Assembly: GCF_026914185.1 (NCBI RefSeq)
Contig: NC_070573.1
Location: forward strand, 1,488,001-1,552,000
Origin: Puccinia triticina
Taxonomy: Eukaryota; Basidiomycota; Pucciniomycetes; Pucciniales; Pucciniaceae
Direction: 5' to 3'
Length of the DNA: 64,000 nucleotides
Position 1 is the stretch's first letter; every line of letters starts with the position of its first letter. The notes beneath the pieces were generated by a model. That model had not been told where the DNA came from. It was given only the letters and a program-made list of their open reading frames with translations, and searched no databases. A program made the position numbers and the translations under genes. Below are positions 1 to 64,000 of the stretch, piece by piece.

Positions 1-445
1 ATGCTCCAGAAGTTTGGGAAGTTTTCAAAATGCGGGCAAAGGTAGCTTGGAGGCTGTTTCCCACGCGGGTCTGGAGTATGCTTCATACTAGGTTTATGTC
101 GACTGACCAGGTGGGCCAGACAGGTTAGCCCGACCTCAAGGCGGCTGTACAGCTTCCAAGGCTGTCTGCTGCTAGTCAGCCTTGCAGACAGGAAACACTT
201 CCCTTCCCAACGCCCACCGATCAACTCATTAGCACTCTCCACTATCTCCTTTCAGCAGGGTTCCCGCGACCGTTACTCGCTCATCGTCCGTTAACGCCTG
301 TCGCTTTTGTTTCGTCTCATTTCTTGCCAAAAACATAAAAAACGGCATACCCAGCAGCCTTTTTCCTCGCCGCTCATTCGCGCATCATTCAAATTGCTGT
401 TCTGCGAACCAAGCGCACAGCACAAACAAGAAAAAAACACTATCG
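1..445. other. 5' flank, no gene seen
   Basis: I see no convincing coding exon or repeat here. The last 100 bases lie directly upstream of the secreted-protein ATG at 446 and should hold its promoter and 5' UTR. Open frames on both strands lack splice-compatible context. Confidence 0.4.
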
Positions 446-2201
446 ATGATCTGCTTTTGCCCCGGAGCGCTGGTTGTCTATGGCGCCCTTGTGGCGCTCC
501 TTGCCCATCCAACAGCCCAGCATCCGGCCCCAAGGTTGGCCAAGAGGGGGATCCCGCTCGCGATCGACCAGGGCCCAGGGGTCAAGTGAGTCTTAATATG
601 GAAGATTCATCCGCATTCTTTTTTTCTTCTGTTGATCTGACCTGCAATTCGCCTCTGATATTGTGTCCGACTTTGTTTGAATCCAACAGAGTTGTTCCGT
701 AAGTGAATCTCTCTTGTAAGGAACCACGTCGAACCACGCCAGCTAAGATGAGCAAAGGTTATGCTCTCGTAGTGAATTTTTGAGGAAACCAGTGGAGAAG
801 CCAGAAAGCATGTATGTTTTTGCCTGTTCTGATTGTTTGAAGTCAGTTTGGTCAGCCAGTGTCTCTCCAACTGATAAAATCCCTTTTATCTCAACAGCGG
901 ACCAGGAAAAGACGGGGGATTGAGCTTGTGAGGAACTTGTTTCGAAATCTACTCATCTCAACTTCCAACTCCACCCAGTTTCAAATACTTTTTTTCCATT
1001 CCGTTATATAGTCCGAAAGGTGGTGGGTATGGCACAGAAGACAAACCAATATACGATCGTCACTCATTCCCTCATGCCGATCCTGAATCAGGAGATCCCG
1101 GTCTGTGGGTAGCCAAATAAACTGAACATCAATCTCTTCCTTGAAAGACTTTGCCACTGATAAACAAAAGGTCACTGCAGTTCGTTGATGGAATTTCGCG
1201 CGGTCTTGGTGCGTAAAGGGTTGATATTCCGGGAATATATGGATCAGTTTGCCGACCACTTTCTGTAAGTTATGTACTCTCCAAGTTCAAAACTCTATCT
1301 CAAGATTTCTACATGGAGCACTAGAGACTCCATTTCAAGGTGCTTGTCGACATTTTTTGTTTTGGGAAATAAGGAAGTTATTCTTATTGCTCAGGAACAA
1401 CTCATCAATTGCCTATTTTTCAAAGTTTTGAAGCCCTTGAAATGGGATCTAGAGCTCTCTAATTTTGTATCATTAACACTCCTATAACCAAGAAAGTGGA
1501 ATGAAAGCTCATTTTGGGTCATGAAATAGATTGCTTTACTGACTACAGCCTGATTTTAGATTAAAACATTACCCAGAGCGCTTTAAGAATAAGACATATT
1601 CCTTTTTGGATCTTATTTCGAAACACATCGAGCAGGTTCGTGATAAAGCGCGGGGGTCAGTCAATTATACTTCTTGATTTTCATCCAGATACTAATTTCA
1701 TGCCCTGTTCATAGTTTCTATTCTCGTGATGAAAAGATCTTGCAAGATTGGTTAGACAAGTTGAAAATTGAGGACCCTGAAACGTGAGTATACTTTCCAC
1801 AAAAGTAACAAAGAGTTCAGATTCTGATCTGAAATGCATATGTTTGAACTTCAAAGAATCAAGCTGCAAATGCCAGCAATGTCAGTCTAACATTATGAAA
1901 ATGAAAAAAGAAGGATTTGATGCAAATGAAAAAAAAAAAAAATAGCTGATGTTTCCCAATCACCTAATTTCAGGACTTTGGATAGATATGTTGAGGAGCA
2001 TAAACTCCATGTTCAACATAAATTACTACCTGTTGAAGATTATGAAAAGTTTCCTGAGTGGATCTTGTAAGTTTTCTTTGATTGTGAATATTCCAGTTCA
2101 ATATCCCCCCAAAAAATGCTAGAGAAAGTTTACCCATTGTGGCGGTTGATAACCCTACTTTGCAAGACCAATGCCCAATTCCAAGCATATCTGGATTTTG
2201 A
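446..2201 (+). CDS. small secreted protein of an unrecognised paralogous family (copy A)
   Basis: Nine exons fit in one phase: 446-585, 690-698 (9-nt microexon), 898-927, 1012-1104, 1181-1264, 1560-1655, 1715-1783, 1974-2066 and 2123-2201, giving 230 residues. Residues 1-20 look like a signal peptide with hydrophobic core ALVVYGALVALLA, followed by a LAKR dibasic site of Kex2 type. The mature part is charged and probably helical, with few cysteines and no domain I recognise. Support for the model comes from a second copy on the minus strand at 26.4-30.6 kb: its exons 5 and 6 have the same lengths (84 and 96 nt) and phases, and blocks such as MD.F.DHF, FKN..., DLIS.H and FPEW are shared. Copy A stops soon after FPEW, whereas copy B continues. 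Function unknown; secretion and possible host interaction are inference from the signal peptide. Confidence 0.72.
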
Positions 2202-3097
2202 CTGTTGGGGATTGCTCAAAGCCAGCAGGCTTGTATAAGCTTATTGCCTCCAGGCAGGCAAGATCATCCAGCCTTGCTGATAAGGCTACAATCTAGTCAT
2301 GCAGGCTAATTCCAAGCTGTCTAGCTGAGATGTATCTCCCCCAGATGACAAGTCATAAGACTCTAAAGCTTGCCAGATGGGATGAGTCCCCCCATCCTCA
2401 TCTATGAGGCCACATAGCCTTGCTTTCATTGAGGCATTCCTTCCAATCAAAAAAGTCACACAGACTTGTGAACCTGACAGAAACTTGTCCATTTTATGTT
2501 TACTAGAGGCTAAGGCGGCTGCGCCGCTGCGGGGTAAAGTCCTGCTACCATCTATCTTGCTCATTTTCTCATAACCATTTGCACCCAAATCACACACAGG
2601 TTACGCCTTACAGAGAAGCATCCCAATCTCTGTTCATGACACATCATGAACTCCAAACCAAAACCATGTGAATTTAATCAAATTCTCATTTCATGCAACC
2701 TTCAATGCCGCCAAACCCCTCCAATATTCATAGTCTTCCCTGCAAACATGCTACACCTGGAGTATAATTTATTTAATTCTTTACTTGATTCTTTTAAAAA
2801 TTGAGGCCTCTGACTGAAATCCTGAATTTTTTTAAAAAAAGCTCTAGGACTCTTGAAATCAACTTTTGTATTGTAATTAACTAATTGAAAAATGTCTTCA
2901 ACCTGAAACCAGCTTACAAATTCATACATCATCATCTGAGAGGTCAGGATGATGATGATGTCTATCTGACAGAAATTATTGCAAACAATGTACTTCTTAA
3001 CGCCAGCGTCAAACAAAAAGGTACATACACACAAAAATTGGGCGGATTTCTTCACCTAGCTCTAGACCTATGCACATCAAAACCTATATGCACGAAT
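2202..3097. other. AT-rich intergenic DNA
   Basis: Contains a moderately GC-rich patch (about 2215-2640) resembling degenerate repeat DNA, then AT-rich sequence. No open frame here has family-like content. The right edge is the decayed AspRS copy. Confidence 0.4.
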
Positions 3098-3675
3098 GGG
3101 CTCGACTGGGTCTGGCATTGTGTAGAAGGGTCGGATCACCAACAAAAACTTATTGATTATGTAATAATCTGATGTTTGGAAGAGATGATCAACATTATAT
3201 TTCGGTAGCTGGTGGATATTTGGATTGACCGATCTGGAGTCAATCATGTTGTTGATGAGGATCTGGACTGCCTCAGTGTGGGACAAGCGGAGGGTGGTTG
3301 CGAGGAAGCAGAAGTCGTCTAGGTGGTGCTGGGACTTGATCGTCTGGATCTCGGGGCCCGACAAGGACCGAAGGCCCTTGAAGATGGACAGCCAGAGTTG
3401 GTCGAGCAGGTCAACGGCCTTGTGGTAGTATGGCTATCTCAAGGTCAAGGCCAATGAATTCGCCTACACACACATATTTATAAATTTAGACCAGTCTCGC
3501 AGAGTAAATATACCAGAAGGAAAGGGGAGGTGGTCTCAACTCATGTGGCAAGAGGTGCTTGAGTTCTCTGCCTGGAACACTGGTCCAATCTTGTAGACGC
3601 GCTCGAAGTCGGCAGCAATGGCCATCTGCTTGGCCAGCTTGGGCGCGCTCGCGCCAGAATCTGTTGCCACTCCAG
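3098..3675 (-). pseudogene. decayed partial copy of the aspartyl-tRNA synthetase gene
   Basis: On the minus strand, segments match exons 5, 6 and 8 of the intact aspartyl-tRNA synthetase gene at 55943-58153. Recognisable stretches are the [15 protein letters not shown] block, the [15 protein letters not shown] block and the [13 protein letters not shown] block. The intron between exons 5 and 6 is still present (about 3434-3540), so this is a DNA-level duplicate, not a retrocopy. Damage includes a deletion in exon 5 between the SGAS and KLAKQ parts, a deletion and frameshift near the start of exon 6, loss of the end of exon 6 together with the microexon, and absence of the N-terminal anticodon-binding region and the C-terminal catalytic motif. 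It cannot encode a synthetase. Confidence 0.85.
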
Positions 3676-5349
3676 TTCTCCTGTGATTAGCATTGGTCGC
3701 AGCGCCAAAGATAGAATTTGAATGATTCATCAACCACAAATTGGCCGCCTGTTTTCTCGGTGCGTTTTTATGGACCCATTTGATTAAAACTGGCTATGTA
3801 TGAGGGAGAGGGGCAAGAGGCTGATGGTGCAATCGTTGAAGAAGCCTGCTTATTATGTTCCCGGGGATGCAGGCGATGCAGGCCAAGGCCGGGCAAGCCA
3901 ACAGAGATTGAGATATAGAAGTGACGACGGCGCCCAGGGTTAGTGAGGATCTAGCCGTGTCTCCACTTCGAAATCCAAGGAGGATGGAAATCGTGTGCGG
4001 CCTGCGCCTATCGACAGTCACTTGGAGGACGGATTAAGAGGAAGCTTAGTTCAAGGCGTGCGCTTTTGGGCGACGGGGGTGGCAGTATTGCGGGACGTAC
4101 AGATTTGGTTGTGATGATCTCACCAAAGTCTTTGCGGTGTGGCTGAGATTGTTGGGAAGGGCAAGGTTGTCAGGGGTTGTAGCACAAAAATCCATGTTGC
4201 GGTGTCCGAGGTGGTGTCGAGTATATAAGAAACTGACCACTGGTGATATTGATCCCCCAGCCAAGTGCTTCACTCGGCTCTCCCCCCTCCGCTGTCGCAC
4301 TTGCTCAGTTTGAGGGGTTTATATACTTGGTGGCCCCCCTTTGCATAATGCCTTAACTGCGCGCGCTGGGGGTCATCCTTGTTTTGTCTTTTAAACCTGC
4401 TAGACAGGAAGGGACAATTCACATTTTATAGGGGGAACCCTTGATCCTGAATTCTATGTTTTGCTGTCTTTAATAAACTTGGATTTTACAAGGAACAAGG
4501 CTGCATGACCTGTTTTATTGTTCTGAATTTAACCATTTGCCTGTTATCAGTTTCTTTCACAAATGTGGTCAGGTCAATCCTACGGATTTCCTATCACTTA
4601 TTGTGCAGATGGCTTTGTCAAGATTTCAATCATTTTCATTTTTCCTGATTTTATCCTCCTTTTTTACTTTATCCAATTCTATCAAGATCAGATTTTCACA
4701 CAAAACCAAGGGCTTCCCCTAAAAGCAAAAAAAATGTCTCCCATATACCAAAACAGCACAAAAGTATCCTGTTCTTTCCTTCATCTTTGAATTGGTTCAG
4801 TTGAAATGAAAAAATATAAATGGCAGCACCACCTAGCTTTCCAACACTGGATGAATTCCATACTGCAGTTGGATCTGCATCCCCCCCCCCCCAGTTTTCA
4901 ATTTAAACACCCTCACCCTTGATTGTTGGCGAAAAAGAATATGCTTTCCTAAGCCTTGAATTGATTGCTCTAGTGTGCACTAGCTGGGGCTTTGATAGAT
5001 TTGTTAATTTGAGATTTAGAGGGCAATCAAGAGCTCTATAAATGCCAACAGAGGTTCATACACTAGCATTGCTGGTGCACCTTGATTTACACTTCAGCCT
5101 GATCAAGTCATTGATGGGTCAGAAATTGTGGATGTGAAAGCCCCTGGTAGCACTTAATAATGGCACTTTTCTAAATGGGGGTCAGCTCTTTAGCCCCTCA
5201 GACTGCTCAAATTCAACAATGGAAGGAGTTGAGAATGTAAAGTGCCGCACAAGAATTTTGCACCACTTTGCATGTACCGGTGCTATTCCTTTCTCTTGTC
5301 TTGACTCCCTTTCCTTCTCACAGTTGTAATTTTCCTCTGCTGGTGCTAG
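3676..5349. other. intergenic DNA, no gene recognised
   Basis: Open frames up to 84 codons occur on the minus strand at about 3.8-4.3 kb, but none shows family features or a coherent exon chain. A run of 12 C lies near 4882. From 4400 on the DNA is AT-rich. Confidence 0.35.
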
Positions 5350-5462
5350 CTCAATTGAAATCCCATATGTTAAAATACATATCTGCCAGGACTCAAACCC
5401 AGATCTTCCCCCATGGGAAGCTCAGATCACAACCCCTACACTGCTACTGTGAGAGTTTGGCT
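5350..5462 (-). repeat. possible tRNA-derived (SINE-like) fragment
   Basis: Read on the minus strand, a B-box-like motif GGTTTGAGTCC (consensus GGTTCGANTCC) lies about 46 bases after an A-box-like TAGCAGTGTAGGGG. No cloverleaf with intact acceptor and anticodon arms can be drawn, so it is not a functional tRNA. A tRNA-derived SINE head is the simplest reading. Confidence 0.35.
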
Positions 5463-5901
5463 CTGGGTTTGTCTTTCCAGCACCCATTGTCCTGTCTCTC
5501 CGTCCGTTTAGATTTGTCCAGAGTCCGTCTGGCTAAAGCGCAGCTCAATATCAGTCCTTGACTATTCAAAGACCCATTGTTCACTAGAGTAAAACACGCC
5601 AGCTTTTGTTTGTAATAATTTGACAGCACGTTTGACCGTATAAATCCACGTCACCCCAGGTGAAACAAGACCAGCATTGAGTTTTTCATGACTGTTGGCA
5701 GTACATGCAAGACAAATGAGTGAAACAACAAGAATGTTTGTCATCGTTGTCATGTTTGAATTTGGTTTGGTTTTTATCATCAAGAGAACATGTACTGGTG
5801 AGAGATGGACAGAGTAAAGGCATCTTTCTTCAAAAAACCCTCGCTTCGCCATGAGGAGAATAAGAAACAAGGAAGACGATGAAATTATAATCTTGTCGTG
5901 A

Positions 5902-8182
5902 TTATTTCTGTTTCATTAAATTCTTTTTCTTCATTTCCAGTTTCCGTTTCTGGATCGCAAACAAAACCAAAAATGATCAGCAATCATCGTTTTTCCCGAT
6001 CTAATTATTACAGAGACAGAAGGAGGAAGGAAATGACAAACCTCTTCAGCGCGTTGCTGCTTAGTGTAATTCATCTTAGTATATAGTTTACGTTGTTTGC
6101 CCGACAGCAGCATTTCAGCCATTTTAGAATTATCATCATCCTTAGATTTATCATGATCGGCGATCTTCTTATTTGGCGTAGATTTCTTGGATTTCCGGTT
6201 TTCGTTCTTGGTGGCTTGTTTCAATTCTTTCTGGAATTGGTCGTGTGAGATGCCGAGCTCCTCGGCCTCGATTTCGGCTGCATGGAGTAGATCCTCGTCC
6301 TCGGCATTCGAAGCTGCTGCTTGAAGGGCAGGTCTACTGGCGACTTGTGTCTCTGCTTTGGCCGCTGCAGTTAGCTCTTCCTCTTGTTCTTCCTCCCCGC
6401 TTGCTTCATCCTCGTCTTCCTCCATGTCGGCGATCTGACTCTCTCCCTGGGCAGCGTTAGGTTGCGAAGCTTGAGGCAGGTAGCCGCCTTGTCTTCGGAC
6501 CTCCTCATCGTCCACAAAAGGTGACAGGTGAGGTGGAAGGATCTTGCCCGGTCCGTATTCTTCGGTGGGCAAAAACGTCGACTTGTTGATGCAATCGACC
6601 ACCCATTGTGGTTGGACGAATGCTCGCTGAGGTAAAGCGGCGGTCGAAGCAGGAAGCTCTGGTCGGTCGATAACATGATGGGTGATCCGCGGATCCGACT
6701 CGAGGTATGGAGATCCAGCACCAAGGATAGGGTCCCAACCAACCTCACCGCCACTTGCCTTGATCACAAACTCGAGCATCGGCCGGGTAACCTCTCGTGA
6801 GAGAAAGAATGCATATGGTGCGAACAGGCCCTTTTCAACTTCATCGGTACTCTCGACGACTGGGTCGACATCCATCTGCTGGTTCTGTTCCTGGTCCTCG
6901 TCTTCATCTTGTGCAGTAGCCTGGGCTGAAATGAGAGACTTGATTTCGTTCCGAACGTTCTTTGCGGTCTGTCGTCCCGTGGCTTGGTTGTTTGAATTGG
7001 TTTGGTCGGCAAGCAAAGTCTGATTGCTACTTTCCAGGATCAGTGCGTTGAGACCGGCGCCAGCTTCGTCCAAGTTGGAGTCTAGTTTGGGGGGATACAG
7101 CAAGTTGATGTTTTGAAAGAGCCTGTAAAACACGAATCCTAGCAAGGTTTGATAGAGTTCGAGAAACGTGAGCATGATCCGAAAGTCCACATCGGCTGGA
7201 ATCTGTAAGGCAAAACATAATTGTAAATCTTCAATTTTGCAGAATGACTTGGGGTTAATTATAGGCTGGATAAAGCAAGCACATTTTGGGTGAAGGCGTA
7301 GGGGACAAGCCAGGTGACTCGCTGTCCCTCGACTTCGGCTTGGTAGTAGATACCTTTAATGCTCAAGAAAACGTGCTTCAAAGATCTCGACTTCATCACA
7401 TAGATTTGCCATTCGGCGGCTAGTCGAGCGCAGTTAGCGATTACTTTAGGTGAGACGTGGTTTGTTGAAGGTAGGTTGGCGAAAAGTATGATGAGTGAGA
7501 GGGCGTCATCCAAGTCTCGGATCGCATCAGTAAAGACGGGGTATCTGGAGGCGGACATCTTAAGGTCAGTGTGGATGTTTGAACGATCTCAAGAAGGTTG
7601 TGTGTGAGAAACAACATGCCTTTCTTTGATGATGTGGTCGATTCGATAACCTTCATGAGCCGAATCCAAGTTTTTAGCCAATCCATCTTCCTTACGTCCT
7701 AGAGCTCGAGAGAGTTTCTTTGCGAAAGCTTTGTGCTCTCTCAGCTTTTGCAGTACCGGTTCATGTAGGAGGTATGCGATATCCTTCGAATAATAAAAAG
7801 AGGCAGCAGCTGTTGATCCTCGGTTGGCCTTCTTTCGACTTTTGGGCTCTCTGGGATAAATTCCTAACACGATCAGGGGTTTTTCCGTCAGTATGAGTAT
7901 CATCAAAATGGTCTTGAGGTCTAATTTCCAAGAGTAATAGGATCTAACCTTTCAAGATGCAAAGTCTTCTGAAATCCGACAATGTGCATTGAAGTTTCTT
8001 CAAGGCCTGGTTTCTAGTTACATAGTTTCTTGCAGCCCCGGTCTACGCGCGGATCAGTACAGAGAGCAGAGGTTAGTTTTTCAGTACGGAAGGACGGAGC
8101 AGGAGGAGTACTCAACGGTTCCTTTCTTCTTCTTGAGACCCGGTTTGACCGTCTTGATGTGGGCTGGTGCTGTTCGGCCCAT
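5902..8182 (-). CDS. NOP7: pescadillo homolog (ribosome biogenesis, PeBoW complex)
   Basis: Six exons on the minus strand: 8182-8117, 8042-7949, 7863-7620, 7544-7283, 7202-6042 and 5949-5902, giving 624 residues, normal for the family. The N-terminal pescadillo domain shows the motifs [26 protein letters not shown] and [13 protein letters not shown] domain follows at about residues 345-435 ([11 protein letters not shown]... to [11 protein letters not shown]). Next come an acidic segment rich in E and D and a basic Lys-rich tail. In other fungi NOP7 acts with Erb1 and Ytm1 in the nucleolus for 27S/25S rRNA and 60S maturation. The start ATG is chosen because it gives the typical short basic leader ending KKKKGT before the first intron. 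The third intron uses a GC donor (GC-AG). Divergently transcribed from PSF3. Confidence 0.95.
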
Positions 8183-8534
8183 CCTTCGAGCCTTCTTTGA
8201 GCTGCGTTTTTTGTTCGAGATTGGTGTTCGATGAGTTCTTCAATGGTCTTGGCAAACTTTACAGCGGTTTTGTTTGGTGATGGTCGAGTCCTACAGGGCG
8301 CCGCCAAAAAAATATGGCAAAATGAATATGCAAAAAGGCGCAGACCCCCTGCGGATGGTGATGCTCGGACGAGCTGGACGTCAGATGGCCGGTCATCGAG
8401 TCCAGAGTCCGGACACCGCGGCACAGGCTGGCACAGGTGTGATGTCACGCTGGACTCGGAAATGGTTGTGGGAGAAGCACACCTAGTCCACTCAAAACGA
8501 TCCTCAACCGACTCGACACATCAATACATAGGAG
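8183..8534. promoter_or_regulatory. shared divergent promoter, NOP7 / PSF3
   Basis: The ATG codons of NOP7 (minus) and PSF3 (plus) lie 352 bp apart with no other feature between them, so both promoters and both 5' UTRs must fit here. No clear TATA box is visible. Open frames crossing it look like chance. Confidence 0.6.
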
Positions 8535-9325
8535 ATGGATGACACCTACTACTCACTAGACCAACTCCTGGCAGAAAACCAGAAGATCCCTTGCATTTTC
8601 AACATCGCCGTTCCCGGGATGGGCTATCTCGAAGGTTCCAATGAACGCGATGTTCGTCGCCTTATCTCATGTATCAATCAAAGAGAAAGCCCTACAGCTT
8701 TTCTCGACGCGTGTTTTGCTTACCAAAGATTTTCAATCATCGCAAAATCAACAGATTCAACCTTACACCGCCATCGAGATCCCGTTTTGGTTGGCTAGCA
8801 TTCTTAGTCAACAGGATAACCCGGAAGACGAAACTCAAAATTACTTGACGATTCAGATGCCTAAATCTTTTAACCTTCAAATCAGGAACGCCTTGTCTGC
8901 TTCAACTAAAAACGTCAATTTGAAAAACTTGGCTGCTAACTCGGGTGGTGGTTGGTATGAATCTGGCGCGGCCTTATTAGAGATGTACGTGCTTAGATAT
9001 CATTAACAGATCTTTTTCTCTGACAGATACGAAAACTCTGATGGTTCTTTCTTGTGTTTTTCTTCACAGGATTGAAGACAATAACTTGAAATTGGTCTTA
9101 CTCATAACATTGTTTGATCGAGTACCAGATGTATTGGATCTCGCGACGCGACCGCCCCTTAGTTCTGGAGAAGATAGATCAACCAGCACGAATACATCTA
9201 GTACTCTCCATAGTCATGATGAACTCTCCTTGGGTATAGATTCATGGGAGAAGGAACTCTTGGTCACCGGCCAACAAACGTCCAAGAAACAGACTGAATG
9301 GGTGAAAAGTCCAATAATCTGCTAA
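8535..9325 (+). CDS. PSF3: GINS complex subunit PSF3
   Basis: Three exons (8535-8651, 8755-8984, 9070-9325) give 200 residues, the usual size for Psf3. The N-terminus MDDTYYSLDQLLAENQKIPC is the family's opening block. It is followed by the EIPFWLA motif that marks the GINS B/A domain boundary, then the helical A domain (about residues 75-200, including LLITLFDRVPDVLDLA). Psf3 forms the GINS tetramer with Sld5, Psf1 and Psf2, which joins Cdc45 and Mcm2-7 in the CMG helicase. Introns start GTTCGT and GTACGT and end CAG. The 3' end faces PKR1, with stop codons 116 bp apart. Confidence 0.93.
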
Positions 9326-9440
9326 TAACTGGATCGTCGACATCACTTTGATTCTCGTCGAGCTTCAGAGATTCAGTTATCTTTCATGTCCACTGCCCGT
9401 TTGAATTGTAATAAATGTAGTCAATATGGTTAAAATGATT

Positions 9441-9896
9441 TTAACTTGATTTTAATTTGTCTATGTTGGTACTTGATTCTGATGAAGGTTGAGGATCGTT
9501 CGTGGAAAGTAGGGCGGAGGAAATTTCGACTGGTTTGTTGAGGTGGTTCATGCGAGCAAGCTCGGCCACGAACCTACGAAAAGAACAAGAGTAGCAAGCA
9601 AACAGTAGCAAAACAGTTCATTAGCGAGTTGATCATTTTCGAGAGCGATTGGCTGGGGGAGCCAGGACCAAGATACAGGGCACACACCAGCGAACACTAA
9701 TCCACAGACAAATCGCGACCAGCATCAGAGCCAAGACATGCAAATTTCCCTGGGTGATCACCAGCAGAGCCAACAGGGTGAGCAGGAGACCCAGGAAAGA
9801 GAGGTCCATCGCCCGTATCAGTCCCTCGTTCGGGACCACTGGTTGTGGCTTCGACGGAAGTACCGAGTCGATCACCGCTTGGATCATCGAGGACAT
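9441..9896 (-). CDS. PKR1: V-ATPase assembly factor Pkr1-like membrane protein
   Basis: Two exons (9896-9688 and 9573-9441) give 113 residues. The sequence has a short cytosolic N-terminus, two hydrophobic helices (LSFLGLLLTLLALLVI and LHVLALMLVAICLWISV) separated by the family's TQGN-H turn, then a conserved W-F-x-x-E-L segment made by the splice junction, and a polar Ser-rich tail. This is the layout of yeast Pkr1, an ER membrane protein needed to assemble the Vo sector of the V-ATPase. Translation without splicing would run into an unrelated tail and stop, so the intron (GTGTGT...TAG) is needed. Confidence 0.85.
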
Positions 9897-10233
9897 CGTG
9901 TCTGTCTGTCTGTGTTGTTCCTGTCGGCTTTCTCTTGCGCCTTTCTTTTTGTTTTTCTATTTTTCATCGGTTTGTTTGCGAAACTCCCACTCACATTTAC
10001 CCTGTCACAGCTTTTGCCTGATGTGATCATGTGATATGCTCGCTGAAGCCCACATTGGCACATGTCACAAATTTGACTCTTTGGGAATAAATTTTGCAGC
10101 GTTGTTTTCCAACATTTGTCAACTGGATGACTTCCCATTGGCATTTAGAGAGCTCTAGATTTCCCTCCAAACCATGAATTAAGACACCAACCAAAGCCCC
10201 CAACACTGCACATGAAAGCAATGAACTACAGGC
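9897..10233. promoter_or_regulatory. PKR1 upstream region
   Basis: Sequence between the PKR1 ATG and the first TIR element. It is pyrimidine-rich on the plus strand near 9900-9960, as expected for a fungal promoter or 5' UTR. No other gene seen. Confidence 0.35.
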
Positions 10234-10236
10234 TTA

Positions 10237-10600
10237 GAGCATCCGCATCGGTGCGGGTGTAACTCGAGGAGTAACAGATCTGCCTACTCCCGGATTAGCG
10301 CTAATCCCGGCCGGCAGCCACATCGGTGCGGGATAAAAAGCTGTGTAAGTATGTGGTATGCACCTACAGATTATGTAAGCTGTGTTTGGTGCATACTTTT
10401 GGGTGGGGAGGAGTGTCTGCATGCATGCAAATATGCATGCAGCGCTTACTCCCAGGATTAGCAAGGAGTAACTTTACTCCCGCTTACTCCAAATCGTACT
10501 CCCGGGAGGAGTTTAGTCCGATTAAATCGGACCCGATGCGGTTGCCAAGGAGGATTAGTTACGCTAATCCTCCCTTAATCCGCAACCGATGCGGATGCTC
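10237..10600. mobile_element. 364-bp TIR element (MITE) with TTA target duplication
   Basis: The ends are inverted copies of GAGCATCCGCATCGG, extending about 20 bp with one indel. They are flanked directly by TTA at 10234-10236 and 10601-10603. A 3-bp TWA-type duplication is typical of PIF/Harbinger-derived Tourist-like MITEs. The interior holds many inverted GGAGTA/TACTCC and GGATTAGCGCTAATCC-like words and no ORF of note. Confidence 0.88.
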
Positions 10601-10603
10601 TTA

Positions 10604-11494
10604 GGAAAACATTTTTCTTTTTAATGATAATTAAGAGTTTGGGTGTGTAAAATTGAGATCCAGGTGGCCCCCAGAATTGAATTAGAATGCCAAAACCTAG
10701 ATTTCCCGGCAAAATTTGAAATTTTGTGTCTCAGATCTAGATTTCCAGATCAACAGAAAATCCTCCAAACTTGCTTGTTATCATTTCAGTCAAGAAATAT
10801 TGCTCTGATGCTTGTGACAGTGTCATAATCAGAACCAAACTTCTTGAATCCACCCTGTGATCAGTGCCTCCAACAAAGAGTATTAGTATGCTTGAATTAG
10901 AAATGGTACATAGATACAGCAATAGCAAAAAATCTTGCGGGTGGGCGAGGCTGAAAATCCAACAGATAAAAATTTTCGCTTCAGCCCTGCCCCCTGTATT
11001 CTTCCAAATCTTCTCATCTTCCAGCCCCTTTGCACTTGACCATATCCCATATTGCCTCCCACCTCCGCCATTGGAAATGGCCCCCAACTGAATCCCCCCC
11101 GCCAGACCCAACCACTGCCCAGCCATCCCCAGCCGCCAGCCAGGAACCAATCCAGCAGCCTCCAAAAAAAAAAAATCACCGCCCCCATTTTTCCGTCCAT
11201 GGCCCGTGGATAATCCACTCACGCCTGCTCTGCATCTGCACAGCCGCCGCCAGATATCCCAGCCACCGCCCCGGATCCCATCCAGCACCCACCCGGCCCA
11301 AAAATTTTGTTAATCGGTGAGCTGCCCCCCCTGTTTTGATTTTTTTGCTTCCATTGCCCGCCAGATCAACAACTGACGCTTTGTTGCCGGCTCGCTCCTG
11401 GTTCCCGGCCCAATTGCCCAGCCGCTGCCTGTCTTATCATGAGTGTAATTTTTTATCCTCCGCACCCCGCTCCACAAACCGTTGTAAAGCTCAA
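10604..11494. other. intergenic DNA without recognised gene
   Basis: Moderately GC-rich, C-rich on the plus strand at 11040-11300, with open frames on both strands (up to 183 codons, minus strand) that look like compositional artefacts. No domain, repeat or splice chain is recognisable. Confidence 0.35.
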
Positions 11495-12480
11495 AAGTGT
11501 TCCTGAGAACCTTTTGCTGAGTGCAGAAAGGGATATATGAGGAAACCTCTGCCTTTCCTGGTTCACTAGACACTAAAACAAGCCCACCAATCTCAGATTG
11601 ACAGGTTTAATGTAGTGATAGTGGAGTGTTATCAAAAGATAACTGTTGTTATAAAGTGGGTGCGATGAAGTTGCTAAAATGTGTTATGAGTGAGGAGTCT
11701 GGACTTCAACCAGATGATAGTTGGTCAAAGAGGACCCCTCAGAGGTTTGTGTTATGTAATGTGAGTGTTGTGTAGAGTTGTTATTTTGTGTGTAAGTGTT
11801 TTGTAATGTGTGTAAAACCAAAATATAGGGTGACTAATACATTGTGGAGTGAGCAGTTGTGTACTTTGTTATAGGGGAAACTGAGTGCAGGTAGTCTGCT
11901 GGGGGGAAGTTACAACAGGGGAGGAGAGCCTCCTTTTATAGACAACAGTGAGGGAGTTTAGCTCCAGAGGAGCTCCACATGAGATATTTTAGCTAGGTAC
12001 ATGAGGGTTTTTGGCTAGTACATATGCTGAATGGATGGATGTGATTGGTCAGGACTGTACAGGTGATTATGGGTTATGACATGCAGGCTGAATCGGGAGA
12101 TGTGATTGGTCAGGACTGTATGTTAGTGTAGTCATGCTGTAACCAGGTCACCTGCTGTTGTTATGCAACAAAAATCCACTAGCGCATGCAGCTTAGTGCA
12201 TGCAGCTATCACATGCAGCTATCACATGCAGCTAGCACCTGCATGAGTGCCTGCATGTGTACACTGTATGTATGTAAGTGATGATGCAGCTATGTGTAAG
12301 TATGTATGTAGCTATGTATGTAACCGTGTGTGTAACTAAGTGTTGTAAATGTGGATTGTGTAACTGTTTTGAGCTTGTAAGGGGTATTGTGAGTGTGTAA
12401 GAGTATGTAACTTCTGAGTGAATGCCCTTATGAGTGTTCTGTAAGGCAAAACTAGGGGTGAATTCGTCCCTAGAAACTGA
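11495..12480 (-). mobile_element. LTR-like repeat, family L, minus orientation
   Basis: Read on the minus strand this matches the copies at 39.5-40.4 and 43.4-44.6 kb. Shared parts are a block ending TTCACCCCTAG near the start, a TATA-like ctataaaagg (at about 11940), and a downstream block ATTCAGCAAAAGG followed by TTTTGAG and TTTACA. The order of TATA box, leader and 3' block is that of a solo LTR. Boundaries are approximate because I could not fix the terminal dinucleotides or a target duplication. Confidence 0.5.
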
Positions 12481-13052
12481 ATCTGGAGGAATATTAAGTG
12501 ATTGATAAGAGGAAAAGGGAGATTAAGAGTAAAACTAATAGAAATAAGAAAGAAAAAGCAGAAAATTTTGATTTTGGTATATGGGATACCATAAAGCATA
12601 CCACAGCGCTCTGGGCTTGGTGTTCCAGCCTCAGGACGCCAAAAATTGGCATGCCCACCCTTTGGGAAGATAAGAAGCTCAATCCTTATAAGCTACGGCA
12701 CTAGGCTTGAGTACTTGCCACATCCCCTTACTTTGTAAGGGAGCTAGCCCCTCCGCTATTCAGTGTTGAGGTGAGGTTTCTTCCCACTGGCTTAAAAGCT
12801 ATAGTGTGGCCCATAACCCTATCAACTCCATGTCACCTAAGAGACCAGAGCTGACAAGGTGTATCAAACATCCCAGTCCATTTTTTTGCTCCCAACCTCA
12901 CCAGCCATGTTCAACCATTAAATGCTCTAAATCTTATTATTGTAAGAAAGCTATCTCAAGAACAATCAGCCTTTTTTCTGAAGAAGCCACAGCCACAACA
13001 ACAAAAAAACCAAAAACTCAAGCCAAAGATTTTTTCAATGTCAACCAACTCA
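12481..13052. other. intergenic DNA
   Basis: AT-rich start, then mixed sequence with no recognisable gene or repeat up to the next TIR element. Confidence 0.35.
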
Positions 13053-13360
13053 GAGCATTCACATTTGTTTGCTAGATTTTTGGGTCAAAGAAGCCTGGGT
13101 TTGTGGGCAGGTTAGCAGACTGAGGTTGCCTTCAAGTGGGCAAACACATTTGATTGGTCAGTTTCAAACCAAAGTGACCTGAAATGAGCCGGACACCACC
13201 CTAGCCTGAGGCTAGATTTCAGGTTAAGGCTAGCTAAATTTAGCTGACCTTGGCCTGAGATCAAACCTGATCAGGTTTGTAGACCCGGGGTTAGCCCCCG
13301 ATGTGATTGCCGGTCGGGTTAAGCTGCCCAAAATCGTTTACCCGATGAATGTGAATGCTC
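13053..13360. mobile_element. 308-bp TIR element (MITE) with TCA target duplication
   Basis: Terminal inverted repeats begin GAGCATTCACATT at both ends (13 identical bases). The flanks are TCA at 13050-13052 and TCA at 13361-13363. It shares the GAGCAT start and 3-bp duplication with the elements at 10237 and 34610, so the three are members of one superfamily. No coding capacity. Confidence 0.82.
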
Positions 13361-13363
13361 TCA

Positions 13364-14445
<1,082 letters not shown>

Positions 14446-15179
14446 TACTGCTCTTCTCCGTTTCTTCTTGCCCGCTCTTCTTCCTTCGTCTTCACACTTG
14501 TACAACTCTGTCTTGTTCTAGTTTTTCTTCCTTTCTTTTGGTGCCATCGTCTTCGATTTTTATTTGAGCTTGTGCCGCTAGAATAGTAAACCATCTTTCA
14601 TTTGCTTCTTTTCGGACCACCTCAGCTTATTGTTATCGCTGCCCTCGACAAGTGCCCCACCAACAAAGCAGTTGTCGAGCCCTCAACTCATATCGGAAGC
14701 CTAAATATGCGGCACATAGAGAGCACGCCCCAATTGTGTCCATTTTTGGTGCAACAAGAAGGCGTGGAGCTGCAATCGATATGTGGCACATTTGCAACTT
14801 CATGGTTATTTTGATCATCGATTGTATTAGAAGATATATAAAGCTGGGGAATACCTCAGACCAACATATTTCTGCGCTGGTCTGAGCATGTGGTCAAGAC
14901 TCTTGCAGAGGTGTTGTTGATGGTGCTGTTGGGCCTATCTCTCCATTTACCCAAATTATCTTCCCATTCAACCTGATAACCTGTGAGCCTTTCAGCTGAG
15001 GAAATAGACCCAAAACGTCTAGTTTTTGTCAAAATCAAGTGTTCGAGGCTTTAAATCATTCCTGGGCAGCGGGAGGACCACACAATATACCATGTCAAAA
15101 TTCAAATCCACTCTGCACTCTTATTTTTAAAAACAGGGCTACTGAACTTCTTTGTACGAAGACCTTCAGTATTCTCCAG
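14446..15179. other. H4 3' region and intergenic DNA
   Basis: Begins with the T-rich 3' UTR of H4. No gene or repeat recognised in the remainder. Confidence 0.35.
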
Positions 15180-15825
15180 GGGCCTTGCCGACCGAGCTTA
15201 ACTAAGCCTCTCCGAGGAGGCGCGAAGCGTCTCCAAAGGAGAGGCTTAGGACTAATGTCCCATATTTGGCCTGAGGCTGACGGGTTTTTTCAATGAAAAT
15301 GTGTGATTTTGTGTTTACAACTCTCCTACAACTTGGTATCACCTCATAATCCAAATCCCAGTTGGCCATGCCTAGCCCTTAATCCCAGCTGTCTTGTACA
15401 TGTTTTTTCAAGTAAATTCATCAAGAACTGGCCGCTCAGCAGCCATTCTTGTAAGGGCATTTTCTGAGCAATGTGACAGACCCGCCGGGCCATTTGCAGG
15501 TCAAGTACAGACACTTTCTCACAGTTTCAGCCTTGCAAGGCCTCGCAAGCCATGCTTTTACAACAATTTTTTTTTTCAAGGGATGGGGGTAGGTGTTGTG
15601 TTAAACACACCAGAATATGTAGAAAGAAAACCTGATTCTAATGATGCCAGAGGCTGTGAAGAAATCCAATGGGTATACGGTGATATGGGGGATATGAGGA
15701 ATTTTTAGATGTTTGGCTGGGCAGCCTCAGGCCAAATATCGGACATTAGGCACAAGTCCCTCCCGCAAGCGGGAGGAGGGACTTGTGTTAAGTTCGCTTG
15801 CCGACGGCTAATCTGATCAGCCGTG
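15180..15825. mobile_element. foldback/TIR element with GAGCTTAACTAAG ends
   Basis: The left arm (about 15185-15280) and right arm (about 15725-15820) are inverted copies. They share GAGCTTAACTAAGCC at left (GAACTTAACACAAGTCC at right), an internal hairpin, and a highly conserved inner block ATATTTGGCCTGAGGCTG. The middle is AT-rich with no gene. Relatives of the end sequence occur at 25540-25626 and 35567-35665, and a right-end relative near 38310. Confidence 0.65.
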
Positions 15826-16532
15826 ATATTCGGGGTCCCTCGTAAAGGTTGAGGCTCCGGGAGTCCGGGGAACGGTGGTTATGTACATAGTGCGGGTGGC
15901 AGCACCAACGGTCGGGACTCGGGACCCGGGTGTAGTCTGCTTATGTAATCTGACCCCACCTCATTCACAGCATCGTCATCATCACCGAGCACATAACAAC
16001 CCGACATCACAACAGCCCTCGAGCTCCAGATAAGCCAAAGTTCGAGCGTGTCTTATATGACCGTGATAAGGAAGGAGTAAGCTAGGTGGAGGTTCGAACT
16101 GCCGGAGAACTGGACAACTCTCGAGCGACTACCATCAGTCTCCTCAAGTCAGTCCATTGCCTCTTCACACATCCTTGTATCACTGTCTTCCATCTTGCCC
16201 TACTTGATGCCGATGGCCGCTCGCTGACCTTGATCTTGTAGTCATCCATCTCTCATCCGTATCCTCTGCTTGATACACTCGTTCGCTCGACAGACAATAT
16301 CCTCAAGCATCCCTCCAGACCAGCGGTAAGGAACTCTTCCTACAGAAAGATATGGCTCCGAACGAATGGGCTCATCTGACGCTGTTCTTTCTTCTTCCCA
16401 GCAGCCAGGGGATTTCTCCGAAATACAAGAAAGAAAAAAACTAATTTAGAGTACACAAAGCTATCGAATACCACACATCGACAGAGGATCTGGAAGCACC
16501 AACAGAACGATACAATCGATCAACCAGACCTG
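15826..16532 (+). promoter_or_regulatory. LSM12 upstream region
   Basis: Sequence between the foldback element and the LSM12-like ATG. GC-rich at first and pyrimidine/CT-rich toward the gene, with an AAGAAAAAAA stretch just before it. A spliced 5' UTR is possible, but no coding exon could be supported. Confidence 0.4.
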
Positions 16533-17527
16533 ATGTCCCGCACCGCTTCGCCATCGCACGCACGTCGACAGTCGAGCAACAACTATGGGAACAATAATCA
16601 ATCGAACAACCATTCCTTTCGGTCGAGACCCGGTGGCGTGCCCTCATCAAGTGGCAGCGGAGGAGGCGGCCGGCTGAACTCAGCTCGAGTACCCTCCCCA
16701 GCCATGATGGGGCCGCAGACATCGTCCAACCAGGCCGGCTTCCCATCGATTCGAAATATCGGACTCTTGTTGGGATGGAGTGTGAAGTTCAAGCTAAACG
16801 AAGGCGCTGCAGGAGGTGACCGATGGGTGGAGGGGATGATCTGGTGCTATGACTCGATCGCCGGGGCAGTCATCCTACAATGTCCGGGCACCATCAAGGG
16901 TCGCCACACCTACCGGATGATCAAAGTCAACCAGATCAAAGACCTCCAGGTCGGAAGCTTGCTCGAACCCCACCCGCCAAACCCGTCTGGGATGATCCCT
17001 AAAATCTTGGAACCCGTCCGGCCGATCAACGTCACTGCTATCGCAATGAGGGAGAACGCGGCCGTATTGGCTGACGACGCTAGACGGGCTAGAATCGGCC
17101 ATGGCGTCTCTCGTTGGGCCCAGGAAATCTTTGACGCCCTAGGAAAAACGTCAGTTGACTTGCCCTGCTTCTTCTCCATCCCTCTCACTACGTCTCCTCT
17201 TTTTTTGTTAGACTGAAGTATGGGTTGTGCAAATGTCCTTTATACAGACTTCCTGTTCGATGGCATCAAACATCGATAATCATTTTGGATGATGTGCTAC
17301 TACCTGGACCATTCTATCGATCAGAAGATGTTAAAGTGAGCGGGGATAATCAAAATCGGATGAGCCGAGTCAAGCAGGTCTTAGAGGGTGAATGGTCCCG
17401 ATTACTTCGGACTGAAGAAGGCAAACAGATGGAATTAGAAGCAAGAAATGCGGCCTCTGCCACTACCACTGCCACCTCTACTTCTTCCTCTTCTACTGCT
17501 ACTGGCACTCCCGCCCCTGCCTCTTAA
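16533..17527 (+). CDS. LSM12-like RNA-binding protein
   Basis: Two exons (16533-17149, 17248-17527; intron GTCAGT...CAG) give 298 residues. Residues 1-70 are low-complexity (S, N, G, R). An Lsm-fold segment follows (about 75-150: LGWSVKFKL, EGMIWCYDSIAGAVILQCP). After it comes the anticodon-binding-like AD domain (about 160-265: INVTAIAMREN, RARIGHGVSRWAQEIFDAL, then RWHQTSIIILDDVLLPGPF after the splice, and RVKQVLEGE). The protein ends in a Thr/Ser/Ala tail. This order is that of LSM12, which in yeast associates with ribosomes and with Pbp1/Pbp4. The splice junction falls inside the AD domain and restores its conserved strand. Confidence 0.87.
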
Positions 17528-18361
17528 GAAATAAAATCATCTCACCTTTTGCTCTTCTCTTCCTTCCTTCTTTTCTTCCTTTGCTTGAAAAGAAGACCCT
17601 TGACCAATGAAGAGAGATCATTGGTCGGTGTGAACAAGAAGTGCAAAGGATTCACTTGGCATCTCTTGCTCATCATAATCTCCCTGGAAAGGGTGAGAGT
17701 TGGTCGAGAGAAATATAGGGCAATTTACAAGTCTGATTGGTTGAGCACCCTGCTGCTGCCAGGGAGGCTCGAACTGTGTGTAAAAACACACAAAGAGAGA
17801 GCATGAATCATTCAAGATCTGTCTGGAGAACATGATTATAAGCAGTTTTTAGACAAACTCTTGAATATCAATATGCTTTAATCCTTGGGGGTGGCTAAAA
17901 CCAGCCAAATCCCACATTATAGCTTGATAGGAGGTTCAGAATTGAGTTTTACAAAACTTTGGAGGTAAGTTTGAGGCTTTTATGAAGAAAAAAAATCTGA
18001 AATTTTGGTAAGATGCACAGGAGTAGGCAATGCTGATCAATCAGTGCACCTTATCAGGTTTTTTTTAAAAAAATGTTCATGTGTGCGTGCACTGGGCAAC
18101 GTGGATATTGGCTTGACAGATGTTGGGCTACACAAGAGGATTGATTTCAATACGGAATAGCTGAAGAACGTCCCATTGTGATGGGTGTACGTAGTTGTTC
18201 ATATGGCTGATTGGATTAGATGCTGATAGCTGTACGACTGCTTGGATGTGGTTGTTTCAATTTTTCGATCTACATAGATCTGAAAGAGGAGTCAAGTGTG
18301 AGGTTTGCCAAGACCCAAACATTTCTTGGCCCGACCAGGAGCAGTTGGCCGACTTTCGAGG
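17528..18361. other. intergenic DNA
   Basis: 3' UTR of the LSM12-like gene, then AT-rich sequence with no recognised element. The last part serves as promoter of the RsfS-domain gene. An in-frame upstream extension from 18305 would need a TTG start. Confidence 0.4.
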
Positions 18362-19294
18362 ATGAACCCACAACAGATCATCAACCGATGGACATCGATC
18401 GCCCGAAGCCATCACCGATTACGGCCTTCCCGCTCTCCTATCGCCCTCAACGGCAGTCGGACGAGGCTGCAACGAATCCACCAGACCCATCACACCAGAA
18501 GCATTGACGCGTCTCCCAGCGAGCCATCGGCCATCGACCATGAACGGGAGCGAGGGCCTGAAGAGGCGCATACCTCCGCGACCAGCTTCAAGCCGACCCC
18601 GTCTGCACTTTATCCAGCCACCGAACACAGCCCAACGCCAGCGGCAGCCCCAGATCAGCCGTGGTTTGTGGACGACGAGCCGGTAGGATCGAGCCAGGGA
18701 GCGGCCGACGAAGAAGACCTGGGCGTGGATCTGACGCCGACGGGGCCTCCGCCCCCTGCCCCAACCAACCTTCCCGCAGATCTGGAGGACCTATACTCCC
18801 ATCTCGTCTCCTCGCCCTTCTTCGACCCCCCATCGCTCTCCTTCATCGATGCTAAAAAATCTCCCCTCGGCGACGCCGCATGGACCGATTGGGTCGTCCT
18901 CGTCACCCTCAAACGGGGAAGAGAACGCGCTATTCGAGGGGCCGCTGAAAGCATCCAATCTATCGTCAGTACACGTCGTCCTCCCACCGTTTCTCTCTGT
19001 CCAATCTTCCTGTGATAGTGCGTTTTATGGACTCTCTCTCATCCTTTGCTTCCTCTCCTTGGGCTTTCTTTTCTGTTATATTATATATAGCTTGAAGGAA
19101 AGATGAGTGTGAGACTGGAGGGTACTGACTCGACCAGCTCATCATCCACATGGGCTATGGTCGATGGCGGGAAAGTCGTGATCCATATCCTAACCGAACA
19201 GTCTCGGCAACTATACGATCTCGAAAGCGTCTGGAAAGCTCCCACCTCTTCCTCTCGTCATGCCAATCAAAATTATGAAGAAGATTATTATTGA
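18362..19294 (+). CDS. RsfS/Iojap (DUF143) domain protein, probably mitochondrial
   Basis: Two exons (18362-18964, 19091-19294; intron GTCAGT...TAG, phase 0) give 268 residues. The first in-frame ATG yields an Arg/Ser-rich, acid-poor N-terminus (NPQQIINRWTSIARSHHRLR), as expected of a mitochondrial presequence. Residues 40-150 are Pro/Ser-rich and acidic. The RsfS core is at about 180-255: DWVVLVTLKRGRERAIRGAA, then across the intron WAMVDGGKVVIHILTEQSRQLYDLESVW, which carries the family's D-GxVVIH and YDLExxW signatures. Bacterial RsfS and mitochondrial MALSU1 bind uL14 of the large ribosomal subunit; yeast Atp25 carries this domain at its N-terminus. Here there is only the domain, without an Atp25 C-terminal half. 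Confidence 0.85.
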
Positions 19295-19495
19295 TTCTCC
19301 TTTTGCTTACCTTCCGTTAAAACCGATCCCCTTACATCTCGGAAATGATATCGTTTTTTATTCATCTCCCAGGCAACTTTTCAAATACATCTCCTTCGTT
19401 GCATTTCTGCAATCCTTTCTATGAGTTATAGACCATTCAACTTGAGTCCAGTCCCCACAGAAAAATCCATGCCGTCCCTGCCTACTTCTTGCAAC

Positions 19496-19499
19496 AAAA
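19496..19499 (-). terminator. Pol III terminator of tRNA-Ala
   Basis: Four T residues on the minus strand, six bases past the tRNA 3' end, fit a minimal RNA polymerase III terminator. Confidence 0.6.
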
Positions 19500-19504
19500 G
19501 AACG

Positions 19505-19595
19505 TGGAGCACCAGGGAATCGAACCCTGTGCCTCTCGCAGATCCAGGGTCGCATGAATGCGAAGCGAACGCTCTACCATGTGAGCTAGAGCCCC
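19505..19595 (-). tRNA. tRNA-Ala(CGC) with 18-nt intron
   Basis: On the minus strand a full cloverleaf folds: acceptor GGGGCTC/GTGCTCC with discriminator A, D arm, anticodon arm TTCGC/GCGAG with loop TT-CGC-A-T, and T arm CAGGG/TTCGATT/CCCTG. The G3-U70 wobble, the alanine identity element, is present. An 18-nt intron (19558-19541) sits one base after the anticodon, the canonical 37/38 position. Pair 6-67 in the acceptor stem is U-U, a mismatch. Confidence 0.92.
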
Positions 19596-19599
19596 ATGA

Positions 19600-20554
19600 C
19601 TGTGTCCGACCTCCTGTCCTATCAGTATATATCCTGCTTAAAGAATATCCAGACGATTTCAAGCGCGTGGCTGTGGCAGCAAGCACTGAGACTGCATGAA
19701 TAATCATTCAGATGTCAAAACTACCCAGAGAAATACCATAATGTCTGTGGTGTGATTCATTCTTTCATTAGACTGTTTCTCCATTATCAATTCAACAATT
19801 TGTTTTAATGTGACATAATGGATGGAAATTTGCATCCAGAAATGCCTTATGGGAAACAGTTTAGGTTTTAGCCATACATGAATGGACAGGTCACTGGTCA
19901 TGGTAGCATCACTTTCATCACTGTTGAAGTTATGACTAAGGAGAGTGACACTTTTGAGCAGAGAGAGACGGCAAAGAATTGACGTCCTGACTGGACCAGT
20001 GCAGGGCTGGAATAAAAACTGACACCTATTGATTTGTTGCAACAAACACTCAGATTTATAGAGTAGATACAACAGGTTGGAAATATACGCAAGGGAAGAA
20101 AGATCTATTTTCTTAACATGAGACCTAGGCACCTCACAAATGAAAGATCAATGACACTCTGATGAGCTGTTTCTGAGTCAGGGGCCTCAAGAAATAAAGT
20201 GTGGTGTGTGCCTATAAGTTGTGGAAATTTTGTGGTGCCACAAGGAAACTGAACAGCCTTTAATTATCTGTCTGGCCCTTGGTGATTAGGGACTTGGATT
20301 CATCCGCTGTTTTATTTGCCGCCTTTGGGGGGGCAGAGCTTGGAGTGGCTTTCACTGCCAGACAACGTGTCAGCGAGGGGGAATGTTAATCGAGATATTT
20401 ATGTGCTGGATGGAGATTGCAGATGCCAGCTTGCCGATCGGTAGTTCCTAGGTAGGTAGTAACCGAACTGCCGAGCGATAGGAGCTGGCGGCCGTCGAGC
20501 GAAAAAGTGCCGGAAACCGACGAGCAACCACCACGAGCAGGAAACACCAGGCCG
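19600..20554. other. intergenic DNA
   Basis: AT-rich sequence with no recognised gene. The last 150 bp, more GC-rich, form the presumed promoter and leader of the transporter gene. The frame is open upstream to a GTG at 20507, but the first ATG is at 20555. Confidence 0.4.
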
Positions 20555-23026
20555 ATGTCCCCCCGAGACGCACACCAGACTGGCCCACAACCACTCTCCC
20601 AGTCATTCTTCAACTCGCTCTACCACCAGCAACAGCAGCAGCAACAACACCAGCCAAGCACGAGCACCGCCACAGGCCCATCGCTCTCCCGATTCCTCTC
20701 AACCTCAATCATCAATCCGATCTACAAGTCCTCCTTCTTCCCCTCAACCGTCTCCGAAAACCCGCTCTTCTACTCCACCCAGGAGGGCTACGAGCACGGC
20801 CTGGCGGACGAGAACGATGACATCCTGCCCGACCAAGACGACCATCGGCTGCTGCACGCCGACCGGGCAGCCCGGAACCCGCGCGGAATCGAAGAGGAAG
20901 AGGACGACGACGACGATCCGGGAGGGCCTGGCTACTCCATCCCCCACGGCAAACAGAGAGCCTCCGATACCATCAACTCCGGGCCCCTAGACCGGCTCCC
21001 CACCCTTGCCCCGCTCCAGCCCGACGAGGAGCTCGAGGACCCGTTCTACGAGCACCAGGATCTCGTCAACAGCCATCATCACCACCAGGCCCTTCCCGAA
21101 ACCCGCTTCGAACCCCCTCTGCCCCGCCACCTCATGGCCTCCCACGCCCTCTCCAACCTCATGGCCTCCGAAATCTCCTACGGAAACCACCAGCATCTCA
21201 TCGCCCAGCACTCCGACCATCCATCCGCCCAGAATCCTGCAGGCTGGAAGATGTACCAGTCGCTCGGCCCGGGCTCGATGCTCGCTCCCCCGCCGTCCCA
21301 GCCGCGCTTCCCGCCCACCGGCCCTTCCTCCCCCGCCTACCACGCCCAGCCGGCCCCGCCGGTGCCCCCGCCAAGCCAGAGTCCCTCGGAGCTGACCGAG
21401 CGGCCTCCGGCGCGGTCCGCCGACCCGGCCTTTGCCGAGACCGCGGAGACGTACCCTCTAGCGGCGAACGAGTACGACGATGGCGGGCTGCCGACGGTGT
21501 ACATCTACCCGACCGAGGCGCGGGATATCGGCTCGGACGTCTCCGGCCAGGCCGCCCTCGGCCCGCAGAGCTTCCGGGACTCGTTCTGGATCGGCGCATG
21601 GCTCAGCGCGTTACTGTACGCGTTTGGAGAGGCGGTCTGGGTCTTTGTGGGGGCCCGGACGGAGCTCGAGTCGGGCAAAAACAAGCTCGGGCTGGTCAAG
21701 GGTCTTCCGATCCTAGCGATGCTCGTCACGGTGACCTTCGGGATCAGTGTGGGCTCGGTGAGTCTGCTGGTGCTGGCCAAGCGAGCGATCCGATATCTGG
21801 TGTACGGTGCGATCATGGGCGTTCCGAGTGTGTTAGGGATGGTGGGGGTGTGGACGTGGACGTCGGCGGTGACGGAGCGGGGGAGATGGGGGATGGGATG
21901 GGTGAGTGTGGCGACGGTGGGCGGGGCGGGGGTGTGGATGCGGCTGATGTGGGCCGAGCGGGGCCGGCTGGAGCGGACGGTGCAGGTGCTCACGCTGGCC
22001 GTCGCCGTCCTGGCCGGCCATCCCAGCCTGGTGATCGTCTCCGTCGGCCTCAGCATGGCCTGCATCCTCGCCAGCATCCCCTTCCTCACCCTCCTCCTCC
22101 ACATCCTCCTCCCCCACCACCAGCAACCTTCCCAGCCCGCCCTCTCCTCCGCCCAAGCCGCCCACGCCCTCCTCGCCGCCTTCGTCTGGTCTTGGTCCCT
22201 CAACATCCTCCGCAACCTCCAGCGGATCATCGTCGCCGGCGTCGTCTCCCATTGGTACTTCAACCGCCACTCCCCGCCCTCCAAACACCACACCCGCAAC
22301 GCATACTCGTCTTTGGACTCGACCTGCCAATCCATCTCCCGTGCGCTCGGCCCCTCGTTCGGCACCGTCTGTCTGGCCGGCTTCCTCGCCACGCTCTTCG
22401 ACTCGGCCGCGAAGCTCTTCCGCCTCCTCAACCGTCTCGCCGCCCCCTCCTCCTCCTCCTCATCGCTCGCCCGCTTCGGATGCAATCCCCATGCCTTGCT
22501 GGCCGGCTGGATCAAGATCTGGATCGGCTTCTCCCACCGCATCTTCGACTTCATCGGCTCCTTCACAATCATCTATGCCGGCATCACCGGCTTCAACTTC
22601 GCTCACTCCTTCCGAAAGACCCAGGCCCTTGTTTTCAAGCAAGCCCAGCTCGGCATCTTCCACAGTTCAGTCCTGCCTTTCCTAATTTGGAAAGTGACGC
22701 TCGAGTGATTCTAATTCTTGGTTTTCTGTTGTACAGATCTATTGGTCAAGTCGATCCTAAACCTAGTGGCATTGACGATCAGTCTAACGATCTCACTGAT
22801 CGGCTACCAACTGTATTCCTCCTCCTCCTCGGCACCATCATCCGACCCGTCGTCGTCGGACCCCGACCGGCTGGGTTTGTCGGCGGGGAGGAGCGACTTC
22901 ATGGGCCCGTTCGTCTGGATCTTCTTCGGCTTGTTGCCCTTCTGGATCCTCCGCTTCTTGACCGACCTGATCTCTACCGCTGTCGACACTCTGTTGAGCT
23001 CCCTTCCCCCTTTCCCACTCTTTTGA
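20555..23026 (+). CDS. CTL/Pns1-family choline-transporter-like membrane protein
   Basis: Two exons (20555-22664, 22737-23026; phase-1 intron GTTCAG...CAG) give 799 residues. Residues 1-350 are hydrophilic and low-complexity, with a CAG/CAA-coded Gln run (about residues 23-31), acidic runs and Pro-rich stretches, probably cytosolic. From about residue 350 some ten hydrophobic segments follow. They include FWIGAWLSALLYAFGEAVWVF, LPILAMLVTVTFGISVGSVS, the family-like block ILRNLQRIIVAGVVSHWYF, and GPSFGTVCLAGFLATLFDS near the CTL signature; the last segments are in exon 2. This matches the plasma-membrane choline-transporter-like (DUF580) family. In yeast Pns1 the substrate is unproven, so transport of choline here is inference. 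The coding DNA is unusually GC-rich, and a long open frame in another phase is a shadow. Confidence 0.8.
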
Positions 23027-25539
23027 CGGTCTCGTCAATATTCTTACTTTTTTTTTTTTGGACGCGCGGGGGTTTTTTAGGTTTCTTTGTTGGAATATCG
23101 ACCTCGATATCGGCACTAACCATTCGAATATGACCCGTCAAGCCGTTCAGTCCTTTCCCTTCCCCCCCTTCTTTCCTTTCCCTTTACCTTGTTTTTTTCT
23201 GACTGGAATACTGATTCTTGGATTTCCCCTTTCTCGTTTTGTGTGCGGCGCCGATTTTAGTTTGTCGGCAAATTGGAAGACTGATCCCATTCTTCTTTGT
23301 ACACCAACACAACACCAATCTTCTTTTTCCCTCCTCAGTTATTGCCTCCTCACTACTCGTTCCTCCTTTTTTTTATCAGCTCAAATGCATATTTCTCGTT
23401 GTCTATTATTTTCTTATTTTCTGTTGTAAACTTCAAAATGTACATGTATGTGGTTCGACGTAAGAGAGAAAGTAGATTATTACAACCTCACATAATCAGT
23501 TATACACAGCTCTTTCTCTTCCACAAGATCTTTTCTCAGGTGACTGAATGTAATCATCTATATTTTTATGTGTACTATGAAAGTTCCATCATCATCATCA
23601 ATTTTTTGGATTTGAATAAGTCTTGAGGCTTGAAAAAACAACTCCCAAATGTTTGTTGCCCCATGCCATTGGCTGACTGGATCAAAATCTGAAATCAGTA
23701 CTCCACATGTTGTATCATCAAACTCAAATTTTGGGTTTCTGTGAGCTTGTCACAGCGCGGCGATCTGCCGCGATAGGCTGCGATGGCACGGGAGCGGCCA
23801 CGCCATTGTCGGATAGCAGGTCGGGAAATCCAATTGGCATCTTCGGATCCAGGAGGCCGGCCAGCCGGATCTTCGAGACAAATCCAATCCTGTGCCTGCA
23901 AGGGGGCATTTTCATGTTTCATGTCTGACACAATTGTTCTTGTACATTGCTTGAAACAAGTGGGTACCGTACCCAGTACTGCCTGTGGGAGCTTATGGAA
24001 GTCCAACGCGATCAGCCAAACTCCAAAACAAAACAACGCCATGGACAAGAGGATGCAAGCGCATAAGTGCCTCTCCATCAGGTTTCAACATCACCCACCC
24101 GTCCCCATTGTTACGCTTCTCCTCCCTCGTTAAGATCACACGATGCGATTCAGCGCATCGAGCACCCTACGCCTGTTATTTTTGATCTGTCAACTGGCAG
24201 AGAGCACACAAGCAATCCACGTTGTTCCCGAGACTGCCAACGCGCCAGTTCCTCGGTAAGGGATTCCTCCATTGCCAGGTCAGCCGCGAGAAGTAGGCGG
24301 AACTCCATGGCCAGGTCGGCGGCGAGAAGCAGGCGGAAGGCTCTCCGAGAGCTGGGGCGTCCACCGCAACGCAGGTATCGCGACTCTCGATATTCCACAC
24401 AACGTAAAATAACCCTACTCCCATACATCTTTCTCTCTCTCGTTTCTCTTTGCATTACAAGCACCGGATGGCCGGTTCTTCATTGTCCTGCTAAATCAGA
24501 ACTGTCACAACAATTGCTTTTCTCACAATAGGATCTTCGGCACGGTTTCCAGGTAGGCCTCGAGATTGTTGAACATTTCAATCAGATCCAGACAATCCAG
24601 ACATCATGGATTGCCCAAAGAACCTTATCAACTCTCACTGTTTTCTACGATCTCTTCCTGTCTAGCATTTCAAACACCTGAAGATGCAGAGGCAAGCATA
24701 CGTGAGCGCTGATCTATATCTCCAAATGTGTGGATGCACGTAATTGAGAGCGATAGGAAAACAATTCACCAGGAAAATTTTCATGTCAACTGGGGGCAGG
24801 TGACGTGAAGGCATCTCCAGTTTGGTCTCCATTCCAAATCCACTCTGAAAATCAGCCCACCACTTGTACTGCTCATTCCAACAAGCAGGTTCATTCATGT
24901 TCAGCTCACTTCATGAGTATGTCCTCACGCTAGCATGGCTCATATTCTGCTCAGAAAACGTATGTATATGTATATGTACATATGTACATAAATGAGCTGT
25001 GCTTGGGATTGCCAGATTCACATGCACACGTGTAGTCTGACGCCTTGGTCCTCGCACCCATCTGGGGTGCACCTGCTCCCGGAGGACCCACTTGGCTAAC
25101 CTCTCCTCCCTTGCGGACACTTCTCGGCCCTTAGGATCCCTCTCAGGGGACCTCAAGCCAATGCAAGGCCATGAGGAGGGGAATCCCTAGCGGACTGGGG
25201 ACCACACCTCCCCCCAACCCTCACACAGGAGTCTTGGAGTCCCCCTCCCGGGTTCTCGGGACTCCTTGGGCACTGCAACATAGCACCGAGCCTGTGAGTA
25301 GGAACAAGACGGCTCCCACCGCAAGTTTGAGTGTACATAACTTCCAGGATGTATGTGCAATATGAGTAGGGAGGGATGGGATCAGTTAACCAAGTAAAAA
25401 TAAGTTTAAATCTCAGTTACATGATTGTATCACAAGGTTATACTTGGTGGTAAGACCGGGTAAGACCTATGTAATAGCAATGTATTGATCATGGCAATGT
25501 ATGCACATTGCCATCCTTTTTGGGGTGGTGAAACAAGCT
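23027..25539. other. long intergenic stretch with minor repeats
   Basis: T-rich 3' UTR-like sequence to about 23.6 kb. Near 24270-24345 a unit of about 33 bp (gccaggtcagccgcgagaag type) occurs twice in tandem. A TATG/TACA microsatellite lies near 24958-24990. A GC-rich patch with CCCTCCCGGG-like palindromes lies at 25.0-25.35 kb. No gene is recognised on either strand. Confidence 0.4.
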
Positions 25540-25626
25540 TTTTGCTTTTGCGTAATTAGCCTCTCTGGTGAGACTGGGCTGCCGCCCAGACCCGCTCACC
25601 ACAATTGGCTTAGTTAAGCTCATACA
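25540..25626 (-). repeat. terminal palindrome repeat, inverted relative of 35567-35665
   Basis: About 85 bp nearly identical, in inverse orientation, to 35567-35665. It holds the hairpin GGTGAG..TGGGC/GCCCA..CTCACC and ends in GGCTTAGTTAAGCTC, the inverse of the GAGCTTAACTAAGCC end of the 15.2-kb foldback element. It is probably the end of a truncated or nested element. Confidence 0.6.
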
Positions 25627-25629
25627 AAA

Positions 25630-26386
25630 AACCTAATTGCACACTTACCACACCACTTGTGCTAGGCTAGCTTAACAAACAAGTGAAGGAGCCCCTGTCT
25701 GTGCCAACCTCACTTCATCAGAACTTTTGGGGGCCAGATCAAAATCCCATAAAGCTTAAAAATAAAATGCAGGACGCCAGGCTTTAATAGCTTGCGCCGG
25801 AACATCACAAAATCCTTCTGGCCATTGAAAATGTGGATTCTGCCTTCAGTTACCTACCAAGCAGTGCCTGGTTGCAGAGAACAAACCATAAATGCAATCA
25901 GAGAGAGTTTACTCAAGGAGGAAACTGTTGACTTGATGCATTCAGAATGAAACTTGATTGATGAAAGAAAAAATGCCCAAAAATGAAGGAAAGAGAGACA
26001 GTTTGGAACCTCTCATTAACAAGGAAGTGAATCTTTGACACTAATGGAAGCTGGAAGTGCAAATAACAGATTTAACAGGAAGAAAAGGAAGAAATCAGGG
26101 GAAACAAGAGAGAGAAATTGATGCACATCAACAGAGGAGGAAACAAATTCTGAAGGAAAGCTGGAAGTTTAGTGAGGATATCAGATTAGCACCAAACTTA
26201 AAGAGAGAAATCAAGGAAAAATAAATAATAGACCAAATCATACACATCAATATAGGAAGAAAATTCCAGGTTTTTGGACCAATTAATCAAATAATTTCAA
26301 CCAGCTTAATAAGGACCTTAGATCAATATTTTGATATTGTATCAAAATTATCAACACATAATTGGAAGTTTTAGCAATAAAAAAGT
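25630..26386. other. purine-rich AT-rich DNA downstream of copy B
   Basis: No gene recognised. The plus strand is strongly A/G-rich from 25.9 to 26.3 kb. Confidence 0.35.
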
Positions 26387-29300
26387 TCACACTGCCTTTT
26401 TCTTTCTGAAGAGATTAGTCACTTTTTGAAAAGACTTTTCAATACTTTGGTAAATCCGCTTCCACAATGAAGCCAGCCAGGTCTTCATATTGGTCTTGGG
26501 TGGTTTTCCTGCTTGTGGAATGACTTGGGTTTCTCCATCTCCAGGACCTTCAGTAATCCCTTTTGGATTAACACTGTCTGGGATTTTGTGGGTAGCTTCC
26601 TGTGGAACAGCTGTGGATTCTCTGTTTCCAGGGGTTTCATCAAACACCTTTGCAATAATACCAGTTGGTTTTTCGTAGGTAGTTGCTTGGGGAACAACTG
26701 GGGGCTCTAAAGAGTTTTGTTCTTGAATTAGGAGTGAACAAAAAAATTGTCAAAGTCAGATATTTGAATTCTTAGGAAGGATAATTTTTCTATGTGTTTA
26801 TTTTTTGACCCACCTTTGCTCTCCTTCCAACCAGAAAGGAGTGTTTTAACATCTTCAGGAACCCAGTGCTCATTGGAATTTCTTTGATATTGCACCACTG
26901 CATATTTTTTGAAAAGGTCTCTTGACTCGCCATTCAAATCTCCATGGAACAAATCAAGTACTCTGTCCAAGTTACTTTTTTCAGAAGTTTGTTTTTATGT
27001 GTTCATTAGTTTGAAATTTCTCTTTTGGTTTGTAAAATGGAAAATTTGATAAATACATACAGGCTAAATTGTGGTTGCAATTCTGTTTGTATAACTCTTT
27101 GATTTTTTCCACTTTCAAAATAGTTTAAAGGCCTTTATGAAGAAATTTTGATTATTTCAAAATCTATAAACATACCTTACGTAAATGAAAAAAGAAATGA
27201 ATCAAAAAGGACTTACAGTTTGCCCTTACGGTCTAGAGATTTCAAGGTAGCAGAAAGAAGTTGGGGCATCCAGATATGCTCCCCTTTGTGATCATTTAGG
27301 AAAGGAGCATATTTTTTGTAATCTTCATTAAAGATACCCCCTGCAACTTTATCAAATTGTTCAAATGACCTTTGTTTTTCAAGAAAAATGAATCATATCA
27401 GTTTGATCTTTCCATTCATGATGTTGTACAGTTTTATACATGATTTATTATCACAAAATAGGAAATCATACATGATCCTTTCATCAGATCTGAGTGGGAC
27501 TGATCAAAGAAATATTTTGAAGGGTAAGATTGTGGAATTGTCAGATATCTTTATACTAGTCATACATTATAAAATTAAGTCATATGCAAGGAAAAAAAGA
27601 GCAAGCTCACTCTTTGTAAATTTTCTGTTCTTCCAATCTTTGAGATCATTCTCAATATGTTTATGACTCCACTTCCAGTCTTCTCCAGCAAAGTCCTTTT
27701 CATCATCTGCTCCTCCATGAACCAAAAAGTTTTTGAACTCCTCCACATGCTCTTGTTTGAGCTCTGGATCATGTGCTCGAATGTAGTCCTCTAGTTTCCT
27801 ATTTTATTGGCATTGTGTTTTAATTTTACAAACAGATTCAATCAGCAGTTTTTTGCTTGATTCTCAAGAAGAAAAAATAAACATACATATTTTTCACTAT
27901 TGAAACAAGGCTATCAACCTGGCTTAGTGGATGAGAATTAACGCTTTATCATAAAAAAAATAAAATATCAAAAACTAGATCAGAAAATTCCATATGATGA
28001 GGAGTAATGAGGATCATAAAAAAATAATCACCTTCCATGAAAAGAATGTGACATGGACCATTTTGAAAATTGAGTTACAAGTTCCTTGGTGTCTAAATGT
28101 ATAGTATCCTTATATTCACTCTTCCACTTTCTTCCCCTGAGGAAACAATGGAAAGATATTTCATTGAAGGTTAGTATAAAATCATCCTTTTCACATGTTG
28201 GGGATTGGAAACCCATTTTCAAAACACCAGCATTCACATCCAATATTAGATGCTTTGAGAAAATAGGGAGATGTTCCATTAATCCAGAAATTTTGTAAAG
28301 ACTGTGAGGCCATGAAAGGATTAAGCCCTCTTGACCAACCAGCTGACATGGCCTCATCAAAGAATAATTTGTACTCCAGGTTGATGTTGATTGGGAGAGA
28401 TCCCTCAAGTCACAGCCAAAGATGTTGAAACTTGCATTTAACAGAATTTTACACCCTCCTGGCAAACATTTTTTTATGAAGGATATTAAGGGCTTCCCAT
28501 GAATAGGGTTGTGCAAAATCTCTGGATGGCACATATCCCTATCTGGACAATCTATGAATGAAAATTTCCACTGGGGTTGAAAGGTTTCCCACAGGGAGTA
28601 GATTATATCCCTTCTTTATGTTCATTATTTAAATGGAATTGTCATGAACAGAAAAGAACTCACACAGCCCATTCAGGAAAATTGTTCCGCAAATCTACTT
28701 TGAGGAAATGACTATTCATTTTATGTTCAGTATTTTTAACATATTCATCCACTGTTCCAATATTGGTGATTTTCATAGATTTAGATCAGTTATATTCTAT
28801 TCAAATAAAATTCATTCATTCTGTTATGGAAGACTTACAATAGTCTTTGATTTAGAAATGAAACAACAGGCAATACAAATCAGAATCCAATCTCTCTCCA
28901 TTTCAGTCCAAAATTTACACACTTCTCTGGCTGTTTTTTTTCAACCAATATATCAACCAAGAGGGAGTGCAATTTATCTTCTTCTTCTTTATATTCTGAT
29001 TGATTATTCAGACTATTAAAAAAGAATCACATTAACATCAAGATTAAAATCTAGTAAGAAAGAGGATTCAGAAAAGCAAAGATGACAGGATTACACACCC
29101 ATTTCTCCCCTTCTTAATCCTCTCTAGGTGTTCAGAAATCAGATCTGAGTGATAAAACTTCTGATTTTTGAATTTATCTGGGAGGGTGTTTGCTCTGCAA
29201 TAAGTTTGGGGTTAGTGTGGTAATCTATTGGATAATTAGCCTGGCATGTTTTTTTGGGCCTTTTTTTCTGAATTTTTTAACTCAAAGATTGAACCACATG

Positions 29301-30580
29301 AAATGGTCAACAAAGATATCCATTAAAGCCTCATTGACCAAATTATTACGTGTTCCACTAGCCCAAAATTGCATCAATGTCCTACAACCAAATTTTGTTG
29401 TATCAGTCAAGTCTTTTATGGAAGAAGATGTTCATCATATTCATTCAACTCACATTCCAGGATCATCTGATGTTGGGTCCTTTGGGATATTAAATGGATC
29501 ATGCTGGTATATCTTTTTCTCTTGTGTGCTAAATGCATTTGCCGCATGAATATTGAAATGTAAAAAGGGCAATGTTGATTTATTTCAATTCCTGAATCAT
29601 TGGCAAGGTCACCAAAAAATAACCTGCTTACAATCCTAATCCACCGTCTGTACCTGCATGTGATCTGGATGAAATGGGTTGTAATTGGAAGACAGTATCA
29701 ATATTGGTTTGAAACCAGGGAATCAAGAAAGCGTACATGGTTTCCTGATGCACAGCTGAATCCGCAAGTGCTTCACTAAATATTTTAAATAATTCAAATC
29801 TTGGGTGCTGCTATTCTCTGTTGTGGAAAAGATTGACTAACGCTGTGAATCTGATTGTAGAATAAACCACCGTATGAGTGGAATTTATAGAACGTCTAGG
29901 CGCAGAGAGTCTTTATAAAGACCAGCGAGTTAGTTGGAACACGACACGAGACTGAGTTGAGACGACTAGCAAGCACACCTTTATAAAGACCAGCGAGTTA
30001 GTTGGAACACGACACGAGACTGAGTTGAGACGACTAGCAAGCACACCTGATGTGTGATATGAGTTGAGACAGAAATGAGTAACTGAATGGATTTCACGAA
30101 CATAGAATGATAAAGATGAAAAACAATGAACCTTTATAAAGACCAGCGAGTTAGTTGGAACACGACACAAGACTGAGTTGAGACGACTAGCAAGCACACC
30201 TGATGTGTGATATGAGTTGAGACAGAAATGAGTAACTGAATGAAGAAAAGAGAAATAGAAAGCGGTACACGATTACTATTTAGACTAACATTCAATTAGG
30301 TTTCATTTAGGTTTACAACTATGAGTATCACTACATGACCGGTTGACGAGTATGCTACTACTGAGAATTCAATAGAATTTTCAAGGTCAGATCACAATTT
30401 AAAATGATCAATGTTTTCTTTGACGACTCACTTGGTTCCTGGGCCCTGGTCAACAACAACCTTGAGGCTGCCGCTGAGCATCCGCTTTGTCAATTTTATG
30501 GAAGGATATTGGTATGTTGGTTCTGGAAGCCACGCCACAAGTGCGCCATAAAAAACCAGCGCACAAGGATAAAATAACAT
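26387..30580 (-). pseudogene. secreted-protein family copy B, multi-exon, probably damaged
   Basis: Supported minus-strand exons: 30580-30432 (signal peptide MLFYPCALVFYGALVAW then an LTKR site), 29664-29632, 29528-29454, 29381-29298 (84 nt), 29194-29099 (96 nt), 29012-28923, about 28756-28664, 28538-28032 and 27798-27611. Further exon-like blocks lie near 27370-27215, 26970-26805 and 26647-26387. Exons to 28664 align with copy A (446-2201) in order, phase and often length. Unlike copy A, this copy continues with charged helical modules of about 55 residues carrying FK..., W and L spacing (e.g. LEDYIRAHDPELKQEHVEEF). Likely defects are: the expected acceptor before 28756 reads GG instead of AG; the junction after 27611 does not keep phase; and no equivalent of the 9-nt microexon was found. 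It could still be a live gene with a different splice pattern. Function unknown. Confidence 0.6.
29911..30242. repeat. three near-identical 68-bp repeats in the first intron of copy B
   Basis: A 68-bp unit starting CTTTATAAAGACCAGCGAG occurs at 29911, 29979 (adjacent) and 30132. Copies 2 and 3 are each followed by the same 43 bp (30047-30089 and 30200-30242). Units differ by about one base, so the duplication is young. Confidence 0.9.
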
Positions 30581-30868
30581 CGTTGGCAGTAATATAGTGG
30601 TGTGTGCTTCTTGGAGCCAAAATAAAAATGAGTGATTAGAAAGAAGTTTGCAAGAACAGTGAGGTATAACCAATTTTGGTAAGGAATGTATGTGAACTTG
30701 TGTATGACTAGTGAAGTGCCAGAAGACAGTCTAAAAAGCCAGATCACTGTTTGAGCATTTAGTTAAGAGAGTGGTGTTGGGGGAGAAACCACTTCCAGGA
30801 GAAGAGCCGCCCTTATCTGTGAGTCTTGAAGGGAAGCAAGTATCTACAGCCTCTAGTTGGGACACATC

Positions 30869-31330
30869 TCATAACACTGCATGTACATATACTACGTCCG
30901 AGCCACTGCAATGTTGCACCTGCCTGTTGGACCAATCCTCATAACGGTTTCCACAACTGTTGAGGATGTTGAAACATTTGGTAAGTGATAAATGTGGCTG
31001 TTCATGTTGTGCTCGACGTCGCTTGTGCGGTACATACTTCCGACCGATGAGCTTCAGCGGTAGCCATGCCTCCCTGGATGACCTTACCCTATCATTTTCG
31101 GGCACTGCTTCTGGTGGAGCTGTACCCTGCTGCCGAGTGACTGTCCCCGCAGAAGCGCGGGACTTATTTTCAGTTGGAAACAGATTATGGTTCAACTCCT
31201 TCAACTCCGGCACCGCTTGCAAATCAAAGCCAGCCATGTCTGAGGAGCCCGGGCTAACCCCAAAATTATACTTTTGAAAGATCATTAGATTCTTGTCAGC
31301 CCTTGGTTCTTGCTGTGATAAGCTGATTAG
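30869..31330 (-). other. open minus-strand frame of unknown status
   Basis: A frame of about 140-159 codons is open on the minus strand upstream of copy B, with mixed composition (including a KRRRAQHEQPH segment). The longest version needs a TTG start. No domain is recognised; it could be an exon, a decayed gene or chance. Confidence 0.2.
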
Positions 31331-31639
31331 TGATATTAATTTTGCCAAAATCTGTACTTTTCAACACCCCTGTCCTAGAGCTTGCCGGGGTCCCCTCGTC
31401 TGCCAAGAGGTCACATTGGGCTGTACACTTCCTCTTAAAGTTTACGCGAGGCATCTGGCTAAACAAAGCCTCTCGAGAGTCTCCCCAAACGTCTCCGTGT
31501 GACCACGCTGGCTGCGTCCAATGTAGAACCAAACCAGACACCAGATGCAAGAAAAGAGACGTTCTCATAAGCATGAAAATGATGCCCCGTAGAGCATAAA
31601 AACGCATAGCAAATATTGTGATTGTTGTGGATAATCAAG

Positions 31640-32010
31640 CTAGGAAAAAAAAAACAAGAAAATAAGTTGATTAGGTTGATTATATAGCTACACCCGGGGA
31701 GTACCTCCACGGGGACATCACTCGGAATCCACGAGGATTCCACGATGAACCCGTGCAGCGGGCGGACCAGCGGCTCCTGGTCCACACGCCCACGTGCTCA
31801 CCACCAATTTGATCCAGGGGGTATCCACGGGATCACCTCGACGAATCCACGGAAGCCTTGGGCTTTCTGTGGGCACAGCGAGGACTCCTCGTGATACAAA
31901 CAAGAGACCCGGGCCAAATGGTCAGCTCCAAGTGGATCCTTGGTGGGCTTCACAGCACCCTGAGCTTGTCCGTGGTATCCACTCGCGGAGGAAGGGGCAC
32001 CATACTCAAT
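31640..32010. repeat. GC-rich foldback repeat (GGATTCCACGAGG family)
   Basis: An AT block (ending AAGAAAATAAGTTGATTAGG) is followed by inverted words of GTGGATCC/GGATCCAC and CCTCGTGGA type. A similar AT block with the same type of words occurs at 33.44-33.74 kb, and related words at 34.39-34.60 and 38.87-38.97 kb. No coding evidence. Confidence 0.5.
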
Positions 32011-32149
32011 CCGTCGGATATCATGTCATAAATTTGTACCGCCAGGGTCCCAAGCTGCTGCATTGCAATCACTTGCCCATGCAACATGAGAAAAAATAAC
32101 AATCACAAAAAGAGGAAAGCATGCAGAGAGAGAGAGCAACAGGGTGAAA

Positions 32150-33364
32150 AAAACAAGAATGAAGGATATTACAGAGGAAAAAGGCTGTCAGCCCCCCAGG
32201 AAAGAGAAGAAGAGCAAGACGCACAGCCAGCCGCAAGCTCGGCTTGCCCACCATCACAGCAGCACACACAATCTGGGCAAGCCCGGCCACTTGTTGTGGG
32301 CATTCCCACCGTAGTCGTTGTTGACAAGCTCCATTTCCACCTGGTGGTTGAGGCTGGCCTCATTCAGCTTGGCCAGGGACGCATCAACCTGGCAGCAGTA
32401 CCTGACCACCGAGCCAAGCAAGCCGTGGAGCGCAAGGCCGAGCTCGGTGTGCTTGGCGTCCTCGTCAGGGCCGTGGTGGTCGAGAGCCTTGTAGGCGCTG
32501 ATCAGCAGCTGGTGATGGTTGGCGTGGGGCGTAGGACTGAGGAGAGCAGTGCTGCCCACAAGGGACAAGCTTGCACGTGTTGGCGGACGGGCTGCTGCTG
32601 CTGAGCGGGTGAGGGTATCGCTTAGCTTGGCCAATGAGAGCTGCCGATGGCCCAGGACCAGCTGGGATTGGAGCAGCTTCGAGGAGGCGCCCAAGCTCAA
32701 GGAGCGGTTGTTGGCGTGTTGGCTGGGTGAGGAGGCTTTGTCTTGGTATGTGCTCCTCAGCAGTTGCGCGAACGGCTTCAGCTGGGGGACCCCCCTCCAG
32801 AAGCACCTCCTCTCAACGTCCGGTCTTGCTTGCCTATCAGTGTGGAGCAGGGCGAGCTGAGGATGAGGCTGCTTGGATGGGCGCTGATCCGGGAGGCAGC
32901 GCGAGCCAAATGGAGGTGGATGTCCTGATGATCTGTGTGTGTGTGTGTGTGTTGAAATGGATGAGTCAGTTGGCTAGTGTGAGTGGCTTTTGAGACGACA
33001 CCACTAACTTTCTAATGTCCATTTGCTTGTCCGACTCCTTGAGCCGGCCGAATCCGCCTTGCGCGGCGGCATAGACTGGGTGTTTGTGTATGTGGTGGTG
33101 GAAGTCTGGTCGGCTGGGATTGGCAGGATTCCCCGGGCGAGCCAGAAAATGGCTGTGGGAGTGGGTAACGCTGGGGGCTGCTGCTGCTGCTGGCTGGGTG
33201 TGTGATCCGGGCGTGCTGGCAGTGGAGGTGATGGTGGTGCTGGTTGAGTCGGGGGTAATCAGGGCTTTACCTTGCCACAAGGGGACTTGTTTTTTTTTTT
33301 TTTTTTGGATAAAGCAAAGGAAACCTAACCAGGTGGAGCTGTTTGACAGTGATGAGACCCACAA
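32150..33364 (-). pseudogene. possible decayed or unrecognised minus-strand gene
   Basis: Minus-strand frames look partly protein-like: a His/Pro-rich part ending GGFGRLKESDKQMDIRKLVV (about 33000), and a helical part at about 32700-32250 (LSLGASSKLLQSQLVLGHRQ; then LLISAYKALDHH...VDASLAKLNEASLNHQVEMELV). An AC microsatellite ahead of an AG at 32925 could serve as a splice acceptor between them, but I could not build a clean exon chain. A helical BAR-like fold is conceivable, not shown. Confidence 0.25.
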
Positions 33365-33429
33365 TGCACCATGGCCGCGCTACAAGCATATGTAAAAGCA
33401 TAAGCGGAGAAGCTGTGGAATCAGAATCA

Positions 33430-33740
33430 CAGAATTTGACAAGTGTGGCTTCCACGGCACACAAAAGCTACTCTTGTGGACTCCACCGTAAATAAATTGA
33501 CTCGCGGGGAGTCCACTGAAGTTTTCTTGTCGGAGCCACGAGGATCCGAGACCCCTGTCCATTTCCGACGGGGAGCCCACAATTGCCAGGGGCACGGTGA
33601 ATTCCACGTCGGTTTCACCAATCTGGTGTCACCCGTCGGATCCACACTGCCTCGCGGTAAGAAGTACCCCCGCCGTGTATAGTGACAAAAACAAAAGAAA
33701 ATAAGTTAATTGGGGTAATTAGGTAGCTATAGTGATTGCT
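33430..33740. repeat. second copy of the GC-rich foldback repeat
   Basis: Inverted words around TCCACGG/CCGTGGA and CGAGGATCCG, bounded at right by the AT block AAAATAAGTTAATTGGGG that is also present at 31.65 kb. Preceded by a T20 run near 33290. Confidence 0.5.
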
Positions 33741-33899
33741 ATAGGAATAAGAAGAAGCACCAAGTTGATAGAAAGATGTCAGTTTGCGTAGACCATTGGT
33801 TTTACAAAAAAAAAAAGAAAAAAAGAGAGATTAAGACAAATTTTTATACCATGACCAAAAAGAAATAAAAAGAAAAACATCAAAGAAGCTATAGAGAAA

Positions 33900-34390
33900 A
33901 AGAAAAGATATGTTTTTAGTATTCGTCGATCTCGACGAACCCGCCATCACTTTCGCGCATCCAAAGCTGTTGACCAGCTGGCGCACCACCATCGGCGGCG
34001 GCGGCGGCGGTTGACGGCTGAACGTGAGCAGCGGTGATGATGAGCGGTAACTGACTAGAGGCCGGAGGTTCAGGCGAGCCGGTGGTAGGGGTGGTGATGA
34101 CAATGGTAGGCAAACAATCGAGAGGCGGGTGGGAGCGGCGAGAGCAGTGGGGGATCCAGTCCTGCTGTCGTTAGTGCCGTCATGGTGGATGACGATTCTT
34201 CGCGTGCCGCTGTGGGTGCTATTCCGGGCCAACTGGTCGGTTGGATCGGAGCAATCTGGGTCGAAAGGGGAAGTGCTGATGCCTCCGACGTAGCGATTTG
34301 TGTCTTCAGATCGACGCCCGTCGACGACTCTTGAATGGTCCTCCTCGTCCTCCGGATGATGGGAGCTGAAGGCGTTCGGCCGTAGGCCAG
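33900..34390 (-). other. protein-like minus-strand fragment
   Basis: Minus-strand sequence encodes a polar stretch (HHPEDEEDHSRVV..., TRRIVIHHDGTNDS) and, in another phase, a Pro/Ala-rich stretch ending GQQLWMRESDGGFVEIDEY before a stop at about 33918. This may be the end of a spliced or frameshifted gene whose 5' part is cut off by repeats. Not recognised. Confidence 0.25.
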
Positions 34391-34609
34391 TGGACGGACT
34401 CGCTAGTTCAAGTACACGCCGGGGGTACTTCCTCGCGAGCAGGTTCGTGAATCCGAGAAGGAGCTGTTGATCCGTGGAACCGACGAGGATCAGCTCGGTA
34501 AGTGCTCGGTAAGCTCGTCGGTTCCACAGAACATCATTTTCCCCGTGGAACCGACGGGCTTGTCCCTTTTCCCCATCGGTTCCACGAAGCACACTCCTGG
34601 AAGAGCTTA

Positions 34610-35566
34610 GAGCATCTCCACCGCGCGGGACTATCTGAGGGACTAAATCCCCAACTCGCACGACTGCGGCGCAGTTTTAGTCCTCCGCCCAAAGACTTTT
34701 TCACACCGCGGAGTCCCCAAAATAGCACCTCCAGGTTGTGAAAGGGGCTCCCCCAATTCCCCCCTGCTCCATGACCGGTCCTCGAAAGGAGGCACCCCTA
34801 TCGATAGCCGGTGCTGAGTCCTGACTGGACATCGTCATGCACCTCACCGGCCATCGATCAGTCCTCTTGATGGCCGATATTGCAGCCATTGATCGGTCCT
34901 CTCAATGGCCGATATCGATGTCCGTCAGTAGAAGTGCCCTCCTCTCAATCCAATACTTTGTATCAGACAAAGGAGAAAAACTCGGAACCCTCTGTCTTCT
35001 ACTTGGACCAATCTAGTTGTATCGGTCGGAGAGGAAGAAGGGGATTCCTTGGGGGATTTTGATGTCCAGTACCGGCCATCAAGAGGTATGTATTGATGAC
35101 CGGTACCGGCCATTGAGAGGTACATATCAATGTCCGGTATCGGCCATCCAGAGGTACTTATTGATGTCCGGTACCGACCGGACATCAATGTGTATTATGT
35201 AGTCCTCTCGATGGCAGTGGAAGCCATTGAGAGTTGAGTTCAACCTTTGTTGACCGGAGTGTTATGTAGATACTGTAGCTCGGCCGGTAACGGCCGAGAA
35301 TAGTGTACGTGCATGTTGAGGTTGGGGATATCGGGGTTTGTGTGCGGTGATGAGCGGAGTATCACAAGCCTATGGCTGTGTGATATGTGAGCCAGAGGGA
35401 CTATGTGGGGAGCTATGCTGTCCTAGATTTGGGACTGGTATAGGGCCCCAATGGGTTTTTCCTAGTTTAGGACCTCCTTTAGGGCCTCCGGTGTAGGGAC
35501 TAAACTGGGTTTGGGGGACTAAATTTGGTTTAGTCCCCTGACTTAGGGCCCGCGGTGGAGATGCTC
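34610..35566. mobile_element. 957-bp TIR element (MITE) with TTA target duplication
   Basis: Terminal inverted repeats start GAGCATCTCCACCGCG at both ends. TTA flanks it at 34607-34609 and 35567-35569. Removing the element and one TTA joins GAGC to TTAACTAAGCC, which recreates GAGCTTAACTAAGCC, the end motif found intact at 15.19 kb and inverted at 25.62 kb. The interior carries units of the ACCGGT palindromic repeat (34.77-35.22 kb). No transposase ORF. Confidence 0.92.
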
Positions 35567-35665
35567 TTAACTAAGCCAACACTCGTGGTGAGCGGGTCTG
35601 GGCGGCAGCCCAGTCTCACCAGAGAGGCTTACGTGCAAAAGCACAAAGCTCGCAAGCCGAGCGTG
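35567..35665 (+). repeat. terminal palindrome repeat, host of the 957-bp MITE
   Basis: Inverted near-copy of 25540-25626: ACTAAGCC, then a hairpin of GTGAGCGGG..GGGC/GCCC.., then AGAGAGGCTTACG and GCAAAAGCACAAAGC. The MITE split its GAGCTTAACTAAGCC end. Confidence 0.65.
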
Positions 35666-35919
35666 ATATAGAGCCCTGTTTTAACAGTTTCTCTTCTCGC
35701 GTCTGCGCCACTCACGGGAGGATGAATCCAGCCTAAACAATTCTCCTTTTGGAGACATCCCCATGGTTATCGGACTGAAAAAAAAATGTATTTACATACT
35801 AGATTAAGTACGTCTGCTGACTATCCCAGGTGCCCGAACTCCCACCCAGCCGTGGGCGGACCTCATCCAGCATGACCAATGCAAATCACCGGCGCTTGTA
35901 TTGGTCATACTGGCACGGA

Positions 35920-36440
35920 CCAGTCATTGAGGAGGGGGGGAAGTACCCCTTATGCCCCCCTGCTCAATGACCGGAACAAAAAGTACATCAAGGGGATTAG
36001 TTTTTTCTCCTCTTGATGAACGGTTGGGGCCGGCCATCGAAGACATAGTGAGTTGTTCTCAAAGGCCAGCTGCCAGGTCGTTGAAGGCAGTGTGCACACG
36101 TGACAATGACCGGCCAGTACCTTTGATTTGGTCTTTAAGAGCAGGTACACACTCCCTTCGATGACCGGAACAGACGGGCCATTGAGGGGAGTGTGTACCT
36201 CCTCTTGATGGCTGGCTATTGAGTAGAGTGCGTTGCTCTCAATGACCTGTACAAACGCCGGCCATTGAGAGGGCATTTTGCACTCCTCTTGATGGCCAGA
36301 TGTACAAGAAATTGGACGGTACACACCCAACATCGAGAGTTCAGCCTTGATGACCGGTACGGACCAGCTACCCGGCCATCAAGCAATATAGGAGGAGTAC
36401 TTCTTCCCCTCAATAACCAATCCGTTCCAGCAGTTAAACT
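35920..36440. repeat. ACCGGT palindromic array, block 1
   Basis: Degenerate tandem units with inverted GACCGGT/ACCGGTC cores and CTCAATG or CATTGAGAGG arms at about 45-55 bp spacing. Same family as blocks at 40.5, 41.8, 43.2, 44.6, 48.5 and 54.2 kb. Confidence 0.7.
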
Positions 36441-36954
36441 GTGTTCCCGCTTGCCGAGGAGGCTACTGCCGATGGGCAGCTGGTGATGATGCCTTGCCAA
36501 CGGCAGCATGCGCTCATCCAATTACCTACCTGTGTTTTTTTAGTTGTACATAATTTTTTTAGCCCTTTGTGCAAATCTACAACCATATTCATTTATGATT
36601 GTTTAGGCTACATTCAGGTTCGCGCCACTCACCCCAATTTTTTGTTGTTTTGTTTTTCTGACTGTTTGCCATGTGAGTTATTTTTTCATATTTTTTTTAT
36701 TGTTGTGTTCACATTCCATCATTTTTGAAAACCGATTGCAAGAAATTTGAAGAAATCCTGTGATTTAATTAAGAGGGAAGATCATAACAAAGATCATCAC
36801 ATCATATCAATGACTAAGGATAATTAACAAAACAACTGTGAGTTAGAGAACAGAAAGCAATCATTAATTACATTTACGTAGATTAGCGAGTCCAGCTTGG
36901 TAAACATATTGATCAGAAGCAAGACCGAGATCAACTCCCAACAACCCAAGACTC

Positions 36955-37598
36955 ATGATTCCAATGGTGGATACACAGATCAATCCACCCTCTGGTGGAG
37001 ATAATCAGCGAGACACGCTCCCATCAACGTCGCCAGCAGATGCAATCAGTAGCACAGCAGAACCCTTACCCTTTGAAAATGTCTCCAAAAACCACACCAA
37101 AGAGTTATCGTTGGGAAGATCTGGACAAGTGCTCAAGAACAAATTCCAACTGACCTTGAATAAGAATATAACCAACATGACTCAAGGACAACAAGTTGAA
37201 ATGTTAGAGAAACAATCAGCAAAAGTTTACAGACCCCAGGCGCCAAAGCAAGTCAAACTAGAATCCGTGATCAATCTGATTCACCGTCGCAATACTTTTG
37301 TCCTTGCTGGGACCGGAGTTGGGAAGAGTTGGATCACCAAGATGTACTGGGATTTGTGCCCAAAATACAGAAGGCCCATTGTGTTGGTCTTGAACCCCCT
37401 TGACTCACTTGGTGATAACCAGATAAGTGCTTCCATCAAATGAATACATGAAGTTTAATAACTAAACTAAGCGGCATATGTAGGTAGAGGAGAAAAGAAA
37501 TCTCAGAAGTCAACCGAGTTCATCACCTGACAGATGTATGAAACCTTTGATGCCTGGGTTGTCAGGTTGGCGGTTCATTTGGGGGGAGGGTGCATCTT
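36955..37598 (+). pseudogene. RecQ-like helicase N-terminal fragment, broken splice donor
   Basis: Frame 36955-37422 encodes a Ser/Thr-rich leader and the start of a superfamily 2 helicase: RRNTFVLAGTGVGKSWIT (Walker A, AGTGVGKS) and RPIVLVLNPLDSLGDNQ (motif Ia region of RecQ-like proteins). After the Gln the sequence reads ATAAGT where a GTAAGT donor is expected. An acceptor (TATGTAG, 37483) and a continuation starting VEEKRNL follow, but that soon degenerates into stops. Unspliced, the frame ends at 37443. All later helicase motifs (DEAH, III-VI) are missing. It is a truncated relic, most likely from a multicopy helicase family. Confidence 0.75.
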
Positions 37599-37599
37599 G

Positions 37600-38565
37600 A
37601 ATTGTTGGGATACTGAGTATTGCAGAGTGGAGTCAGACTAGCAAGACTGTGAAAAACAATCAATCATCTGTGTCAGGTCCCAAACAAATGAACAAAATGT
37701 TACAAAAACCAAATGGATGGGCGACGGCACGGGTGAGCCAAAGAGAAGTCCACTCACTCGTCTGTTTTTCTTTTGGGTGGGTGGGCAGGCTTGTCCGGCT
37801 AGTTTAGGCTCAGGTCCGGCTAGGTTAGGCTTGGGTCTGGTCAAGCTGTCCGTATTCTGATTGAGTGATTGGATGGAGGGAAGGCGTGGGGTGTATGCAG
37901 ATTTACAGAATTTTCTGTGTGATATGAGCCTCTTGGTAGTTCCATCACCGATGTCCCCGTTAAGCATAAATATTCTTGTAGTGTGAGTGCGTTTGGGCCC
38001 TGTCATACAAGCCTCAAGACCCAAAGTTCAAAATCTTGACTTTGGATTTTTTTTTTCACTAGTTACAAAATCAATGTTGTAGTAAAAAAATACAGAAAAA
38101 TCCAGAAGATGTAGATTTATGACATAGCAAAACCTAGAAAGGATCCGTCAATTATTCAAGGTGTGGTGATGCACACAAGACCGCTCCCAGCCACCCAGCC
38201 AATCCTGAGAATCTGCTCACGCCAGGAATGTGCATTAGCATGCAAGTCCCTCCCTCCGGTCAGGGTTGCTTTGCAACCAGACAAATACTGCACAGCCCGC
38301 AACAGAGCCTGGGACTTGTGTTAAGTTCAACTCCTGTAACTTGTGGAGACCATGTTGGCTTGTTGCTCACGTCGGTTCCACCACCACAACCTTTTTTTTC
38401 ACTTCCAACCAGGACTAGCTCAGGCTGGTCCTGAAGTGTTGAAAGTTCAAGAAAATATGTCATTGAAAGGAAGAAAAGAAAAGTTGGAAAAATAACTTCA
38501 ATGGAAAATTGACTCGCAAACGGCTTCTTGAGTGGGTCAGATATTTATAAACAAGGGCATTTCAC
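37600..38565. other. intergenic repeat-derived DNA
   Basis: No gene recognised. Near 38300-38325 the words CCTGGGACTTGTGTTAAGTTC match the right end of the 15.8-kb foldback element, so an end of that family lies here. Confidence 0.4.
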
Positions 38566-38672
38566 ACAGTGGGAAATTGGATGTCGCACGCAGCCCGCAG
38601 CAACACCTGAGTAAAGCCCTTGGCTTGGGTGTTGCTGCGGGCTGCGTGCAACATCCGATTGCCTGCTGTGTC
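38566..38672. repeat. inverted repeat with arms of about 40 bp
   Basis: The left arm (38566-38607) and right arm (about 38627-38672) are inverted copies built on GCACGCAGCCCGCAGCAACACC and its complement, separated by about 20 bases. The DNA or RNA would form a long stable hairpin. Confidence 0.8.
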
Positions 38673-39469
38673 ACAATCTGGAATAGCGTAGCCACTAATC
38701 AACGCTGCCGGGTTTGCCCTGGAACACGGCTCTGGTTTGAATCCCATTGGCATCATTTATTGGTGCAGGTCTTTTTTCACCAGCTTGGTACTGTGCTCGC
38801 TGTGGATTCCATGGCAGGCGGAATTGGTATCCTCAGATGATCATCACAAGGAGCCCCTGTGATTCATTTGATGGAGAGCACGTGAATGTGTGGATCAGCA
38901 GCCGCTGGTCCAACCTCGCGCAGGGGCACTATGGGGAATCCTCGTCGCAGGACTCCCCGGGTGTACCACACCAACTGAGGTTCCGGCGGAGGGGAAGTAG
39001 AAAAAGAGGAGGCGGTCAGGAAGCGACAGGCTTGGGCACGCTTCGGCGGATCTGGCCACTTGTCCGGGACAACAAGCGCTCAGACCGGACTCCGGCTTGG
39101 CCTTTTGTAAGGGTTCTGTGAGCCCTCACTGGAAGGAACAGAGGGACAGAGGGCCAAAGGCCTGAATTCTATAAAAAGAATGTAAATTTCTGAGATTGGT
39201 CGATGAAAGAGGGAAGAGGGGGAAGACCCGCTTCAGGGAGAAGAGAAGAGATCAGATCAAAACTATATAAAGCGGGAATACTATGGACAAGCATGGATAA
39301 CAATGCTTCTATTACAACACAGCTTATTTAAGGGTGGAGCCTTGGTGAAACCCTTAGGGCCTGTACCATAGGTTTCCACTGATTCACACCTTGGATTCCA
39401 AGCCGCCAAAAATACCGGTGTGGTAGACGGAAAAGTGGAAAAATAAAAAGTTTTTCTATGCCACATAAT
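38673..39469. other. repeat-rich spacer
   Basis: Near 38733 a B-box-like GGTTTGAATCCC may mark another tRNA-derived fragment. 38.87-38.97 kb carries words of the GC-rich foldback family. No gene is supported. Confidence 0.35.
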
Positions 39470-40445
39470 TACTCATCCTAGGCCTCAAGATACCATCAAA
39501 TGGACCCCAGAAATGGATTCTACGGCCAATTTCACCCCTAGTCACCACTGGAAGTACCCCTGGACCCCCTCTAGTGTGGAAGTTACCCCTCATGGACACC
39601 TATCACACGGCCAGCCCCAGTAACCCAGCTGTCACCGGCCTCAACCCAAGTTTCACAGTAGTACACTTATACACATCACAGGATACAAACATACATCTCC
39701 CTGTCAGGCTACACTCATTACATATTAACTACATACACTCCTTTATATACATAGTATGACATCATTTACACTGTTTCTGCAGCCTCAGACTTTGTGTATA
39801 CACTAATTCCCCCTGTATGACAGCTCATGCAGTCTACTGTCACCTCATGCATGCGTTAGAATGTTCTTTTGTGTATTCTGACATCATGTATGCACCCCTG
39901 GCATGTTTAGAATGTTCTGTTGTATATTCTGACACCATTCATGCGCTCCTGAGGGGTTATGACATCATTTGTATCTACTCCCACCAGCTAAAATCCCTCA
40001 CCCTGTTGTCTAGATTAGCTGAAACCCTAACCCACAAGCCCCTTTGGGGCTCCACTTTTGTCTATAAAAGGAGCTCTCTCCACCCCCAGTGGTCTGCTCC
40101 CCAGTTCCTCCCCCAGAACTCACAAGTCACCCAACACTCATCCACACTCAAATCCTAAAACCCTTATAACAACAAATCAACCCTTATAACAAAGTAATTC
40201 AACCCTTATAACAATTAAAACACTTACACGTTGCCGGTCAAACAGATTTCATCTGGAACAGACCAGACCTATCACTTAATAAAACTTGCCAAGCTGAGCT
40301 TGGTGGGTCTTGTTGACTGATAACAGAAGGGCAGAGCTTGCAACTCCACCATACCCTTCACCATTCAGCAAAAGGGTTTCATTACCACTTTTGAGTCTTA
40401 CACCGGTTTGTCAGGATTATTTTCCCTGCACCGTTTCCCTGAGCT
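39470..40445 (+). mobile_element. LTR-like repeat, family L, plus orientation
   Basis: Order of blocks: CCTCAAGATACC..., TTTCACCCCTAGTCACC, a TATA box CTATAAAAGG (about 40063), leader, repeated CCCTTATAACAA words, AATAAAACTTGCCAAGC with a polyadenylation-like AATAAA (about 40280), then ATTCAGCAAAAGGG and TTTTGAG...TTACACCGGT. The 43.39-44.59 kb copy has the same order. This resembles a solo LTR with its own promoter and poly(A) signal. Ends approximate. Confidence 0.55.
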
Positions 40446-40489
40446 GCTCCAAAAGGCATACCGTGGGACCGCGGATTCATCAACAACTC

Positions 40490-40840
40490 CTTGGTCACTG
40501 GTACTGACCGGTACACACCGGCCATCGGGAACGTTCATATCCCCCTTGAAGGCAGGTCTGTTTGGTCATTGAGGGCTCCCCTCGATGGGCTTTTCTCTTG
40601 GTCATTGAGATGAGTATACACTCCTCAAGATGACCGGAATGAACCGGTAATTGAGAGGATTATGTGCTCCTCAGGATGACCGGAGAGAACCAGTCATTGG
40701 GAGGAGTATGTACTCCTCTAGATGGCCAGAATGAACCGGTCATTGGGAGGAGTGCATGCTCCCTGGATGACCGGAACAAACCAATCATCGGGAGGAGTAT
40801 GTACTCCTCTAGATGGCCGGAATGAACCGGTCATTGTGTG
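40490..40840. repeat. ACCGGT palindromic array, block 2
   Basis: About seven units of the type GATGACCGGAATGAACCGGT / CATTGGGAGGAGTATG, period about 46 bp, each with inverted ACCGGT/CCGG cores. Confidence 0.8.
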
Positions 40841-41795
40841 AGCCTGAGTCTCTATAGTGACAGCAGGACACAAGAAATGGGGGGCAATAGTTGGATTTCT
40901 TGGGATAAAGAAAATACAACTATAAGAGAAAGAGAGAAAGAGAGAGAGAAAACAGAGCTGGATCAGGATAAAGAGAAGTACTAGGTTATTCTGGTGGGAA
41001 TGCACGTCCACTGGCAATGCTACTCTTCAGAAGAGTGCTGCTAATCTGTGCTAGAAAGAGCTACAGCTTCCTCTCAGGAGGGTATCTGGATTAGATAAGT
41101 TTAATCCAGCCACAATTTTTTAGCTTCCTTCTGGATAGTCAAGGTTCTTGAAGGGAAACCTGAGGGACAGCCCTGTAACCTAGATTTGAGGCAAAGGCCA
41201 ACTGATAAGAAGGGACAGCCCTGTGATCAAGATAGAGGCAAAGGCCAGTAGATTTGGAGGGACAGCCCTGTGATCAAGAAGAAGATAAAAACCAACAGAA
41301 AAGAGCAGATCAAGCAAGACACAGAGTTGTACCTCTGAGATAAACAAGTTGCAGTGAAAGAGGTTACTTACTGTCAATATCCTAGGCGCCTGTGACGGTA
41401 GGTATACTGGGAGTGTTGTAAACTCTTTGGTGGTGATCCTGGGGTTATCTGGGTGGTGGTTCTGGTGTGCTGAAGTCTGTAGATCCGCCTCAGGCAAGGG
41501 GGATCCTGACTACGAAAATTTTCACAGTTTGCTTATGTAATTTACATATGTACATGCGGTTTGGCGCGCCTGGTAGCGCTAACACTTCACAACTGCGCAA
41601 GCGCGCCACAACTCAGCAACTCAGGGAAGGAGTATAGTTACAAGGAATTGATAAGTTGTAACTAGGGTTAAAATTGCATGAGGAAACAGAATATGAAGTC
41701 AAAACAAGGTTATCTCTTAAGATGAAAAAGATATAAAGTAATTTATATGTAACAAAGGTAGAACAGGCAGCTTTTAGGTCAGCTGTGATGACTCT
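40841..41795. other. non-array segment within the repeat zone
   Basis: AT-moderate sequence with a direct repeat of about 55 bp near 41165-41275 (GGGACAGCCCTGTGATCAAG and variants, three times). No gene recognised. Confidence 0.45.
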
Positions 41796-42230
41796 AAGGC
41801 TGACACATTGGGAGGAGTGCATACTCCCTTGATGATCGGAACAAACCGGTCATCAATCTACTCCTCAAGATTACCGGTTCATTCCGGTTGTTTTGAGGAG
41901 TACATTTTTCTCTTAATGACCGGTTTGTTCCGGATCTTGGGGAGTACATACTCCTCTCAATGACTGGAACGAACCAGTCATCTCAAGAAGTACATCTTCT
42001 TCTTGATTACCGGAACAAACTGGTCATCAAGAATGTGGCGAGTGACTATTGATAGCCAGTACAGACCAGAAATCAATGGAGGTGTGGACTCCTGTCAATG
42101 ACCGGTCTCCACTGGCCATTGAGAATGTAGAACCTACTGACCAGGCATTGGTGGGTGTATGCACTCTGCTCAATGACTGGCTTTGGCCGGCCATCAAGGG
42201 TGTAGTGAGCTGCTCTTGATGGCCGGTATG
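41796..42230. repeat. ACCGGT palindromic array, block 3
   Basis: Units with inverted ACCGGT cores and CTCAATGA/TCATTGAG arms, more degenerate than block 2. It resumes the same array after the 40841-41795 interruption. Confidence 0.7.
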
Positions 42231-42987
42231 TTGAGGGTAACATAGGTGACACAAGATCTAAGAGAGATGACGAGATGTCATGGACATGGTCCAGCACATT
42301 GAGTCAAGGTGTAATTATCATTCAGTGAGGGAAACAACTAGACTATATACATGCACAATATAGACTGAGTTGTGGGTGTACAGATTAGAAGCATAATGCA
42401 TAATGAGATGCTAATACACTATCTCAACACGGCACTCACTCCATGGGTAGGGGAGGCAATATGAGGATGTGATGTGTATCTGCTGGTGCGGGTGAGGGAA
42501 AGGCTGGGGAAGGCGTACATAATCCAAGGTGAAAAAAATAGGTCCAACCTATTTTTCCAATCTGAGGAAACAGACCATTTTCCTTGGATTATGAGGATGC
42601 CAATTAGGCGCTATGGTACTCCAGATTCTGAGGCGGGCCGTTTCTCAGTGCACCCAGTCCTTGAGCCATCTATACAGTCCACATAATTGACATCTTAGTT
42701 GTGGTAAGATGTAAGCCACGTGATTCAACCTGCCCGCAATGACGGCCTCCACATTGTTGCATGTGAAAGTTGCACCTATCTGAAGGAAATCCCAAATCTG
42801 GTTGATCCTCTTGGTTAGCTTTGCCTCCGGAAGCCGTACAGTCTTGTTGGTTATGTTCCAAATGAACACAATGTACTTCTGCTCTTCTAGAAAGGGCAAG
42901 TACTTCTCTTTATTTCTTTTTACACCCAGTTTGTTGGATCTCTTTACTATTTTGGCCATCAGGGTTGCTGAGCTTGGTCTTTTGACA

Positions 42988-43205
42988 AATAAGAGCATTG
43001 GCATTGGTTGCGTTAAACCACGCGCTAAGCCAAATTTAGCAACAGAAACACCACACCAGTTTTGGTAAGTCCCCTGCTATCGTCAAATATTTTGGCTTTT
43101 GTCGATAAAGGTTGCCAAATATGGCAACACTTATCAACAAAGTTATAGCTGCACATCCCTCCCCCAGCCAGCTCCGCATTGCTGCAACTTCGCCCTGAGA
43201 AGGAC
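42988..43205 (+). mobile_element. possible left end of another GAGCAT-type TIR element
   Basis: Starts GAGCATTGGCATTGG, like the ends of the three complete TIR elements, and runs into unique-looking sequence before the ACCGGT array resumes. I found no inverted right end, so it is truncated or interrupted. Confidence 0.35.
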
Positions 43206-43345
43206 ATACAGCTCTCAATGACAGGTTAACTGTTCATAGAGAGGACATACAACCTCTCAATAACCGGTCAGACCGGTCATCAAGAGGACTCAACGCTACA
43301 TGGTCAAGCCTGGCTCAACCCTCTCGATGACCGGTGTAGTCGTTA
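43206..43345. repeat. ACCGGT palindromic array, block 4
   Basis: Units with CTCTCAATGACCGGTC and GACCGGTCATCAAGAGG. Interrupted at right by the family L repeat and resumed at about 44590. Confidence 0.75.
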
Positions 43346-43389
43346 TTCCTGTGTTTGCAGGTGAAAAATTCAAACTTTTATGTGTACTC

Positions 43390-44592
43390 TCTAAACGCCT
43401 CAAGATACAGACAGATGGAATCTAAGGCCAAAATAACCCTTAGTCACCCACTGAAACCACCCTCATATCTCTACTGGATCAGAATATACACAAATAAACA
43501 CCTTTCACACACCAGTCCAGCACATTTCACATAGGAGTTCACACACAACTCATCTCTAGGATACTGTGCATAGGATATTGAATATTTCATATTGAATTAC
43601 TTTGTTTCTTTTATTTTCTTCCTTTTGTTATACTCAACCACAAGTTGGCTGCTGTTTTCACATTGCATATATATGATACTCATGTAACCCCCTAGAAGTT
43701 TCTAAGTTCACTATATAAGGAGGCCTCTGCCTGCCAGTTTTTTTCTTCCTTATCCCATCAGGGGACAATCCCCCTCAGATGCTCATGCCATCTGGCTCCC
43801 ATCATCTATCTACTCACCTGTCACAGTTACGTATTACACATACATATCACAGTTACTTTGTAAGCTCTCAAATGAGGAGAGCTTCACTAGGCAAGGGTCG
43901 AGGGTCAAGGATGAGGGTACAAGGACGAGGGCGAGGGCACGTGGCACGGAACAGCCTCCAGAACCTCTAGCTCGGGGGGAGTCTTAGTACTTCCCTCTAT
44001 ATACAACTTTTGGAGAAGGGGGGAAGAAAAGGGGAAAAGGAGGAGTTTGCTCACCAAGCTCGGGGGGGTCTCAGTACTTCCCTGCCAAGCTAGGAGGGGC
44101 GGGGCTGAGGAGACTAAGTAGGGTGCTTGGTGTTGGTCCGTGATACTCCTGTGATACTTCCTGTGAGTTCGCGGGAGCCACGGCTCACATACTTGCAATT
44201 CACACTCATAATTGATTTCACAAACCTTTCATAAGCCTCTCAAGGTACTGGGTTCCAATCCTGGTCTAAGCATAGCTTTCAAACGTTGACCCTCTCTTTT
44301 TCACTTCATATACCCTCTGCTCACAGACCTGGGTTCAAGCCCCGTCCAAGTCATCAGCATTTTTTTTGCCCATTTCAGACATCTCATCTGCTCCTTAGAC
44401 ACTCAGAACTCTTCACCAAACAATCCAACTATACTCTTCATCTTTGAACATATCCTCATCACTGAATAAAACTGCCAAGCTTAGCTTGGTGGTCTTGTTT
44501 TCTGATATCCAGAAAGGCAGATTTTTGCACCTCATCCATACCTTTCGCCATTGAGCAAAAGGGTCCCACAACACCTTTTGAGTTTTACACCG
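43390..44592 (+). mobile_element. LTR-like repeat, family L, plus orientation, inside the array
   Basis: Same block order as 39470-40445: CCTCAAGATAC, CCCTTAGTCACCCAC, TATA box CTATATAAGG (about 43711), leader, AATAAAACTGCCAAGC (about 44465), then CATTGAGCAAAAGGG and TTTTGAGTTTTACACCGGT. The ACCGGT array continues directly on both sides, so this copy inserted into the array. It also contains two B-box-like words (near 44250 and 44332). Confidence 0.6.
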
Positions 44593-45130
44593 GTACAAAC
44601 CAATCATCGAGAGCACTCAAGCTGTTCAATGACTGGTCTGACCGGTCATCAAGAGGACATACAACCCCTCAATGAACGGTTAGACCGGTCATCAAGAGGA
44701 CATACAACCTCTTGATGACTGGTCAGACCAGTCATTGAGAGGACTCGAGGCTACATAGTCAAGCCTCTCAATGAACGGTCTGACTGGTCATTGAGTAGAC
44801 TCAACCCTCTCAATGATTGGTTAGACCGTTCATTGAGAGGGTTGAGTCCACTCGATGACAAGTCAGAGCATTCATTGAGAGGACATAAAACCTCTCCATG
44901 ACTGGTACAAACCAGTCATCAAGAGGGATCAACCCTTGTCATGAGTATTTTGTACTGTTTTGTACCAGCCATCGAGTGTGATTCCCCTTGATGACCAGTT
45001 TGTACCGGTCATCAAGTAGACTCAAGCTGGCTGCTCAATGAGCGGTTTGTACCGGTCATCAAAGGTACATAAAAAATTGTAACTGTCATCAAGAGTACAT
45101 GCAAACCTTGATGACCGGTGGTGGGTGTTG
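44593..45130. repeat. ACCGGT palindromic array, block 5 (best preserved)
   Basis: About a dozen units alternating CTCTTGATGACCGGT and ACCGGTCATCAAGAG type arms, with period near 45 bp. Each unit is a near-perfect hairpin. Confidence 0.85.
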
Positions 45131-45164
45131 ATAGCCCAGTCAGGAGTTTGCCGTTTGATTTGGC

Positions 45165-46408
45165 TCAACCGGTTAGGTCTTCATCGCACATGGCGGCGAC
45201 GGACAAGAGAGGCTTGTGGAGGGCAGGTACCACAAGGGTCTTGACCAACTTGTTGCCCGACAGAGGGAGCTTTGCAAGACCTTTGTGAGATGCCTTGACA
45301 ACAAGTGGTCGGCCAGACAGACTGGGGTTTGATCACACTTTGGATTTTCGACCGCTGCCAGGTTGGGGGTCATTGACATCGAGCAACCTGAGTTGATGTT
45401 GGCATCCCCGGCGGGTAAATGACCAGTGGCCGCTGAAAGAGAGGATACCGCGTTCCCAGCCGCTACCTCTAGATCAGACTCTGAGAAATCCGACTCCACA
45501 TCCTCCTTGTAGGAGTGGGACAACTTGCCTAGAGTAGCGACTGAGGTATGGCCTGCTTGGGCTGCTGGCCTTGAGGGTCCCCTTGAGGCCTTTTTGCGGT
45601 CCTTTGCTTGGCTGTGGGATTTCTGACCTTCTTTGTATTTGGCCAAGATCTTGCGTGTGTTGTTGCAGTTGTTGAGATTGTGTCCGTCCGTGTTACAGAA
45701 ATTGCAGTGACAAGCTTTGTGGTTTCAATCAGCTTTTTTCTTATTGGGACGGGTGCTGGCTTTGGTGGAAGAGGCAGAAGCCGTGATATTGGATTGGCCC
45801 AAGCGACGGGTGCATTTGTTCTTGAGGGCAAGGGTGATCTCCTCTGTCTTGACATTCTTTTGATTGAGAAGGTGAGACACACAGCTCATCCAATCGTCAG
45901 GGATGGAGCTCAGGAGGGTGGCAGAATGAGCATCGCCGGGGGTTAGGGGGTTTTCAGGGGTAATCAATGAGCTTAGACAATCATACGACTTTGCAACATT
46001 GTTTATGTGAGATAGCACATTGCTGCCCTCCATTCTGGCTAGGAGCAGTTTTCTAAGCCAGAAGAATTTTCCCCCGGTGCTCAAGTCTTGATGATTTCAG
46101 ATTAGAGCTTTCCACATGCCATAAGCATTCCGGTGGTAGGAGCGGATGGCTAGGAGGTTTGCCGGATCAATGGTTTGGGTGATCACTGCACAGACCGTCT
46201 TGTTGTTGGCCATCCAGGTCGGGGGTGGGCGTTCTGGGAGAGGATGCTCAATGACATAGTCAACTCCTGCTGAGTCAAAATATGCTTTGACTACCAGCTC
46301 CCAATCCAGGAAGTTGGAGTCGGGGCTGGGAGCAAGCAGGAGGGGAAGTCTAGCTATGGCAGACCTGTACAAAGGAGCAATGGTGGAGTCGGCTGCAATG
46401 TTGACCAT
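45165..46408 (-). pseudogene. Ty1/copia gag-protease remnant
   Basis: One minus-strand frame from the ATG at 46408 carries a copia-type gag: DSNFLDWELVVKAYFDSAG, later STGGKFFWLRKLLLARM, and a zinc knuckle C-N-F-C-x4-H-x4-C (about 45705-45660). It then reaches a protease-like segment NINSGCSMSMTP, where the catalytic DSG reads NSG. Two in-frame TGA codons break it (after WKALI and after NKKKAD), and a frameshift follows at about 45280. The next phase carries a normal continuation ending LLSVAAMCDED before the ACCGGT array cuts it off. No integrase or reverse transcriptase remains. It is dead by stops, frameshift, Asp-to-Asn change and truncation. Confidence 0.85.
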
Positions 46409-47446
46409 AGTGGTGATTTATATAGGCATGTGTGGTAGAATGTCCACTTGGGGATAGCGCTGGCGGGAATGCACAGAGCGGCTCAGGCAGAGTGCATTCC
46501 GGTGACATAAGCACGGATGATGATGTCAGAAAAGCACGCTAAGAAAGCTTACAGAAAGTCACACGCGGACTGGAATGCACGGATTGCGGATTGCGGATTT
46601 TGGATTGGGTATTCGGATCGGAGCAGAAAGACAGGGCTGGACTGCGGCGGACTACACACGTGGACTGGTAGCAGCGGCGTCTCAGCAGGTGAGCCACGAC
46701 AGCCTAAGCGGGTGGAACTGGGGTGGAGGCGGTGGTGAGAGACTGACTGGCGGGGGCTAGACAGAGGACGGTGGGAGGTCAAGCATTGGAGATGAGTGGA
46801 GTCTGGGAGAATGACGTGCGGAAAGCAGGCGGAGCTGAAGGACTAGTGTGGGAAAGTGTCAGATTTGCGGGATCGGATGGGAACAGTGAAGTGCGTGGAG
46901 GGAAGGTCGGGAAAAGGCTCATGGATTTCTCTTCTCTTTCCTCATCCTATCATCCTATCATCTTGGGGGGATTACTCATTATTGTACTTACACAGACGGA
47001 CATACTAGAGTATTAGAAGAGATATATGTGACCTTATCTTTACTTTCAGAGCTATTTGCGGATTCTGTGCTTGCGGAGTGCAGAGCTTTTATTCACTTGC
47101 GGATTATTACACTATAGATCGGGCTCAGAGAGGAGCGCTGAAGGCTAGTGAATAGTAGCAGTGCGGAGCCAAGTCACCAATAATCACACAGCCCGCACAC
47201 AAATATTCTTGAAGAGGGCGGTTAGCGGACAACTTCACCGACTTACCAGCCTTCATTCTCACACCGTACCAGAGGAGGAGGCGGGCAGTTTGCCGGCAGA
47301 AGACAATTCTTTATTGTCAGACATGTTTGTGAGAGTGGTTGGAGAGACTTCAACTGATATCCTTGTGGTTTTTTCACACAGCAACACTCGAGTTAACAAC
47401 CTAGTTTTACATGCTTGGTCGACTGTCCTATACGGTGTTTTAACGC
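46409..47446 (-). other. putative leader between primer site and gag of the copia remnant
   Basis: About 1 kb between the primer site at 47447-47463 and the gag ATG. No coding feature. A TATATAAAT word lies just upstream of gag on the minus strand. Confidence 0.4.
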
Positions 47447-47463
47447 GGGCTCATAACCTGATG
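47447..47463 (-). promoter_or_regulatory. putative primer-binding site for half-tRNA-iMet
   Basis: On the minus strand the site reads CATCAGGTTATGAGCCC, complementary to the anticodon arm of initiator methionine tRNA (GGGCTCATAACC). Copia-type retrotransposons prime from this internal tRNA region. Orientation and position upstream of gag fit. The adjoining LTR at higher coordinates could not be delimited. Confidence 0.5.
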
Positions 47464-47469
47464 AGATGA

Positions 47470-48490
47470 ACAGGGGCCTGAGGACAGGGTGCACGAGGTG
47501 GGGCGAGTGTGGATGGTGTGGAAGGATCTGAATTTCATCAGTGAAAAGAAAGAAGAAGAAAAGACAAAAGGAAAGAAAGAAAAAGAGAAAAGAAGAGAAA
47601 CTCTACCTGAGGACAGTGTGCACGAGGTGGGCAAGTGTGGATGGTGTGGAAAGATGAGGAAAGGTTCCTGCCACACCCGCTGCCTCAGGTAGTCTACAAG
47701 GTGTGTGACATGAGAGGGAAAAACAGGTGACATGGAGAAAGCACAGAGGAAGGATGACAAAGAATGAAAAAGAGAAAGAAAAACACAGGTTTTCTGGCTC
47801 AACAAACCCCTCATGTACATAGACCACCAGCACAAATGCCTCACATGTTCCTATATAAGGAGGGGCTCTCTCTTCCTTTCTGCCCCATCCAATCAAGGAG
47901 ATCATTCCCCCACAAGATTCAAATAAATTGTCACCCTCACACTCTCCGCTAGAAAATGTTGACCGGTACCCGGCACCTGTGAGCGGGTACCACCCGCACC
48001 CGCCCCACACCTGCCAGGTGGTGCTGGATGTGGTGCCGGTGCCCGTTTTTTGGCAAAAAGCGGTGCGGTACCCAGGTACCGCCCCCAAGTACCGCCCATC
48101 CCTGGTCGGGGGACCGGGTAGCCCAGCCCAGGGCCACCTTTGGCTGGCCATCAAAAGTGCGTTAAGAACCAAAAAAAGCCTCTCAATTGTTGATTTATTC
48201 ACTCAGGTTCTTTTTCAGTTCATGTGCTTTATACATTTCATTTCTATTTCACCAACATGTCACAAGTTGTATGTAGCATACCTGAGACAGCAGTAGTGGA
48301 AGGCCCCTTTCCTCATCCTTCCACCAACCTCAGTCACTCACCTCACCTCTTTCCTGCTGTTCTCAGGTATGTATTTCTTTCTCATTTCTCTTTCATTTTT
48401 TTGTCCATTTGCAATGAACAATCCTTCCACCAACCTCAGTCACTCACCTCACCTCGTGCCTGCTGTTCTCAGTCCCTGTCCATCTCATCA
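47470..48490. other. mixed repeat DNA, possible fragment of family L
   Basis: A block of about 50 bp (GAGGACAG.GTGCACGAGGTGG) is duplicated at 47478 and 47608. CTATATAAGGAGGGGCTC near 47852 resembles the TATA region of the family L repeats. 47.95-48.11 kb has GGTACC-type palindromes. No gene supported. Confidence 0.4.
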
Positions 48491-48740
48491 TCAATGGCCG
48501 TTCATTTGGCCATTGAGAGCAGCTCAGATGGCCACTGATACAGAAGGCCATTGTGAGAGGTGTATATACTTCTCTCAACAACCGGTCAAAGCCGGTTGTT
48601 GAGAGGAGTAACTTGCTAGAGAGTACATGCTCCTCTCTAGCTGGTTGCCAAGAGGAAATGTTTACTCCTCTCAATGACCAGCTAGAGAGGAGTAATGCAC
48701 TCCCCTCTAGCTGGTTGTCAAGAGGAGTACATGCATACTC
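48491..48740. repeat. ACCGGT/CTAGCTGG palindromic array, block 6
   Basis: Units with AACCGGT..ACCGGTTGTTGAGAGG and CTCCTCTCTAGCTGG / CCAGCTAGAGAGGAG. The last unit is cut by the large TIR element and continues after it at 54231. Confidence 0.75.
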
Positions 48741-48747
48741 CTCTATA
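48741..48747 (+). repeat. target site duplication, left (CTCTATA)
   Basis: Seven bases identical to 54224-54230, directly outside the terminal inverted repeat. Confidence 0.88.
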
Positions 48748-49099
48748 CAACACCCCGACTATTACGCTAAATTACATTAGCGGCGCTAATTCCGTAGCGT
48801 AGCAAACCATTGCTAAATAAAATGGTGGTTAGCGTTAGCGGTAGCACAAACACTATGAAAAAAAATCAAGAAACTGGTGTCAGTTGACATGCAGGAAACT
48901 GGAGTTCAGTCCCCCTTGAAACAAGCCTGATACAAAACAAATCCCAGGGTGGTGCAACCTGGAATATTTGGAAGTTACTCAACAGCCCAGGCTAAGCAGT
49001 ATTTTAAGACTCTACTTAGCCACACCAGCTGCACCTTAACTTAGTGCACTCACTTTTGAGTTGCTCAGCTGGCAAGGCAGTAGCACCTAGGTACATGTC

Positions 49100-49985
49100 A
49101 GGACCTTTTTCAAGCAGGAGGAATCCCCCCAGCCAACCTACTAGGCAAAATCCACCCATGTTGACCAAGAGGGATCCCTCCTGACTGCTTCATACAGTAC
49201 TTGACTCAGAGGGATCCCTCCTGTCCAACAAAGACATAGGATAGTCGACTGGGAGGGATTCCTCCCAGTCAACTAATACATGGAAAAGTTGTCCGGGAGG
49301 CATCCCTCCCGGTTGACTGATAAATAGAATAGTCAACCGGAAGATATCCCTCCCAGTCAACTGCTTCATACAATAGGTGACTGGGAGGGATCCCTCCCAG
49401 TCAACTAATACATAGAACAGTTGACCGGGAGGGATGCCTCCCGGAGGAATGTATCAGTCGTCCAGGAGGCATCCCTCCAGGTCAACTATTGTATGAACCT
49501 GTCGTCCGGGAGGGATCCCTCCCGGAAGACTGATACATAGAACAGCCGTCCAGGAGGGATCCCTCCCGTTTGACTGATATAGGGAATATTTGTCCGGGAG
49601 GCATCCCTCCCGGTCGAGAGGTTCATACAATAGTTGACCGGGAGGGATCCCTCCCGGTTGACTGATACATTTATCAGTCCTCCGGGAGGGATACCTCCCG
49701 GACGACTGCTCCATACAACAGTTGTCCAGAAGGGATCCCTCCCGGACAACTGTTCTATGAATCAGTTGTCCGGGAGGGATCCCTTCCGGACAACAGGTTC
49801 ATACAATAGTCGACCGGGAGGGATCCCTCCCGGACAACTATTGTATGAACCTCTCGACCGGGAGGGGTGCCTCCCGGACAAATATTCCCTATATCAGTCG
49901 AACAGGAGGGATCCCTCCCGGACGACTGTTCTATGTATCAGTTGTCCGGGAGGGATCCCTCCGGGTGGAATGCTCCATACAACCA
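49100..49985. repeat. GGGAGGGATCCCTCCC hairpin array, left
   Basis: About 20 units at a 40-50 bp period. Each centres on GGGAGGGATCCCTCCC (a BamHI-site palindrome) extended to CCGGGAGGG..CCCTCCCGG with GTTGAC or GTCGTC arms. Confidence 0.9.
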
Positions 49986-50259
49986 CCAGGAAAAAAAAGT
50001 AGTCAGTTGATGACAACTGACATAACACAGCTCTGGTTTCAGCTCCAAAGCTACTCCATCTGCTAGTTAAGGGCTGGCTGGCACACAGCTCAGTGCCCAT
50101 TTTGGCACAGCTGAAGCCTCTAGCTTGCATTTTTCACAAGCTGCTCCTCAGCTTTGTCCCAGGCACAGCTGCTGCTCAGCCTTGGCCCAGGCCCAGCTGC
50201 CCCTCAGTCTTGGCACAGGAAAAGCCACTGCTCAGCCTTTGCTTGAGCAAGAACGGGTG

Positions 50260-50530
50260 TTGATAAACGCACACCCGTCCCCCGGGGGCACACCCTCGCC
50301 CACGCCCTTCGAAAAGGGCGTGTGGCGCTGGTTGGGTGTAACACACCCTTGAAGGATGTCTCCCGCGCGCGCGGGAACAATCCTTCAAGGGGGGAATATG
50401 CGGACCGGTCAGGTGGACCGCACGCCCTTTATCAAGGGTGTGCGAGTCGAAGGGCATGCACGCCGCTGTATGGGCGTGCGAGGGCGTGCACGCCCCCACA
50501 TGGGCGTTCACGGGCGTGCACCATGGCTCG
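50260..50530. repeat. GC-rich inverted block (CGTGGGCGTG type), left
   Basis: Words such as CACGCCC, GGGCGTG and CCCCCGGGGG. Mirrors 51785-51900, where the same words run inverted. Confidence 0.7.
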
Positions 50531-51785
50531 TTGGGAGCCCCTCGGCGGGCAGGTGCAAGTATACCTGCTCGCCGAGAGCCCCTCGGCGGGCAGGTACAGA
50601 TCCCACCTCGCCGAGAGCCTCTCGGAGAGCAGGTATACATGCACCTGCTCGCCGAGAGCCTTGCCTGCTCGCCGAGAAGAATAACTCTCGGCGAGCAGGT
50701 ATACAAACACCTGCCCGCCCCCCTCGGCGGGTAGGTGTATGTATCCCTGCTCGCCGAGAAGGATAACTCTCGGCGAGCAGGTGCATGTATACCTGCTCAC
50801 CGAGAGCCCCTCGGCGGGCAGGTGCATGTATACCTGCTCGCCGAGAGAAATCCTCGGCGAGCAGGCATACAGATCCCACCTCGCCGAGAGCCTCTCGGCG
50901 AGCAGGTATACATACACCTGCCCGCCGAGCCTGCTCACCGAGAGCCCCTCGGCGGGCAGGTGCATTTATACCTCCTCGGCGAGCAGGCATACATATCCCA
51001 CCTCGCCAAGAGCCTCTCGGCGAGCAGGTATACTTGCACCTGCCCGACGAGGGGCTCTTGGCGAGCGGGCTCGGCGGGAGGTGCATGTATACCTGCTCGC
51101 CGAGAGAAATCCATGGCGAGCAGGCATACACCTCTCGGCGAGCAGGCATACATATCCCCGCTCGCCGAGAGCCTTGCCTGCTCGCCGAGAAGGATAACTC
51201 TCGGCGAGCAGGTATACAAACACTTGCCCGGCGAGCCTGCTCGCCAAGAGCCCCTCGGCGGGCAGGTTCAAGTATACCTGCTCCCGAGAGGCCCTCGGCG
51301 AGGTGGGATCTGTATGCCTGCTCGCCGAGGATTCCTCTCGGCGAGCAGGTATAAATGCACCTGCCCGCCGAGGGGCTCTCGGTGAGCAGGCTTGGTGGGC
51401 AGGTGTATGTATACCTTCTCGCCGAGAGGCTCTCGGCGAGGTGGGATCTGTATGCCTGCTCGCCGATAATTTCTCTCGGCGAGCAGGTATACATGCACCT
51501 GCCCGCCGAGGGGCTCTCGGTGAGCAGGTATACATGCCCTGCTCGCCGAGAGTTATCCTTCTCGCGAGCAGGCAAGGCTCTCGGCGAGGTGGGATCTGTA
51601 CCTGCCCGCCGAGGGGCTCTAGGTGAGCAGGCTTGGCGGGCAGGTGTTTGTATACTTGCTCGCCGAGAGTTATCCTTCTCGGCGAGCAGGGATACATACA
51701 CCTACCCGCCGAGGGGCTCTCGGCGAGCAGGTATATGTATGTACATGCACCTGCCCACCGAGGGGCTCTCGGCGAGCAGGCACGG
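50530..51785. repeat. CTCGGCGAG hairpin array, centre of the element
   Basis: Over twenty units, period about 50-60 bp, of CTCGGCGAGCAGGTATAC and CACCTGCCCGCCGAGGGGC, alternating orientation so adjacent units pair. Open on both strands and all frames in many places, a property of the repeat and not coding evidence. Confidence 0.9.
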
Positions 51786-51922
51786 TGCACGCTTGTCACG
51801 CCTATGTGGGGGCGTGCACGCCCTCGCACGCCCTTGATAAAGCTTTTCAAAGGGGGTGGGCGTGGGCGTGCCCCCGGGGGACGGGTGTGCATTTATCAAT
51901 GCCCGTTCTTGCTCAGGCAAAG

Positions 51923-52230
51923 GCTGAGCAGCAGCTGGGCCTGGGCCAAGGCTGAGCAGCAGCTGGGCCTGGGCCAAGGCTGAGCAGCAGCTGGGCCTGG
52001 GCCAAGGCTGAGCAGCAGCTGGGCCTGGGCCAAGGCTGAGCAGCAGCTGGGCCTGGGCCAAGGCTGAGCAGCAGCTGGGCCTGGGCCAAGGCTGAGCAGC
52101 AGCTGGGCCTGGGCCAAGGCTGAGCAGCAGCTGGGCCTGGGCCAAGGCTGAGCAGCAGCTGGGCCTGGGCCAAGGCTGAGCAGCAGCTGGGCCTGGGCCA
52201 AGGCTGAGCAGCAGCTGGGCCTGGGACAAA
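51923..52230 (+). repeat. 28-bp tandem repeat, 11 copies
   Basis: Unit GCTGAGCAGCAGCTGGGCCT plus GGGCCAAG. Ten near-perfect units and a diverged eleventh fill 308 bp exactly. A degenerate inverted relative lies at 50130-50245. Confidence 0.97.
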
Positions 52231-52334
52231 GCTGAGGATCAGCTTGTGAAAATTGCACTAGAGGCTGGATAGCCAGCTGGAGCAGGTGTCATGTCAGTTG
52301 TCATCTAGTGACTACTGATTTTTCCTGGTGAACA

Positions 52335-52800
52335 GTTGTCCGGAAGGGATCCCTCCCGGATGACTGTTCTATGTATCAGTCGACTGGGAGGGATGCCTCC
52401 CGGAGGACTGATATATGTATTAGTCTTCCGGGAGGCATCCCTCCTGGTCAACTATTGTATGAACCTGTTTTCCAGGAGGGATCCCTCCCGGATAACTGAT
52501 ACATACAACAGTCGTCCGGGAGGGATCCCTTCCGGACGACTGTTGTATGGAGCAGTTGTCCGGGAGGTATCCCTCCCGGAGGACTGATAAATGTATCAGT
52601 TGACCGGGAGGGATCCCTCCCGGTTGACTATTGTATGAACCTCTTGACTGGGAGGGATGCCTCCTTGACAAATATTCCCTATATCAGTCAAACGGGAGGG
52701 ATCCCTCCCAGACGGCTGTTCTATGTATCAGTCGTCCGGAAGGGGTCCCTCGCGGACGACAGGTTCATACAATAGTTGACCGGGAGGCATCCCTCCCAGC
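52335..52800. repeat. GGGAGGGATCCCTCCC hairpin array, right
   Basis: About ten units of the same type as 49100-49985, in the mirrored position within the large element. Confidence 0.88.
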
Positions 52801-53559
52801 CGACTGATAGGTTGACATGGGCTGGTCAACATGAGTGCCTTTTCATCTAGCCTGGTCGACCCCGCCTAGGACGGGAGGGATTACTCCCAGTTGACATGGG
52901 CATATATTCTGGTTGACCTGGTGGAATTCCCCCCAAGGGCTTGTATTATGTGTATGGAAATACATCCCCTTGTTGATGACCAATGAGCACCAGTACGGCT
53001 CAGGAGCTTGGCACATGCAAATACTGAGCTAGCTGAGCTGCCCTGTGATTAATCATGGAATGAAAGTGGATGTCCTGGAAGTCTTGCCCTGGATTGCACA
53101 TGTCAACTGACGGCGCTTTCTCAAGTTTTTTTCACAGTGAAAAATACACTTTTTAGGGGTAGCGCAGCAAAGGTGCCGCTAATCTGTTTACGCCTCCCAT
53201 GTAGCGTAGCTACAATGAGGGCGCTAACACTAAGTTTACATGTAATTTAGCGGTGCAGCGGCTTTCAATTGCTAAAGTACCTGCTACACCACTACATTGA
53301 GTAATTATCAGTGTAGGGGTACTTTAGCGGGGCTTTGACCTGGTTGAAACACACCAGCACCGCTAAAAATGAGCAATCAGTCTTTGCACAAGGAGTACTG
53401 GTGCTTTGCCAAGGAAAATACCCAAGCAATTTTACCCCCATATACAGTAGTATTTGATTCTGCAATCAATCTATGATAATTTGGAGTGGTGTTGAAGTTA
53501 TGGGAGTTTGACGGGCCAAGCGCCCCCCAGCGCTCGCAGAGCTCATATTGTTGGATTTC

Positions 53560-53940
53560 GCGTAATCCGACAGTAAGAGCTCTACAAGCGCTCCTGAGCG
53601 CTCCTGAGCGCCCCCAGCGCTTGTACAGCTACTGTTGCACGAAATCCAACAGTACAGCTCAACAGTAGCACAGTCGTACTGTCGGATTTCACAAAATCCA
53701 ACAGTACAGCTCAACAGTAGCACAGTCGTACTGTCGGATTTCACAAAATCCGACAGTACAACTCAACAGTAGCACAGTCGTACTGTCGGATTACGCGTAA
53801 TCCAACAGTACGAGCTCTGCAAGCGCTGAGTAGGCAAATATTCCCGCGGAGTGCGCACTGCAGTATCTTGTGAAATCTGACAGTAAAACTCAACAGTAGC
53901 ACAGTCGTACTATGAGCTCTGCAAGCACTGAGTAGGCAAA
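53560..53940. repeat. ACTGTCGGATT hairpin array
   Basis: Four to six units, period about 51-54 bp, of GTACTGTCGGATT..AATCCGACAGTAC joined by CTCAACAGTAGCACAGTC. Each unit is a hairpin. This array occurs only in the right half of the element. Confidence 0.88.
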
Positions 53941-54223
53941 TATTACCGCAGAGTGCACACTGCATTAGTCGCTAATTAGCGATCTAACTTAGCTAATTAA
54001 TTGCTGCATTAGCGAATGAGGCGCTAAAAGAAATGGAGCATAGTTTTTTTGCGCTACAAACGCTAAACATTAGGGATTAAATTTGTCTGTTATTCTCCCA
54101 ACTCAGGTTGCAATTGTAACTGTAGCTGAAAGACAACTGCGCTAAATTGCAGCGTAGCTGGCAGACCGCTACGCTAAAAATTTTGCTAAATGGGCTAAAT
54201 GTAGCGTAATATTTGGGGTGTTG

Positions 54224-54230
54224 CTCTATA
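54224..54230 (+). repeat. target site duplication, right (CTCTATA)
   Basis: Matches 48741-48747 exactly. Confidence 0.88.
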
Positions 54231-54495
54231 GCTGGTCGTCAAGAGGATTACATGTTTCTCTTGATGACCAGCTAGAGAGGAGTACATAGATTCTCCTCTC
54301 TAGCTGGTCATCAAGAGGACACTCCTCTGATGGCCCCCTTGACAACCAGTCACACCAGGCATTGAGAGGAGCCGGCAACCTTACCGGCTATCCAAGCATA
54401 CACTGCTCTTGATAGCCGGCACTGACCGGCCATCAAGGGACTGTGTGAATGTCCTCTTGATGACCGGTCTTTGCCGCCCATTAAGAGAGGGGCTT
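54231..54495. repeat. ACCGGT/CTAGCTGG palindromic array, block 7
   Basis: Continuation of block 6: GCTGGTCGTCAAGAGG, CTAGAGAGGAG, GATGACCGGTC and related words. Confidence 0.75.
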
Positions 54496-54544
54496 GGGAG
54501 TGAGTTTTGATGAAAAAACCCCGGCGGGTACCGCTGGTACCCGC

Positions 54545-54630
54545 CAGGCGGTGCCGGGTCCTGAGAACCTTTTGCTGAATGGAGAAGGGGATGATGGAGG
54601 TGCAAACTCTGCCCTTCTGTACTATCAGAT

Positions 54631-54662
<32 letters not shown>

Positions 54663-55200
54663 TTAATGAAGTGATAGGATTGGTTGGCTCAAGATGAGCT
54701 TGTTGATGACACTGAACAAATTGATGTTATTGTTATTCTAGGGGTTGTTATGTATGTAGGTGGTTAAGTATATGTAAGCTTGTAAATGTAAATGTTGGGG
54801 TGACTGTAATTGGTGAGTAATGAACTGCCGGAAGGACAGCTGGGGGGGAAGAGAGCTCCTTATGTAGACAAATGTGAGGGAGTTTAGCTACAGGGGAAGT
54901 TGAATGAGTGAATGTGGTTGGTCAGATCTGTACATGACATGTAGAAGATGCAAACATCTGAATGAGTGACTATGATTGGTCAGAACATGAGGGATTTAAC
55001 GTAGTAATTCTATGATATCACCTGCAGCTGTCAGTTGTAAAAATCCACTAAATTAGAATGTATCTATATACCATGCAGTGTAAATGAGTATGTGTAGCTG
55101 TCCTGCAGCCGTGTTGTGTATGTAAAAGTGAGGTTGTAATAGGAGGTTGTATGTATATGTAGCCTGCAATGTATATGTAGCTTGCAAGTGTAGCATCTAG
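54545..55200 (-). mobile_element. LTR-like repeat, family L, minus orientation, shortened
   Basis: On the minus strand it shares ATTCAGCAAAAGGTTCTCAGG, the AAAACTTGCCAAGCTTACC block and the leader with the other family L copies. It lacks the terminal TTTTGAG-TTTACA part, and the TATA region is weaker. Boundaries approximate. Confidence 0.5.
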
Positions 55201-55942
55201 TCCTGTAGACTCCCGTCCTTGCGCCATAGTCTGTGATTCTTGATCAATATCATGTAAAGAAAAGAAAACAAAGATTTTTTATTTATTTTTGACGTAGTGG
55301 AACCTTTCCGTTTACCGCAACGCAAGAACCTCAACCTTGCGCGCAAGTCCCGCCGTGGTGGGAGGATGCTGGTTTCCTGAGAGACCTACTGGTCCTACAC
55401 CATACACTGCAAGAAAAAGGCAAGCAACTGCAAACAGTTGACATGCAACCAATCAACCTTGTGTTATTCCACAAGCCTTTGTCCAGGCCGACTGTTGACA
55501 AGCTTAAGCACACAGTCACTGTGCAGAAAAAGCTTGTGTGTGTGTTTAAATGGAGCTAGAACTGCAGTTCCACAGCAGTGCCCCACTAGCAGTTGAGCAA
55601 GTTGTTCTTGTAGTGGTAGGTGCAGTGCCAGTGGAGGTGTGATGGACCAGTTGGCCGGGATCACCAATCCCAAGATCCGACCCGATAGAACCTCTTCCTT
55701 TGTTGCGACACACACCAAGCCAATGGGATGTGTTGAAGGCCCGGCTGTTGTTCGACAGATGGGCCCAGCAACGCGCAGGGCGCCGCGTGCATCGGGATAG
55801 GTAACCAAGAGACGAGGATGGTTTACTTTTGGATATATGATTGTGTTTTTTTGAGAAGAGAGACGGAGCGGGGAGTTTAGATGTGTGTGAGTGTTCGACC
55901 GGCAAGGCAGGAAATTCTAGCCGGGGAAAGCATGGGAGCGGA
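55201..55942. other. intergenic DNA downstream of AspRS
   Basis: Includes the 3' UTR of the AspRS gene. Minus-strand open frames (up to 119 codons) show no family content. Confidence 0.35.
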
Positions 55943-58153
55943 TCAGGGATGGAGTCTCTTGGGGTCTCTGGGGAACAAGCAAGCCTTGCGGATATTGCCG
56001 AGGCCGAAGAAGAGCATGACGACGCGCTCGAGGCCGATCCCGCCGCCGGCGTGGGCCGGACAAGCCAGCCTGAACCCGTCCAGATATCCCTTCATCTGCG
56101 CCGGGTCGATCCCCGCTTCTTTCATCCGGGCCGTCAGGAGCTCCGGGTCGTGGATCCGCTGGGCGCCCGAGATTATCTCTTCGCCTCCTGCTCGCCAGAC
56201 CCATCTTCTCGTTAGCCTCTCTCTTCTCTCTCTCTAACGGGGAGGGGGGCACTTAACTCATGAAGAAATCGTAGCTGTTACTCAACGTCTGACAAATACA
56301 TTCAAGATTTTTGTGTTTTGGAGGTTAGTTAACTCTTTAAACAGAAAACGGAGAGAACAAAGCTCAACTGGATCGACCGGGTCTGGCATCGTGTAGAAGG
56401 GTCGGATGGCTAATGGGAACTTATCGATTATGTAGTAATCTGGTGGTTGAAAGAGTTGATCAACATGCGTTTTTTGTTTGCTGATGTTGATTATTGGAAT
56501 GGCTGCTTACCGGTGTGATACTATATTCGAGGAGCAAGTTTTGCCCCGGCGAGAAGGAGCTCAGCGAGTTCTGCTGCTGCTAATAAGAGGAACAGATAAG
56601 GACGGACCTTTTCCTTGATGAGTTTGCCGAGGATGCGTTCCTGCTCGGTGCCCATATCCTGGCCGAGCTGGATGTCGATGCCGTTGTCGATGAGGATCTG
56701 GACGGCCTCCTTGTGGGACAAGCGGAGGGTCTGATCGAGGAAGGTGAAGTCGTCGAGGGGGTGCTGGGACTTGATGGTCTGGATCTCCGGGGCGGAGGAG
56801 GCCTGGAGACCTTTGAAGATGGACAGGAAGAGTCTGTCGAGCAGGTCGACGGCCTCGTGGTAGTGTTCGTTGATGGCCATCTCGAGATCAAGCCCGATGA
56901 ACTCGGCTGTACACACACACACACACACTCACCCATCAGTCTCTCTCACAGAGTGTAGGGGCCAGAGGGGGGACTCAACTCATGTGACGATATGTGTTCG
57001 AGTTCTCGGCCCGGAAGACGGGGCCGATCTCGTAGACGCGCTCGAAGTCGGCGGCGATGGCCATCTGCTTGGCCAGCTGGGGCGACTGGGCCAGGAAGGC
57101 GGTCTGCTCGAAGTAGCCCAGCTTGAAGACGCTCGCGCCGGACTCCGTCGCCGCGCCCTGGATCTTGGGCGTGTGGATCTCGATGAACCCCTCGTCGTCT
57201 AGGAAGCGGCGGAACAGGTTGCATACGCGCGATTGCACCCTGAAGATCGCTTGGTTGACCGGTGTCTGGGGCGGGGACCATCTTGGTCAGCTTAGTCGTG
57301 TTTTTTTTTTGACTTGTAACTTACTCGGAGGTCGAGGACTCTGTTATCCAAGCGGGTATCGGTGCCGACGGTCACGAACTGTTCGCCCTCCTTGGGGAGC
57401 AGGTCGACGGGCCTGCTGGCGTCTTCGAGCAGGAAGGGCAGCTTAGCGGGGGCCTCGGCGAGCAGGAAGATCTGTTCGAGCTTGATCTCGAGCTTGGACT
57501 GCGAGCAGGTCTTGACGTCCTCGACGGGCGCCTGGAGGTGGCCCTCGACGACGACGATGGACTCGAGCGGGATGCCGATGGCCCACTTGATCATCTGCTT
57601 GGACACGCTGGTCTCTGTGATGGCTAGGATCGCTTGGAGGGTCGCTGTCTGTTGGCGCAGGACGAGGAAGGATAGCTTGGCACCTGGACACCATCATCAA
57701 CAGTCAGATTTTTCGGGTGTGTGATGGATGATCGATGGTGTTTACTCTGTGATCGGGAGTTGTGTACTCTGGCCTGGATCCGGACGCGTTGGCCGACCAT
57801 CTCGGGCTTGAGCTCGGCGATCCTGGCCCACGTGAGGTCTGCAATTGGGGGGAGTAGTCAGTCTTCGGATTCAACAAGAAGAAGAAGAAGAGACGGGGAT
57901 GATGTACGGCTGCGTTCCTGGCTCATGTTGAGTGGTGTTTTGCCGTAGTTCTGGAGGGCATAGTCGGTCTGTGTGGCCTCCCTGCTCGCCTTCTCCTGGG
58001 CCTCTTTGGCCTGTCGCTCGAGCTTCTTGGCGGCCTTCTCGCGCTCCTTCTCGAGCTTCTTGAGTGCCGACTTGGAGAGGGGTTCCTGTCTGCAGATGTG
58101 CTTTAGTGTCTTGTGGTGTGCTGCTGTTGGTTGGCTGGTTCTTACTCTGCCAT
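55943..58153 (-). CDS. DPS1: cytoplasmic aspartyl-tRNA synthetase (class IIb)
   Basis: Ten minus-strand exons: 58153-58146, 58089-57908, 57838-57746, 57683-57325, 57265-56980, 56906-56608, 56520-56511 (10 nt), 56439-56369, 56288-56258 and 56187-55943, giving 527 residues (yeast Dps1 is about 557). The N-terminus is a Lys-rich tRNA-binding extension (residues 1-60). The OB-fold anticodon-binding domain follows (about 65-200: [22 protein letters not shown]). The catalytic core shows motif 1 (FIEIHTPKI), motif 2 ([21 protein letters not shown]) and motif 3 ([20 protein letters not shown]). It charges tRNA-Asp in the cytosol. Exons 1 and 7 are tiny but both are needed to keep phase and restore conserved residues. 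A broken duplicate lies at 3.1-3.7 kb. Divergent from SYF1. Confidence 0.96.
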
Positions 58154-58417
58154 CCTGGGTGTGTGGGGGTGGTAGTGGCGGGGCAGCAGTGGTCGGAGCA
58201 GGCGTGGTCCTCTGCGGAGTGTGCTCAGCATACTATTTATTTTCTTTGGGTGGGCCGCCTGTGAAAGATGCACCGGGGGTGGGTGGGGGGGTGGGGGGGG
58301 AGATGTCACAGATCCCCGGCAGGAAACCCCCGGGGAGGGCAGGATGTCACACAACCACCCCGATCACTCACTTTCCTCTGTTGACCACTTCCTGCTGACC
58401 ACTCGGCGGACACCACG
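58154..58417. promoter_or_regulatory. shared divergent promoter, DPS1 / SYF1
   Basis: 264 bp between the two ATG codons. G/C-rich with GGGTGGGGGGGTGGGGG-type runs near 58280 and no TATA box visible. Confidence 0.6.
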
Positions 58418-61400
58418 ATGGCCATCAGCACCCTCAGCCAGCTCCAGGAAGTCTTCCCGATCGCCAGCGACCTCGGAAGACTGCTCCAATCAGCCCAGCT
58501 CAGCCTGTCCAGCAACCCAGAACATCTGCTCATCGAACAGGACCTGCTCACCAACCCAAACAACCAGCAGCGATGGGCATCATACATCCAGACACTCACC
58601 CAGGAGCTCGAGCGAGAGATCAGGGAGGAGCGCGGCAAACATGACTCCAGACTGCTCGGCACCAAACTGGCCTCCGAACAGGGCAGGAGGGCATACCAGA
58701 TCCTCGTCTCCGTCTACGAACGCGCACTGATCTACTTCCCCAGATCATTCACCCTCTGGAACGACTACCTCCAGCTCAGGCAGTCCTTCATCCTCGGCCA
58801 GCCAGCCAAGAAGTTCAAGCCGTCCTCAAACAAGAAGAAGCAGAAGACCAACGCCGACGGCGGCGACTCCCTCTCAGTGCTCGAGTACATCGCCAAGACG
58901 GAGGACCAGCTGGAGGACAACGAACGCGACATGGACGGCGGCGGGGGCTGGGACGGCCACCTCGACGGCGGGCTGGGATGGCTCGAATGGAAAGCACTCG
59001 CCAGCGCACACGAGCGATCATTGACCTGGCTTCCACAGGTCAGCACCCACAGCCAGGCACATGGTTTTCAACAACAAGCTAATCCATCCCTCCACAGATG
59101 CCGCGGCTATGGCTATCATACCTCACCATGCTCACCCATCCATCCTGTCCAGCACCACTCTCACTCACCCACACCCGGCACACCTTCGACCGCGCCCTGC
59201 GCACCCTGCCCCACTCCCTGCACGAACGGATCTGGAAACCCTATCTGCGATGGGCCGAGCAGACCGCCGGCGGCGAAACCTGCATCCGCATCTGGAGACG
59301 CTATCTCGCCGTCGATCCCAGTCTCACCGCCCACTACGTCCAGTTCTTGGTCGCCGAGGCGCAGGCAAGCACGGCTCATCAGGCTGAGGGCGACGGCCAG
59401 GATGCGGACGAGCAGGAGGAGGAAGATGACGATGATGATGGGGAGGAAGAAGATAAGGCGCAGGAGAAAAAGACTAGATACCCCTCCAAGGCTCTCGTCG
59501 CAGCCAAACTGCTTCTCGGACTCGTCCGAAGGGCTCGCAGGGGGAAATACAAGTCTCCAGACGGGAAGAGCCCCTACCAACTCCTACTCGACTTCCTCGA
59601 GCTCTGCGAGAAATTCCCGAGCAAGATTGGGATCAGTCTCAAGGAGACCATCCGGCGCCGGCAGGCACCCGCTCCACAGGAAGAAGCCCCCAACCCGGCC
59701 GGCGATCCTCCGAATCCGAGCGCCCCCGATGACTCGCCGGCGCCCTTCAAGGGCTTGATCAGGATGGCGGGGGCACCCATCCCCGTTCCCAATCGGCAGA
59801 AGAGCAGGCCATCGGAGGATGCCGAGGCCTACGATCCAGATACCGATCCATCAAATCCATCGAAGCTGGACATCGAACAGATCGTCGAAATCGAAGGTCT
59901 CAGCGTCTACAAGGATCAGCTGGGGCTCATCTTCACCAGTCTGGCCACCTATTGGATCAAGCGAGCCGAGTTCGACCGAGCCAAGGAGACCTTCGAAGCC
60001 GGGATTGCTCGGGTGGTGACGATCCGAGACTTCACGACGATCTTCGACGCCTATGCCGAGTTCTCTGAGCAGTACATCTCGACCTTGATGGAGTCGTTGG
60101 GAGAGAACGAGGAGGAGGAAGAGGATGAGGAGGAGGGCAAGAACTCAGACGAGCTCGAGCTCGACCAAAAGATGAAAGAGTTCGAGGAGCTCATGGATCG
60201 CCGTCCGTTTCTGGTCAACGACGTGCTGCTCAGAAGGAACCCGAACGACGTCCAGGAGTGGGAGAAGCGGGTGGTCTTGTTTGGGGAGCAGGAGGACGAG
60301 AAGGTGGTGGAGACCTATCTCAAGGCGATCGAGACGATCAACCCCAAAAAGGCAACCTCAAACTTCACCCAACTGTTCATCCACTTCGCCAAATGGTACG
60401 AGGAGAACGGGGTGGATGCGTCTGATGAGAACTTGCCCGACCTCGACAGCGCCCGGAAGGTGTTTGAAAGGGCGATCAATGTCAACTTCCAACGGGTCGA
60501 CGACCTAGCAGAGATCTGGATCGAATGGGCCGAAATGGAGCTTCGAAATGAGTGAGTCAGCACGCAGGCAGACAGACATATCTATTTTCGTGTTGACTTC
60601 TGTGTCCGTGCGAGGAATTTTCAGGCAATATGCCGAGGCGTTGAGGGTGATCAGGAGGGCGACGGCGGTGCCTGCGAACTACAAGAAGAAGATGATCAGC
60701 TTCCACGACGAGTCTCTGGCCGTCCAAGTGAGACTGTTCAAGTCCCTCAAGCTCTGGTCGTTTCGCGTCGACCTGGAAGAGTCCATCGGGACGGTCGAGT
60801 CGACCCAGAAAGCCTACGACACCATCTTCGAACTGAAGATCGCCAATGCTCAGGTAAGCTTCACCAACTCTCTTTTTCTCTGCGCATGTAGTGAGGGGGG
60901 TAATAATGGGATGGAACACAGATCGTGGTGAATTACGGGAATTTCCTAGAAGAGAACGAGTTTTGGGAAGAGTCGTTTAAGGTCTACGAGCGAGGCATCG
61001 AGCTGTTCTCGTACCCGATCGTCTTCGAGATCTGGAACACGTATCTGAGCAAGTTTGTGAAGCGGTACCAGGGCACGAAGATCGAGCGGGCCCGGGACCT
61101 CTTCGAGCAGGCGCTCGAGAACTGCCCGGAGAAGTTCGTCAAGCCGATCTTCCTGGCCTATGCCCAGCTCGAGGAGTCCTTTGGGCTCGCTAAACGCGCG
61201 ATGGGCGTCCTCGAACGGGCCACGGAGAAAGTCGCGCTCGACGACCGCTTCGAGGTCTGTCCTGATCCTCCCCCCCCTTTTTTTTTTTTTTTGAAGGACG
61301 ATCTTGTGGCTGATCCGGGCGGATCGTGTGCAGATGTTTGCGTACTATATCGCCAAGGCGACCGAGAACTTCGGCTTGCCCGCCACCCGTCCCATCTACG

Positions 61401-62150
61401 AGAAAGCGATCAAGTCGTTGCCGAACGCGCAGACGGCCGAGATGTGTCTGCGGTTCGCGAATCTCGAGCAGAAGCTGGGCGAGATCGACCGGGCTAGAGC
61501 TAGTTCGTCTCTCTCTCTCCCTCTCTCGTTTTTTTTGTTTTTTTCTGGCTGAAGCTGATGTTAGGATGGCTTGTAGTTTATGCCCATTCGTCCCAGTTCT
61601 GTGATCCTCGAACGTCCCCGAAGTTTTGGGAGACGTACCACAACTTCGAGATCCAACATGGAAGCGAAGACACGTTCCGCGAAGTAAGTGCCCTCCTGTG
61701 TGCCTCTTTAAGTCGGGTGTTGACCATTGGTGTGTGTGGGGATGGCACTGTAGATGTTGCGGATCAAGCGGGCCGTGCAGGCGTCGTTCAACACCCAGAC
61801 GTCCTATCTCGCTGCTAAAGCGGCGGCAGCCAGGGCCGCTGGGTCTTCCCACAAGACTGAACTCAATGGGGACAGGGATGGAGATGGGGCTGCAAGCGCG
61901 GATCCGATGAGCATGCTGGAGAAGAAGGAAGACCATCGGGCGGCTGGAACCTTCGTGCTGTCCGTCTCTTTCTTCTTTCCTCTCTGCTCTTCTCGGTCTC
62001 AAATCTGTTGCATTGTTTTTTTTTTTTGGGGGGGGGGATAGGTCGAAGGAAAGACAGATGCAGGTCGACCAGGCTGGGTCTCTGGACGGTGACCTTACCA
62101 GCAAGACTAACAACGCCGATGAGATCGCCATCGATGACGATGATGACTAG
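58418..62150 (+). CDS. SYF1: pre-mRNA splicing factor SYF1 (HAT-repeat protein)
   Basis: Eight exons: 58418-59038, 59098-60551, 60625-60853, 60922-61254, 61334-61502, 61577-61683, 61754-61959 and 62042-62150, giving 1,075 residues; human XAB2/SYF1 has 855. The excess comes from acidic or low-complexity insertions (EEEEDEEEG and similar runs) between HAT repeats. Conserved blocks run in family order: MPRLWLSYL, TRHTFDRALRTLP, SLATYWIKRAEFDRAKETFEAG, RRPFLVNDVLLRRNPNDVQEW, EESFKVYERGIELF, RARDLFEQALENCPEKF, MCLRFANLEQKLGEIDRARAIY, CDPRTSPKFWETYHNFE, and MLRIKRAVQASFNTQ. The tail is acidic (DDDDD). SYF1 is a scaffold of the Prp19-associated NTC in the catalytic spliceosome. The donor of intron 7 (CT/GTCCGT) is the least certain junction. 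Confidence 0.94.
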
Positions 62151-62331
62151 CTTTCATGTTTTCTTGCAATGATTGATATGTATACATTTGTGATTGTTTC
62201 TGTTTGCTTGGGAATGAGCCTTTCGCTTCAATAATGGGCCGGGGGTGTGTTCGGGATGTCCCCGCTGAGCTCGGGTGGGGCATATATCATGTCCTCCCCA
62301 GGGAGGAGGGCGGCAGCGGGAGAGAGGCAAG
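62151..62331 (+). promoter_or_regulatory. SYF1 3' UTR and promoter of the next gene
   Basis: 181 bp of non-coding DNA between the SYF1 stop and the next ATG on the same strand, with a purine-rich AGAGAGGCAAG just before that ATG. The frame is open upstream to 62275, but only from a GTG. Confidence 0.45.
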
Positions 62332-63891
62332 ATGGCGCCCAACCAGCTGCCGACACCAGCCAGCCTGCTCCTCTCCGCAGACCCAACCCACGCACTCCGG
62401 CTGCTCAACACCAACAAAACCACGACCACCACCAGTGCCACCAGCACCATCTACTCCCGCCCCCAGCCACCCTCCAAAAGACCCCGGCACGCAAAACAGC
62501 CCAGCCAGAGAAAGAACAGCCCCTCGCCGCCCCTCTCCTCAGACCATGAACCACCTCCAGAAAAAGACCGCGCTTGGGCCATCGAACAGGACGACCTGCT
62601 GCTCCGCCAGCTCCAGTCCCAGCCAGCAGAGCTAAGACCCGCCCTGCCCCTCCTCCCACCCACCCCTCTCACCCCGCTCGAGATCATCAAGTCCAGCACG
62701 CTCTCGAGACTGTTCAGGAAATCCAACCGGGTCTTCTCCCAGATCGCCGACAGCGCCACCGGGCTCATCGAGTCCGACTCGAGCACCTGCAACAAGCTCA
62801 ACGAGCTCGTCGAGCTCCTCCGGGGCGATCTCAGCTCGCGCTCGTGGATCGACGTGATCGAGCAGTCCATCGCGCCCGCGCAAGCCGCCCCAGAGAAAGC
62901 GGACACCGGCCAGCTGCACTACCAGGTCCTCGCCCAGACCCTCGAGACCATCCACGGCCTCTTCACCACCCCCGCCCCGATCACCGTCCCCGCGATCGCC
63001 AACGGCCCGCCCCAGCCCGCCGCCAGCAGTCCGCAGCACAAGCGCAGCTCGGCGACGACCACGACGACGACGACGACCGGCCGGCCGGCCCCCGCGCCCC
63101 CGCCGCACCCGGCCGAGGAGACCCTCAGCCCCGCCGACCAGCTCGGCTGTCTGGAGGCCTGCGCCGCCCAGCTCGGCCGCTTCCTCGGCGACATCCAGGA
63201 CTACCGCGACCGGCTCGTCGAGATCCGCGACGGCTGTCTGGCCATCGAGAAGCGCAGACGCGCGCTCTGGACCCTCGTCAAGCTCTCCGCCGCCGCCTTC
63301 GACCGCGCCGTCTCCGCCAACGCCCCCGACGCCCTCCTCTCCCCCGTACCCTCCTCTACCTCCTCCTCATCATCAGCATCCTCGGACGACGACGACGACG
63401 ACTTCGACGGGACCGTCGGCAGCCATCCCAAGCCTTCCCGCAAGCCCGTCACCGGCGGCCGGCCGACGGGAGGAGACAAGCCGAAGACGCCGCAGAAGCC
63501 GAAGAAAGCCAAGAAAGCCCCCCGCCCGTCGTCGCACCAGCAGCAGCAGAGGGCTGGCGGCGCGCCCTCGGACTCGGATCCCGTCGACCAGCCCCGCCTG
63601 TCCGACTCGGCCGACTCCGTCGAGCCCGCCGTCAAGCCGCGCAAGAAGCCCGGGCCCAAGAAGGGCGCGCCCAAGAAGCCCCGCCCGCCCGGCCTGCCCC
63701 CCGCCGCCGCGCTCCTGCCCCCGCCCCCCGTCGGCCCCGCGCCTCCTGCCCCGCTCGCCCTCCACTCTGGCCCCGCCGCCTTCCCCCACCCGCCTGGCCC
63801 CCCGGCCTCCGACCCGCCCGGCGCCGCCTTCCCGCCCGCTACTGACCTCTCGCCGGCCGGACTGCTCAAGCGGAAACGCAAGATCCCGTGA
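62332..63891 (+). CDS. basic, Pro/Ala-rich probable nuclear protein, unrecognised
   Basis: A single open frame of 519 residues from the ATG at 62332, which has a purine at -3. Two stretches look folded and helical: about residues 95-170 (LEIIKSSTLSRLFRKSNRVF then IADSATGLIESDS..NELVELL) and about 245-320 (LGCLEACAAQLGRFLGDIQD then LVEIRDGCLAIEKRRRALWTLV). The rest is low-complexity: Thr runs, a Ser/Asp cluster, Lys-Pro-rich repeats (KKAPRPSS; RKKPGPKKGAPKKP, AT-hook-like) and a Pro-rich end. The last residues LLKRKRKIP form a good nuclear localisation signal. Coding DNA is very GC-rich. I do not recognise a family; a chromatin-associated role is inference from the basic PKKGxPKKP motif and the NLS. 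Confidence 0.7.
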   Translation: MAPNQLPTPASLLLSADPTHALRLLNTNKTTTTTSATSTIYSRPQPPSKRPRHAKQPSQRKNSPSPPLSSDHEPPPEKDRAWAIEQDDLLLRQLQSQPAELRPALPLLPPTPLTPLEIIKSSTLSRLFRKSNRVFSQIADSATGLIESDSSTCNKLNELVELLRGDLSSRSWIDVIEQSIAPAQAAPEKADTGQLHYQVLAQTLETIHGLFTTPAPITVPAIANGPPQPAASSPQHKRSSATTTTTTTTGRPAPAPPPHPAEETLSPADQLGCLEACAAQLGRFLGDIQDYRDRLVEIRDGCLAIEKRRRALWTLVKLSAAAFDRAVSANAPDALLSPVPSSTSSSSSASSDDDDDDFDGTVGSHPKPSRKPVTGGRPTGGDKPKTPQKPKKAKKAPRPSSHQQQQRAGGAPSDSDPVDQPRLSDSADSVEPAVKPRKKPGPKKGAPKKPRPPGLPPAAALLPPPPVGPAPPAPLALHSGPAAFPHPPGPPASDPPGAAFPPATDLSPAGLLKRKRKIP

Positions 63892-64000
63892 CACCGGCCT
63901 GCTTCGCCCACTGTGTTTCTTCCACGCACATCCTTGTATATATAGAGAGAGAGAGTTATTTATGTGGTCATGGTCGTGCTGGGCATTGGTGGCCTTCTCG
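63892..64000. other. 3' flank
   Basis: Probable 3' UTR with a GA microsatellite (AGAGAGAGAG near 63942). Window ends here. Confidence 0.4.

What the first reader, a model, noticed from the sequence alone, without database searches (positions are those of the whole stretch)
48741..54230. A 5.5-kb non-coding TIR element made almost wholly of nested hairpin satellites
The ends are inverted (CAACACCCC, then TATTACGCTA) and a 7-bp duplication CTCTATA flanks it. The empty site can be read by joining the flanks, because it sits in a palindromic array whose unit it splits. Inside, unrelated hairpin satellites are arranged as a rough mirror image. Elements of this size usually either code or are simple deletion derivatives; this is neither. 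It may be a foldback element that grows by amplifying its own palindromes.
Basis: partly seen in the sequence, partly recalled or inferred. Interest (0 to 1): 0.88.

Follow-up and report, generated by a model that had tools for sequence, protein, structure and literature searches.

The report
Three transposons nested in a fourth
What looked like one strange 5.5-kb hairpin-rich transposon in a rust fungus genome is a stack of ordinary mobile elements, each inserted into the one before it.

Summary
The single-element reading does not. The stretch is three non-coding DNA transposons nested inside a fourth repeat. L1 (48748-54223) is hAT7-like: 7-bp duplications are exact in 8 of 11 and within one mismatch in 10 of 11 copies (mispaired control 2 and 4 of 110), and a 4.4-kb copy with the same ends carries a hAT dimerisation domain. 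L2 (48851-53139, TSD AAA) and L3 (49984-52330, TSD AAC) have CACTA/EnSpm-like CAC..GTG ends and 3-bp duplications (3 of 3 and 10 of 10 copies read). Uninterrupted host copies align straight across all three insertion points. The mirror image arises because each insertion splits its host; L3 splits one continuous 44-bp hairpin array of L2. The L3-type end occurs 1,186 times in the genome, and sampled copies are nearly identical: a recent expansion. Array lengths do differ between L3 copies, so some array growth or loss is real. New members of known kinds.

The parts
47950..54571 (+). L0: palindromic-array repeat that hosts the stack; left end near 47950, right end apparently truncated near 54571 (limits approximate)
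   Evidence: Related loci L073-L077 align on both sides of the insertion
48741..48747 (+). L1 target duplication CTCTATA, left copy
48748..54223 (+). L1: hAT7-like non-autonomous element, about 1.18 kb of its own sequence
   Evidence: Ends shared with other copies, 7-bp TSDs; hAT domain in L054
48851..53139 (+). L2: CACTA/EnSpm-like element inserted in L1; ends CACTATG..CACAGTG, TSD AAA at 48848-48850 and 53140-53142
   Evidence: 13 of 13 L1-family copies printed lack it at this site; other L2 copies
49183..49983 (+). 44-bp hairpin array of L2, left part
49984..52330 (+). L3: CACTA/EnSpm-like element inserted in the 44-bp array of L2; ends CACCAGG..CCTGGTG, TSD AAC at 49981-49983 and 52331-52333
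50139..50239 (+). 28-bp subterminal repeats of L3, left (not hairpin-forming as tested)
50535..51780 (+). core hairpin repeats of L3, period about 41 bp (TRF rows to 51550, on to 51780 by eye)
51916..52244 (+). 28-bp subterminal repeats of L3, right (11.8 units); number varies between copies
52331..52806 (+). 44-bp hairpin array of L2, right part, split off by L3
53638..53817 (+). 52-bp hairpin array of L1
54224..54230 (+). L1 target duplication CTCTATA, right copy

Best explanation
Serial insertion of non-autonomous cut-and-paste transposons. A hAT7-like element (L1) landed in a palindromic-array repeat (L0) and duplicated 7 bp; a CACTA/EnSpm-like element (L2) landed in the left arm of L1 and duplicated 3 bp; a second CACTA/EnSpm-like family (L3), recently expanded, landed in the hairpin array of L2 and duplicated 3 bp. 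Shown: ends, duplications, other copies and uninterrupted host copies for all three insertions. Inferred: the time order (from the nesting), movement by transposases encoded elsewhere in the genome, and that terminal and subterminal repeats are transposase docking sites as in known hAT and CACTA elements.
For: TSDs with mispaired controls: L1 8 of 11 exact against 2 of 110, L3-type ends 13 of 13 against 2 of 156; L2 AAA, TGT, ACA in 3 of 3 copies read. Empty sites: L0 copies, L1-family copies 13 of 13 printed and five of five aligned across the join at 93.5-95.5%, L2 copies L082 (90% over 1552 bp) and L083 (82.5% over 1971 bp, 51 gaps) across the L3 point. hAT domain PF05699 E 2.8e-8 in the 4.4-kb copy with L1 ends. 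L3-type end pattern 600 forward and 586 reverse, control 0. CACTA transposase matches abundant, 150 scored and all over cut-off.
Against: L010 shows no 7-bp match. No transposase gene was found between matching ends for L2 or L3: two stretches of long L2 copies gave a copia polyprotein and nothing, one CACTA transposase family had no such ends in the stretch held. The AAA duplication of L2 lies in a run of A, though the count of A fits a gain of three. The class of L0 is open.
Confidence: 0.95

Rival explanations
1. One foldback-type element that grew by amplifying its own palindromes.
For: Mirror order of hairpin arrays; array length varies between L3 copies, in 7 of 9 by a multiple of 28 bp (zero included).
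Against: Each block occurs elsewhere without the others, with its own ends and duplications; uninterrupted hosts exist for every layer. In L082 the 44-bp array is one continuous run.
Confidence: 0.02
2. The stack is nested insertions, but the insertions prefer palindromic arrays as targets.
For: Here L1 lies in the L0 array and L3 in the L2 array.
Against: On the one flank examined, 1 of 9 other L3 copies and 1 of 11 L1-family loci have a tandem array within 60 bp (for L1 the script took either the left or the right flank). L2 sits outside an array.
Confidence: 0.05

Closest known systems
hAT7, hAT elements with 7-bp duplications in rust fungi (PMC12730594; passages and section 12 read)
   Same: 7-bp duplication, hAT transposase domain in a longer copy with the same ends, rust host
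   Different: L1 is non-coding, carries a 52-bp hairpin array, and no tree with the published families was made
CACTA/EnSpm (PMC8978399, passages and Background read; rust EnSpm in PMC12730594, passages)
   Same: CAC..GTG ends, 3-bp duplications, repeats next to the ends
   Different: L2 and L3 are non-coding with long palindromic arrays; L3 begins CACCA, not CACTA; no coding copy with these ends was found
Foldback elements (recalled)
   Same: hairpin-rich, mirror-like
   Different: The mirrored blocks belong to different elements or are two parts of one split array

Membership tests
hAT7 (L1) | 7-bp target duplication | tested here: met
   8 of 11 exact, 10 of 11 within one mismatch, control 2 and 4 of 110
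hAT7 (L1) | hAT transposase in a relative with the same ends | tested here: met
   PF05699 E 2.8e-8 in L054, broken frames
hAT7 (L1) | Transposase groups with published hAT7 on a tree | not tested
   The published sequences were not at hand
CACTA/EnSpm (L2, L3) | CAC..GTG ends | tested here: met
   L2 CACTATG..CACAGTG, L3 CACCAGG..CCTGGTG
CACTA/EnSpm (L2, L3) | 3-bp target duplication | tested here: met
   L2 3 of 3 read; L3 10 of 10, with the sister subfamily 13 of 13, control 2 of 156
CACTA/EnSpm (L2, L3) | Subterminal repeats | tested here: met
   28-bp repeats at both ends of L3 and in the left part of four sister elements; 44-bp array in L2 copies
CACTA/EnSpm (L2, L3) | Transposase gene in an element with the same ends | tested here: inconclusive
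   Transposase_21 abundant in the genome, none linked to these ends in the few stretches read
Foldback element | Long inverted repeats belonging to one element over the whole length | tested here: not met
   Blocks belong to separate elements
TA-duplicating TIR element (L0) | TA duplication and paired inverted ends | tested here: inconclusive
   TA precedes GAGAATG or a variant at all six ends read (five left, one right), but both ends of one copy were read in none

The most novel reading that the evidence does not exclude
Non-autonomous rust DNA transposons of at least two superfamilies (hAT7 and CACTA/EnSpm), and perhaps a third (L0), have each filled much of their interior with unrelated arrays of palindromes of about 41-52 bp. 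Such arrays would then be a convergent, selected feature, for example extra transposase docking sites or a structure that helps excision or replication-coupled amplification, rather than passive slippage.
Probability: 0.15. Interest if true: 0.55.

Novelty: new member of a known kind. Interest (0 to 1): 0.3.

Why it matters
It keeps a composite from being entered in repeat libraries as one odd element, and gives ends, duplication lengths and copy evidence for three non-coding transposon families of a rust, one of them recently expanded. If the palindromic arrays prove convergent, they would make it testable whether hairpin arrays help non-autonomous elements to move.

Tried and rejected
Single foldback element: rejected by uninterrupted host copies. 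CTCTATA as mere array sequence: rejected by empty sites with one copy. Coding element: four frames tested, none over a Pfam cut-off. Autonomous L2 in long copies: of several long pairs deduced, two 5-kb stretches were read; one holds a copia polyprotein, the one frame tested of the other matched nothing. Autonomous L3 partner: one transposase family sampled in two near-identical loci, no such ends in the stretches held. Plavaka model: 29 weak matches in the genome, not linked to these ends. Array target preference: not supported in a small sample. Species by protein search: closest named are Phakopsora pachyrhizi (67%) and Puccinia striiformis (65% over 86%), so a rust, species not named; the search admits only proteins of 0.55-1.75 times the query length, which may leave out full-length relatives. 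Paper searches (listings) showed no title on such a stack in rusts; the library is partial.

Full report
What the letters show. The ends, the CTCTATA duplication and the palindromic surroundings are as described. The window lies in a 122.8-Mb assembly of 18 contigs. Three window proteins tested match pescadillo, choline transporter and SYF1 families, and the closest named SYF1 relatives are rust fungi, Phakopsora pachyrhizi at 67% and Puccinia striiformis at 65% over 86%. That 18 contigs fit a rust's chromosome number is recalled, not tested.

Layer L1. The left 112 bases match 35 places in the genome, 15 of which (the window included) cover query positions 1-98 or more at 91% or better; the right 134 bases match 11 places, the window included. 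Both ends were read for ten other copies and the window: the 7-bp flanks match exactly in 8 of 11 and within one mismatch in 10 of 11; L010 fails. Flanks of different copies paired as a control match exactly in 2 and within one mismatch in 4 of 110; by reading, the two exact ones are the two pairings of L012 with L054, which share CTTCAAC. No other length from 5 to 9 gives an exact match. Eight of the 11 copies are 1006-1554 bp long; L054 is 4393, the window 5476 and a C13 copy 9062 bp. L054 holds interrupted frames ending in a hAT dimerisation domain (PF05699, E 2.8e-8); another of its frames has a sub-threshold hAT-like match. By eye the C13 copy holds the same transposase fragment, and one of its frames has a reverse transcriptase match below cut-off. 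hAT elements with 7-bp duplications have been described from rusts as hAT7 (PMC12730594, section 12).

Layer L2. Inside L1, 48851-53139 begins CACTATG and ends CACAGTG with AAA on both sides. Thirteen of 13 L1-family copies looked at have the uninterrupted site or a close variant, and five of five L1 copies tried align across the join at 93.5-95.5%. The left- and right-end queries each give 42 matches from 40 scored candidates, of 372 and 80 candidates; an end pattern with up to three mismatches finds 42 forward and 37 reverse sites, control 0. Two uninterrupted copies, L082 and L083, have duplications TGT and ACA by reading. In L082 the 44-bp hairpin repeats run on from about 639 to 1577, so the two mirrored 44-bp blocks in the window are parts of one array. 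L082 aligns across the L3 point at 90% over 1552 bp; L083 at 82.5% over 1971 bp with 51 gaps.

Layer L3. 49984-52330 begins CACCAGGAAAAA and ends in its inverse, with AAC on both sides. Ten of ten copies (the window as L043 and nine others) start at the same base with different flanks, and all ten have exact 3-bp duplications. Three shorter elements of a sister subfamily with the same end type have them too: 13 of 13, control 2 of 156; a fourth sister stretch, L078, showed no clear right end. The end pattern with up to two mismatches occurs 600 times forward and 586 reverse, control 0; that counts both ends and all subfamilies. The 99-base right-end query is identical in 31 of 40 scored places, of 158 candidates. 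In the lines in view, L042, L047, L048, L049 and L051 are 99.7-99.9% identical to the window over about 2057 bp and L050 98.7% over 2083 bp; the lines of the other three were cut or not in view. Lengths of the nine other copies, deduced from coordinates, are 2123-2521 bp; 7 of 9 differ from the window by a multiple of 28 (one by zero), one by 123 (three times 41) and one by 174. So arrays do change between copies, but by little beside the size of the stack.

Layer L0. The flanking palindromic array belongs to a repeat of its own. All five related loci looked at (L073-L077) have an aligned piece spanning the L1 insertion point, at 84-94%; L073 and L075 show one CTCTATA there and L077 a one-base variant, while the site was not printed for L074 and L076. 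TA precedes the end word at the six ends read; the class is open. The window copy has 310 bp (48184-48493) that do not align to these copies, and seems to lose its right end near 54571, close to where a very common repeat begins.

How it works. Each layer L1-L3 is best read as a non-autonomous cut-and-paste element moved by a transposase made elsewhere. For L1 a relative with transposase remains exists in the genome; for L2 and L3 the superfamily's transposase is abundant (150 matches scored of 179 candidates, all over cut-off), but no copy with matching ends was found in the little that I could read. [quoted passage not shown] The apparent mirror image is what nested insertions into array-bearing elements produce.

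Limits. Counts of repeats from the genome searches are lower bounds by the tool's own statement. I read only part of the copies, because letters from the genome were capped. Rust genomes are known to be rich in TIR elements, CACTA and hAT among them (PMC12210899, passages), so the stack is expected in kind.

Noticed in passing
L002, L003, L007 (C5, C9, C9): Three L1-type left ends share one flank (TATGTGTGCAAT) and showed no right end in 9.5 kb; probably copied along inside a larger repeat.
   Followed up: partly
L017, L018, L020, L021, L029: Short L1-type left-end pieces with one common flank (GATTTATTAC), another hitch-hiking or chimeric repeat.
   Followed up: no
L019, L022-L028, L030: A relative with different ends (AAGGAAGCA then ACTACTACGCTAATTACATTAGCGGC) shares the GCTAA-rich arm of L1.
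   Followed up: no
window 48184-48493: 310 bp of the window's L0 copy do not align to the related loci; perhaps a further insertion.
   Followed up: no
L052-L053 (C13:5153300-5163000): A 9.06-kb copy with L1 ends holds a hAT fragment and a frame with a sub-threshold reverse transcriptase match: another nest.
   Followed up: partly
L069:1610-4999: An open frame of 1130 aa with copia-type domains (PF07727 and others) lies inside a long L2 copy next to its 44-bp array.
   Followed up: partly
L070 and L071 (C3:8306289, C4:6811258): Two loci around a CACTA transposase are 99.7% identical over 7.5 kb: a recently moved or duplicated family.
   Followed up: no
L012 and L054: Two L1-family copies have the identical target CTTCAAC; chance or target preference is open.
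   Followed up: no
window 40053-40386, 44447-44698, 54406-54876: Similar LTR-like stretches with a TATAAGGAGCTCTC-type motif recur around the stack, the last one inverted.
   Followed up: no
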